A stretch of DNA of 64,000 nucleotides from assembly GCA_010093605.1 (NCBI GenBank), contig MU004185.1:145334-209333 (forward strand), in the 5' to 3' direction. This DNA is from Lophium mytilinum (Eukaryota; Ascomycota; Dothideomycetes; Mytilinidiales; Mytilinidiaceae). Below, piece by piece: positions 1 through 64,000 of this stretch (position 1 is the first letter of the stretch; each line of letters starts with the position of its first letter). The position numbers and the translations under genes are program-made. The notes beneath the pieces were generated by a model, which was given only the letters and a program-made list of their open reading frames with translations, ran no database searches and had not been told where the DNA came from.

Positions 1-1899
1 ATTAAGAAGCGTAATAAATATAATAGTATTTTAGAGTATTTTCTAAATTAAGTAGAAAGGTTATAAATAGATAGCGTCTAAATTAGCTATAGAGTAGCAT
101 ATAAATGTATTATACTATCTTAAAACTAACCTAACTTATCTCTATATCTAATTAGCTATAGTGTTAGTAGTATATTAAAATATAGGTAGCTAGAAAGGGC
201 TTAGTATTAGTAAGTATATACTTTTCTACCTATTTTCTTTTAGCTAGTATGTATATATAGCACTAAATTATACTACTATAGACCTATAGTGCACTCTAAT
301 TTATAGGCTGCTCTATTTAAATCTCTTTATTAGAAATATAAGTAAGATTAGACGCATACTATCTACTAATATTCTGCGGTCTAGATTAGAATAGTAGAAT
401 AGAGAGTTCTTGCAACCTTTCTATACCTTATAATATATAAGAATATTACTAATAATATATATAGGCCTATAGAGTATTAGCGCTGCTATATAAATATTTA
501 CCTATATAATACTATAGTTTATATTACTAATACTTAGGCCTTAAATTATATTTAAGGCTTATACTACTAATATCTAAGCCTTATAGTAAGTATATAGTTA
601 AGTAGATTATATTAATATTAAAAATAGGCAGTCTATAGTAGACCTACTATAGATATAGTATACTTATTAACGCGGCGATTATAGGTATATTATAGAAGTA
701 GAAGTTAAAATAGTTTATTTTATAATGTCTACTATAGAACTATATATACTATATAATTAGTGCATTTAGTAGTTACCTTAGTACTAATAGTCCCTTAGTT
801 TTTCTTCTTTTTTAGTATACTTTATATAACCTTATATATAAACTTATTATTATTAACTATATAGAACTAAGCTAGTATATCTACCGGGTTATTACCCCCT
901 ATATAGGCGAGAATAATGCTATATATTCTATTAGACCTCTAGTTCTTCTACTATACTCTAGATATAATCTATATCTTAAGGCTAGATATAGTCTATAGCT
1001 CTATAACTATTACGCACGTGCATTAAAAAGTAAAGTTAGAGCCTTCTACTCCTCTAGTCTTCCGGTTCGCAACTAGAATATTAACAGCCGCTAGATTATC
1101 TTAATTACGCTTAAAGCCGGTATTAAATTACTTCTATTACTTAACTATTAGTAATAAATATAACTATATAAGCTTTTTAGTTAGTATAGTCTTTATAATT
1201 ATCTAGTATTAATTATATTAGTTTATTAGATAATAATTACTAATTATAGATAGAGATAGGTGGCAACTTATAATATAGATAACTAAATTAACTATAGGCT
1301 TCTTACTAATAATTAGTATCTTCTTCTTCTTAGCTTAAATGTATTAAACTATGCTTCTAATTTTCTTTAGCTTTCCTAAATTAGCTAGTAGATTAGTATA
1401 CTATTTAGTAAGGGTACTCTCTAAGTCTATATAATCTATCTAGCCTATATTTTTAATATCTTCTAGAGTAAAGATTAGGTTACTTATTAAGCTAAGCTCT
1501 TTCTATTATGTCTTTAACTTAGCCAGCCTAGAAATTAATGTAAAAATCCAGGGCAGCCTCCCCTTACCTAAGCCCGTTAGAAAGGCGCCTAGGCTAAAGA
1601 AAGGCGGCGGCTTATTAATTACTACTTTATACCTTAGCTATTCTTTATACTCTTCTTTAAGGTCTATATATCTCTCTCTAATAACTATATAGTACTTCTT
1701 AATAAAGAGTTTAAAGCGGTTAGGTATACTAACTATTACCTGCTATATAATATAGAGCGGCATATCCCCTAAAAAAAGGCTATCTAGGCTAAGGCTTATT
1801 AGTATTCTATAGATACTTATAGCTATAATTATATCTAATACTCTCTAGAGACGCCTAGATAATTTAGAATTATTCTATAGTTACCGCTCTTTCTCTATT

Positions 1900-2900
1900 T
1901 TTAAGGTAAGATAGTAACCTCTAGCCCCTATAAGGTCTCCTTAATTAATACGCCGGAGGGTAGGGCCTTAATAAAGAATATTAAACTTATCCCCTTTATT
2001 TATATTCTCTTTCTCTAACTCCTTATCTAGAAGAGTATTATTCGGGTTATCTTTAATATTAGCGTCTAAATTAGTTAAGTCCGCTATCTAAGTTAGCGTC
2101 TATAAACCTCTATATAGTATAACTATTAGATATAATAGAGTTTTAGGGCCGTAGAGAAAAGAAGTCCTACTATAGAATAAGCCTCTAGGGTAGCTATATA
2201 GATTAGCAGCCTTATTAAACCCTTTTAAGTTCTAGCTCTAATAAACCTAATTAAGCGCACGGTTAATATTCGCCTATTTGCGCGTAGTTAGGCGGAATAT
2301 ATACTAATACTACATGGACTTAATATAGCTAAAAGCTATAATATATAGAGATATATTATTAAATTCTAGATAGAACTTATTAAAAAAAACAGCCCTATAT
2401 ATATACGTGGGGGTTACTTTATTACTATATAATAGGTTATAGAATATTATAAAGGTCTCTAGTAAGTTTAAATTCTTATTATATTTTTTATTAAAGGTCT
2501 CCGCGCTTATAATAATAAGGTAGGTTTTTACTCTTAGATTTAGCTTATACTACACCTAACTATTTATTTCTTAGTAGATAGGCCTAAGGTTCTTCTAGTC
2601 TTTAAAGGTAAAGTTACCCTCTATAATACTTCTATATACACACCAGATATAAAGTCTTCCACTAGGGACCTTAAAATCCTTATTCTTATATTTAATATCT
2701 AGCTAGTATTTTACCTTCTTATAGGTCTAATTTAGTAGACTCTTCTTAGTAAGCTAAATAATATAGCCTTTAACACTACTAGAACGCAGAGTATTAGTAC
2801 TAGCCTCTCTAGTATAAGTAGTAAATACTATTAATATTTATAGAGTTTTTCCTATCCTAGGGGGGTCTATAAAAATTAGCCTACACGCTCTACTAGTAAG
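1900..2900 (-). pseudogene. Degraded transposon-like ORF with a P-loop-like motif
   Basis: Reading the minus strand from about 2870 downward in one frame and ignoring stops gives a long protein-like run. It begins near DPPRIGKTL (2842-2868), which resembles a Walker A motif (GxxxxGKT/S) with one glycine changed. Downstream segments such as TREASTNTLRSSSVKGY and KNKDFKVPSGRLYIWCVYRS stay in the same frame, with stops mostly at codons that RIP would make from CAG, CAA or TGG. An NTPase or helicase (SNF2-like or another DNA helicase carried by a transposon) is a reasonable guess, but no second helicase motif was identified. It cannot be expressed as it stands. Confidence 0.35.
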
Positions 2901-3479
2901 ACCTTAGATAATACTATATATCCCAGCCACCTAGTATAGGGCCACATGCATCTTTAGGTTAGTAGTTATTTCTAGCAGCTTAAAGGTTATATTACTAGAA
3001 AAATTCCTATATATTAGAGATAAACTAAAAAACTATAGCACCTTCTTAAATACTACTACTAAGATATTCTTTATAGAGCTTAATATTAGGGCTATTATAG
3101 TAGTAATATTAATAGTATCTATCTTCTCTATATTAGCTATAATTATCTTATTTATATCTATAGAGGGTCTAGTCTTACTAAGACTATATATATTAAATTT
3201 AAGCATAGCCACAATATTAATACTACTAATTACTATATCCCCCACAACTTAGGTATTACTAGAGATAGTCTAGCCACTCTCTATAGTAACTATAAGCGCA
3301 TAGAGTTATTTTTAGGTAGTTAAATACTAAATAGTTCTAGGTTTAAGCGCCCTAAGCTACTATATAACCTTATTATAGATAATACTAGGCTAAATAGAAT
3401 TATATATTAACTTAGTATATAGCTAGATAATATTAAGTATCTATTAAATTAGTTACACTTTCTTCTCTATTTATAGCTT

Positions 3480-3900
3480 CTATACCTTCTTCTCTACTAG
3501 TAGTTTCTACTTTCTTTATTTCTCTTACTCTACCATCTCTTCTAGCTATTTCTACCTCTTTACTTTCTCTTTAGTTATAGTCTTAGCTAGCTCTCTCTCC
3601 TTCTATTCTATCTACTTCTTAGCCTTCTCTACTATTACTATATCTACTAGCTCTCTCTCCTTTATCTCTTTCTTCTTTATCTCTTTCTTCTTTCTTTCTT
3701 TCTCTACTTTTACTATTTCTACTAGCGCTTTCTCTACTAGCGCTTTCTCCACCAGCTCTTTCTCCACCAACTCTTTCTTCTTCTTCTCTTTCTCTTTCTT
3801 TTCTCTTTCTACTTTCACTATTTCTACCAGCTCTTTCTTCTTTTTTTCTTTCTCTTCTTTTACTATATCTACTAGCTATTTCTACTTCTCTTCTTTATTC
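3480..3900 (-). repeat. Pyrimidine-rich low-complexity tract with 15-bp repeats (Lys/Glu-rich on the minus strand)
   Basis: The plus strand is almost pure C/T with phrases such as tttctctactagcgc repeated. On the minus strand, 3612-3818 is open for 68 codons and encodes a charged repeat built on the five-residue unit ELVEK/ALVEK followed by Lys/Glu runs. The 15-bp period keeps the frame. It is probably the low-complexity tail of a former transposon protein. Several CCA triplets near 3750-3775 are unusual in a block otherwise stripped of CpA, so this small patch may have expanded after RIP or escaped it. Confidence 0.6.
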
Positions 3901-6900
3901 TACTCTATAGTAGAATTAACCCTATCTATATTAGCTATATATATATCTAGACTTATAGTTAAGTTAATAATTATTTTATCTAGAGTGTTAGCGGCGGTAG
4001 GTTTAGATAGACTCTTAGCCGCGGCAGCCTTAGGCTTACTATAGCGGGGGCGTTTCTTAGCCGGGCAGATACTAGAGGGCAGGGACTTAAAAAAGTACAG
4101 ACCTAGCTATATATTAGTTAGTAGTAATATTTAATAATTAATAATAATTAATATATATCTAGTCTTAAGTTTAGATATTACCTTTTTAATATTAAGGCCC
4201 TTTACTATAAAACTAAGTACTATCTCTTTAAATATACTCTTTATTTTCTCTAATAGCGTAGTTAGATAGAAGTTATTCTCTATTAACTTCTAGGTTCTAT
4301 TAACTATAATAATATACTCTAGAGGGTTAAAGTTTATAAAAGTTCTATTAATAGCTTCTAGAAACTTTATAAAGCTATAGTTTTCTAGCTCTAGGCCTTT
4401 ACTACTAGATCTTATAAAATAGAGAGTAAAAAGGCATCTAGTACTTTTCTACTGCGGTAGCTAGTATATTATAGTAAGAACCGCGTATAATAGCTAGGGC
4501 TTAAATAGAGTATTTTAGGTAGTAATATCTAGGAATTTTATTAGAGAGCTAAGGCCTGCTAATATAACTAACTTTATAGATAAGGCTAACTTAGACTACT
4601 TCTACTTCTTATTACTTTTAATAATACTACCCTATATTTTATATTTCTTATAAACTTTATACTAGATTAATATTTAATATACTTACTTCTACTTAGCTAA
4701 TATAGAAGACTTTTTAAATATATAACTCTATATATCTATAAAAAGTATATATATTTTAAACTAAGTATCTAAGTAGGCGTTATTTTTACTATAGTTATTT
4801 TAGCCTAGTTATAAAAGATATTTTACCTATAGATATACTTTAGAGTTCTCTATTAGTATAAATAAGTTAGCTTCTATCTAGCGCTATACTTTAGAAGCTA
4901 GACCTAAGCTAGCTATAATATTTATTTAACTTAAGTAGCCTTTAGAGTTCTTAGTAAAATTAAATACTATCTTACTCTATATAAATATATTATATAGCAG
5001 GTCTACTAGAAGTATTATAGCCTTTCCCTAAGTAGGTTTAGAGTATTAGTAGCTACTGCAGGGAGGCTAGCGGCTATAGTAGTTATCTAGCTTATCTAGC
5101 TTTAAATTACTATTATAGTCTACTTAACTAGAGTCTATACTTAATAACTATTTATCTAGGTTAAACTTCTTATTATTTTAATTATTAGGGAGGCGTTATT
5201 AGTAACTAGTGCGTTAACCTAATTCTTTAGCCATGTTAGGTAAATAAAATAAGAAGTTAGAGTATAAGAAAGGTAGATAAAAGGGGGTAGAGTTAGTAGA
5301 TAGAATAGCGTTATATAGTAATGCGGGCAAGGGTAGGTAGAAGGCTAATAATATTAGATAAATAGTAATAGTAAGTAATAAGTAAGGTAGTTACTTACCT
5401 ATAAAGTTATAATAGTAAACGCTACTTATAGTATAATTAACCTTAGAATTACGCGCATTAAAAAATAAGGTAACTATAATAGAAGATATATAAATCCGCG
5501 CGCGCTAGTAATAGAAGTAGCTACTCTTAGTTATACTTTTAAATAGGTATAATATCTATTAAAGAAGTACTTATAGAGTAGTACTAGAAATATAGTAAAT
5601 ATAAATAAGTCTAAGGTATAGAGAAGAAAGTTAGCATATAAGGGAGAAAGAAGAAGAAGAAGAAAAAGAGAGAAGAAAGAGATAGAGGAGGAGGAGGATA
5701 AGAGAGGAAAGATAGATAAGAATAGTAGATAAGAATTAGAATTAAAAGGCTAGATAGAAGATAAAGTTTAAAGTAGCGTATAATTAAGTGTATAATTAGT
5801 AAATAGGCTATATTATAATATAATAGAAGTAAAGAGTTATATAGCTTAAAAAACTCTACTACCTAATAATTAGTAATAATTAGCCTTTACCTTAATATTT
5901 ATCTATACCTATTAGCTTTTAGTAATACTTAATAGATTAGTAATAACTTCTATCTAATATTACCTTCTACTTACCTAGGTTAGTTAATATAGAGAGGAAG
6001 GCTAATTTCTATATATAGGTGCCCCCCTCTATTATTTAAGTTAGTATTATAAGCTTTACTAGATTAGTAGCTAATAGATTAAGATTCTTAGAATAGAAAG
6101 AAAAGTTAGCTATAGCTACCTAAGGAGGTACTATACTACTTATTATTACCTAAGCTACTACGCGCCTCTCTACCTTTAATAGTAGCTTATTATCTACTAA
6201 AGTTACGCCCTATAAGCTAGTAGGTAGTAGTACTAATTTATATATCTTTTTACTATCTACTCTTTTTATAAGTATTACTAATTTAGCTTATACCGCGGAA
6301 TAGCTTACTTACCTACTTTCTCTTTTACTAAATAAGTACTTTTACTCTCTAGCCCCTCTACTAGCGCGCACACCGCCTTTATATAGAGAACGCCTACTTT
6401 AACCTATCTAGAAAAACTAGTATTACCTACCTATATATTTATTATACTTCTTATCTACTTACTTACTTCCGCTAGTACTAGGCTAACTATAGTCTATATT
6501 TAACTAGCCTATATATCTCTCTCTTTTATAGCTTTTTACTACTTTAGGCGGCGCTTTCTAGAGGCTCTACTTAGTAGTTCCCGCTCTCTCTTTATTTCTT
6601 ATAGCTCGCGCTCTAATAACTAGATTAGCGCGCTTCTTTTTATAGATTTAGCCTTTCTAGAAGTAGTAGAATTATATAGTTATATTTTATAGGCTACGCC
6701 TCTAGAATATATATAGATTAGTAATACTTAGATTTATCTATTATAGTATACTATAAGGCTAACCCTTAAGTATAGCTTAAAATTAGTAGAGGTAGGTTAG
6801 AAGTAGATAAGAAAGATAATAGGGTAATACTTAGATATTTAGAGAACTAATTAACTACTATATAGTATCTATATTCTACTAGGTAATTTAGCTATTAAAT

Positions 6901-7236
6901 ACGCGTTTAGATAAAAGTCTCTTAATATAACTAATATCTTACTAGATGTAATAGTACTTAGTTTTAATCTAATTATTAGCCTAATATTATACTAGCCTTA
7001 ACTCTAACCCTCTAGAAGGTAGCTACTACTATAGTAACTTATACCTTCTATAATAATAGCTAATATACTACTAGCATATATTAGACTAAAGCCCTAAACT
7101 CTTCTAATAATCTACTTACTATTAAATTACAGCCTCTTCTCTAACCCTAACTATTTTATTTAGAATATAAGCGTATCTACCTATACTAATACTAACTAAC
7201 TATTTAAATATATTAGGCCTAATAGTAATATATAGT

Positions 7237-7241
7237 CTAGA
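7237..7241. other. Target-site duplication (left copy)
   Basis: The pentamer ctaga directly abuts the left LTR. The same pentamer abuts the right LTR at 15318-15322. Five-base duplications are usual for Ty3/Gypsy integrases. Confidence 0.7.
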
Positions 7242-7483
7242 TGTTATAGTTATAGTATAGAGAAGCTAAGTAGTATAAGGTAACTAGGTAGGTTAATTTT
7301 AAGAGGTTATATAAGGAGTAGAAAGAAAGGCTTCTAGGTAGAAACTATATATATAGAGAAGAGAGGCGCGTAGGCGCTAGGCAGGCTAGCGCGTAGGCGG
7401 CGTAAGGTAATGTAATAGGTATAGAGGCAGGAGGCCGGTAACAGGTAAATATATAACTAGAGGATAGGGCGTAATCTATTATA
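7242..7483 (-). repeat. 3' LTR of the Gypsy element
   Basis: This 242-bp repeat is nearly identical to 15076-15317, with no indels seen. It starts with TG on the plus strand, and the expected terminal CA reads TA, consistent with RIP. It lies downstream of the pol relics in the minus-strand reading direction and next to the polypurine tract, so it is the 3' LTR. Confidence 0.85.
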
Positions 7484-7493
7484 CTACCCCCCC
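7484..7493 (-). other. Polypurine tract
   Basis: The minus strand reads GGGGGGGTAG immediately before the 3' LTR, the expected place for plus-strand primer generation in LTR retrotransposons. It fixes the element's orientation. Confidence 0.7.
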
Positions 7494-9674
7494 GTTTAAG
7501 AACGCTAGAAGAAAATAAAAAGAAAAAGGAAAAGAAAAAGAAATAGTATTATAGGCCGTGTCGGGTTTAAATATAAGGGCATAAATAGTTATCCGGTATA
7601 GTAAATTATATAGTATAGTTTAGCTAATTATTAGTTATATACTAATATATAAGAAGCTAGTATACTTAAGGCGTTACTTATAAGGGCTTTCCCGTTATAA
7701 CGGCTTAGCCTACTTTATACAGCTAAGAATTCTAATCTTATTATAGTTATTATATATAAAGTTATAATAAACTATATAAGGCTATTTTTAATTATAGTAT
7801 AGAGATATAGCGAGGTAATTATATAAAGATAAGAATATAGCTTATAGTAGAGTAATTATAATTATAAATAGTTAGTAGTATAGAGGTTATAAGCGGTGTT
7901 ATTATTATTAGTAAGGCGTGCGCGCTAATTATTATTTAGTTTAAAGTCTAGATAAGGGCCGTTAGCGTCCGGGTTAAGGTTATAGAATTTACTAATTAGA
8001 TCCGTAGCTTTAGGTATAAACTATTTCTATAGTTACTATTTCTATAGTGTAGAGTATCCTTTATAGAGTCCTTTATATTTAAGGTAGCGGCGTTCTTTTA
8101 GCCCGCGGCCGCGCCACCGGCTATTAATAATGCGTGTAATTGTGTATTATTTAACTAATTTAGAGGTAATAGAATTAATTACCTAAACGGGAGGTAGCAG
8201 TGGCTAGCGTTAGCCTAGTAGTAGACAGGACCTATCTAGGTAGAGTAGGTATAGGTGGAAGACGGGGTGCGTTTAAGAGCCTTTAAGGCTTATATTTATA
8301 AAGTTAAGTTAGAAGGCGTAGCCCTTATTAATAATCTTTATAATACGGAAAGAACTAAGATTCTTATAATTAAGTAACTTATTTAGGCGGGTTATCTTTA
8401 CATTATAGGCGTTAAGCTATACCTAATTATTAACTTAGAGCTTTAGTAGAGGATTATAATATTAGTTTATATAGTCTACTTATTTAGTTTATACCTATAT
8501 TATTATAGCCTTGCATTTATTTAATATATCTTTTATTTAATTAACGTGCTTATTACCTTTAAGCTATTAACGGTAAATAATAGTATTAGTGCTAAGAATA
8601 GGTATAGGAATAGGTTTAGCGTTATTAGTAACTCTAGATAGGGGTTCTAGACCTAAGCGCGGATGGAAACCTTTATTAATAAAGAACGGGGTCATTATAG
8701 TAGAGGTGTTAACTTAGTTATTTACTAAGAATTCCCTAATAGGCAAGTAGTTAACCTAGTTATTCTAGCGGTAATTAATAAACTGCCTAAGATAGGCTTT
8801 TATAATAGTGTTCGCATTTTCTATTTATCTATTAGTTTTAGGGTAGGCGGCTATAGAAATATTCTAGTAGACGCTAATGCGCTTATAAACTTATTTCTAA
8901 ATATCTAAGATAAAGCGCGGATTATAGTTGCTAATAATAATACGGGGGAGGCTATAGAGACGGTAGATCTTATAGAGAAAGGCGTTAATAATATTATAGA
9001 TAGAGGTGCTGCTTATAGAGATATAGTAATATTTCTTACTAGCATAATAGATAATAATAAGAATTTTAGTGTAGATTTAACTATTATGCTTATAGGGAGG
9101 AAGCTCTATAATAAAGTCTATAGTAATATTAGTCTAACATTATTCTAGTATATTAAGTAAACGTAGAAGTTCTTATTTCTTATTGCGGAAGGCTTTTAAT
9201 TATTTATAGCTATAGTAGGCGCTTATATAGTCTTTAATAGAGTTGCATATACCTAGCTAAAAGTAGTAACATTAAATAAGTTTATATATACTATATTTTT
9301 CTAGGTATCCGCTAATAGTAGTATTATAGGTAAGCTGTAAGAGCTTAAGGCGTAAGTTATTATATATAGGTATATATAATTAGCTGTAGTAATATAGTTA
9401 ATTGCGGCGGACTTTAAATTCTAAGATGTCTAGGTTACTAATAATATCGCGTAGAGATTAAGGGAGCGCGCGCTTACTATTATATATAAGGGTAATAAGT
9501 TTATAAAGTATAGAATTAAATAGCGGCTCTAGTAAGTTTTATAGCGGGCTAAAATAGCCTTTATTAAATAGCTTAGTAAGTGTGCGCTAATAGACTAGAT
9601 CGGGCTCTATATAGAGATTATTATTATTTATAGGGGGTAGTTTAATTACAAGAGAAGAATTAGGTTTAAAGTAA

Positions 9675-9722
9675 GGGTTAGAGTTAGGGTTAGAGTTAGG
9701 GTTAGAGTTAGAGTTAGGGTTA
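9675..9722 (+). repeat. Telomere-like hexamer run inside the Gypsy element
   Basis: Eight consecutive hexamers are present on the plus strand, alternating between GGGTTA (four) and GAGTTA (four). GGGTTA is a permutation of TTAGGG, the telomere repeat of most filamentous ascomycetes. The run is embedded in the pol part of the retrotransposon rather than at a chromosome end. It may be a simple low-complexity coding repeat of the element or an interstitial telomeric tract. Confidence 0.75.
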
Positions 9723-10189
9723 ATATTATTATTACGCGCGTAGCTATATAGCGTTATAGGTGCTAGAAGAAATTAAGAGTATATCTTTAACGGTGGCGAC
9801 TCTATAGCTAGTAATAGGTCTAACTCTTTATAGTAAGGCACTAGCTTAATTAGATTTAGCGTGTAGCCTGGGCCGTTATCGGGTAAGCTTATATTAATAA
9901 TATTTAGTAAATGTATTAGTATAACTCCTAGGCCTAAGTTATAAGATTTAAGGACTGTCTAGTATTAGAATTAATTGCGGGGGTTATCTAGATTAGTAGA
10001 AAGGTCTTATAATCTTCTTATAAGGCTATCTAGTTTTCCTCTAAGAATACCGGGTTAATAGATAATCTTAAAGTTAAATCCGGCGAGGAACCTAGCCTAG
10101 CGGGCTTAGTGATAATTAAGGTATTTAGTTAATATAAAATACTTAAGATTATAATAATCTATAAGTATATCTATAGGGTTATCTAGATT

Positions 10190-10390
10190 AGTACTTACTA
10201 GTTTAGGGCGCTATTCTTTAAAGGCTTTAACTATAGTAAGCAGTTTCTTATTATAGATTTTATAGTTACATTCCTAGGGGCTTATTTTAGATAAGAAGAA
10301 GGCGATAGAGTAGAGTAGGCCGTCCTCCCCTACTTAAGATATAACGCTAGTAATAACGTAGTTAGAAGCGTTAGTTTTAATATAGACCTT
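10190..10390 (-). pseudogene. RNase H domain relic of the Gypsy polyprotein
   Basis: The minus-strand translation contains GLLYSIAFFLSKISP followed, after a stop, by ECNYKIYNKKLLTIVKAF. This matches the Ty3/Gypsy RNase H-like pattern in which a 'PVAFxSKKxSPAExNYxIYDKELLAIV'-type sequence follows a DASD-like motif (here NASN). The catalytic acidic positions appear as N, and internal TAG stops replace probable Gln codons, both consistent with RIP. Confidence 0.8.
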
Positions 10391-10779
10391 CTTACCGTAT
10401 TAAAAGTAATATAGAATAGGTATAGTAGTAAACGCTATCTTAAGCGCTTAGAAGGCTTTATTATATTTAGTGTTCTAAGTAAACTACGCTTTAAGCTTAG
10501 TTTTCTTACTGTCTATAGTCTTTATTATAGACGTAAGTAGGCTAATAATATAAAAGAATACGTGTATAAAATATTAATAAAAGTTAGTAAATCCTAAGAA
10601 CGCTTATACATTGCGCAGGCATGTTAGTATCTTCTAGTTAATAATAGTAGTAACTTTGTCTAGGTTTATCTAGACGCCGCCTGTTATAATAATAAGGCCT
10701 AGGTATTTAATCTCTATCTTATTAAATTCGCACTTAGTAAAGTTATAGTTAAGGCCGGCTTTATTAAGCTATTTAAGGA

Positions 10780-11150
10780 CTTTAGCTACATGTTCTTTAT
10801 ATTATTCTTTAGTGCTATTTATATAAACTAAGACATTATCTATATAAGTAGAGTAGAAATTATCTAGATAGTTATATAATATTTAGTTAATATAGAACTA
10901 AAAACGTCTAGAGCCCCTAGTAACGCTAAATAGTATAATAAGTAATTTATATTAGCTCTATTAGGTAGAGAAGGCTATTAGGCCTTTATTACCTTCGCGC
11001 ATTTAAATATAGTTAAAGGCGGAAATAATATTAAGCTTAGAGTACTATTTAGTATTACTAAGCTTTTATAAGGTTTCTTAAACTAATAGTAGTAGGTATT
11101 AAGTTTTAATTATTATTTTATTAACGGCTCTATAGTTAATATAGAATTAG
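10780..11150 (-). pseudogene. Reverse transcriptase relic of the Gypsy polyprotein
   Basis: The minus strand at 10823-10849 reads TYIDNVLVY, the reverse transcriptase catalytic box (normally Y-x-D-D) with the second aspartate changed to Asn by a G-to-A transition. It is followed by the NSTKE segment typical of Gypsy elements. Upstream frames continue the domain but carry many stops. Catalytic loss is visible directly at the YxDD motif. Confidence 0.85.
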
Positions 11151-14100
11151 ACTCCTCTATCTAGTTTTTAGACTAGAAGTATAGGAGAGGATATAGATAA
11201 TTATAATTTACGTATAAACCCTTTATTAAGGTTATTATTAATCTATTTCTTAATAACCTTAAGTTCTTCTTTAGATATAGTGTAAGGGCGGGCTTTAGGT
11301 AGTTTATTAGCGCTAGAAAGGAGGTTAATTTTATAATTAATTCCTGGGTAATAAGGGGGAAGCGTATTTACTTTAGCTTAGTTAAAGATATAAATATAGC
11401 AACGTAGTCGCTTTAGAAGTTATTTAATTATCTCTTTATAGAAGAGGTATATCTTAGCGCGTATAAACTTTTTAATATCTTTAGCGGTAATTTTATAGGC
11501 TTTAAGTAGGATGTTATTATCTATATAGAAGGCGATAACTTGCAAGCCGTTATAAGTAATAATAAAATTCTTATTCTTATTTTCTAAGGTTTCTAGAATA
11601 TAATAAGGAATTTATTCTAGTTTCTATTCTTTATACTTAGTAATAGAGGCTATATATACGCAGGCGTCTGCACTAATAGGTTTCTAGTCTATAAGGTTAT
11701 AGTAGTTATTAGGTATATTATAGAAATATATACTATTTATCTAAATAGTAATAGAGTCGCAATTAAAATAATATATATAGCTATTATAAGGTTTACAGCG
11801 TAAATAGATAAAGTCTAGGCGTCCGGCTTTCTAATTAATTGCTAGGTTATAGTCCTAAAGCTAGTTAAGGCTAAGAATAATATTATAGTCTCCTAGATCT
11901 ATAATATAGGCCTAGTAATAACTTTAGTAGCCGTTTATATCTATACTTAAGAGGGCTTTATATATTACTTTTTAGGTAATAGCTAAGCTATCTATAAGTT
12001 CTAGAACTTGGGCTTTCTTAAGGGGTTTTAAGGGTAAATTTACTAAGTGCGCGAACTTAGTACTAGTAAAGAGATTAGTAGCTCTATAATTAAGATAAGA
12101 ATTAATTTTTATTATTTCTATAGGTTGTTCTTTCTTATAGGTTTATACTATCGCTAAAAGAACTATATTATTTACCTGCTTAACGTTAAATTCTCTATCT
12201 TTATTTTAAAATAGTTTCTATTAAGCTTTACTAAGAGAGGCTACTAAAATAATAAGCCTTCTATACTAAAGATTTTCTATAACTAAGTTCTTATTATATT
12301 ATAGACCGCAACTATAGTCTACAACCTTACTTTTCCCTAGGGGCCCTTACCTTTAGAGTAGCTAGAGGCGCGCTTATTATTAAGGGTTTTATAGTTATTA
12401 AAGCTGTTATTGTTATCTAAGAGTTCTTTAACGCGGGTAGCATAATTATTAAGATAGGGTGCTAAATCTATCTAATAAGTGCTAAAGCTAAGTTTATTAA
12501 GTTAGTTTATAGGGTAGTATAGGTTTTAGGTAAAGTATTTAAAAAGATAGTAGCGGAAGCATTTACTATTCTTTATAAGCGCTTCTCTATTACCTTTATA
12601 AAGCTTATTAGGGGGTACCTAGTTAAAAGAAGGGGTAATTTTAATATCCTCTTATATTATAGAGGCAGCAGCGGTAGTTAAGAGGTGTAGAGTATAGTTA
12701 TAGTTATAATTATAATTATAGTTACGGCGATTACTATTATAGTAGTTATAGTTATTGCAGTTATAGTTATTATAGTCGCGACTATCGCAATTAAAGCCTT
12801 AGGGCTAGTTGTAGTTAAAGTTTCTAAAGCTATAGTTAGTAGGTTGCGCATTTTTATTAATACTATTATTATAGAGCTATTTACGTGCAGCATTAATATA
12901 CTATAGGCTAGTAGTAAAGCTTTTACCTAAAATAGCACTAGTAATAATATCTAGGCGAAGTTTCTACTTAAGGTTATAGACGTTATTATAGCCTCTATAG
13001 CCTAGAAGGTAGATTATATATAACTTTATTAGCTTCTATATTTAATTAGGTATTATACCGCTTATCTAGATAAGCTTATAAAGCTTATTCTTAGTAGTAC
13101 TAATCTTATTAGGGTTATTATATTAGAAGTCTAAGGATATAATAGCTTCTTAGATAGTAAGAAAGGGCTAGTAGCTATCTTACTAGGCACGGAAGCCTTT
13201 AAGGGGTATACCTATAAGTTGCTTACTAAGGTAGGTAAGGCGTAAGAGTTTACTAGATCTTATAGCGTAGCTACTATAGTTAACTTTATTTAGAAATCTA
13301 TAATAGAACTTAGGGTACTTATCTTTATTATCTCTAAACTTATCTAGGTAGAGCTAGAACTTATCTTCTATATAAGGGACTTTATTTAGGGTAATACTAA
13401 GGTTTTAATAATCTTTAGACGTCTTAATATAGAGGTCTTAGTAATAGTAATAGCTCGCGTTTTATAAGCGTAAGCGTAAATATAAGTATAAGTACTAATA
13501 AGAGTAACGCTTATAGAAGTAATTATAATAATAAGATAGACTATATATGCAGTTGCGGCGACGAGGGGGGCTTCTATTATTAGATAAGGGCGGGCTAAAG
13601 TTATAGCAACCGCGTATATAGTCTAAGGTGCGGTAAGCTTAATTATTATTACTTACGTGCTCTATAGTATAGCAAGGTTAATTAGTATCGCGGCTTACTA
13701 AGGGGCTATTATTAGCTTGCGCTTCTTTTAATTTAATTACTCTATTAAGGGAGGTAAGTAGATCTTTAGCTGCTATAGTAATAGGGTTAATAAAAGGTGT
13801 AATAGGGTAGTATAGATAGAGTACTACCGGGGGCGTTATTATAGAAGGGGCTTCTATAGGCGCAGGTATAGAAGTATATTAAAGTATCTATAGTATTTTA
13901 ATTTTATTTTCTAAAGCGGTAAGGCGCATATTATATTTATACTTATTCTTAGCGGCTTAGGTAAGGTTAGCTATAAGGCGTTTTATAATCTTTTCTTACT
14001 CTATAGACTACTTATTAGCTTAGATATAGTTCTTCTACTAGGCTTTAACGTCTATATTAAGAGAAGTAATAGTCTTATTAAAAGAAGCTACTATCTCTTT

Positions 14101-15057
14101 ATAAGTGCGGAGTTTATTTTTACATTCTTCTAGTTTAGTTTTAATATTAAGTAGGCGTTTAAGTTTCTTATACGCCGCTTTTAAGTTATTATTCTTTTTA
14201 TTATATTTGTCTTTAAGGACTCTAATTTTATCCTAGAGTTTATGCTGCACTTTCTAGTTATCCTTGCATATTTACTAGAGGATTTTAGTTATAGCTTAAT
14301 AGCTCTTAAGAATATAGAAGAAGTAGATAGAGTTAGCTTAGACTTGCGCAAGGAAGTCCTAAGAGTCCGCGATTTTAATTAAACTGTTAAACTAGTTATT
14401 ACCGGGCAGGAGTAAATAATCTAGAAATTTAGTAACGTTATTAATAGCGTTAAGAAATATACCCCAGTTGCAGCCCCGGCTAGAAGTATAGTACTTAGTA
14501 ATAGAGCTGTAGATTATTAAATCCGGGGTATATATAAGATTATTAATGTTATTATCTTTAGTAGCGTCTTTATCTTAGGTAAGCTAGTTCTCTTAGGTAA
14601 GCTAATTCTCTTTCTTCTATATAGCCTGCTAAGTATTATCTATATATATTATTTAGGTAGACTATTAGGTGTCTTCTTTAGTTAGCTTTTAAAGGGGCGC
14701 GCTCTTTAGAGTCTTATAAGAAGATTTAGAGAGTGCGCAGGACTATATATAGAATAGTAGAAAGTAGAAAGATAGTTATAAGCTACTGCGCCTAGAATAT
14801 CTAGGTTCTAGGTTATTAGTAGAGGCTCTAGCGCCTAGTAGAGGCGGTAGATTACTTATTATAAAGTTTATAGTAATAGCGCTTAGTAAGGTAAGGTAGC
14901 ACTTAGTAAGGTAAAGTAGTATAGCTATATACCCTTTTAGTATTATATATATAGTTATATAGATACGCGAACTTAAGCTATTAAATAGCTTAGTAAATAA
15001 GGATTAAGGTTTAAGGTTTAAGGTAGTAATAGTAAAAAAGAATTAGTGCTAGTTAGA

Positions 15058-15075
15058 GTATTAAATACAACCTAA
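15058..15075 (-). other. Probable primer-binding site, mutated
   Basis: Next to the 5' LTR the minus strand reads TTAGGTTGTATTTAATAC. A TAG one base inside the LTR border could be the RIP product of the TGG that normally pairs with the CCA end of a tRNA. The tRNA identity cannot be read with confidence. Confidence 0.35.
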
Positions 15076-15317
15076 TATTATAGTTATAGTGTAGAGGAGC
15101 TAAGTAGTATAAGGTAACTAGGTAGGTTAATTTTAAGAGGTTATATAAGGAGTAGAAAGAGAGGCTTCTAGGTAGAAACTATATATATAGAGAAGAGAGG
15201 CGCATAGGCGCTAGACGGGCTAGCGCGTAGGTGGCGCGAGGTAATATAATAGGTATAGAGGCAGGAGGCTAGTAATAGGTAAATATATAACTAGAGAACA
15301 GGGCGTAATCTATTATA
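15076..15317 (-). repeat. 5' LTR of the Gypsy element
   Basis: This is the second 242-bp copy, colinear with 7242-7483. It differs at about 16 positions, every one a transition, including the terminal TG, which reads TA here. The target duplication ctaga follows at 15318-15322. Confidence 0.85.
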
Positions 15318-15322
15318 CTAGA
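15318..15322. other. Target-site duplication (right copy)
   Basis: The pentamer ctaga directly follows the right LTR and matches 7237-7241. Confidence 0.7.
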
Positions 15323-17990
15323 ATAGTAAAGGCTAATATACTTTAAATAGAGACTAAGTAGTAAGTCTAGCTTATATATAGTAGTATCTAGACTTAATAG
15401 ACTAATCTATATATAGAGAGGTTACTACTAAGCCCTTCTTCTAACTCTACTTTAAGGGCGCTAACTAATTCTTTAATCTTCTATATAGTATATATAAAAT
15501 TTTAGTTATAAAGAATAAATTAAATAAACTATAGAGAGTAGAACTTAAAAAGATACTTACTACTTAAATAACTATAATATAGTCTACTAATAGGTTTAAG
15601 TCTATAGTAACCTTTAAAGAGAAATATAGTAACCTCTAAAAGCGCTAGAGATATACTAAATACTAACTTAATTCTATAGTAAACATTCTAATCTTAAAAG
15701 GCTAAATAGAGGTAATAGATACCTACGCCCTTACTATTATTCTAATAACTATGCCTAATACTACCTATATAGTAAAGCTTACTAAGGCGCTATAAGACTA
15801 AAAGCTACTAAAGTAAGTTATAATTAAGTACTAATTTAGAATCTCTACTTAGATGCGCCCTAGCCTACCTACTAATATACTAGGTATATAATAGTANNNN
15901 NNNNNNNNNNNNNNNNNNNNNNNNNNNNNNNNNNNNNNNNNNNNNNNNNNNNNNNNNNNNNNNNNNNNNNNNNNNNNNNNNNNNNNNNNNNNNNNNNNNN
16001 NNNNNNNNNNNNNNNNNNNNNNNNNNNNNNNNNNNNNNNNNNNNNNNNNNNNNNNNNNNNNNNNNNNNNNNNNNNNNNNNNNNNNNNNNNNNNNNNNNNN
16101 NNNNNNNNNNNNNNNNNNNNNNNNNNNNNNNNNNNNNNNNNNNNNNNNNNNNNNNNNNNNNNNNNNNNNNNNNNNNNNNNNNNNNNNNNNNNNNNACTCT
16201 CTACTTAATACTATCTATACTAATAAGAAGTTTAAGGCTATAATAATAGATAGTTTTACCTAGATATACCTAGTTATATCTATACTAGATACTCTAGAAA
16301 AGTTAGTATCTATAGAAGTATAAGCTAGAGAATTTTATAGCCTTAAGTAGCCTCTAAATCTACTATAAACTATACCTCCGCTTCTAGAGTTATAGAAGGC
16401 TAAACTTCTTACCTAAACTAACCTACTATTTATTAGAATAGTAGAGAACCTACTAGTACTCTAGTATAACTACTATATCTACTCTTCTATTAATACTCTA
16501 AGTAAGTATATAGACCTAGATTATATTCTCTATTTTAAGATTACTACTTCTAATATAAAAAAGTAAAGTCTAGATAATAAGTACTAGTATGCTACTTAGA
16601 TAGCATATAAAAATATCGCCCGGTATACTATACTAGTTAACTTATTATAGAAATAGGTTAATGCCTAGACTTATAAGGAGTTTTATAAGGTATTATATAA
16701 TATAGCTACTAAAATACTTATAGTATTACCTATAACACTAAATATAGTAAATATAATAAATAATATAGTAGAGGGCTTTATAGATATAACTAAGCCTCTT
16801 TATATATATCTAGATTAGTACTAGGTTCTAATAATAGAGGATTATATACTACTAGAGGGACTATATACTATTAATATTTTCTACTAAGGCCGCTCTAACT
16901 AGTTTCTATTCCTATTTAAGTTAGTATAGGTTATAGTTAAGCAAGTTTATAACTTTAAGATAACTAGTAGACTAGAAGGGCATAGTAAATATAATATTAA
17001 GAATATTTTTAGGTACTACGCTAAGGTACTAGATAAGTTTAAGGCTGGCTAGGCTAAGGCTAGTAATAGTGCGGAGGGGGATAAATAGAATACTACTAAA
17101 GTCTACTATATTAATAGTCTAACCTTCTATATAGACTACTATATAGCTAAAGATTTTACTATATTTATTTAAGAACTAATTACTAATAGCACTATTAACT
17201 ATTATAAAGTAAGTAGCTATCTAGTAGTTAGCTATTACTACTCTACCTTTAGCTATAATAGAAGTAATAACTTCTACTCTAAGTATAATACTAGTAAAGA
17301 TAATAATACTAACTAAGATAGTACCTATACGCTATACTTAGGTAATAATAAATTAATATACTAGTAGCTAACTATCTTAAATTACATCTATAAGGCTATT
17401 TTAGACCTTAAGAACTGCGCTAGGCTCCTTAATAAAGATAGTAATAGTAGTAATAACTTAAACGCGTAAGATAATTATAGACTATAGAATCCGCGTAAAG
17501 ATAAGCTTAGCTAGAGAATGCAGGACTATATAGCTAAAGCGTTAGCTAAAATATAGTAAGTAGTAGAGGGCTACTATAATTAGAAATAATTAATAATAAT
17601 TAAAAATAATTAGATATTCTGCGGGCGGCCCGGGTAGACTATAGTATAAGAGTTACTACTAGCACTAGTTATAGGCGCCGGCAACTTAGATAGAAGGTAG
17701 TATCCCCGCTACTAATTTAAAGGTATTAGTAATCTAGAAGTCTTCTATATCTATATACTTAATTTAAAATACTAAGTTATTATTATATTTACTATAGGTT
17801 ATATATATAAATACTAGATAGTAATATATATAGCCTATAAGCTAATATCTTTCTAGGGCTAAATATCTACTAGCCTAATTTCTAGCACTATTAATAAGGG
17901 CTTAATAATTCTTTAGCTTCTCTATTAACCTAGTATAGAATAGGGCCTAGAGTTTCACCGGGGTATTATTATAAAAGTAGCTAAAGAACT
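15323..17990 (+). pseudogene. Degraded plus-strand ORF of unknown family, interrupted by the assembly gap
   Basis: From about 16,200 to 17,640 one plus-strand frame reads as protein-like when stops are ignored. Examples are QTYKEFYKVLYNIATKIL and SKYNIKNIFRYYAKVLDKF, followed by a Ser/Asn/Tyr-rich stretch and a CGRPG-like segment near 17,620. Most interrupting codons are TAG, as expected if CAG or TGG were hit by RIP. I do not recognise the family. It could be the N-terminal or accessory ORF of the neighbouring Plavaka-like element or a separate element. Confidence 0.4.
15897..16195. other. Assembly gap
   Basis: This is a run of 299 N. It falls in the AT-rich repeat block just right of the Gypsy element, where short-read assemblies commonly break, so the true distance is not known. 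Confidence 0.99.
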
Positions 17991-17999
17991 TAACCTACT

Positions 18000-20900
18000 T
18001 CTAATAGCGCAGTATAGACTATTAAAGGAAGGCTTAAGTACTTTTATAATTTATAAGAAGATAGTTCTCTACTCTTACTACTTACTAGTTTTTATAAGTT
18101 ATCTACTCTCTATCTACCTTATTTTTATTAAGTATAGTTATTACTAATATATATACTACTAATTCTACTATATATAAGAGGCTTAAGCGGCTAAATTAGT
18201 AATATTATAAAACTCCCTACCTAACTAGCGCCTTCTAGCTATTATCTAATTTTGCGCCGGCTAAGAGAGACGCGGAGTTTAACCTAGGCTACTTAATGCG
18301 CATCTAATATTACTATCTTATAGCTATTCTATAACTAGTACTTACCCTAGTAGCTATCTTCTTAATAACGCTAGTACTCTTAGTAGATGCCTGTTAACTC
18401 TATTCTACTAGACTAGTAATATATTACCGCCTAGCGCTTACTTTATAGAAGAGAGTAATATACTTAGACTTAGTATCTTCTTCTATATTACCTAGATAGT
18501 ACTTGCCTAGAGTTAAGAGTTCTTTACTATAGCTAGTAACTGCGGTAGAAAGTTAGATACTAGAAATTAGTAAGAGGTAATACTTACTTTTAATATACGC
18601 TGTACTATTAAAACTAGAAAAACTAGATATAACTACTAGTATATACTTAAAACTACGCCTACTATAAAGGTTTATACTAGCTATAAAAAATATAGAAATA
18701 ATAGAAATAATTATATATAGGCTTTAGAGTTACAGTTTAAAAAAGTAAGCTATAGTCTTTAATGCGTAGATATATTAAGGTTCTAGGCTAATAGAATAGC
18801 CCGCCCCCTATTAGAACGCGTTACATGCTATTAAAGAATAATAAGTGCTATATACTAGCCTATAATTTAATATAATCTATAATAATTACTTATAATCTAT
18901 AAGTTTCTATATAGGGCTAACTAAATTTAACTAGAAATAGAGTATATACCTTCTACTAAATATAGATACTACTATAAGTTATTCTAAATACTTAGCGCCC
19001 TAAATAAATATATACTATACTATAAAAAGCTTCTTAAAATACTATAGCAGATTCTACTTACTAATACTAAAACTACTAGATCTATAATCTAGTCTTATAT
19101 ACTCTATATTATTTAGATAATAGATAGAATATTATTTAGAATACCTAAATTACTACTAGTAAGTCTACCCCTACTAGCTAACCTCTATAATAAGATAGAG
19201 TATAAGATAAATAAAATAGAGCTATATATCTCTAGTAAACTAAAAAAGTACTAGAGTCTACCTTTTATAAATAGAGGCCCTATAAGCTTAATATATAATA
19301 ACCCGCTAGAGGCTACTAAATTCTATATTCTATACTAATAAGGCTAACTAATAATATTATCTATATTATTACTATAAAAGGAAGTATATTTCTCTACTAA
19401 ATTAGGTATACCTATAGAGGTGTCTATTAGACAGGCTAATACTAGATAGTAGATATAAGTATTATTAGGGACCGCTATTCCCCCCGCCTATAAAGGCGGC
19501 ATTAGAGCTTACTAACTAGTTACTCTATTATAGGGACTAATCCCCCTTCTATCTATTCTAATTAGTATTTAACTATACTTTTATATTATAGCTTTAGTAG
19601 ATTAGCTATACTAAGAATAATATTAACCTACTATTTAATAATATCTACCTTAAGAGTATATTCTCTAACTTTTTTATATTTATATTAGGCGATTTATAGA
19701 ATAGTAAACTAGAGGAAATTAAATATAGCATTAGTAATACTAACTATATAGTAGAGATGCTATATTTCTTAAGTAAAAAATAAAGCTTAAGTAGAGAGTA
19801 GTATCTAGTATACTACTTTAATATAATAGTAGCTATATTATTTCTAATTAGACACCGCCTTTTCTATAATTACCTTATATTTATACTAGTTTAAGTCTAT
19901 AATATAAAAGGCTAGTAGGTATATACTAAGTTATATATATTAGACTAGTAGTAGTAGACTTAGTTAAAGCTTCTAGTAGAAGCTATAGTAATACTTATCT
20001 TGCTCTCTATAGATAAAATATAGCTTACCTAATATTATAGTAATAAGAGCGCATAGCTAGTCTATCTAACTATTAGTAACCTAGATAGGACTATGCGGCG
20101 CTTAAATATATTACCTAGCACTCTACTACTAGGCTTTATACTAAGTATAGTAGATAAAGAAGACTACTTAAAGTATTAGCTATACTATAGCTCTTTAGGC
20201 TATATTCTTAGGCGTTAGTAAAATTCTTACTAATACTAAGTAGTTTTCTAATATAAAATAAGCTATTATAGAATATACTACTAATAGAATTATACTAGAA
20301 TATAGAGATAGTAAGAATTAAAGGTGCTATCTAGTATTATATAGAATTATAGCTAATTATAAAGAATAGAGCCTACTTATAGATATTAAATTTAAAAAAC
20401 ACTATACTATATACTAGGTACTATTATATTAATGTAAAGACCTAGAGACTAAATATACTATAAGGTCTTACTACTTAACTATTATTTAGATTAAATAGTA
20501 ATATAATAATAAAGAGCATTTAAAACTTCTACTAAATAAAGCGCTATATAATATAGAGGCTATAGAGCTTAATATAGAGTTATATATATATTCTATAAAT
20601 AACTTTACCTAGAAACACCCCTATACTAATATCTACTAGATAATAATAATAGATATTCTATACTAACTATTTACAGGCGTTATTTACAACCTTATTAAAT
20701 AGGTCTAGCTACTAGTAGCAGAGGTCTACACCCTAGTAATTAGAAGAAAAGATGCCTGTATCCTAATAGAAAATAAGAGCAGCTTAACCTAGCTAGATAA
20801 GTAATTTAAGAATATGCCGCCTTTCCCGGGTCTATCTACATTTAATAAGAAGAATTTTAGTAAACTTTTATAGTATACTAGCTCTAAATAAAAGTCTATA

Positions 20901-22900
20901 GCCCGCTAGCTTATAGTAGTAGTAGTACCGCTGCTAGAAGTAAAGGCGCTAAACGCGCTCTAGTTTATCTATATAATACTTAATTTTACTATTCTAGCGT
21001 AGTATAAAATATATAATAAGGCTACACTAGAGTATATAGAGCTAGTAATAGCTTAAATTAATATATATAAGTTAGAATTTAGAATATTTAGACCTAGAAA
21101 TAAAAATAGAAACTACGCCTTCTACTATCTAAAATTCTATATTATGCAGCACTATATTAATTTTATATAGAAATTTGGCGCCATTAATAGCTATAATACT
21201 AGCTTAAATAGTAAAGTAAAATACTAACACCTAGTTAAATTATAGTATTAGTTAATAAACTATAAGAACTTTCTACCCTAGATCTACTAATTAAACTAGA
21301 GACTTATAAATAACTAGGCTATAAATAATATACTAAACTACTAATATTACTATTCTTAACTAGTAGTAATAAGAGATATGCTAATATAATAGATAATAGT
21401 ATTAGAAAGTATTAATATCTTAAACTTTAAATAGCCTAGATATAATAATTCCTATAAAGGCTAAATAGTATACTATTTAAAAGTAAGTATTAAGTATATA
21501 GCTAATATAAGCTGGAAGCTAAACTTTATAGCCGCCGCCGCCGTATTTATTTAAGAAGAGAGGTGTAAGATCTAAGGCTAATATACTAAGCCTAGTAGCC
21601 TAGATATATTAAACCCTAATCTATTCTAGGTTAGCTACCTCTAGCTTAAGTTCCACGCTAGTATTTTATATTAAAAGTAATTAGGTGCTAGTAAGAACCT
21701 AGAAAGCCTTATAAAAGAAAATCTATAGTGTAACCCTAAGTAGTAGAACTAAAAATAGTAATATAACTATCTATAGATGTAAGAGTATAGCTTAGACTAT
21801 ACTAAAAATAGAAAGACACGCGTTAGTATTACTAATAGAAGGTTAGTAGAGTAGCTATAATTTATAGTAACTATTATAGACTCTATTCTAAAGGGTAAAA
21901 ATACCCTATAGGTAGTATACTCTAGAGTTTTTATTCGCCTTCTAGTACTAATTAATAATAGAAAGCTATATTATATCTATAGCCTAGTAGAGGTAGCTTC
22001 TTAGGCTTTTAATAATAGCTACTGCTAATAAAAGCTAGAAGTATATTAATTCTATCTACTACTATAAGTTCTCTAAAGTATATATATTATACTAGCTACC
22101 TCTAGCCTAGACTCTACCTATTTTTTTATTAATAACTATATTAACTAGGATTAATATAATATACTCTATATAGAAGACTAGAAGATAAAGGCGCAAGAGA
22201 TAATAAGGTAGTACTAGCTTAGTAGTTGCACTAAAGAGATTAAAGCTGCTCTAAGAGTTAAAGATATAGTAGAGATTTTAGTAAAGCGTATAAGAGTAAG
22301 AGTACTTACTAACGCCTCTCTTCTATAACTAAGCTAGTAAATACTAAGAAGTAGTTTAGTAAAAAGGGGCTATAGTACTAGTAAGTAATAGTATAGATAG
22401 AAATAAGGCTATAAAAAAAGATATTCTTAATTTTTCCCTACTATTAAGAGATAATTAAGTATTATTTAGCTTTATTAACCTCTAAGGCTAATTAATATAA
22501 GATAATAACTATGTACTTTCCTATATAATTTCTATAATACTAGGTAATACTAGTATACTCTACTAGCGCTACCTTACTTTACTTTTTAAAATTATATATT
22601 ACTACCTTTACCTATTTCTCTTTACTAATAACGGCCGCCTAATTAAATTTACCGGCTACTTAAACTTACTACCCTCTAATTACTTTCTTTTTTTAATACT
22701 TTATAGTAATTAATCCTAAATAGCGCCTATAGTAAGCACGTTATCTATACTAGAGATTCTAGGCTATAGTTAAGTTATAAACCGCTTTCTAGTAGGTTAA
22801 TACTATAAAATAGAGGTATAAGGTGTAGACCTTAATATACTTAAACTATACTTGCCTATTCTAGTCTAGTTAAATGTAGATAAACCTCTCTCTAAACCGG
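18000..22900 (+). mobile_element. RIP-degraded Plavaka-type DNA transposon transposase
   Basis: Reading through stops, the plus strand at 20057-20101 gives LVYLTISNLDRTMRR, preceded by SINKIQLT (about 20005-20030). This resembles the conserved 'SDKTQLTxFxGNKxAxPVYLTIGNIPKxIRRKP' block of fungal Plavaka transposases. Farther on, LKFYIMQHYINFI and KFGAINSYNT (21171-21200) match the 'PKFHxxxHYxxFIxxFGxxxGYNTE' block near the C-terminal end of the same family. The segment NPLEATKFYILYQQG (about 19,300-19,345) precedes these in the expected order. The key aspartate after the serine in the first block reads Asn. Boundaries are approximate and no terminal inverted repeats were found. Stops throughout make it inactive. 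Confidence 0.65.
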
Positions 22901-25679
22901 GTTAGAACTATAAAATACTCTCTACCTTTACTAGAGCGTATATATTTAAAGAGGGGAATATCTTCTACCTCTATAACTTTAAGTATATTAGTAATAATAC
23001 TCTATATTTTAGCTCTATTAAACTAATACCCGCAAGCTATATAATATTCTAGCTAATAATACTAAGCTAATAGAATAAGTATTTTATTAATTAAAGCTAT
23101 ATCTATCTATATATAGTTAGAATATAATTCTCTTATAGCTCTATACTATAAGATATAATACTAAGATAAATTATCTAGAAGAGTTAGTAAGTATTAGCCT
23201 ACTTAAAAAGGTAAGTAAGCACTTTCTCTTCTATAGATACCTACTAATATAATGTCCCTTTTCTAGCTATTTAGGTAATACTATTAAGACTCTATTATCT
23301 ATAATACTTATATATATATATTACTAGGTAAGATACTAACCTTTACCCTTCTAAAATTCTTCTATATATACGGTCGCGTCTACTATATAGACCTAAATAC
23401 TAATAAATACTTTAGCCTATAACTATTATCTTCTACTATAATATATATAGATTGCGGATCCGCTAGCCTTATAGATAAGTATACTAGTCCGGACCTGCTC
23501 TAACTAAATATAGTTAACTAGTTAATAATACTTTAAAACCTTTTAAGCGATATCTATATATAATATATTATTAATAATAAATAATAGTTAAACTATAACC
23601 TACTAAAGCCTTTTAATCTAGAGAACTTTTAGTACTTAGTTAATCTATATATAATAGAACTTACTAACTATAAAACTAATTTAGAGATAAGTAAAGTATT
23701 TAAGTTAGAATTTAAGCCTAATGCAGATAATATAGAAAAGAAGAAAATAGAAATAGAGGTAGGTAAGATAGATAATACTAAAGTAGAGATAGAGGTAGAT
23801 AATATAAAGATAGAGAATAGCGGGTAGAAGGCTCCTCTTAAGTATACTTAAGTTATATAGTAGGCGGTATATATAGTTAGTCTAGACCCCTAAATATAGT
23901 AGTTTATTCTATAATAGCATCTATATTTAAGTATAAGATATAATAGGGTTTTAAAAATATTAATGCATAAGTTAATTACTAGTAATTTAATTTTTCTTAC
24001 TACCTATATACTTAACCCTTTTCTTTTATAGATTATTAATTATAATTAGAGATTATATATATCTCCCTTTTATAATTAGAGTTAGCCTGCTACTTATATT
24101 ATTTTACCCGTCTTAATTCTATTACACCCCTCCTTATTAAGTAGGGCTACTACTTATTTAAACACCGCGCAGGTATATATAAGTTAGTTATACTAGTTAA
24201 GATTTACGCCCTATAAACTATTTAAAGTAATACCTAGAGTAGCTAATATTAGGGGCTATATCCCTAATAATATTAAAAGGCATTCTATTAGTAGACCTAC
24301 TACCCTATTTAATAGACCTAAATTCTTTCTCTAATTCTAAAGTAGTATATATTATTCTTTACCTTTAGGCTCTAACGCTAGAAGACCGCCCTTTATAGAG
24401 CCTAGTATTGCCTATAGCTTCTACTCTATTACCTCTAATACTTAATATAATTAATTATAATTAGAGATTATTACCCTCTTATAATAGTATAAAGTCTATC
24501 TTAACTATCTAACTTCTTAGGCTATATAGTATTATCTATTATCTAAGCTAAGGCTATAAACCTGCTTTACCTAGTAGGCGCGTATTATATTATAGCTAGT
24601 AAAGACCTTTACCTTCTCTACTAATAACTAAGTAGGCTAGTAAGTAAAATTTAACTCTAACCTTACTCTTATATATAAGCCTTACTATACTCTTTCTTAC
24701 TATATTACTAATAGCTTAATAGCCTAAGTTACTATAACTCTACTACTATAATAGAGTAGATAGTAGTCTACTAGAATAGACTAGTAGACCTTACTATTAC
24801 TATCTATATTAATAGCTATATAGACTACTTTAAAGCGCTATATACTATATATAGTAGAGATAATCTAGAGAAAGCTACTATATTTCCCTAGCGCCCTTAG
24901 AAAGATATTACTAACTTTAAGATTAAATATAATATACTTATCTAGTCTATATATAAGTATTTACTATACCTAGTTCTAAGTTAAGAATTAGGTAATATAA
25001 AGGGCGGCTAGTCTAATAAGCTAGAGATAAAGACTATACTAGAGGTAGTAAAAAAGGCCTATAGAGATAGCTCTAAGAGCTTCTTTATTAAGAATTAGGC
25101 CTATATAAGTCTATCTACTACTTCTCTATTTATATCTACTAACTATTTACTAGTATAAGAAGCTTATAGTATCTATAGTTCTAGATAAAAGTAGCTTTAA
25201 ATACTCTAGAGGTAAAGAAGATATAGTAGTATAGCTATATAAGGGCTATAGACTTTAAGTTAATATATCTATAAATATACTTAATATTACTAGCAGCGTA
25301 GTACTAATTATATATATAAGCTATACTTTAATACCTACTCTACTAAGTATATTCTAATCTATAATTATTAATATAGATATTAGAAAGACCTTCTACTACT
25401 ACTAAGATCTAAAATATATACTACTACTATATATAAAAAGATTATATATTTACTAACCTATATTTAGTTCTCTTACTAATATATACCTACTTTATTAACT
25501 CTAAAGATAGTTCTATATTTAAAGTTAGCCTTATAAACCTAATATTATTCTACTTAAATTATACTACTTTAGGTAAGGCTATTAGCTACCATATAGCTAT
25601 ATATAGGGAGAAAGAGGAGAAAGATAACTATAATCTCTAACTAGAAGTCTAAATTTATACTAAGTATATTCTTGCAGTT

Positions 25680-25830
25680 AAGCTATAGATCTTAATATTC
25701 TAGAAGACTAGAAGTATATAAGTAGCGCTATTATTACTAGAGACTTATATCTTTATAGATAAGCTATAGACCTTAATATACTAGAAGACTAGAGGTATAT
25801 AAGAGGCGCTATTATTACTAGAGACCTTAG
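25680..25830 (+). repeat. 81-bp direct repeat, about two copies
   Basis: The segment starting aagctataga at 25680 recurs at 25761 with a few substitutions over about 70 bp. The 81-bp period is a multiple of three and lies within a protein-like plus-strand frame, so it was probably a coding repeat of a former element. Confidence 0.7.
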
Positions 25831-27172
25831 TAATAGCTAAGGCTAAAGAGAAGAACTTAGAAATAGTAGTATTAGGATAAGAGACTTAAGGTATAATCTT
25901 AAAGAATAAATATAAAGCGCTACCTAATAAACTAGAGCCTATAGACCTTATAGAAAATAAAAATAAATTAGATATATACTACTTTAATAATAGAAAGAAC
26001 TAGGTAAAGAAAGTTAACTAGAATAAAGAAAATACTATAGAGAAGGTATTATCTATAAAAAACCTAGATAGCTTAGAGGCGGTAGAGGTAGCCTTATATA
26101 AGGCTAAAATAGGCCTAATTATAGCTTAGACTAGCGTTAAAAAGGCCTTAGAAATTATATATACTTATATAGTAAGAGATAAAAAGAAGAATACTAACCC
26201 TACTATCTTCTACTCCCCTAATATTATCTAAGAGACGCCTAAAAGTAGATATAGAAGGCGTGTACGCTTAGTATAGTAAGTACCTTCTTAAGAAATTACT
26301 AATTTTCTAGTATATATATAGATAGAAAGCGGCCTTAAATAGAACTATATAAGTCTACTTATATATACTCTCTATATACCTTTTATACTTTTATACTACT
26401 ACTAAGTTAACTTTTAATAGATGTGTAGTATATATATATACCTTATATTTTAGAGCCTACCTCCGCCCTAAGCTCTAACTTAAAAACTACTTATCTATCT
26501 ACTTTTAATATAAACCCTCTAAACTATATATACTTAAAAATACTACTAGTCTTATAATACCTATTTAGAGATATTCTATAGTTATAATACCTAGCGCGTT
26601 AAGCTATAATATAAGGGATTAAATCTAAGGCTAATTAAGAATAACTATTAGTAATAATAGTATACTACTATAAAGATATACTTATATAAGATTCTAATAG
26701 TATACTTAAGAAAAAAGTATATAGTAACTATTAGTTAAAATATATGCGCCTAAGCCTTAAATTTCTAGCGCCTACCCGCATATATAATAGAACTATTCTT
26801 CTCTATTCTATAGGTATAAAAGCCTACCCTGCATCTCTTTCTCTATACTATAGAGTAGTAGAAGGTAGTAAGAGTTAAAAAGGTAGAAGAGTTATAGTAG
26901 AGATTAACTTAAGGCTAACTATTTAGAATATAGCGGGTATTAAAATTATATATACTAATAAATTATAGTAGAGGCTAAAGCTAGTAGAAACTTATTTAAG
27001 AAGCTAGAATATAGAGAATAAAAGATAGTACATAGATATAGCTTACTAATAGTATCTACTATAATAGAAAGCTAATAGCGCACTAATATCTAGATTAGTA
27101 GTTAGACTAGTATAGTTCTATAGAGCTATATTAGGTAAAGATAATATACTCTAGTATTACTAGCTTATATTA

Positions 27173-27316
27173 TCTACTAAGCTTTTCTATCTCTTTTACT
27201 CTACTCTATAAGCTTTTTTATCTACTAAATTTCTCTATTTCTTCTACTCTACTCTATAGAATTTTTTTTCTACTAAGTTTTTCTATTTCTCCCGCTCTAC
27301 TCTATATAATAGCGCC
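27173..27316 (+). repeat. Three tandem copies of a 48-bp unit
   Basis: The word tctactaa starts units at 27173 and 27221 and, with a small change, at 27269. Each unit also contains ctctactctata at the same offset. The 48-bp period is a multiple of three and the tract is pyrimidine-rich, similar in style to the tract at 3.5-3.9 kb. Confidence 0.75.
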
Positions 27317-28849
27317 TTAGTTTTAGTATAATCTTTTATATATATAGCTTTTAATTTTTCTAACTACTATACGCAACTATATATCTATATTCTCTACTAG
27401 CTTTTAATTTTACTCTAACTACTACTTCTCTAGCCCTACTTTTCTTAGAAAATAAGCGGGCGGATAGAATATATACTCTATTACTAGCGCTAGATATACT
27501 TTAATCTAGTATTATAGGAATAACCTAGCCTTTATATATACTAGTAATAGATAACTATCTACTATATAATAACGCAGTAGAGAAAGGGAAAATAAAGCTA
27601 CCTCTACTCTAATATCTCTAACTCTTTTTATAGTACTATATAAGATTATCTAGAATTATATAAGATTATTTATAATTATTATAGTATACTCTCTATATTC
27701 TTATATTTTAAAAGAGACTCTAGCCTATTTCTTTAAGTATATTTTAGGTTCTATAACTACCCCGCTAGATAGAGAGTATATATTCTTATTATCTTCTAGC
27801 GCATAAGTATACTATAGGCTAGGTTATAAAATAATAGTATTCTAACTTCTAAGATTAGAAGTATAATAGAAGAGACTATAAATAGAGAAGCAGTAACCTA
27901 AAATATAGGTAGAAGAAGTAAAGTATACTAATATAGAGGGAAATAAGAGATATAGAAGAAGTAAATAGAAAGAAGGGGCTATAGAGGTAGTAGCGTTATA
28001 GCTATAATACTAGAGGCTATTCTATAATATAGATATAAGAGACTACTACTAAAGCTTATATTAGTAGTAGAATAGTTATATACTTTTTATTATTTATAGA
28101 TAGTTATATACTACGGCCTAACTCTTAAATAATAGGTCTTAGTAGTAATATAGTAAGAGTCTATTTAAGAATATATTAAGTATTCTAATTATAATTTATA
28201 AGCTAGACCTAGCGCTAAATTATAGAATAGATAAATTATATCTTTTCTATCTATTCTCTATATATCTATTAAATCTACTTTTTAACTACTATAGCTCTAA
28301 CTTTACTATACTAACTATTTATAGAATAAAGATTAGATATTCTAGCCTAAGTATTTACTATTTCTACTTACTTCTACCCCCGCCTTACACTACTATAGAG
28401 AGGGAAGAGCGGTAAATAGAATTATTTTATAGTAGAATATAGGTAGTATTATATATAGGGTATATATATATTAGCTCTAGTACTACTAAGGCTAATTAGG
28501 TAAAAGATACTATAGAACTAAATTATTAATAGTTTAAAATAATAGATAATAATTAAGTATTATTAGGCTATATAGTATATAGGTAAACTACTACTAGTCT
28601 ATATAGTAATATTACCTGCGCTAGTAGTTTATATAGATGTTATATAATTTATATAGTTTACTAGAAGTTTATACTATTTACTACTAAGTACTAATAGCTC
28701 TAACTTTTATAGTTTTAGGTTTTCCTAATAAAGGAGTAGAGTATAACTAGATAGTTTTAAAGGGGTTATTACTAATAAATTAGATTAATCTTCTCTTATA
28801 ATGTTTATTAAGTATAGGAAGATTCCCCTTTCTAAGCGCTTTCTTCTAC

Positions 28850-29739
28850 GGGGTCCCATTAATTTTGCGCATTTATCGAATTATCGAGGTAACAGTTAAT
28901 TTTAGAATGTTGGATTCCCAGCCGATATTCCTATGGAAATAGCCCATTGTGTAGAGCGTCCATACAAGCTTAAGGTCTCCTTCCTCATGCTTGCGCCTCT
29001 TGGTCTTCCGTTGCTTTGGTTTTGGTGCTATTTGGATGAATTTTGACCGAGGAGTGTGGGTTTGAAGAGGGGTATATAGGCACGGTGCATCTTGTATTCG
29101 GCTGATTGACTACTCACGCCCTGGACCCGACTGTACTACTATGTTGTTGGTAAGTAAATCTCCGGTTGGTGAAGTACTAACAGTATAATTGTACGACCGT
29201 TGTGTCCTCGCATCTTCATCGGAAGCTGTTGAGTATGTGATATCACGTGCTAAGTATTTTTTGGTTAGCGCTACTTGGGTTCCACTTTTCTCGAGAGCTC
29301 CACTCCTTAAACTCACCTGCAACCTCTCCTCCATCTATCGCGCAGCATCAAGCTTCCATTCTATATTACAACTAAAAAGCTTCTTTAGATACTAACCCTG
29401 CGTAACTTCCCTCCTGTTAGCCGATCATAGCCTCCTCCTTTTGTGATGGCGGCATCTTCACGTCCTCATACGCGGAAAGCATGCAGCCACCCAGCACCGC
29501 CCTCTTACACGAGAGGGGCGATGCATCGTTTTTCGGCTCGGGTAGCTCATTATTGGCCCATTACTGTATCAGTATGCATCTTGCTCCTAAAATAAAGCAT
29601 GGGTGGAGCGCCACGTTCTCAGCCTTGCAGCAGGACGGGAGAGATGCCAATCGTATTTAGAGCGGGATTTTCGCCCTTTTCTCCGCTTCTCTTTGGCCGT
29701 CCGTTTGGTCAGTGCGGTGTTGTTGCTTTCGAGGACACG
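28850..29739. other. Compartment boundary and upstream region of the first gene
   Basis: Composition changes within about 50 bp near 28,850: CA and TG dinucleotides reappear and TAG-rich text stops. No convincing gene lies between here and 29,740. A TATATAGG word at about 29,072 is a possible core promoter element, but it is more than 500 bp from the first ORF. Short ORFs on both strands (29110-29395) overlap each other and look accidental. Confidence 0.6.
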
Positions 29740-30765
29740 ATGAGTACTATCATCATCACCTCTGAAGTCGTCATAGTGCCGACGGTCTCGAGTTACAGTC
29801 CCAGCACCGTTGTTGTATTCATAACGGCAATCACCACGCCAGCCTCCACATCATCCTACTACACTAGCCCTACGTCGTCGACCGCAGCTACAACACCCAT
29901 AGTAACAGCCTCTGATACAACAAGACCGTCCCACACTCCATCACCAGGCCTCTCAATCGGCGCCAAGTTAGGCATCGGCATCAGCATCCCGCTCGCCGTG
30001 GTCGCTATAGCATTCGGCATCGCTTTTTTCTTTCACAGGAGACATAAAAGGGCAAATTCAACTCCAGGATCAGGCGACACTGAGACGACATACGCAAACC
30101 TTGCAGATAAGCCCTTGCCTCTCGTCGCAGAGCTGCAGGGCCATAGTACGGTTCCGAGCTGGCGTGCGCCTGACGCGCGTCCTGTTATCCACGAGCTCCC
30201 TGGAACTCCTCCTACCGCTACTGGATACTACCGCCCTAATTCTGCGAGCTCCTCTGTACATGAGCTACGCCAAGTGGACGCCGCGCAGAAACCGGATGCG
30301 CGCGAGCTACAGCGTCAGGCTTCGTTAGCTGCCTCTGAACACGTGCCACACGAACTTTCGGCCTCGGGGTCACGGCAGGCGACTAATGTGCCTCCCCTCC
30401 CTACCGGTTCTCCCACTGTAGCCCCTGACCCCTTAGTTTCGTCGACAGTCCAGCCATCAAGATCGCACAACACTACCCCACCACCGACAGCGTCTGAGAT
30501 CACCGATCATCCACGTCGCCCTACCTCCCCTATCGATGATAATGCTAGCGTCCATGTTTCTCGGCATGCGTCAGCTATAGCGAGTAGAACAACCAACGAT
30601 GATGCAGAGCTGGCGCAGATAGAAGAAGCTATGACGCGGCTACGGAATCAGAAGAAATTATTACAAGAGCTGAGAGATGTGGAGAGACAAGAAGCGGATA
30701 TGGAAAGACGGAGGAAAGAGTTGAGGATGGCGAGAGATAGAGGAGGAGGAGGACTAGGGGATTAA
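29740..30765 (+). CDS. Single-pass membrane protein with Ser/Thr-rich ectodomain
   Basis: This intronless ORF has two possible starts, ATG 29599 (388 aa) and ATG 29740 (341 aa). I prefer 29740 because the protein then opens directly with the Ser/Thr-rich segment, and the extra 47 residues look like translated leader. Layout (numbering from 29740): residues 1-72 rich in Ser, Thr and Pro, probably O-glycosylated; one membrane helix about 76-98 (GIGISIPLAVVAIAFGIAFFF) followed by the basic stop-transfer HRRHKR; then a long disordered Pro/Ser/His-rich tail; and a Glu/Arg/Lys-rich coiled coil near the C terminus. This resembles fungal wall-sensor-like or mid2-like proteins, but no WSC cysteine domain or clear signal peptide is present. 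The function is not known. It is the first gene after the repeat block. Confidence 0.75.
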   Translation: MSTIIITSEVVIVPTVSSYSPSTVVVFITAITTPASTSSYYTSPTSSTAATTPIVTASDTTRPSHTPSPGLSIGAKLGIGISIPLAVVAIAFGIAFFFHRRHKRANSTPGSGDTETTYANLADKPLPLVAELQGHSTVPSWRAPDARPVIHELPGTPPTATGYYRPNSASSSVHELRQVDAAQKPDARELQRQASLAASEHVPHELSASGSRQATNVPPLPTGSPTVAPDPLVSSTVQPSRSHNTTPPPTASEITDHPRRPTSPIDDNASVHVSRHASAIASRTTNDDAELAQIEEAMTRLRNQKKLLQELRDVERQEADMERRRKELRMARDRGGGGLGD

Positions 30766-31058
30766 ATATTACAGGAGCGATAAAGGAGTGAGTGGTGTGT
30801 ATATAGGAGGGTGCCCCCGTGAGGCTATAATAAGCTAATCGTAGCGATCTCTACAATACTAGAGTCTATCATTGCAAGGACAGGATCATTGAAAGAATCC
30901 TTGATATGATCACGTGAGTAGCATGTTACGCAAATGCGGAGCAGTATGACGAATCCACGATCGACGTGGCAGCTGATTTACAATACACAGCAGTTGCATG
31001 CTTTATCCTAACTCAAGAACCTTTCAAGAAGGGTGAAAGCTTCTGTAAAAATGCCAAT
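30766..31058. other. Intergenic, no feature seen
   Basis: This is a short stretch between the membrane protein stop and the monooxygenase start, with both genes on the plus strand. No tRNA, repeat or ORF of note was seen. Confidence 0.5.
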
Positions 31059-32864
31059 ATGATCGATTCTAAGCCAATAAAATTGGTGGCGGTGATTGGT
31101 GCTGGAGCCGCAGGTATGTTTTCACGGCCCTCTTTTGCCCTGGGCCACCACCCATCCTTTTCAAACCTAATGACTGCGTATCCTAACCTGTGATTAGGTG
31201 TCATCACCGCAGCGGCACTATCACGGGAAAAGTACTTTGATACTATACGCGTTTTCGAGCGGCGTGGTGGTGTTGGGGGAACCTGGTATGAATTAACTCC
31301 ACTCGTACTTCCACTCACGTTGTCTGTCCCTGCTAACCATATCCTAGGATATATGATGCAGACCCCATACCACCGATTGAGATGTTCCCCGGAGCTCTTC
31401 CGCCAAAGACTGATCCACCGCTTTCAATACCCAAGAGCCTCCCAACGTCAACGCCTCCAAACCGTCAAGAGAGATTCGAGAAAACGCCTATTTATGACTC
31501 TCTCACGTGAGACCTACCCAATCAGCAAAGAAAACTCAAACCATTTATTGATTCAATTTCAATAGTACCAACGTGCCCGACATCGCCATGTCGTTCTCAG
31601 ACATCCCCTTTCCTGGCGGCCCCTTCGTCCCTCACGAAGTCCCCTGCCAGTACCTCGAGGACTACGTCGCCGCTCACAAGCTAGGCTCCTTACTCGTATT
31701 CAATACGACCGTCGAAGACGTCTCCAAACTCCCCTCCCCAAAAGGCCGCGAAAGATGGAAACTCACCCTCCGCCGCCACGACCCTGACCGCTCGGTTGAC
31801 GAGTGGTGGGAGGAAGAATTCGATGCTGTGGTCTTTGGGAACGGGCATTATTCCGTGCCTTTTGTAAGCTCCCCTCTTCTTCTTCCTCTTCTTCTTCTTG
31901 TTCTTCTTCTGCTATTCTCCGAACCACCTACCCTAGACCCACCCAACAGTCATTCTAACGCAGCGTCAAGATCCCCTCGGTAAAAGGCCTAAAAACCTAC
32001 ACAACCCTCTTCCCCCACCGCGTCATCCACTCCAAATACTACCGCTCCCCCCACCCCTACACCGCCAAAAACGTCCTCATCATCGGCAACTCCGCCTCCG
32101 GCCACGACATCACTGCCGACCTCATCCCCCACGCCGCCCACCCCGTCTACCAATCCCGCCGCTCGCCCTCCCGCTGGGACGGGCCCGAACCCCCGCCCGG
32201 CATGGCCTGGAAACCCCTCATCACCGAGTACCTCCCCAGCGGCCGCATCCTGTTCGAAGACGGCACGTTCCTCGACGACATCGACACGGTTATCTACAGC
32301 GCAGGCTACCAGCCCTCGTTCCCGTTCTGGAACGAGCGCGCTAACGGCGGTCCGCTCTGGGATTATGAGAACGGGAAAGTGGTGGGTGGGTATTGGCATA
32401 CTTTCTTGCATGCGTATCCGACGGTTGGGTTGGTGGGCGTGCCGCGCGTGCTGACGTTCAGAAGTTGGGAGTATCAGGCTATTACGCTGGCGCGGGTGTT
32501 TGCGGGGCGGCTTTCGAAGCCGCTCCCGCCTAGAGCGGAGCAGGAGAGGTGGGAGTGGGAGAGGGCGGAGAGGACGAGGAGGGAGGGGCAGAAGTTTCAT
32601 GATGTGCGGTGGGAGACGGGGGAGACATTTGGGTGGTTGAGGGCGCTGTTTGAGTGGGCGGGGTTGGGGACGTTGGAGGGGGAGGGGAGGTTGCCGCCGG
32701 CATTGACGAGGGAGGTGGTGTGGGCGATTGAGCATTTGAGGAAGTATCCGGAGCCGGGGAAGGGGGGGAGGGATAGGGATGGGGATGGGGAGAAGGAGGG
32801 GGGGAATGAGGAGGAGTGGGTGGTTGTGAGGGAGCCGAAAAAGGATTTGTTGCATTTTATTTAA
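31059..32864 (+). CDS. Flavin-containing monooxygenase (FMO-like, class B), 497 aa, five exons
   Basis: Exons 31059-31113, 31198-31285, 31348-31506, 31566-31863 and 31971-32864 join in frame (1494 nt) with GT-AG introns of 84, 62, 59 and 107 nt. Class B flavoprotein monooxygenases use FAD and NADPH to oxygenate N, S or carbonyl groups. Seen in the product: the FAD dinucleotide motif GAGAAG (14-19), then GGTWIYD, the FMO signature region FGNGHYSVPF (191-200), the NADPH-binding GNSASG (239-244) and the late YSAGY motif (about 308). The length is normal for a fungal FMO. For intron 4 I chose the acceptor at 31970 because the nearer CAG would shift the frame. The last 100 residues are rich in Glu, Arg and Gly and follow very purine-rich DNA. 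The substrate is unknown, and no biosynthetic cluster surrounds it. Confidence 0.9.
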
Positions 32865-33336
32865 ATAGATGAGATTGAAGCATGCCTATCTTCAGTCAAC
32901 CTCCTCTTGAGGATCCGAGTTCAATGCCACCGAGAGCAAAAATAATGTCCTCTGTACGTTCTGCCTGAGGCATGAAGACATGAGCACGCTACTCCACATA
33001 TAGCAAGGCGCATTTCCTTCCACCTCAACCGCAGGTGTTCCAGGCAACCTCCAACCACGGCTGCAATCGGATTGGACAACCATCAGCCTATCAACTCCAT
33101 GTTATTGGTGGTAGTAGCCGGAAAAGCCACGACTGAAAGCACTTATCGCCCCACAGATACGAGATGCACGCCAGCCCCATGTCTCAGACCCCTCACCTAG
33201 GCGTGAACAACAGAACAACGTTAGGTAGCCTTCCACATCTCAGTTCATTCTATTTTCATCGTCATCTTCTTCTTTACACCAATTTCATTGATGGGCGAGG
33301 GATTCCGTATGCTACGCTACGCGTTGGAGTGATGCT
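32865..33336. other. Intergenic, no feature seen
   Basis: This separates the monooxygenase from the F-box gene. Short ORFs on both strands have no recognisable content. Confidence 0.5.
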
Positions 33337-34965
33337 ATGCCGTCCACCTTGAATCTGTGTAGAGGCCCAGGCAGAACTCTTTCCATCCAGCCTTGCGCGT
33401 CTGTAGAGGGCGGCTGCGAGCTTCATCGATTTGGGCGGAACCAGCCTTGTTTGGAAGCCGTTATGTCGACTGGCACTTCCTCGAGCCGACCCGCTGCGAC
33501 GGCATCGATTTTCTTTGACAATTTGTCAAGAAGTCTATCGACATTCCCACGTGTGCCTTTTTCAATTGTTCCATCTCTCAGGATCCCAGGGAATGTTCGC
33601 CAAACTAGCAAGAAGAATTGCAATGCTGGTCCAAAAGTTCCACCCTTTCTCAACCTCCCGGTAGAACTGCTCCAAGCTATTTCCCTCTTTCTACCGGAAT
33701 CGTCTTTCGTGTCGCTCACCTTGACCTGTACGGGTCTAGCTGTGGCACTTGGCACCCAGCCATGGACTTCCCTTACCAAGTCATCACGTTTCGAAGATCC
33801 TGATGACGATGAGGAATACCAAAACCTTCTCATCCTCCTCCAACGAGATCGGCCCAGCTATCGCCTGTGTAAGCCTTGCGGCACCATTCACAGCCCCAGA
33901 GCCTCCACTGTCTCTATTCCTCGGAACGTCCTGACCAAGCGAAATGAGCCGCCATCAATTCTTCGGCATACCGCGCTTTATTTCCTCGAACCAGGGCTGT
34001 GGCAGGAGTCCTCTTATCCTATTAACGGTAATGAAATTAAAGTCGTACCAGGTATGAAAGACCGGATTCGACGTCCGGCATACTGGGTATCTCGTGCACA
34101 TATCGAGGCGGCCATAGCGAGTCGCATATGTCTCGCCACTCTATCTTGCAAAGCAAAGTACGCCATACCAATCACGCTTTACGACAATTCACTTGACGAC
34201 GGGTCCTCCAGTTCTCTAGATACTCTGCTCGAATTTGAATACGAGGTTACGCCGCTCCGGGTTCGTCGGAAACTACTACTCTTTAAAACAACCTTCACAT
34301 TCCGATTTGTGACCAAGGACCCGAATGATCCCGAGCAGAGGCGGCTGGACGCCGTGGGCAAGCAACATGAGGTCAGCATGTTCAATACCATGGTGAAATA
34401 TGTGGATATGCGGCCGTGTGTGCATGCGCCGTCGGATCTTCTTGTCGACGAGGTCTTGTGCCTTTTGTTTCACCAAACTATGGGAGCGCCGCATCAGACT
34501 TGTGTGGTCTGCGAACGGGCAATTGTGGCGGAGAGGGACCGGAATGGTTCTGGTTCTGGATCAAATGCGGCCACCACCGCCACAGTTGCAGCACCACCAA
34601 ATGCTGCAGCACCTATGTCTACGGCCCTTCCAGTCCCATCCTCTGCTTCCGATGGAGATAAAAGTATCCCCACCGGACATGATACTGCTGGGATGACTAA
34701 GGGCGACCAGAGGGAGGAAGCTCAACGCCGATTGAAGCAGGAAGCCTGGTACTCAGGTCGCTCCTGCGACTGCATCAGGGACTATGAACTATCTCTTATG
34801 AGCGAGGCGCCACAGAACGGGGAATCAAACCATCGCATTGATAACGTGGAAGTCAAGATCTGGAATCTTTTTGGCGAGCAACCGGGTAAGAGAGACGCAG
34901 TACTCAGGCAGCCGGGGGTGTTGGAGAGCTTGTGGTATGATGAGCAGTGGGATGAGGTGGTATAA
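33337..34965 (+). CDS. F-box domain protein with Cys pairs, up to 542 aa
   Basis: This is a single-exon ORF. An F-box is visible at about 102-145, starting PFLNLPVELLQAISLFLP and ending near the Trp of QPWTSL. F-box proteins recruit substrates to SCF ubiquitin ligases through Skp1. The C-terminal part has paired cysteines (LCKPCGTIH near 177, CVVCERA near 390, SCDC near 475) that are common in large uncharacterised fungal F-box families and could bind a metal. Two starts are possible: ATG 33337 and ATG 33463 (residue 43, MSTGTSSSRP). The first 42 residues look poorly conserved in style, so 33463 may be the true start. The substrate is unknown. Confidence 0.8.
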   Translation: MPSTLNLCRGPGRTLSIQPCASVEGGCELHRFGRNQPCLEAVMSTGTSSSRPAATASIFFDNLSRSLSTFPRVPFSIVPSLRIPGNVRQTSKKNCNAGPKVPPFLNLPVELLQAISLFLPESSFVSLTLTCTGLAVALGTQPWTSLTKSSRFEDPDDDEEYQNLLILLQRDRPSYRLCKPCGTIHSPRASTVSIPRNVLTKRNEPPSILRHTALYFLEPGLWQESSYPINGNEIKVVPGMKDRIRRPAYWVSRAHIEAAIASRICLATLSCKAKYAIPITLYDNSLDDGSSSSLDTLLEFEYEVTPLRVRRKLLLFKTTFTFRFVTKDPNDPEQRRLDAVGKQHEVSMFNTMVKYVDMRPCVHAPSDLLVDEVLCLLFHQTMGAPHQTCVVCERAIVAERDRNGSGSGSNAATTATVAAPPNAAAPMSTALPVPSSASDGDKSIPTGHDTAGMTKGDQREEAQRRLKQEAWYSGRSCDCIRDYELSLMSEAPQNGESNHRIDNVEVKIWNLFGEQPGKRDAVLRQPGVLESLWYDEQWDEVV

Positions 34966-34969
34966 GTAT

Positions 34970-35400
34970 GCTTCGAGTGACATTCATAACCACGGTAATT
35001 TTACATCTTTAATTCAATACTTTCATTGATCTAGTGATGTCTCAATGTCCTGTCTGCTGCATCAAAACGTACGTCCAACTAGTGAGAATCAAGACGACGG
35101 CAACTTTACATGGTGAGCGTGATTATTCACTATACGTCTGGGGTGCTTCAAGATATATCGACACCCGCAAAGATCACACGGAGGCGGTAAGGATCAAGAC
35201 CACGCAGACTTTACATCATATGTACAAATATCTCTACCACTCTTCGGGGGTGCCTCAACATTCTCTCAACCTCCGTAGAGTCTATATCCAACGGGTTCAG
35301 GTCGAGATCACTGGGATTTTACATCGAAGTCTCATTTTCAGTGCGTTCTTCTATGACCCCCCTCTGGGGTACTTCAAGAGCTTATCAGCCCCAGCAGAAC
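34970..35400 (+). repeat. Degenerate tandem repeat, four copies of 105-108 bp
   Basis: The hexamer ttacat recurs at 35001, 35106, 35211 and 35319 (spacings 105, 105 and 108). The last three copies share a preceding atcaagac-type word and a following ggggtgcttcaa-type word about 45 bp later. The first copy is the most diverged and overlaps the 3' end region of the F-box gene. An ORF of 248 codons crosses the repeat, but its protein does not show a matching repeat, so I read this as noncoding. Confidence 0.65.
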
Positions 35401-35697
35401 TCACGTCTCACGCACGCGATTTGAACCCTTCGACCTTCGCCATCTTTCTTACCGCCACAGAATGGATACCCAGCAGAATAATGGTGTCTAACAGTCACGC
35501 CGGCCTAAGAGTGAGTTACATTGTCCCACTCACCGCCCCACTTTTCCCTCTGTCGTCACATAAACCCACATCAACGTCTCTTGCTCACACCTTCACGCCT
35601 TCAAGATTCACATCACCGTACCTCGCCGTGCCGTCACGCCGCCAAAAGCCAAACAACGCGCTAATAGACCAAGAAACAGCCACAGCAAGCGCCTACA

Positions 35698-36385
35698 ATG
35701 ACCGACAGCGTCCCCCCAAGCCTCACAGACGGCATCACCGAAGTGTCTACTGCCGGCCCGCCAACACCTCCTCCAGGTAGGGGTCTGCCGCACGTTCCCG
35801 GCCCTGATATCAACAACTGGCTCGAGAACGTCGCCGCAAATACTCCCACTCCGCCGCCTCGTCCTGCCGATGTTCCAGCAGAAGACACGCAAGTGTGGCC
35901 GCATCCTCCGCCGCCGCCTGCACCCCGCCCGAGAGTTGCGCAGCTTCATCGCCCAGTTGGCATGGATGTGTTTGCTTTTGCGCCCCCTCCGCGTCCTGAG
36001 CCGGCTACGCTGCGTCTGGAAGAGACTACGATGCGTCCTGGACCAACTACGCAGCGCTCTGAGCCTACCCCTCCGCGTGCTGAACCAACTACGCCGCCTC
36101 TCGAGTCTACTGCACTACGTTCTGAAGCTACTACGCCACGTCCTGAACCGACTCCGCAGCGTCCTGAGCCTACCACCCCGCCTGCCGAACCGACCCCTCT
36201 ACGTCTTGAACCAACTACGCCGCGTCCCTGAGCCCACTACACTGCGTGCTGAAGCGACTACGCCGTGTGCCGAAGCGACTACACCGCGTGCCGAATCTAT
36301 CACTCTGTGTCCCGAACCTACCACACCGCGTCTTGAGGATTGGGGGATGACTAAGGGAGCGGGAGTGCTGCAGGCTTTGCTATAA
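35698..36385 (+). pseudogene. Pro/Thr-rich repeat protein gene with an apparent +1 frameshift
   Basis: The ORF opens at ATG 35698 (MTDSVPPSLTDGITEVSTAG), runs through a Pro-rich stretch and then a seven-residue repeat of the type RPEPTTP, and stops at 36231. The same repeat continues immediately in the next frame (VPEPTTLRAEATTP onward) to a stop at 36385, ending LEDWGMTKGAGVLQALL. The break falls at a cgtccctgagccc word near 36,224-36,229, where sister repeats read cgtcctgag, so one extra C explains it. It is either a real frameshift or an assembly error in a short C-run. No signal peptide or known domain is seen, and the function is unknown. Confidence 0.55.
35985..36340 (+). repeat. Coding minisatellite of 21-bp units
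   Basis: About sixteen imperfect 21-bp units of the form cgtcctgaaccaactacgc encode the seven-residue repeat (R/L)-x-E-P-T-T-P. Units vary mainly by substitution. The only indel noted is the extra C near 36,226 that shifts the frame. Confidence 0.75.
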
Positions 36386-37402
36386 GTCGGAATTCCGAGG
36401 ACGAAGAGGAGGAGATCTGAAGTGTCCTGCCGAAGAGAAGAGGATTCGGAGTGAAGATTGAAGACCTGGGGGGCTGGGTTCTGCTGCCTCTGATGGACTG
36501 TTGAAGTGGCTTTAGTATGGCAAGCAGCTGTACAAAATGCGATGAGATGACTTGCGATTTGAAAGCCGGTTTTGTGATATAGTGGTTGTGATGGTGAAGT
36601 GCTGCGTGCTTGAGATTGAGTGGTGTGGGGAGGGGTTTTGTGGCCCCACCCCGGGGGTGTTGAGGGGTGCTCTGTGATGAACGAGGGGGTTGGTGGGGCA
36701 TGGGTTGAGTTGGACGTGGTGGTTTAGAATGGTTATATATGTGTTATGAGTATGGTGTATTATTTCTATAGGCTTCAAATTGCACATTGTGAGGGAGAGT
36801 TTTGTGCATGCGATTGATATTGCGAGACCCCTCACGATATTCTAGATTTGAAATCAGGGGATATACCAGTTGCGACTCCTCAAGTCAGCGCCCTCCAAGC
36901 CGCGATTCTGCGGGTATAGTAAATACTTTAAACTACCTCACGACCTTCTATAATTGCAAATAGTAGAAGTAATAGTTGTACCCCTCTAGATTAGCCCCGA
37001 TCTTTCGGCAGTCGCAGTAGACACACAGACACACCCACCGGGGGTGGGAGAATATAACTAGCCAATGTAAAGGTCTTCACACCCTAGATTAGCGCCCTTC
37101 CAGGCGGAATAGAAAATATAATGCGGGCCCTTACAGGTTCGAAATCCTGTTACCTTTGTAGGAGCTCTGCGCATGTCTTTGACGCTTTGAAGCACGCCAC
37201 GAGGATAGGGTCATTGAACCTACTCGATGTCAAGAGCGAGGCAAGCTATATCGGAGCTCCCTTTGCAAACAGGTCTGAGAGCATGAAGTTAGCCCCGGCC
37301 AATAGGATGGCCGAGCTAGTGATCGAGCTTACCGAGAGAATTACGACGTCAATCCCCGATCCCCTGATCTCACCGCTTGCATCGAGTCCATCACAACTCG
37401 CA
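36386..37402. other. Intergenic, mostly featureless
   Basis: Overlapping minus-strand ORFs (36351-36701 and 36512-36835) are Pro/Ser/His-rich and low in information, so I do not call them genes. A short inverted repeat, cccaccgggggtggg, lies at about 37,036-37,050. An in-frame extension of the regulator ORF back to ATG 37121 is open but lacks recognisable sequence. Confidence 0.45.
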
Positions 37403-39319
37403 ATGGATTCATCAGTCACGAAGAAGAAGCAAGTCTGCAGGAGCTGCAGACAGCGCAAGAAGCGTTGTGATGTAGGCTAAACCCCATCTTCGCTGCATCG
37501 TGGTACTAAATCCTGTATTCCAGGGAGCTAGACCCTCATGCTCGCTTTGCCGCAAGCTAAATATCACTTGTTCCTACATTGTATCAAATCCAAATCCAGG
37601 CTCAGTTCATACTTCCTATGTAGACTTTGTGCCCTTGGCTGAACGCCCTTCCTGGGTGTTGAATGGGAATGTCGACCATCCTAATCTACCTCAACCTCAC
37701 GATTATCCAGAAATATCGTCAAAAGGGTTCTTCCACATTCAACGCGGCTCGGTAGATTCTCAGCTTCCATTCACAGCTCTTGATGTTCCGAATACTTCCC
37801 TCGATTTTGCACCGCCGACTTCCTTTGGCGACTCCGCTATCTCCGACATAACATGGCAGCAAGACAACATCAACGACTTCGACCACGCATCCAACGACGC
37901 AATCTTTCCAGCTAATCTCCCACCGCAAGCCCAAATCTTGGAGCTTGTCGAGTTGTTCTTCTCACACTCCTATGCATTCCTGCCTTGTTTCCATGAGTCA
38001 GAGCTTCTCAAAGACGTCAGCAGCGGCCAACTGCAACGCCAAACTCCAGCGCTTCTATACGCTATCTCTGCAATATCAGCTCAGTACCATCCGGACCCGG
38101 CCATTCAGGCTTGCCGCGGTGACTGGTTTGACCAGGCCAAGTTCTTGTTCGAGCTCACGCAACGAGATAGCCTACCAGCCCTACGAGTTTTGCAAGCTGG
38201 GGTCTGTATCGTACACCACGCATGGACCGTAGGCGACTACACTACAGCATGTCATGCACTGGGGAAGACATGGAGACAAGCGTGCTCTTACGGCCTGAAT
38301 CAAATCGATGCAGGACCAATGCAACCACCTGGGCTTAGACTCGCCCCCGTCTCGAAGGATGCCCGGGAGAAAGACGAATTTCGCAGAGTCCTTTGGGCGT
38401 TACTGTTTCTGGATAGAGATCAAGCGTGGGCGACAGGTTGGCCCCAAACCATTCCTGACCGACATTACTTGGTTAATCTCCCTTCGGATGATTTAAATTT
38501 TCAATCCGAAAACATGTCGGTAAGTGTGCGAGCAATACAACATCCGGAACCATCTATTCGAAGTTCATGATGCTTACACTGATACAGGATGAGGATGCAT
38601 CCACACCATTTCATTGGAACCTGAACCGGCTGATAGGTTCACCCTCAAATTCTATTCAACATATTAACACGTATCATTGCGTAATCAAAGCGTATGTCAT
38701 TCTTGGACGAGCAAATGATCAAATCAATACTCTACATGACGAAGAAGACGCTACAGAGTATGAACGAGGGCTCGACATCCTTGATTCTCACCTAGTGCGG
38801 TTCCGGCTAAGCCTACCACGATCTGCGACCTCCATCCAGGCAGCTCCTCCAGAAGAGCATGTCAATGTCTTCTGGCTAACGAATATCCTCAATACCATCA
38901 CTATTCTGCTCCACTACCGAGCATGTTCTAACGAGCCACCTCTGGACGAAAAGGACGAGAACCGGTTCCGTCATTGCGTCTCCGTGGCCCGCAATACAGT
39001 ACAAATGGTCACGGATATATCCCGAATATCTCCTGAACCGCTCTTAAACTCTCACATACCTGCTATGCTTTATCTAGCGGCTGCTGTTCTCCTAATACAC
39101 TGGAGGGAAAGCAAGGATGATAAGATCAAAGACGAGATCGATATCTTGAGACTCGTTTTCGACCGGTTTCATGATGTGTTCCCAGCTCTGGGAAAAAAGT
39201 TCAAAGGAGCGATTGAGTACGATCTTGAAGTTGATGATGCTGCCATACGAAGAGCGAAACAGTCGGGTGCGAAAGGCTTGCTTGGGTCTTGTCCGAAGTG
39301 GCAGATGCCGACTCGATAG
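37403..39319 (+). CDS. Zn2Cys6 transcription factor with fungal-specific TF domain, 598 aa
   Basis: Exons 37403-37471, 37524-38519 and 38588-39319 join in frame with GT-AG introns of 52 and 68 nt. Splicing intron 1 completes the binuclear zinc cluster: Cys at 12, 15, 22, 29, 32 and 39 (C-x2-C-x6-C-x6-C-x2-C-x6-C). The split of a zinc cluster by an intron right after the third cysteine is common in this family. The middle part (about 150-340) fits the fungal-specific transcription factor domain (ELVELFFSHSYAFLPCFHES, then the RRVLWALLFLDRDQAW region). It should bind DNA in the nucleus through CGG-type half-sites. I chose ATG 37403 because it gives the usual short basic leader; an upstream in-frame ATG exists at 37121. 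Targets are unknown. Confidence 0.9.
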
Positions 39320-39483
39320 ATTTAGGCAAGTACGACCCAGAACGCATCCAGATTCCTTCCATAATAACCCAGCTTAGATAGGCACCCGAATGCCCTGCAC
39401 CTCCATATTTCAGTCTTCAGACGCATTCATCTTCACCATCTTCACCAGTGACGTCACGCGATGCTATTCACACCACTTCCGAG

Positions 39484-40988
39484 ATGGACGTGAATCAAGA
39501 TGCAGCCCTCAACCTCCCGAGGCGATCCACCCCTTTCGTAATGCCCCCAAGAATGTCAACAGCGTCCCCAACACCATCCATTAAGCGTGGACGAGGCCGG
39601 CCTCGAATACATCCTCTACCAGCTTCAAGTATGCTTGCGAAATATGAGGTTTTCCCACCGCGAGGGGTGCCTCAACTAGCGCCATATAACGCCAGAGATT
39701 GGCCGCAACGAGCTCAAAACCCACAACCGAGTCCACCTCACTTCCAACCAGCTACACATGACGCCGAAGAGCTCCGAGGCACCATGCAGTACACGCACCT
39801 GAAAGGCCCGCAGCTGCGAGCGGAACTGAAGAGACGCAATCTTCCCACCACCGGCGGCTACGATGCAACGCTCGAGCGACTACTCGAGGACGATGCCGAA
39901 CGCGGCAGCGAGGCTACGACGCTCAGCACCACGCTGCTCAAATACGTAGCTCGAGGATTGAACATCGTCACGGCTGGCTACGGACTCCCTGCGGACCCGG
40001 CCGTGCTGGTTGGAAGCGGTACGTCAATCCCACCATGCCATAATCAATTGAACACCAACCTAATATCAATCTGCCCACAGAGATCATCCACTACGCCCTA
40101 AACCCCTTCGGCCTCCCATCCCTAACGCTCTACCTCACCAACAACCACTCCGCCACCATCTCCGGCGCCGCCCTCCGCAACGCCCTCATCGGCATCGACA
40201 CCCAGCTCATGACCACCCTCCGCCGCCTCACAGGCTCCGAAGGCCCGGACAACGACGTCCTCCCTGGCTCGCACCCCCACCGCCCCCTCCGCATCCTGGC
40301 CGCCTCCTACGGCAAGCGCACGAGCATCGCCGCGAAAGAGCTCGTCTACGACGACGCCGAGGAGGAGCTGTGGCAGACACCGCGCAAGACTTCCTTGCGG
40401 GGGCTGGGTCTCGCGCCGAAAGAGGTGGGGAAGGAGAAGAAGCCGATTTGGGAGGAGAGGCATGTGGTGCTTGGCTTGAGGTTGCAGGGGATGCTGGGAT
40501 ATGGCTACGTGTTCGCGTACGATGCGAGCAATGAGGGGGAGTGCGGCGGAGAGGGAGAAGTGGATCAAGAGGGCGGTTGTTGGGGGGATGTAGGCCTCCA
40601 TGCCTGCAAGAAGGAGGTGTGGGAGCCGCTTCGCGTGGCCGATGGGGAGGTGGTGAGGGGTTTGGCGCTTGGCGAGCTGGAGAGGCAGGCGGAGATGGCG
40701 GATGGGCTGTCGTGTGGCGAGGATGCGGAGTTCAGCGAGCTCAGCGATGTGGACGAGGAGGTGCTAAGGGCAGGGACTGTGGATGTGGAGGCGGGGGTGG
40801 TGGAGAATGTGAGGAAGCGCGCGCGGTATGACTCTGCGGTTGATGTGTCGCCTGACGCCGAGGACGACACACCGTGCCCGGGAAAGGGGGCGATCCGGCT
40901 GGATCCAGCGGACCGTGAAGACGAGGAGGTGCGACCGTGGGAGGAGCTTGAGGCGGCGCGGCCGGCGAAGCGGAGGCTGAGAGGGTGA
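39484..40988 (+). CDS. AT-hook and SAP domain DNA-binding protein, 480 aa
   Basis: Exons 39484-40018 and 40081-40988 are joined by a 62-nt GT-AG intron, confirmed by the frame (codon split G/AG). The N-terminal part carries an AT-hook, KRGRGRPRIH (34-43), which binds the minor groove of AT-rich DNA. A SAP-like motif follows at about 102-137 (YTHLKGPQLRAELKRRNLPT, then GYDATLERLLEDD). The second exon continues with a conserved-looking segment (EIIHYALNPFGLPSLTLYL) and then a strongly acidic C-terminal region ending in a basic AKRRLRG. It is probably a chromatin-associated nuclear protein. The upstream in-frame GTG at 39448 is not a likely start. The specific role is unknown. Confidence 0.8.
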
Positions 40989-41399
40989 GTGGTGCGTAAG
41001 GAAGGCAGCTTTGATGGTTGATATCTTTGCTGATTGATGGGTAGGTTCGGGTTTCGGAAGACGTGGATGGGCGGATTGTAGGCCTTGGGGCTTGCAGATG
41101 AGATTGGGATGGGAGCGTGACTGATGTCTACTTGGTGAAGGATCAGGATAGCTCTATGGGGTAGTGGAATCAGCTTGGTCTTGTAATACGGCAATCAAAA
41201 GCGGCATCGCTCACGCGAAATCACGTTGAAGGAAGAGCTTGATGGAGATCAGCGCAGTGTGTTTGGGAAAGGGGTACACTATTTCATCCTACCCGCAACG
41301 CCGTTCCCAAGATCCTAAGTCTGTCCTTATAGAACCTCATATTTTTTTCTATTCCCCGAGCAGGTCCTAAACATTCTCCTCTCAAGTCTCCAACCTGTT
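40989..41399. other. Convergent 3' intergenic region
   Basis: This is the tail-to-tail space between the SAP protein (plus) and TRM5 (minus). No gene was seen, and the ORFs here are antisense shadows. Confidence 0.5.
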
Positions 41400-42973
41400 T
41401 CACACCTCTCGAAACGCCACCTCCCTGGGCAGCCTGAAGCTCGCACAAAACATCCGCTTCTTCGGCGCCACGTCCCGCACGTCCCAAACCGTCGTCTCTG
41501 GCGTCTCTGGCGTGATCTGCGTACCCAGAAATGTCGAGATCTCCTCACAGATCTCCGCTGTCTGGGCTACGTTGTCGTCGCTCTTGGAGCTGAAGCAGTA
41601 GACATGGACCAACGGCATCGGGATCTTTTCGCGCTCTTCAGAGGAGAGCGCTTTGAAAGCTGGCTGGGCGTAGATACCGACGAAAGCCGGGAGAAAGCTC
41701 AATGCAGAAGCAGGGAGGTTCATAACGAAATGGTTAAAGAAGCGGGGCTGCGTGAGAGTTTGGCTAGGCTGCGGCTCATGTGTTGCGCCAGCTTTCGGGG
41801 CGTCTGGCTTCGTTCGAGCAGAGCGTGCGGTTTTGATATCTTTGCGCGTTTTGATTGTGACGCTGTGTTGGGTCTTGAGCAGTTCCGCCGCTGCCGTCTT
41901 TATGAATTTCGCCCCGTCCTCGTTGAACGGCCGGACGAAATCTCCTGTCTTGTTCCCCTTTATCGTCTCTCTGAGAGCGGCATAGCCCTCCGGATTCAGA
42001 TCATTGGCCCACGCGAATACCTTCTTCTTCCCAGCAGGGACGGCGAACGGGCCTATCCCCGCCATGACGTCCGCAACCGCTTCGCCCTCTTTGAATATGG
42101 TGACGAGCCGCTCGTGTTCCGTATGTAGCCTGCTATTCCAGTACACCTTCGCAAAATCAAATTTGAACACGCAGCCCTGTTCGTGGACTTCCACGCACAT
42201 GTCGTCCGGCCCGTGGAGAACTTCGTACTGGAAGGTGCGGTAGGGGTCTGCTTCGCCGACGCGCTCGATTTTGTTGATGACGGTGCGCACGGTGGGATTT
42301 TTGTCGGCTAGGACTTTCGCGATGATGTATTTCCAGGGGAGGTAGTGGTCGCGGAGGTTGAGGTGGGCTGGTGGGCGCGAATGTTAGATGTTGTCCTCGA
42401 GGGAGGTATGATTGAGGTGCTTACCAACGTGTCCGATTAGAGTGAAGCCTGTGGGAGGGTCGTGATTATCGATTTCTTCGGGGAGGATGGCGTCCATGAT
42501 TTCGGCTGGGTTGTATGAGCGATGATAGGGAGTATGAGGAGGGGAAGACACGCACAGTGTGACCAGAAGTCGTAGTTGAGATGGAGGTCGTAGGGTATCA
42601 CCCCCACAGTCCCGTTTTGCTGGAGATCTCGTAGTTTAGGACTCCATGTTTGCGAGTCTGCCTGCTTTTATTAGCTAGTTGTCCAATGTATGGCGGTTGA
42701 GGGACTACTACCATCGTGTCGAACCTCTGGCTTCAAGAGTATGCATTTTCCTCCCGCGCGCGCCGTTTCTTCTACGGGATCATTCACGATGGTGAGGAAT
42801 CGCGGGAGTACTAGGGCATCCTTTGCGCTTTCCAGCTCTTTCTTGCACGTGCTGATATCTTTTTGCTTGAAGATGCGGGCAGCGGAGGTGGGGACTGTCT
42901 TTTTGAAAAAGGCTCGGTCGAGGGTCTTCATTGCCCGGTTGATAGGAGGGCGGAACATGGCGTCGTCTGGCAT
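41400..42973 (-). CDS. TRM5: tRNA (guanine37-N1)-methyltransferase, 470 aa
   Basis: Exons on the minus strand are 42973-42712, 42657-42556, 42505-42425 and 42367-41400, with GT-AG introns of 54, 50 and 57 nt, joining to 1413 nt in frame. Trm5 uses S-adenosylmethionine to form m1G37 next to the anticodon, preventing +1 frameshifting; in fungi it acts in the nucleus and mitochondria. Seen: an N-terminal PPINRAMKTLDRAFFKKTVP block typical of the family, then ADVMAGIGPFAVPA (about 247-259), the SAM-binding motif, NDLNP (270-274), and NLPASA (365-370), the NPPY-like catalytic motif. The length fits eukaryotic Trm5. The start at 42973 is the first ATG in the conserved frame. An extended mitochondrial leader could exist upstream only with another exon. 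It is head-to-head with the kinesin gene. Confidence 0.93.
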
Positions 42974-43319
42974 TGGAGCAGTGACTCGAGCCTCCTTTCG
43001 CGTGTACAAACTCGTCGTTACCGTGGTGGTCGAAATTAAGGAGTTTGGGTGCTATGACGGGATAACCGTTTTCTCGAGATGCACGGATCTCCCGCCCGTG
43101 CAGGGACTCGCGCAGCACAATTTCGAGGCCAACAAAACAACACCCAGCGCGCCCGGCGCACAATACACGCGACGACTACCGTCAACACTCCTATCCAGTA
43201 CATGACACCCCCGAGCGATGCGGCCGCCCGACGAGACTGCACGAGGAAGCTGAACACGCCCGAAACCACGGAATCACCACGTATCATCAAGCTCCGCCGC
43301 GAGGCCGGTAGCCGCAGCC
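42974..43319. promoter_or_regulatory. Shared divergent promoter region of TRM5 and the kinesin gene
   Basis: Only 346 bp separate the two start codons, so both promoters must lie here. No TATA box is evident. The ORFs crossing this space on both strands lack recognisable sequence. Confidence 0.5.
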
Positions 43320-46300
43320 ATGGCGTCGGGGGGAGGCAACATTAAGGTCGTGGTGCGCGTGAGGCCGTTTAATGGACGAGGTGCGTTGTGGAGAGCTGGA
43401 GAGCATAGTGGGAGAATACTAATGTTTCGTAGAGATCGCCCGCAATGCAAAATGCATTGTCCAGATGGACAAGGACCAGACGGTCCTGACACCCCCGTCT
43501 CACGTCGATGGAAAGCTTTCCAAGTCCGCGAAGCAAGCCCTTGATGGGGCTAAGACATTCGCTTTCGACAAGAGCTACTGGTCCTTCAACCGCAATGATC
43601 CTCACTTCGCTAACCAGGAGGATCTTTTTACAGATTTGGGGAAGCCGCTGCTGGATAATGCCTTCTTGGGATTCAATAACTGTATCTTTGCGTATGGGCA
43701 GACGGGTTCGGGGAAGTCATACTCGATGATGGGGTATGGGGAGGAGGCGGGTGTCATCCCGAAGATCTGCAGGAACATGTTTGAGCGCATCGAAGAGATG
43801 CAGAAAGACAAGAATCTGAGTTGCACCGTCGAAGTGTCCTACCTGGAAATCTACAACGAGCGCGTCCGCGATTTGCTCAATCCGTCCACGAAGGGAAATC
43901 TCAAGGTCCGCGAGCATCCTTCCACCGGACCATACGTGGAGGATTTGGCGAAGCTACTGGTGCGGTCGTTTCCGGAGATTGAGAACCTGATGGACGAGGG
44001 GAATAAAGCTAGGACGGTTGCTGCGACAAATATGAACGAGACTTCCAGTCGATCGCACGCGGTCTTCACTCTCATTCTGACCCAAAAGAGGCATGATGTT
44101 GAGACCAGGATGGATACCGAGAAAGTCGCCAAGATCAGTCTGGTGGATTTGGCAGGTTCGGAGAGAGCTACATCCACTGGCGCGACTGGTGCAAGATTGA
44201 AAGAGGGTGCGGAAATCAACAGATCACTTTCTACACTGGGTCGTGTCATTGCGGCACTTGCAGATCTATCATCGGGCAAGGGTCCCGGCAAGAAGAAGAA
44301 CCAAAACATGGTGCCCTACCGGGATTCTATCTTGACATGGCTACTCAAGGACTCGCTAGGAGGAAACAGTTTGACCGCTATGATAGCTGCAATCTCGCCT
44401 GCTGATATCAATTTCGACGAGACGCTCTCCACGCTTCGATATGCCGACTCCGCCAAGCGAATCAAGAATCATGCCGTCGTCAACGAGGATCCAAACGCCC
44501 GCATGATCAGAGAATTGAAGGAGGAGCTCGCTCAACTTCGTTCGAAACTTAGTGGAGGAGCATCTAGTGGTATTGTTGAAGAACAATACGCGCCTGATAC
44601 CCCACTAGAAAAGCAGATTGTCTCAATCACGCAGCCAGATGGTACCATCAAGAAAGTCTCAAAAGCTGAGATTGTGGAACAATTAAATCAATCCGAGAAG
44701 CTATACACAGATCTCAACCAGACCTGGGAAGAAAAGTTACAGAAGACGGAGGAAATTCACAAGGAACGAGAAGCCGCACTAGAAGAGCTTGGTATCAGCA
44801 TCGAGAAGGGGTTTGTTGGATTATCAACGCCCAAGAAGATGCCACATCTTGTCAATTTGAGCGACGACCCTCTACTCGCCGAATGCCTGGTGTACAATTT
44901 AAAGCCCGGAACTACGACCGTTGGAAACGTGGAGTCCGCGACTACAGCCGAGATTCGATTGAATGGCTCCCAAATCCTACACGACCACTGCGTATTCGAG
45001 AACGTCGATGGTGCAGTCACCGTAGTGCCTCGAGACAACGCCGGCGTCATGGTCAATGGCCAGCGAATAGAAAAACCAAAAAGGTTACGCAGTGGCTATC
45101 GAATCATCCTAGGCGACTTTCACATCTTCCGGTTCAACAATCCCCAAGAAGCACGAGCTGAGCGAGCTGAACAAGGAAGCCTTCTCCGCCATTCCGTTAC
45201 AGTAAGCCAGCTTGGATCTCCATCTCCTAGACCTGGTCACGACAGATCTTGGAGTACTGTTAGCAGACCCGAGTCGGAGTTTGACTCCGAAAGCCCTGGA
45301 GCGGCTTCACCAAATCCATTCCAGCCACGAAACGGGCGTGATTCCGATTGGTCGTATGCTCGGCGAGAAGCTGTGACTGCAGTGCTAGGGACTGATCAGA
45401 AAATCAATAGCTTGACTGACGAGGAACTTGACGCTGTCTTCGACGATCTACAACGAATACGGGCTGTCCGGAAAGGTAGACCAGAGAGTAGGATGTTCGA
45501 TCAAGAAGACGATTTGGATTCTGTATCAACTTATCCGGTCCGAGAAAAATACGCCTCCACCGGAACCATCGACAACTTCTCCTTGGACACTATGCTGACT
45601 ATGCCCTCAACTCCTCAGCCAGGTGAGGAGGACGAGCGTCTCCGATTGGTCAGGGAAGATATGCAGGATCAAATAGACAAGCAAAAGGAAGAATACCAGG
45701 CAAAGCTGAAATCTGCAGAAGAAGCCAACGTCGAGATTGAAGAAATCAAAGCAGAAAAAGTCAAAATGGAGGAGAGCCTTCGGACTGCCAAGGAAGAAAT
45801 GCAGAGACAGCTACAGGAACAGAAAGAGGAATTCCAAAGGCAGCTACAGGAGCTTCAGCAACCTTTATCACCTTCATCGAATGGACATGTAGGGCCACCA
45901 GAGCCAACCGAGAAGCAAATGGAACTTGCAAAAGCCGCTTTCCAACAATGGCGACAAAGGAAATACGTTGCTATGGCGGAAACGATCCTCCAGAATGCCG
46001 CAACCTTGAAAGAAGCTCAAGTGATGAGCCAGCAGATGGACAAGCACGTGGTGTTTCAGTTCTGTATTGTAGATGTTGGGCACTCTTTTGCTTCCTCTTA
46101 TGATCTAGTACTCAACGGGATACCCGGGGAAGACGACGAAGACCTCGACATGACACCGAAGCCATGCGTTGGCATCCGAGTTGTGGATTTCAAGAATCAG
46201 GTCGTACATCTATGGTCATTACAGAAGCTTCGCGTCCGAGTGCGGCTGATGCATCAGATGCACCAGTATCTCAACCGACCAGAATATCTGCAACACTTCA

Positions 46301-48306
46301 GCTTAGAGAATCCTTTCCTAGAGCCCTGCATGCCGGAGTTCTCGAGGATTGGGGATGTTGATGTCCCTCTGTCTGCCGTCTTCGAATCCCGAGTTCAGGA
46401 CTTCAGCCTCGATGTTATCTCTTCGTATACCGCGAATGTCGTAGGGATAGTCAGGCTTTCTCTCGAGCCTTCATCAGCCGAAGCGCCTTCCACAACCTTG
46501 AAGTTCAATGTGGTTATGCACGACATGGTTGGATTCCCGGAACGCGAGGGAACAGACGTTCACGCACAGCTGTTTGTACCGGGAGTCTCTGATGAAGGCG
46601 GCGCGACAACTACACAGATGATCAAGGACTTCGACGAGGGCGCGATTCGTTTCGAAAGTGTTCACAGCATGAGCCTTCCCTTCGCTAGCCCTCGCACCTC
46701 GTTCCTTCGCGCTTCGATATTCGCCAAAGTAACTACCATGCATCTTGATAAGCTACTTAGTTGGGATGACATGCGAGATTCGGCAGTCAAGCCGAAGAAG
46801 AAGCGCCTTGCCTCTCGCTTACCAGAGTCTGAGTTCTTCACTGAAGAGGTTCATGATATTTTCTCGCGCATTCAGATCCACGAAATTTCCGAAGACGGAT
46901 CCTATCAACCTGTCGAAGTTATCCAAAACAGCGTTGGAGATGAAGGCGCTTATCAACTCCATCAAGGGCTACAACGACGGATAGTAGTTAACCTCACCCA
47001 CACCTCGGGCGAGACTTTACAGTGGCACGACATTGCCGGACTCCGCGCGGGTCGCGTTCGTCTTGTCGACTCCTCGGGTACAGCTCCAGCCCTCGATTCG
47101 CCTGTCCACGAAATTCCCATCGCGCTCGTGCACCCACCCACAGTTAAATCCAACGCCGACGGTACGACAAACGTGACGTTCATCGGGCAATGGGACTCAA
47201 GTGCACATGGGTCCCTTCTTCTTGACCGTGCCACACCGGACAAATACCGTGTGCAAGTTTCGCTTCTCTGGAACGTCTCCAGCACCCGCCTTGCCTCCCC
47301 CATGGTCTTCTCTCTTGATCTAGATATGCAGATTCGTGCGCGAAGCTTCTTGCGCCAAACGAGTCTCTTTGGTTTCGCCAACCTTTGGACCACCACAAGG
47401 GTGGTCCACTCTACAACTGCTATATTCTCAGTCGCTATACGTCCTACCTCGGTCAAGCGTGCGACAGATCTCTGGCGGATGAACACTCGCGATGATTTCG
47501 TAAAAGGGGAGGAAATGTTAGCCGGTTGGACGCCCCGAGGCGTCAGTCTCGTCAAAGACTTCATCGCCACTCAAAAGCGCCGACGACGAGTAGCAGAGAT
47601 CGAAACAGTCCGAAGCGTCTTAAGCAGCCGCGCCCTCACTCTCCCCACCACGAATGGCTTTGCTAACGGCACATCCGCCGCCATTGACGACCTCGACGAC
47701 CGCCGCAAAGCCCTACTAAATCGCGTCCTCGCACTCTGGCAGACAAAGAAGGAACCCGCCGAGATAATTCTTAACACTACGAATCTCGAGCCCCCGTCGT
47801 CTGGCGCCGCTTTTGCTGCACGCCCACTCCACCCTTCGAACCCAAACTCCTCCAGCAACGTCAATATGCCTGCGTCTCCTGGCCTCTCCTCCGCCCCCGT
47901 TTCTCCCTCGCCTAATCCGACATTGATCGCAACCGTTCGCCACTTACCCAAGAACCCGGCGCTCATGAAAGGAGGTTACCTGCTCATGCCGGACCCCTCC
48001 TCATCACGATGGGTACGGCGGTATGTCGAGCTACGAAAACCGTACCTGCACATCTACTCTGTGCCCGAAGGGGATGAGATCAACGCTGTCAGTTTGCGGA
48101 ATAGTCGTGTAGATCACCAGCCGCAGATTGCGAGGCTGTTGGGCGGAAGGGTCGGGGGAGATAGGGGTGGAGAAAGTGTGTGGGCCGTATTTGCACGCGG
48201 AAACAGCTATCTATTCAGAGCCCGGGTGGAGCGGGAGAAGATTGAGTGGATACTGAGGATTGACGAGAGTTACTTCTCGAGTGGCAGTGGAAGTGGGGAG
48301 GACTGA
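43320..48306 (+). CDS. uncA: Kinesin-3 (Unc104/KIF1 family) motor, 1644 aa
   Basis: Exon 43320-43380 encodes MASGGGNIKVVVRVRPFNGR. A 52-nt intron follows, then one exon of 4.87 kb (43433-48306), in frame across the junction (E codon G/AG). It is a plus-end-directed microtubule motor for vesicles and endosomes. Domains: motor about 1-372 with P-loop GQTGSGKS (109-116), switch I NETSSRSHA (about 221) and switch II DLAGSE (about 258); neck linker and short coiled coil; FHA domain about 513-593; coiled coil about 763-830; KIF1B/DUF3694-type stalk region; and a C-terminal PH domain about 1529-1636 (KGGYLLMP to WILRIDE) for phosphoinositide-bearing membranes. All landmark motifs are intact and the length is normal for the family. 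The symbol follows the Aspergillus nidulans orthologue by domain layout. Confidence 0.95.
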
Positions 48307-49090
48307 GTGCGGTATGGGATCGTATCTATTGTGTTATCGCAAAATAGGAGTTGGATACCTTCCAAGGATTTTGATTGCCAGGCGTTTGGGAGTATGGTAG
48401 GCCCTGATGCCGCTATGGAATACTTCATATTTTTCGTTCATCAACCACTCTCGTTTTTTCAGGGAGTCGGTCTACGCTTTGGATACCCAGGGTATTGGAG
48501 TAATTCCTATGAGTTGCGAGAAGACTTGATCGAGATGCTGGAACTGGGTGGTATAGATAGTATAGGGCGAGCGGTGGCAGTAGAAAATAATTGATCGTTC
48601 CAATGTAGCCCCCAGTTTTGCTGGTGATGTGCATAATCAAATATATTGTTGGGCGCAGTTTGGTATGTGGGACCGACCTCCTCCGCAGTTTTGCCCAGAT
48701 GAACGCTAATTGCTATTTGCTTCATGTTTCACAACTCACGGTTCACGGTCCTTTAGCGAAGTATCAAATAAGAAAAGATATCCATGTTATGCGATGCGAC
48801 GCTACGCTATTATCTATCCACGCGTCCCAACCCCGACTCCTCCAATATCCATGAGTCATGAACTCTCTGCTTCTTGATCTTCATGCCAAAAACCTCCGCG
48901 GTCGCTAAATTCCCAACGCTCTGCCCGATACCAATCTGGACTGGAGAAGGCAAAACTCCTCTCTCTGCTTCCACTCATCATCCACCACTGACGGGTGTTG
49001 TGCTGTTTTGAACTACACATCCCAACCCACAAATGCACTCTTACATCGAAAATGCCGCAACTCCACCGTGGTTCATGAACGTTTTGGCGG
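48307..49090. other. Kinesin 3' region, no gene
   Basis: AT-leaning sequence after the kinesin stop, with no ORF of interest and no repeat units yet. The repeat array to the right starts at about 49,100. Confidence 0.5.
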
Positions 49091-49099
49091 CTTGATTCC

Positions 49100-52000
49100 A
49101 TGTCTTTGGACTGTTGTTCCTCAAAACACTGCCATCGTACATCTGGGCTCAGGTTTGGTTTCCACTCCCTCCAGCCATGGCGAATATGGACGGAGCATTT
49201 CGAAAACGCCCTCCCAGACAGGCCCACATAACCCATATCGAGATGATGCGGCGAAGACATCAATTTGTTGGACAAGTCTATTTGATGCCAGTTCTACCGA
49301 ATCGAGCAGCAGAGTCCATGCTGCCTCCAATCGTCCCAGTTCGCTGCCATTCGATGCTTGAACACAGTGTTTGTTCCCTCTGCTTCTGGCCATACGAGGA
49401 AATTTTCGTCAAGTTCGAGAAGGATCAGAAACTTCACCACCCGAATTAATGCCAAAGTCCGCATAATATTTGCAGTACGGTGGTTTGAGTCGAGCAAGCA
49501 AGCCATATGGTTTCCTGAGAGTCGTATTCGAAAGCAGCGGGGCGCACACGACTTTTCGAGATCTCCCAGCACACTGCCATGATTCGAAAACGCTTAAGGT
49601 TTGGCAGTGGATTTATCTGCTTCCAGACATAGCGTAAGCAACAAGGAAGTTTTGATCAACAGCCCTCGAATTCTCAAGCGAGATCCGCATACTCAATCGT
49701 GTGATAGGGAATTAGTTTTCCCAGGAAAGTCATCAGCAGCCCACTGGTATCCTTTTGAAGCGGCAAGCGGCAGAAACAGACACGGCCTCGTCATGACAAA
49801 AGCTCGGTATGGCGGCTCATGAAAGACTGCCTTCAGCATTGATGGGCACAAACGGCCATGACACGGTAATGAGTGTCGTTTCGAAGCGACGCCATTCAAT
49901 TGTATCAATCTCGAATCCAGTGAAGATTGTCTTCAGGATCCGCATGTGGCCGCAGAGGATCATAGGATATCGCAGAGTGCAGTTTGGCACGCCCGCGACA
50001 GTCATGATTACTGTGTGTAGATTGTTCGAGAGGGTGGCGTGCCCACGGCCTTCCCATCTAGTGACTAGTGGTGTGATTGTATTCGGACTCCTGATCGATA
50101 CCGGTGAGCACGAACTCTGACTAACAGCATAGCCAAATTCGAGAAAGTACCGTAATTTAAGGTCCTGCTCTTTTCTTGGTGTATAACCCTCGACGAAGCG
50201 GTAAACGAACATACCCCAGTGACAACTAGGAGTACCGTTTTAGATCTTCCAAAGCGGCCATTTTGATGTGCCTTGGCATGTTTCTTGGATTTGGGAGTAG
50301 TCGCGGCCTCTCCATAAAAGTAAGAGTTTTTTTGAATTTATTCGGATTTTCGGAGGATTTACTGACAACCCGAACGACCATTCGAAGCAACGGTACGAGG
50401 TTTTTGCTCTCCAGAAAAGCCACATATCGGATTGTGAAGAGAATTTCTAGGTGTCAAGAGCGCACGCCACCTTCCCATCGTATGCGTTCAAAGGTTTTTT
50501 CGATCAGAAGCTTTCAAAACATCGGCTACTGTGTTGATGTTTATGAAGGAGCATAGACAGGACATTTTGGCCGGATGGCACGCCGAAAGCATCCATGTAT
50601 CGTTTCTCGATTCGATTGTGAAGGAGCAAGAGTACTCGCAACTTCCACATGCAGAAGCTGGATAGTCACAAGTGATTCTCGAGGGACCCGCCACCGGGTC
50701 CGCAAAGGATCATTCGTTGCCTTGTATTCGGCTTTCGGTGCCCTGAAAAATATGGAGAAGGATAATCCTCTTTCTCAAGGAGCGAGAACGCTCGCGGCTT
50801 CTGCATTCGAAAGGATTTTCTTCTGCTCGTCAAAGCTGTTCATAACATCCCACTTATCGAGCTGTAACGAATCGAGGTATGCCACGATTGGCTAGGCACG
50901 CCGACAAGATCCATCGCACGAATCCTAGTGCTAGATTCCGTGGTGGCGAGAGAAAGTCTAGCACCATTTGAAGTGCTTTAGAAAGCTACCAGAGCTGCTA
51001 GAACACTCGGGTTACAGCATTTCGGAGTGCTAAACTTTGCACATAAGCCCCGAGAAAGCGACTACTTCCACGCGGGTCGGCTCTCCATATAACTTTCCCT
51101 AAAGCTGTGTTTACGTGACTACTCAGAGATACCATCGACCGGGAAGGATATTTTACTAAAAGAGTTGGTTTCCAGACAGGAACATAAAATCCTTCTTATG
51201 CTATCTCCGATGGGCGAAGCAAAAGCGGCCATGACCTCATCGGGTAAGCTTATATGGCACACCCCGAGGATCCATGACATACTTGGCGTTCCTTTTGGAA
51301 GCAAAAGGAATAGAATCCTACATCGTTTATGGTTGCCAGTTGCAGAGCCATGCTTCTGCGTTTGCTGCGGTTCTCTAATCTCGCAGGCAAACGCCCATAC
51401 GGAGGTGTAGTACATGGTGGGTGATCTTTTCGAATCCAAAGCAACGCCATGGTGCGGTGTGGAATTGAGTTACGATCCAGAAAGTACGGAACCATGGGGT
51501 CGAATCGCGAGACCTGCGTCAACGAGCTGATATCAATATGAAAAGCCAGTTTCCTTGGGATTTTTTCTTCGAATCACACCACGAACCATCATTGTATGTC
51601 GGCTGAAGCGAGGCCTGTAATTTCCCAAAGGCGCACAGCCATGGCTGTACCCATAGAGTGTTCGAAAACGAAAGAAAACAGAGTCATGAAACACTTTGGA
51701 CTCCTGGTTTGCTCCACCGTTCCTCTTCATAGAGTCCCGTTTTATTCAAGAAGAGCTTTAGCGCCACTTTCTCATCGCCCGATTCTGTTTAGTTCGTTAA
51801 TTAGAGCTCTGCAGTAGCTCTACATTGCATGAAGTGCCACCCAAGTCAGTACATCTTGACTCAACGTCATGGCTATTGCTTGTCATGGACCGTCGTTGGT
51901 CGATTCCCATGAAGCGTGAACTAAGCTCACGAGTATGTCACCATGTAACGCAGGGACTGCTAGATGCTGATCCAGAAAGCACAAGGCTATCACCTATATC

Positions 52001-55000
52001 ATCTGTGAAATTATCGAGTCATGCCTCGTCCGTGTTGACAGTTTCAATTCTGGAAGGCAAACAGCCATCATCGATGTCTTGGATAGACTTTTGATCGCTG
52101 TTTCCGAACATGTTCTAATGGAGCCCCGATGTTTGGATTGCCAATATAGATAGGCATCGTTTGCCACTGTGCGGCGGTTCGATCCCCAGACGTACAGCAA
52201 TCAGCCTTTGATATGAAAGCTCGAGCACAGAGAGCAGCCAGCCATCCGGAGGCATAAGGTGTAGTTCTGAACAGAGAACACAGCCAGTCTAAGTTGAGGG
52301 CCAATCTTCAGATCCAGACACGACTTCCTCTTGCAACGGCTCTCTTTCTGCTCCCAAGGCACAGTACCATCGCCACTGTTTGTTCGATTCGTGTGTTCGA
52401 ATGGAAAAGCAGTCAATGCCTGCTCGACTCTTCAGCAGATAAATCCGCAGCTCACGGGCATTGGTACCAGAGTATCGAATTTTAGCTCCACAACGCAAAC
52501 AGCCATGTAGCTGGGCCTCAAGAATATTTGATCCCACGCACAAAGCTCTGGTCGAGAAACTCCTTCTCTTTAGTACACAAAGCACCCAGCAATGATACGT
52601 CCGCTATTGAGACTCTTCCAGAGTCAAAGATTTCACAGAGCGCCATTTTCTTTAGTGTTTGACTCGCAAGACCGCGACCCATTTTTCCTTCCAGAACGAT
52701 CTCCTGATTCCTCGACACATCGTCCAGTTCGTAGGGTTCTTTTTGGTACACAAGAGCTTGGATAACTTTGTCCTATCACGTGATGATTTTAGATGCTTAC
52801 TTTGAGAAGACGCAGCCATACTGCGACACCAGATGGAGCCCTTTGTTACATTGTAAAGCTAGCTGCAAGGCCATTATGTGAGCATGCAGAGGCATCGTTT
52901 CAGCGAAACCCCAGCCTGTAACCGTTTCTGAAGGGAACCTACGGAGATCCACGAAACACAAACCCATTCGCTCTTCGGATTAAAGAATTTCAATTCCTGC
53001 TACTCAGGAACGCTAGCCATGAACGACGGCTTCGAAGGTGTTCCAAGACACGAGCCGCATGGGATCTCTTCTGTGCCGGTAAATGCATAGATACGTTCCA
53101 TCTAGAGAATGTAGCCATAGGAAGATTCAAGAGCTGTTTCTTGATCTACAGGGCACATTCCATACCAGAGGCGGCGGTTTGTAAAGGATAACGGAAGCTA
53201 AATCTAGCCAACCCTTGTAACCTCCCTTGGAAGGAAATCCTCAAGACCCGAAAGACACATCGTCTGATTGTAGAGTCTTTGATTCAGACACACACACATA
53301 ATTCTTTCTCCTCTTGAGTTGTTCCTGCTCAAACGCACACAGAATGTTGCTAACGCGTATGCTCTTCTGGAACCGGTGTAGGCGGATCAAGCCCAGAGAC
53401 TCAGCCATTCAGGTTCCGAGTTGGTTCTTTCAATTCACAGAACTCATGCGATATGCTGCGGGAGCAGCTTTAAATGATTTGATCCACATCACATGTCGTG
53501 GTGTTCACTCATTTTGCTGTGATCTAGAAAACCCAGCACACAACTAACTCCGTCTGCTCATGGATGATGCCTCCAATCTTCCTGTACAAGGCACAGCCAC
53601 GACCATTCTTTGATACCGGGTCCGTTTTTGACGAGACGAAAGCCCGTCAATGCAGCAAGCTGCAACAATTTTGGATGTTCCGAGGATGCTCGAGGCCAGG
53701 AAACGCTGCCATGCAGTGCTTCCAGAAGTGAAGTCGATTCACGAGCCACACCCATAACTCGATGCTAAAGGTATTGCGGCCAAAAGACGCTGTTATCGGT
53801 CCAAAGAGTTCTCAGATTTGAAAATTTCAATTACCACAGCCATGAAGCACCCATCCAGCGTCTTATCGGAATGATTAGACTTTAGAGGCTTGCGTTGAGT
53901 AACGAATTCACCACGGCATCTTGCCAGGCTTTTTGATACCCATAAACCACTCTCATAGTGCTTTTCCGATGGCTGATTTGGATTAGACACCCCAGTCCGG
54001 AAGCTGCAGCCATAACACCATTGTACCCATATTTTCGATCTCCCCATTGGCCAGGCGAAGAAGTATGTTTTTTCTCGAGAACAACTAATTGAAGTCCACC
54101 CGTATGCTAAACGAGATCTCCCGATGGCGCGATCCCATGTCGCCAGGTAAAGCGGGTTGAGCGATACCTCTTACAGCTATGAGGAGATGGACAACCGATG
54201 TTCAACCTGTTTGCGACACTTCGGTTCCGAAGACGCCCTCATGAAGCTAGGCCAGTCTATATTGAGACACGGACACTCTCATGAGGCGTTGGCGGCGGCA
54301 GTTTGAAACATGCAATCTTCGAAGATTTCAGCCTCGAAGACACTGTCATTCAACCTATCGTCTGGGGTTATTGATCCGCAGCCACACGCTCATAGTTGCT
54401 GCTCATGTGTCTTATCAATACTTCGGTCAGAGCAATGCCCATAAACCAATAAGGACAATCGCTTCTCACTCCATGGTACCACCTTCTAGGGGGTGTTTCA
54501 TGAGCTTCTCGGTACGCACAGGCTCAGATACTCCGGCTCAGAAATGCAGTCATAACTTGCAAAGGTATCTGTTTTTGGAGCACCACACACGCGCCCATGT
54601 CGCGAGTATCTAGGATATGGATACACGGACCCACCAAAAGCTCAAGCATATTGATGTACCACTGCGCAATTTTCTCTTTTGCTCCCTCACCACCACCTGG
54701 GAGGGATAGCCTAGCTCGCAGATGTCAGATCACGAGATACATAGCCCTCCTTCGGGCGGCGTTGTGGAAAACCTGTAGAGTACCCCAAGCGGCGGCGAGA
54801 CAGAGTACCTCAACCTAGCTCTCAGGACTGTACTGCAGATGCTCCCATGGGATCCACTCGAGTAGGCTTTTTTTGGCCCGACACCGCGGCCATAACGGGC
54901 CGCTCGATGAGCTTTTGATACAAGAACCATTCTCATGGCCAACGCTGCTTTAACCTGTGAAAGCTGCAATTCACACGATGCACCATCAGTGTTCGGATGC

Positions 55001-55860
55001 AGATGTATTTTTTGGCTCCACCACTTCCACCACCATGCGTGTTTCCACTGTCCTCTTTATAAAGGTTTCCGAGCATAACACTCGACCTGTTTGGAGGCCA
55101 TTGGGCCAGGAAAACGCAGCCATCGAATCTTTGTTGGAGGCATCTCGATCCCGGAACACACCCCCATGGCGAGTATGTTCTAGGCATGTGTAAGGCTTCC
55201 AACTGGCAGAGCACCCATCGGGCTCGGGCAATCTTGATTTGATCCACAAACACGCCCATCAAATGATTTTGGAGGGGTTTTTAGTCGCTTTGATCCAGTC
55301 CAGGAGACAGACCCACATCGACTAGCTCATCCGTGTATGCGGATGGCCTGAGTTGTAGATCCAGAGGACACAGAGTCATGGGAGACCTCGTCTTCAGTTT
55401 TGGTACAAAAACCACAGCCATGTCTGTGGATGACGAGAGGTTTCGATCCACAGGACACACGCCCATGCTCCTTGCTGATGACATAACTGTATTGATCTGG
55501 ATGCTGGGATCCAGAGACGCTGCCATGCATTTCTTTCGTTACATCTTTTTGATGCACAGGGTACCATTCGATGATGTCGTTTCGTGGTATGTGAAAGCTG
55601 CGAGTGCTTCAATCCAGAGAGATTCGAGGATGCAGCCATTGCATGATTGGATGTTTTTTTTTGCGATCCCCAGAGCACACGCACATGGCGCGATCATCCA
55701 AGGTGCCGATATGGTCCAGGGATACAGTCATGAAATTGGCGGACATCCAGTTTGGGATCCCCAACTCTCACAGCCATCTTGCGCACCCCACCTTAAGTGC
55801 GAGCCTGTTCAAGACACCTAACAGTAACACCCAGGACACACCCACGCCCACATTCCTTCT
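49100..55860 (+). repeat. 6.8-kb array of a degenerate short core repeated at variable spacing
   Basis: One core, approximately ATCCAGARNACACAGCCAT, recurs on the plus strand through the whole stretch. The heptamer CAGCCAT alone occurs at least 13 times in this orientation, e.g. 49172, 51636, 52062, 52239, 52500, 52813, 53402, 53837, 54007, 55117, 55415, 55633 and 55771; under one is expected by chance. In the best-kept part (55,210-55,850) cores follow at 41, 59, 62, 41, 45, 60, 41, 72, 47, 45, 46 and about 68 bp. A T-rich word ending in cgatcc often precedes the core. Spacers are not similar to each other by eye. Composition is balanced, so it is not RIP debris. No ORF exceeds about 160 codons, and spacing is not a multiple of three, so a coding repeat is unlikely. 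It resembles a very diverged minisatellite or a cluster of binding sites. Confidence 0.75.
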
Positions 55861-55869
55861 TCGCCTCGG

Positions 55870-57039
55870 ATCTTTCAAAATCCTCTCCCCACCCCCCCAT
55901 GTAGAGCGTTGACTTGCTGTGATGACCGACCAACTACCAGCCCAACCCACCTCCAGACCATACATAAAGGCCTCGCTGTAGTTCTGTACCATCCGACCGA
56001 ACTCCACAACATCTCCACGCCATTCTTTACTCTAGTCCTTAGCTTAAATACCAAGACTTCCCACAACCCTCTCCACACCATCGATCATGGAGCTGAATCA
56101 TTCTGATCCCTCTCCCCCCTCCCCATCTCCCACCCCTCTGCTCCAAACCCAACTCCCTCGGGGCCTCCATCCTTCTTATATACCCCACCCCCTCCGTCCC
56201 CCTCCGACCCCGCCGACACCGGCGCTGCGCTGGCCATCACACGCCCCACCCTCGGTTCCGATACTCCCCGTTCGCGTCCGAGGCCACGTTGCGCGTGACA
56301 TGCTCGGGAAGGAGGACATCCGGGAAAAGGGAGGGGAAAGTAGTCAGAGGGCCAGGGAAGAGCGAATCAGAAGAAGGGGCGCGGAAAGACGGAGAGGGGG
56401 ATGAGCTGGATGACTAGCTTAGCGAGCATGTGAGCAGCGGGAGCGAATAGGAGAGTGGCACGGGGCGAGGAAGGGGTCGGAGAGCGAGGAAGAAGAGGGG
56501 ATGATGAGGAGGGTGGATGGGGGTATGACTGACTCGGTGGACATGTGAAGGGGAGGGGCGTAGCACGAGAGGGCTGAAAGTTGACGCTCTGACGTTGAGG
56601 TAACGGGGGGAGAAGCATCGCGATGAAGACAAGATATCGGGAGGAGGGGCAGGAGGAGGAGGGGCGAATGAGAGCCAAGAACAGAAGGAGTGATGAAAAT
56701 ACCTAGCAAAGAACGAGGAAGAGGGCCACGTGATAGGATCGTGATTTGATCTGGTCGCGAAGATTTTGAGAAGATGAAAGGGGGATTTTTTCACGCTTCA
56801 CAAACTTGAAAGCAGGAGTCGAAAGAGTTCAGAAATGATATGTATATCTGATGAACTTCGTATGATACCGTGGATATACCAAACCCAGATTTCCACCGCC
56901 ACATACCAGTGACATATCCATATATTCCAGAGACCCAGCCCACACCAATCCTATCCAATCCAAAAGAAAATATAAATGTTATCTACAAGAAGTGTACTGG
57001 TCCGACTGACCGACCTACTCACTCAAACGTCATAAGTAT
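55870..57039. other. Intergenic with a strand-skew switch
   Basis: From about 56,100 to 56,280 the plus strand is strongly C/T-rich; from about 56,290 to 56,760 it is strongly G/A-rich. Overlapping ORFs on both strands (e.g. 56087-56404 plus, 56414-56794 minus) are simple Pro/Ser- or Arg/Gly-rich products of this skew and are not supported as genes. The rest up to the glucanase stop is unremarkable. Confidence 0.5.
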
Positions 57040-58720
57040 CTACGAGGAACCATGCCTCTTCTCTTTCAACTGCGCCAAGTGACGCGCACGCCTCCGAGCT
57101 GCTTTCTCGGACTTAACCTCGCTCTCGCCACGCTTGCTGAATGTTTGACCGTGGTTGTGATGGAGACGGCTGTATGCCATGGGGTTGTTCGGGTTTCCAA
57201 CTGGTGCACCCACGCTCGCAGGCGCACTTGTAACCGCCGCGCTCGACGCGGCACTCAAAGCACTCGACGCGACACCCAAGGCAGTTGAAGTCGTCACGGC
57301 ATCCCCGGGGTTCACGGTCTCGGTCAGAGTGATCGTTTGGGTGACGGTCGATTTCGATTTCGAGCCTGAAGCAGTGGGGAAGGTATTGTTGGTAGCGTTC
57401 TGATTCGGGAACGGGAAGGGCGCAATAGTGCCAGTGCCTGTCGCGAAGAGGCCGGAGGGGGTGGGGAAGACACCGTGTGAAGAGTCGGAGCTGAGAGTCG
57501 GGAAGGGGGCGATGGTGCTGGCCTTTGTAGAGATGGCGAAAGTAGTCTTCGTCTTGGACGGGGTGGGGAAGCCGAGGGAGAGGGAGGGAATCGAGAGGGA
57601 TGGGACAAGGTCGGAGGTTGAGGCGACGATGGTAGAGGCGATGGCCGAGGATTGGGACTTGGAGATGGACAAGCTGTCCATGGGCTTATCTGCGCTTTGC
57701 TGGAATACCTTGAGCGAGTTGATGCTCCAGTAGGCCTCCGAGAAAGAGGAAGGGTTGTTCTGGACAAAGGAGTTGCAGCTGTCAGCTTTCGACGCGCAGG
57801 AGCCGCTGCTCCAGACTGCGCCGGCCCAGTCGCCACAGAAGGTGGTATCGAACACAATCTGTTGGCTCTTGAAAGTTGTAGCAATGTCACAAGCTCCCTT
57901 GAACGTCGCACTAGGCTCTCCCCAGCCAGATGGGTCAGGAGAGCTGTTGATGTCCGACGGGACTGCACCGCGGGGGAAGAAGTAGATGTTGATGGCGCTG
58001 GACGTCCATTCGGTGGCGAAGACACCGCCGCCATTGTTGTTCAGCCCAGCACCGTAGCTAACGGTGGACTGGTCGACGATTTGGCAGCCAGAATTCTTGG
58101 ACTGGCCTTCAGCGTTGACGTCGCAATTGTCGGTGCTGATGGATCCGGAGAAGCCGCCGCCGTTGGTGATGGCGCACCCGGGGCCCGTGTGAAGGGTCAT
58201 GGCGTTGGATGCTTGCTCGTTGACACCTTCAATGATATCAATCTCGCCACTATGATGAATAAGTATAAGACAGGAATTAGGTGGTGATTGACTTACTTGC
58301 TCGGCCAGCTCGGGCCTACCATCCAAAACGCAGGCCAAGTTCCACAGCCAGCAGGCATGTGAGCCAGGTCCAAGATGACCAGACCACTGTCGTAGGACGC
58401 TTTGCTAGTGAGCCGGACGCTCGGCCTTCCGTTTGGAGTCTCATTGGTATGATCGACGCCCATATAGACGTTTCCATTGGGAGTGGAGGTCAAGTTGCTG
58501 CTTGACGCAGTGCTTGAGTCGACATATTTCACGAAACCTTTTCAAGTCAGTCAGAGCACATTCCCAAATTCAAGTACAACACACCATTGGTAGGGTCTTC
58601 ACTCGTGAAAAAGTCAAACATGCTGAAGAAGTTTGCAGAGCTGTAGTCATCCTCCAAAACATAGCCAGCTATGCTAAGGCGGGTGAGGGCAGCAGCGGTA
58701 AGGAGCGTGGAGAACAGCAT
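57040..58720 (-). CDS. Secreted GH16 endo-beta-1,3(4)-glucanase, 528 aa
   Basis: Exons on the minus strand are 58720-58585, 58537-58297 and 58249-57040, with two 47-nt GT-AG introns, in frame (1587 nt). GH16 enzymes cleave beta-1,3/1,4-glucans in cell walls. Seen: signal peptide [19 protein letters not shown]; the family opening [19 protein letters not shown]; the substrate-cleft segment [12 protein letters not shown]; the catalytic motif [10 protein letters not shown] with E128 (nucleophile), D130 and E133 (acid/base), completed by splicing; then [10 protein letters not shown] and the Cys-rich end of the fold. After about residue 330 there is a long Ser/Thr/Pro tail and a basic C terminus ([21 protein letters not shown]). 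No hydrophobic GPI signal ends the protein, so secretion or wall retention through the glycosylated tail is more likely. Confidence 0.92.
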
Positions 58721-58848
58721 CTTGTCTAAAGGAGTGACTGTGAGAGCGTGCTAGCCGCTTCGTGGAAAGACGCTATGAAGAAGTGAAGAAGAGAATACGA
58801 GAATCAACGTGACGGAAAAGGAAAGCGGCCAGAAGGGGGGTCTGTCTC

Positions 58849-58854
58849 TATATA
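58849..58854 (-). promoter_or_regulatory. TATA-like element of the GH16 gene
   Basis: The palindromic word TATATA lies about 130 bp upstream of the glucanase ATG, a plausible core promoter distance for a fungal gene. Confidence 0.35.
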
Positions 58855-61174
58855 GCGGCATGTCGAAACTTTCAGCCGGAGCGGCGTGTGGGCCACGTCC
58901 TCGGGGAGCGGCTCGATTCGACAGCAGTGGTGGTACCTGAGGGGGGGCGCGGGTGAAGGACAGGGCGGCCAAGGCTTGTTTCAACAGCCAAGCTGCAAAG
59001 CGGCCTCTGCGGCGGCGTGTGGTCGGAGTAGCCGGACACTGCATGCGGGACGCAAGGCCTCCCGGGGCCTTCCATGGCGGTGCCTGGGACAGCGGGGGGA
59101 TGCAGCGTGGTGAAGAGATCACAGTGGCTGGGTTAATAGATGTGGGCCGCGTAAACAGGCTGTTTCGCCGAGGCGGTTGGGTGGCACAGCGCAGAGGGCG
59201 TTGAAACTGGAGCAGAAACACGCTGGCCACTCGATAAGGCGAGTCGCGGTGCGGGCTGGCTTTCGCATGGTGCAGATGTTGAAACAAAAGGGGAGACTGG
59301 CTGCAACATGAAGTCGAGGCAGTCGGCACTTGATTCGCTAAGGGGGGCGGCTGCTAGACCGCTGGCGGCAAAATGGGGTGGCTAGGGAGTTTCTGTGCTA
59401 CAGCGTAAGGCTGATATCGACTATTCGCAGCCAATCGTGGCACCTGAATCATCTATTCTTGCTGACTGTCCGACCCTGACTCACGTATCCGGTGTAATGT
59501 TCCCGAAATATGAAACTGCCCTACACCCAATCACGACTCCATCTTCCCTCGCTCCCAATCCATGTCTCCCCACGTCGTCGCCATCGCCCTCTCCAACGCA
59601 GGGCAGCGCTGAGGTTGTTCGCCGGGCCCGTATTCGGGCTTCGTGCCGTCCCAGCCTCCAGATAGCTGCCGATCATGCCTCACGCCCACAATTGCTGTGT
59701 ACCTCAAACACGCACCTCCTCACCAGCAGCACGGAACATATAGGATGTCGCTCTCGAACCACGATCTTCTGTTCTCGCATGTTTCCAGCACTCGATGCAA
59801 CTGTGCCTGGTTCTCTCATCTCCGAGAACCACGATGCAAAACACCACCTTCCACGTCCATCCTTGCCTCGACTCCCGCCCAAAGCGGACTTGTTTTTCAT
59901 GCGAAACGCACCATTCGGGTTCTAGAATCTGGTTACCGTCGCACCGATTGAGCCTCGCCCAGAGATAGAAACAAAGTCTCGAAGCCATACTCTAGTCTTC
60001 TATTTGAAGAAACCCGACGGTCCCCGAGCAGTATTTTGGCTTCAGCTCATATGTACTCAGCCATGCCTGTCCCACCCAGCTGAGCCTTCACTGTACAACA
60101 ACACCGAGATGAATCCAATCTCATGATCATTCAAAAGCCGATTTTCGCAGCGCAGAGAAGGAATTTGCGACCCCAACGAATCCCCAAAATACGGTCATTT
60201 TGCGTATTCGCCAATCGTCTGCCGAGACACACCTTACCCACTTTGCCAGCGCCGGTTGGCTGGACTGGCGCCGGCTGTGGCTGCCCCCCAGCCCCGGCCC
60301 ATCTCGAGACGACTCCGAGGGGCGATCCTGGCGATCACGCAGAGGCTGGGTCGCCTTTCAGGCCTTTCATCTAACCCAAGGCGACGCTACCGAGATACCT
60401 TCTATAAGGGGTAGCCAATTGCCGAGTTGCTACTCCATCTCCGCCTTCAAGTGTCTACTAAGGTTTGCGGATCCGGCTTGCAAATCCTTCATGCACGGCC
60501 TGGCGGCGTTCTAGTAAAGGGTCAAAAGTACGGCTGGTCCCTCTTTTTCGGGGTTCCCGCGCTGTAAAGCAAGGCTGGTAGCGAAATGTGAATTTCAAAC
60601 TAACGAATAGATTAATTCCTGAGAGGTAAGAAGTCTGGTTGGCGACTCTTTGATTGAGTTGATATCGAACCCGATATTTCCGATTTGGCTCGTGGAATTA
60701 GCATTCTTCTTCGCATCCAGTCTACTCTCGATGTTAGGAATGAGATCCAAATCGCTCTCTTCGCCATTAAAGTCCATTGGAAATTCTCTCCAACCTATTC
60801 TCCCCTTTTAATATCTAAGATTGAAGGCGACAGACAATACAATTCTCTATGAAAGCGACTAACGGATTCGTACCAAGTAGAAATAAGAGACTTGCACATA
60901 ATATCAATTTCATCTCCTAACCCTCCGCAGCAGAAGCCGACCCTGATCTCATTAACTCCCCACCATTCTCTCCCTCCACTTTCTCCAGGATCTTCTCCCT
61001 CCCATCCATCCTACGACTCGAACGTATCCGAATTTCGCACGACCAACACCCTCTCACATCTCCGAGTCCAACGTTCCCTTACACACCCTCTAACCTACTC
61101 TCCCCCTTCTCAACCCCCAACTAACTATCTTAACTTTTACAGCCCCCTACCACCACCATCTTGATCGATCATCG
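58855..61174. other. Long intergenic region
   Basis: Several ORFs overlap on opposite strands (58751-59329 minus, 59395-59925 plus, 60123-60514 plus), but none shows a domain, a signal peptide or intron-supported extension. A 60-codon minus ORF at 60595-60777 starts with a true ATG (MDFNGEESDLDLIPNIESRL) and is acidic. It could be a small gene or the last exon of something, but nothing supports either. From 60,890 to 61,165 the plus strand is C/T-rich, matching the 3' side of the next gene. Confidence 0.4.
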
Positions 61175-62912
61175 CTAAACCTCCACCTCCTCCCCTATCC
61201 AATCCCACTCCCACCTCTCCCACTCCACCCGCCATTTCTCATCCCCTAACCCAGTGGGATCGTCATCCCGCCACCCCTTGATAAACACCATCGCCCCTCC
61301 CTTCCAACCCCCACCCGCCAGCGCCTCCCTCCACGCCTTCCACAAGTCCGACTTGACATCCGGCCGCCACCCCCTCTCCACCGTCCCAATCTCGATGACC
61401 AGCACCCTCTCCTCCCCAGTGATGCCGTATGATTTCTTCACTTCGTCGTCATCCCACTCCGGCTGGTGGAGCGGGAGGTACTTGACCGCGTCGCGTGCGA
61501 GGTAGAGCATGCTGAACTCGATCTTCTTGGGTATGTTGTCAAGATCGTACTCGTCGTAATCGGGTTGGTAAGAACAGTCCGTCGTGAGAAAAGTCAACAA
61601 AGGAGCGTTCGCGACGAACTCTGCCAAGGCGGTGAAGAGAGCGAGCAGGCTGGGAGTGGGGTGGTCGTGTGGGAGGCTGAGAGCCGCGAGTGCGGATACG
61701 TTATGAGCACGCGGGCCGTGTTGGAAGTAGGGCTCGCCGCTTGGAGAGAAGGGGCCGAAGCGAAAGCGCGCCCGTTCAAGTCTCGAGAAAGGAGAACTCG
61801 GGGGAGTTGGTGTATCTGGGGAGAAGATGCTGGGCGTGACGTAGATATTACCCTCTATGTAGCATGCTCTGAGCTTCGGACTGCGCGGCATGAAAGCGTG
61901 GATAGCGGGGCTCAAGGGGTCGATGAATGTGCGGGAGGTAGTGATGGGCGAGCCGGGGTAGTGAGTGAAGGTGTTATAGGCACGGGCCGAGCTCCATGTG
62001 ATCGTATGAAGTGATGGTAAGAAGACAGTGTCAAGAGCTTTGGCAAAGTCTACATGAACTAGAATGCTGTCTCCAATAATGTGGGGATGTGGTATACATG
62101 CCCACCCGCGCCTGTCTTCGACAAGCGACGGACTCGTAATCCCCTTTCGTGTGCCTCCAGTCCCAATGCTCCAGGTACGGGAATCTGGATGCGAGAGCCG
62201 CGAAGGATGATGGCTCGACGTGACGTTTGGAAGCGGGGTACAAGATTATCAGGTTGCTAATGGAATAGAGTAAAGGCAGTTTGTCGATGTTTGGAGGCCG
62301 GATAATCGAACGCCTGTACCGCTCGGCACCAATACTATTCAGGACACTATCAGGTAAACTTAGTCGACGACGTCCCGGGTACCACTGTTTGTCCCTGGCT
62401 GCGTTTTCGTTGCGCCCGCTGCACCACGCTCGGTCTGCTCTTGAGTGGAAATCCCTCAAGACAAGGGTTCGGCCAGCATGTCCGTTCGTAAACTCCAGTA
62501 CTTTCAATATTCGGAATAGGCCAACGAGTGCTCGCGTGAAGGTAGCGTTGTTGACGCGGTGATCGTTGTCAGTCTCCCTAAGTGCACACTCTTTGTCAGA
62601 CTATGATGGGAGGATGATGTCGTATCGAATGACTTTGATGAACCGCACACGATACTTTAAATCATCTCCTAGAAGTTTCTTGACCTCTGAAATCTCCTGA
62701 CTATTGAAATGAATATCGCGGAAGGTTCGTCGCTCGACTTCATACTGCCAGCTGCGTGAAACTGTCGAGTAGGGAGCGCACTTAGTTCCTCTTCCGCCTC
62801 CTTCTATTGCGGAACCCGTATTGGAGGGCCATGACTGTGCGCCGTCGCGGTCTTCCGGTGGGACGAGCTGAAATAGGATCTCCTCAACAACTTCTTGCGG
62901 TACTTTTTCCAT
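61175..62912 (-). pseudogene. F-box family gene interrupted by one in-frame TAG
   Basis: The minus strand starts at ATG 62912 with an F-box-like segment (MEKVPQEVVEEILFQLVPPE). The frame stops at TAG 62603-62601, then continues open in the same frame (SDKECALRETDNDHRVNNAT, then FRILKVLEF) to 62102. That part includes FPYLEHWDWRHTKGDYES, typical of fungal F-box/LRR-like proteins. A 52-nt intron (62101-62050) with a GC donor and AG acceptor joins it as RRQARV|DFAKALDTVFLPSL, the family's usual motif, into the last exon 62049-61175, which ends WEWDWIGEEVEV. Without the stop the gene would encode 561 residues. A 33-nt intron that would remove the TAG has a poor donor and would delete conserved-looking sequence, so a nonsense mutation or sequencing error is more likely. 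Function is unknown beyond the F-box role. Confidence 0.7.
62050..62101 (-). other. Inferred GC-AG intron in the F-box gene
   Basis: This is the only junction I found that links the two family-like frames with conserved sequence on both sides. The donor reads G|GCATGT and the acceptor ATGTAG|AC. No GT-AG alternative of normal length keeps both frames. Confidence 0.5.
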
Positions 62913-63368
62913 CTTGGTACGTAGTGGGGGCTTGATCGATCGTTTTAGATATGGAGCGATGTATGAAGGTGGTGGTGGCTAACGTTGTTGATCTGATGAT
63001 GATAGAGTTGATAGAGAAGGAAGAGGTTGACAAGGTGCAGAGATTTTCATATCTACAGAAGTGGGCTGTAGCACACTAATGCTGAGCCGTAGAGCACTAA
63101 AGCTAAGCTGTAGCCTGCTAAAGATGAGCTGTGATATGTGCACGGACCCACGGCGCGCCCAGCTATCAACGCTGAGATCCTTATTTCTTCTTAGGAGGAT
63201 TTCTAGAGCGAGTCGGTGCCAACATGTGTAGGTTCAATGGTTCTGGCCAATGCATGCTCTGGTAGACACGCCACGGGTATTAGGTATCACACCTGCGAAT
63301 GAGGCGCTTGCTTGAGTCCCTCGCATATCCGAGTGAGATGGTTAGAACAGTAGATTAGTCGCGTATTG
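62913..63368. other. Intergenic with a small minisatellite
   Basis: Upstream region of the F-box gene and 3' side of the Asn/Pro-rich gene. Apart from the 21-bp repeat at 63065-63140, no feature was seen. Confidence 0.45.
63065..63140 (+). repeat. 21-bp minisatellite, about 3.6 units
   Basis: Units start at 63065, 63086, 63107 and 63128 (partial), each beginning gctgta or gccgta and containing ctaa near position 11-15. The unit is gctgtagcacactaatgct plus two bases. Confidence 0.75.
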
Positions 63369-63875
63369 CTAAAGCACCCCATTCAGATGAAGGCGAAGTG
63401 TGCAAGCTAACACGGCGATATACACAACCGCGCCTTGTCCCATAGACAAGATCCTGGGCCAGGAAGCCGCCGAATTAGTCACCGGAGCACTGGTCAAAGT
63501 ATTCGTAGCAAATGCCGCCGAGGTGCGTGTCGCTCCGATAGTTCCGGCCGATGTAGAAGCCTTCGTAGGGTTAACGATAATGTTGAGCTGCGTAGCAGTC
63601 GGGTTTCCGGAGGCAGAGTCGGGCGGGCCTTGATCAGGGGGCTCTGTGTGTTCTCCGGGTTCGACAGTTTTTGGTTTTGGATTATTGGGATTCTCGTTTG
63701 GATTCTCTTTTGGATTTTGGTTCGGATTCGGATTGATGGTAGGATTCTTGTTGGGGTTCTCATTTGGATGCGGGATCGGAGCCGGTGGCTCGATCGGCTC
63801 TATTGGCTTGGGTTTTGGAATAAAAATACGAGGAACCAGGGTCCTCTCGGCGCGATCTTCTGGAGCGACATGAGA
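63369..63875 (-). CDS. 3' part of an Asn/Pro-rich, probably surface-anchored protein (continues past the right edge)
   Basis: The minus-strand frame runs from a probable splice acceptor (gttttcgtag at 63876) through VAPEDRAERTLVPRIFIP, a Pro/Lys/Glu stretch, and an imperfect Asn-Pro repeat (HPNENPNKNPTINPNPNQ and more). A Ser/Thr/Ala-rich region follows, then a C-terminal hydrophobic segment (GQGAVVYIAVLACTLRL) and stop at 63369-63371. A terminal hydrophobic segment after a Ser/Ala-rich stretch is typical of GPI-anchored fungal wall proteins. An intron donor gtatga at 63921-63926 is a candidate, but the upstream exon would then contain a stop in the needed phase, so the exon structure at the edge is unresolved. 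Frames on the plus strand here (Phe/Gly-rich) are shadows of the repeat. Confidence 0.5.
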   Translation of the reverse strand, partial: SHVAPEDRAERTLVPRIFIPKPKPIEPIEPPAPIPHPNENPNKNPTINPNPNQNPKENPNENPNNPKPKTVEPGEHTEPPDQGPPDSASGNPTATQLNIIVNPTKASTSAGTIGATRTSAAFATNTLTSAPVTNSAASWPRILSMGQGAVVYIAVLACTLRLHLNGVL

Positions 63876-64000
63876 CTACGAAAACATATCGAAAGACGGT
63901 GGGGAACATTCATACCGATGGCTAGATTATGGACTCGAGACTTGCCTGGTGCATTTTTGGCAACCAAAGGACTTGTAAAGCACAATATTTGAAGAATAGA

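Follow-up and report, generated by a model that had tools for sequence, protein, structure and literature searches.

The window analysed here is a 64,000-nucleotide stretch of the Lophium mytilinum genome (assembly GCA_010093605.1, contig MU004185.1), and the array that we describe lies between two of its open reading frames. At the far end of the array, a kinesin frame of the KIF1/Unc104 type ends (positions 43,423–48,306, plus strand); an earlier sequence-only reading had named it a kinesin, and Pfam matches to Kinesin (E = 1.1e-106), KIF1B, FHA and PH confirmed this. The same reading called the neighbour on the other side a glucanase. This 454-residue frame (57,040–58,404, minus strand) matched no Pfam family and the assignment was not confirmed.

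Between these frames, on the order of a hundred copies of a degenerate core had been noticed, all in one orientation. A two-block hidden Markov model (HMM) of the core gained 314 nats over background on positions 49,000–56,000, compared to 57–71 for six shuffles, and decoded 112 cores (49,027 to 55,953), 75 of them at a posterior above 0.8. With fixed parameters, the plus-strand model was positive in 7 of the 64 one-kilobase tiles of the window, exactly those from 49 to 56 kb, while the minus-strand model rose above zero in two tiles (+3.3 and +1.2), both within the array. When retrained on the reverse strand of 49,000–56,000, the HMM gained 195, probably by learning the mirror image of the motif. 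Both the number and the single orientation of the cores are thus borne out, and the comparison with shuffled sequence that had been named as a check gave about 110 degenerate cores, far more than in shuffles. Tandem Repeats Finder, run as a further such check, was silent on the array.

Spacing differed from the earlier description. Instead of two classes, we found one tight class, with 43 of 111 intervals at 41–47 bp (mode 43–45) and just 8 of 111 at 59–62 bp. Nor did neighbouring intervals pair up to roughly 100 bp, since adjacent sums of 97–106 occurred in 20 of 110 cases versus 15.9 after permutation. The 49 to 56 kb extent held, except that related units, with linkers that are G-rich on the minus strand, extend as far as a promoter-like site, to about 56.12 kb. 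These adjoining units (55,872–56,120, minus strand), recognized by the parse and a score of +17 on 56,001–57,000, are of a type common at other loci. The score comes from a general model trained on eight other loci, for which the window, L046, L038, L048 and L049 are independent tests. The array is best kept at 55,114–55,780 (minus strand; parse, and top tile score of +86 to +97 per kb), and conservation is lowest at about 50.74–51.13 kb, where 384 bases carry no decoded unit. From the decoding, the tiles and the proximal extension, we delimit a putative transcription unit at 49,030–56,130, with the minus strand as RNA sense and plus-strand motifs in the order ACACAGCCATG, N18, TTTYGATCC, linker of 4–7 bases. 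Two expectation-maximization runs in which gaps were left free ended in weak motifs and were set aside. A covariance model built on unit pairs lacked power, with 2 matches in the window; from a set of 27 unit pairs, 21 entered the analysis.

The single core of the earlier description proved incomplete. It overlooked a second anchor, TTTYGATCC, at a fixed distance after CCAT, and so missed the grammar of the unit. In the window array, TTTYGATCC stands at the fixed offset in 25 cases versus 2.8 expected, with a reverse-strand maximum of 8. On the plus strand, each unit consists of ACACAGCCATG, a rigid spacer, TTTYGATCC and a short T-poor linker that leads to the next unit. A typical unit, at 55,412–55,449 (RNA sense on the minus strand), has plus-strand letters CCACAGCCATG (55,412–55,422), an 18-base spacer (55,423–55,440) and TTTCGATCC (55,441–55,449). 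Over 11 loci, the spacer measured 17–19 bases in 174 of 194 confident units, that is, the 295 decoded minus 101 with either block at a posterior of 0.8 or less. Units are mostly 38–50 bases long (37 to 52 within L046), and the linker between them is free in length, from 4 to about 17 bases. In RNA sense, the unit reads CAUGG(G)UGG, linker, GGAUCRAAA and about 18 unique bases; an invariant A precedes the spacer, which itself begins with no preferred base. The corresponding strand of the arrays reads CATGG...GGATCAAAA, and over nine arrays it is clearly marked, TCAAAA occurring 54 times in sense and 5 in antisense and GGATCRAAA 26 times in sense and never in antisense.

The spacers had been judged mutually unlike by eye, and this is so: in no pair of the 178 distinct spacers do 14 or more positions agree, the flanks being alike. 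Intermediate likeness is absent (0 pairs with 14–17 matches). Weak same-strand likeness is slightly in excess (394 pairs with 9 matches versus 300 shuffled), in part through positional composition. In the window array, core identity is 0.382 between neighbours and 0.376 between units far apart, and that of the post-core spacer 0.260 versus 0.263. At L040, the best 18 pairs have a flank identity of 0.81; linkers peculiar to this locus are also kept (0.69), with spacers at shuffle level (0.44 versus 0.42). One unit of L044 is present in exact threefold copy, its spacer included, which shows growth by tandem duplication, and L046 repeats every four units (about 171 bp), with linker-plus-block identity falling to 0.65–0.71. 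Against 305 kb of DNA (0.7% of the genome), the spacers gave 6 non-self 13-mer matches, compared to 6.9 for shuffles; a genome search with 62 spacers was insensitive and did not recover their own source. Pairing between neighbouring spacers was at the random level (longest run 3.79 versus 3.66), and with C/T or G/A collapsed, spacers had 10 matches in the AT-rich part of the window where shuffles had 5–16.

Searching the pattern across the genome, as had been proposed, revealed dispersed arrays. In the 43-Mb genome, one spaced pattern recurs at 85 places versus 13 for its reversed control, and further patterns, each against its reversed form, gave 28 versus 2, 143 versus 25 and 60 versus 8. 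Among the matches listed, 19 neighbour pairs lay within 3 kb versus 0.5 expected, and the gap between CCAT and TTTTGATCC was 18–20 bases in 52 of 100. A first pattern search, in which spacing was not fixed, had found 14 places, one of them in the window array, and no other array in the 3-kb surroundings. Thirteen further loci were inspected, one of them weak; L047 proved to be the same locus as L040 and was counted once. This genome-wide recurrence, together with neighbours that are no more alike and a spacer whose length is kept while its letters are not, speaks against an old minisatellite of which a selected core alone has escaped decay, one of the options first offered.

At the proximal end of the window array, a pattern search found TATATAA on the minus strand (56,176–56,182), facing into the array. 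Of the distinct arrays with a readable end, 13/13 carry a TATA-like box that lies on the opposite strand and is directed into the array if TATAAG, accepted after looking, is included, and 9/13 do so with the pattern fixed beforehand; the background is 0.064 per 155 nt and strand. This count leaves out L039, where the array reaches the edge of the piece, and L041, which scored −4.3 under the window model. At the other array end such a box occurs in 1/9. A CACGT/ACGTG box lies just upstream of the TATA-like box in 11/13 arrays versus 9.4% of control windows. The head of the window array has neither this box nor a TTCTTCAG-like site, both of which are seen at other loci. Because of the oriented TATA-like boxes and the upstream CACGT/ACGTG, each array has the appearance of a Pol II transcription unit, and that of the window would be read on the minus strand from TATATAA. 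The suggestion that the core is under selection and its minus strand message-like is consistent with a promoter-like site that reads this strand.

The unit, its rigid spacer, the unrelatedness of the spacers, the dispersal of the arrays and the head motifs with their orientation can all be read off the genome directly. We infer transcription of the arrays and the noncoding nature of their RNA. Very probably, the window array belongs to a family of noncoding array genes that are scattered over the genome and have promoter-like heads. A structured noncoding RNA locus had been among the first suggestions. The promoter-like sites do argue for an RNA, but folding of the window array does not exceed that of shuffles (mean z of −0.19 on the plus strand and −0.30 on the minus strand; controls −0.27 and −0.14), with no indication of hairpin precursors in the array region and no Rfam match. 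Several small elements were also rejected. As tRNAs, ARAGORN (bacterial setting) found nothing in the window and Rfam nothing in the array, and the Pol III B-box pattern occurred 0 times in sense and once in antisense over nine arrays. A micro-ORF (ATG, six codons, TTT, TGA) would need the G of ATG, present in 47%, and the T of TGA, present in 37%. The GT-AG borders of spliced micro-exons were absent by eye.

The most likely single mechanism, which we put forward tentatively, joins this noncoding array family to a guide-RNA step. A typical head, with its CACGT/ACGTG box and TATA-like box, would drive transcription of tandem units that run from close to the inferred start site. The conserved blocks would be processing signals that cut the transcript, or its RdRP copy, into RNAs of about 20–22 bases containing the unique 18, and Argonautes would take these as guides, so that one unit would be one guide gene. 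The genome carries Piwi-domain matches at about 10 loci, RdRP at 4 and Dicer at 2. In favour of guides we count spacers that are rigid in length and mutually unrelated, the genome-wide dispersal, the oriented heads, the marked sense strand and these RNAi genes; against them, spacer matches at the level of shuffles in the 305 kb compared, the lack of hairpin folding in the window array, the unbiased first spacer base after a constant A, four of the 13 heads that depend on TATAAG, the head of the window array lacking CACGT, the slight excess of weak spacer likeness and the distance of RdRP and Dicer, since none of the 4 RdRP and 2 Dicer loci is near an array among the matches listed. Fungal Argonautes favour a 5' U, which guides would have on the antisense strand only. 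At 2 of about 10 Piwi loci an array lies nearby, 3.5 and 3.8 kb from the match, a proximity noticed afterwards. It is possible, if somewhat doubtful, that the promoter-headed arrays supply the expanded Argonautes with unique 18-base guides, numbering in the hundreds or perhaps thousands, with spacers replaced or diversified faster than their flanks; by their layout, the arrays would then be an equivalent of guide arrays in a eukaryote.

The rigid spacer also bears on the other readings. A decoy or scaffold long noncoding RNA, like meiRNA for Mmi1, would have blocks that bind protein and spacers that are neutral filler. This accounts for promoter-like heads with arrays beginning near the inferred start, for motif copies by the dozen per locus and for constrained blocks beside free spacer letters, and it has a precedent in fission-yeast meiRNA (PMC4077057). 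However, flexible single-stranded RNA needs no set distance between blocks, yet the spacer is held to 17–19 bases, and the meiRNA hexamer UNAAAC is not enriched over nine arrays (20 in sense and 8 in antisense versus 14.3 shuffled); we consider such a decoy fairly unlikely. On a rigid duplex, a gap fixed at 18 bp whose letters are free comes naturally, and linker length between units is free. We keep the cluster of protein-binding sites suggested earlier as a rival, in which one protein or complex would contact bipartite sites, CCAT and, at a distance of about two helical turns on duplex DNA, TTTTGATCC, and transcription from the TATA-like box would be secondary. This DNA-level version predicts neither the inward TATA-like boxes at one array end but not the other nor the fixed orientation of units relative to them, and is unlikely.

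That the arrays are simply old tandem repeats, with flanks kept by some selection, spacers drifting freely and neither guide nor special product, appears improbable. The exact triplication at L044 is tandem duplication, and at L046 flanks have diverged far enough for free spacer drift to be possible. Drift alone would not maintain spacer length, however, and it leaves unexplained the missing intermediate likeness and the linkers kept at L040 beside spacers that are as shuffled.

No reading frame is kept across units: intervals are uniform modulo 3, in line with the earlier remark that spacing is not divisible by three, and spacers have no preferred frame, so that the decayed repeat-protein gene once suggested is not supported. 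Any repeat-protein gene, intact or decayed, is very improbable: sense frames exceed the shuffles' 95% limit in 5/9 arrays (maximum 312 residues, L040) and TAA and TAG are scarce in spacers, but antisense frames also exceed it in 3/9, the longest window sense frame has 140 residues where the limit is 165, L046 units vary in length as given above, stops are about equally rare in the three spacer frames (21, 17 and 14), and the stop shortage is mainly a TA shortage, since TGA is at expectation (28 versus 28.3), TTA is low as well and TA is low in control DNA too (0.79).

We know of no precedent in a eukaryotic genome for dispersed tandem arrays in which a promoter-like head goes together with a conserved block and an 18-base insert that is rigid in length yet different every time, and none of the open-licence titles and abstract openings listed describes any. 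The window array was missed by Tandem Repeats Finder, by Rfam and by ORF listing. As guides, the inserts would form a fungal small-RNA class with its own gene architecture, comparable to the piRNA loci of worms except for being arrayed. Should a protein read the array, its 18-base ruler would imply an unusual DNA- or RNA-binding geometry.

Several known systems share part of this organization. Minisatellites and higher-order satellites also have tandem units, with parallels in the four-unit repeat of L046 and the recent exact triplication at L044. Here, though, flanks alone are common to the units, spacers within an array are unrelated and the pattern is common to dispersed loci; apart from the L044 triplication, whole units are not alike and neighbours are not the most alike, and minisatellite decay is disfavoured. 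CRISPR arrays have a conserved block, unique spacers of near-constant length, strand polarity and a leader-like promoter end, and the arrays described here resemble them in each respect. They differ in blocks that are degenerate (0.65–0.81 identity within arrays) rather than near-identical, in spacers of 18 and not about 30 bases, in many dispersed loci in a eukaryote, and in an exact unit duplication (L044) that takes its spacer along; CRISPR is likewise disfavoured. Fungal milRNA loci are known from hairpin or paired precursors. The arrays are similar in that they, too, may be small-RNA loci of a fungus that has RNAi genes, but the window array has no excess folding. Fission-yeast meiRNA (sme2) is a long noncoding RNA with many copies of the DSR motif (PMC4077057). 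DSR motifs are single UNAAAC hexamers, whereas here two blocks stand at a fixed distance and at many loci.

Like the arrays, the type I piRNAs of Caenorhabditis (21U-RNAs) combine many loci, a common upstream motif and unrelated short sequences of fixed length, the worm ones being made by Pol II. The core of their Ruby motif, CTGTTTCA, occurred 0 times in sense and once in antisense over nine arrays. Each worm locus has its own Ruby motif and a 28–29-nt precursor (PMC4015492). In contrast to one Ruby motif per locus, one promoter-like head here serves a whole array. The likeness to 21U-RNAs extends to an expanded Argonaute family, found in this genome as well.

A two-block HMM fitted to the degenerate units at about 49.1–55.9 kb of the window gained 314 nats over background, compared to 57–71 nats for six shuffles and 195 nats when retrained on the reverse strand of the array region. 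It decodes 112 cores (75 at a posterior above 0.8), in line with the roughly one hundred estimated by the sequence-only reading. That these lie in a single orientation was confirmed with fixed HMM parameters, since the only positive plus-strand tiles, out of 64, are the seven at 49–56 kb. When 75 cores were aligned on CCAT, a second anchor appeared 3' of the core, with T at +23 to +25 in 55–71%, and the bases between carried little information. Cross-correlation of the two anchors gave 25 cases at one offset versus 2.8 expected (reverse-strand maximum, 8). A refined model, ACACAGCCATG - N18 - TTTYGATCC - linker, gained 428 nats, a value that stands without a shuffle comparison; its linker is T-poor and 4 or 6–7 bases long, and its spacer measures 18 bases in 40% and 19 in 19% of window-array units. 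Core-to-core intervals are 41–47 bp in 43 of 111 cases. Neighbouring cores are no closer in sequence than distant ones (identity 0.382 vs 0.376), and Tandem Repeats Finder called no array in 49.1–55.9 kb.

The window is C5:145334–209333 of a 43.18-Mb assembly in 24 contigs. Its GC content is 24–32% in the left 28 kb and about 47–59% in the remainder. Judged by its genes and base composition, the source resembles a filamentous ascomycete. The AT-rich part (1–28500, 24–32% GC) has many short tandem repeats and resembles RIP-affected fungal repeats; a run of N letters lies at 15897–16195. Within GC-rich sequence, a 21/42-bp tandem repeat at 35989–36331 is possibly coding, since its periods are divisible by three. 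Pfam bears out the kinesin gene beside the array and gives zero matches for the ORF on the other side, previously taken for a glucanase.

A genome-wide search, as suggested by the sequence-only reading, showed that the core recurs beyond this locus as a dispersed family. Allowing up to two mismatches, CAGCCATG-N18-TTTNGATCC occurs at 85 places, four of them inside the window array, compared to 13 for the reversed pattern. Nineteen neighbour pairs among the 85 lie within 3 kb, where random placement gave a mean of 0.5 and a maximum of 3 (200 trials). SYCAT-N19-TTTYGATCC matches exactly 28 times (about 24 places; control, 2) and at 251 places with one mismatch (control, 81). CCAT-N{5,35}-TTTTGATCC was found 143 times (control, 25), with a gap of 18–20 in 52 of the 100 matches listed, and TTGATCC-N{3,33}-CCCATG at 60 places (control, 8). 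Thirteen further loci (L036–L046, L048 and L049) were picked from pattern matches and then read; L047 is L040 with more flank, and L048 carries two arrays. The window model, trained on the window array, gave positive whole-piece scores for L043 (+83.9), L040 (+62.0), L044 (+58.9), L039 (+33.3), L045 (+28.1) and L042 (+9.1), negative ones for L041 (−4.3) and L038 (−7.7 / −11.0), and, in 500-nt tiles, +31 for L036 and +25 for L037. Across 20 stretches of 10 kb taken without selection (158 kb of readable sequence), it found zero arrays. Eight other loci served to train a general model, which scored arrays outside its training at up to +59 (L046) and +30 (L038) per 500 nt, +21.8 and +29.3 (L048) and +19.8 (L049). 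On window 49–57 kb, six of eight one-kb tiles were positive (the others −14 and −10), and 19 of the 20 unselected stretches yielded a single weak tile (+5) in all.

The spacers are held to a ruler and are unrelated in sequence. In 194 of 295 decoded units, from 11 loci, both blocks are confident, and in 174 of these the spacer is 17, 18 or 19 bases long. In a comparison of 178 distinct spacers, 16–20 bases long, every pair had fewer than 14 matching positions; the sole identical spacers belong to an L044 unit that stands in three tandem copies. Weak same-strand likeness is in small excess (394 nine-match pairs vs 300 shuffled). For length-18 spacers the count is 123 versus 106 in a column-permuted control, so positional composition accounts for much, not all, of it. 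Over about 1.8–4.1 kb of L046 (C9:540000–549000), units repeat in groups of four with a period of about 171 bp, which is close to a nucleosome repeat length, and linkers are phase-dependent. Linker-plus-block identity is 0.65–0.71 within phase and 0.495 between phases, and equal-phase spacers are no closer than shuffled ones (0.43–0.46 vs 0.42–0.46). Eighteen unit pairs of L040 show mean identities of 0.81 in flanks, 0.69 in linkers and 0.44 in spacers (shuffled, 0.42). Units thus originate by duplication, after which spacer likeness is lost and length kept. L046 can be explained by flank constraint with freely drifting spacers; for L040, which has also retained linkers specific to the locus, spacers that change faster or are replaced are somewhat favoured. 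In L044 (C13:869000–870400) the triplication around C13:869572–869472 is exact, spacer included, which shows array growth by tandem duplication.

At one end, the head, arrays look promoter-like. TATA[AT]A[AGT] or TATAAG lies at this end of all 13 distinct arrays for which it was in hand, on the strand complementary to the motif as written, directed into the array and within 152 nt of it (background, 0.064 per 155 nt and strand; 55/864). TATA[AT]A[AGT], fixed beforehand, accounts for nine of the 13, TATAAG having been joined after inspection. An inward-directed box occurs at one of nine opposite ends, two of which are under 50 nt, and in 3 of 14 head entries a first-pattern box no more than 400 nt away is directed outward. 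Eleven of 13 arrays have CACGT or ACGTG in the 90 nt upstream, versus 9.4% of control windows; the window array and L038 have neither there. TTCTTCAG comes next in 4 of 13 heads, with a looser form in three more. The window array has TATATAA at 56176–56182 on the minus strand, so that its transcript would run leftward from about 56.14 to about 49.1 kb, toward the kinesin 3' end. Counts summed across nine arrays are 26 in this sense and 0 on the other strand for GGATCRAAA, and 54 and 5, respectively, for TCAAAA. The two L048 heads stand back to back between their arrays, so divergent pairs may exist among the loci. L036 (C13:1372500–1379500), L038 (C5:477500–480500) and L048 (C1:843100–843900) have units of opposite orientation near one another.

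We infer that the arrays are transcribed and that their product is noncoding. As the sequence-only reading had held, 49.1–55.9 kb lacks long ORFs (no stop-to-stop frame exceeds 175 residues) and its spacing does not follow threes, window-array intervals being uniform modulo 3. Five of nine arrays have sense frames longer than the 95% limit of shuffles, and three have antisense frames beyond it. Stops are similarly rare across all three spacer frames; TAA, TAG and TTA are low, CTA is almost as expected and TGA is at expectation, which, with the low TTA, indicates that the shortage is mainly of TA. Of the structured noncoding RNA also proposed earlier, the promoter-like heads speak for the RNA, but folding does not speak for the structure: the window array folds as shuffled sequence does on both strands, Rfam has zero matches within it, and ARAGORN with bacterial settings returned nothing across the window. 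At 58510–58559 on the minus strand, Rfam weakly matches a C/D snoRNA of Caenorhabditis (28.2 bits, cut-off 50; E 0.035), probably by chance.

Each unit might give rise to one small guide RNA; for an insert of constant length and variable sequence, on a transcript headed by a promoter, this would be the likeliest single role. A decoy RNA is a serious rival, as is an array bound as DNA, the form in which the earlier proposal of clustered protein-binding sites persists. Spacers had no targets above chance in the 305 kb of genome compared. Piwi-domain matches number 16, at about 10 loci, which is many for an ascomycete; six have in-frame stops in unspliced translation. They include C1:829218–839602, C1:942505, C1:2120465, C1:2188517–2189567, C1:1345, C2:2071323, C12:1292186 and C15:439442. 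On C1, three Piwi copies in a row adjoin an array. As after-the-fact observations, L048 lies 3.5 kb from one Piwi cluster, L049 3.8 kb from another, and a Tudor-SN gene about 0.4 kb from the L036 array. RdRP is found at four loci and Dicer at two, none near an array among the matches listed.

No arrays of such layout came up in searches of open-licence literature. Near-identical repeats, a defining feature of CRISPR arrays, were not found in L046 or L040, although the layout is similar. Likewise, the Ruby core that defines worm piRNA loci is absent from the sense strand of nine arrays, which resemble those loci in layout.
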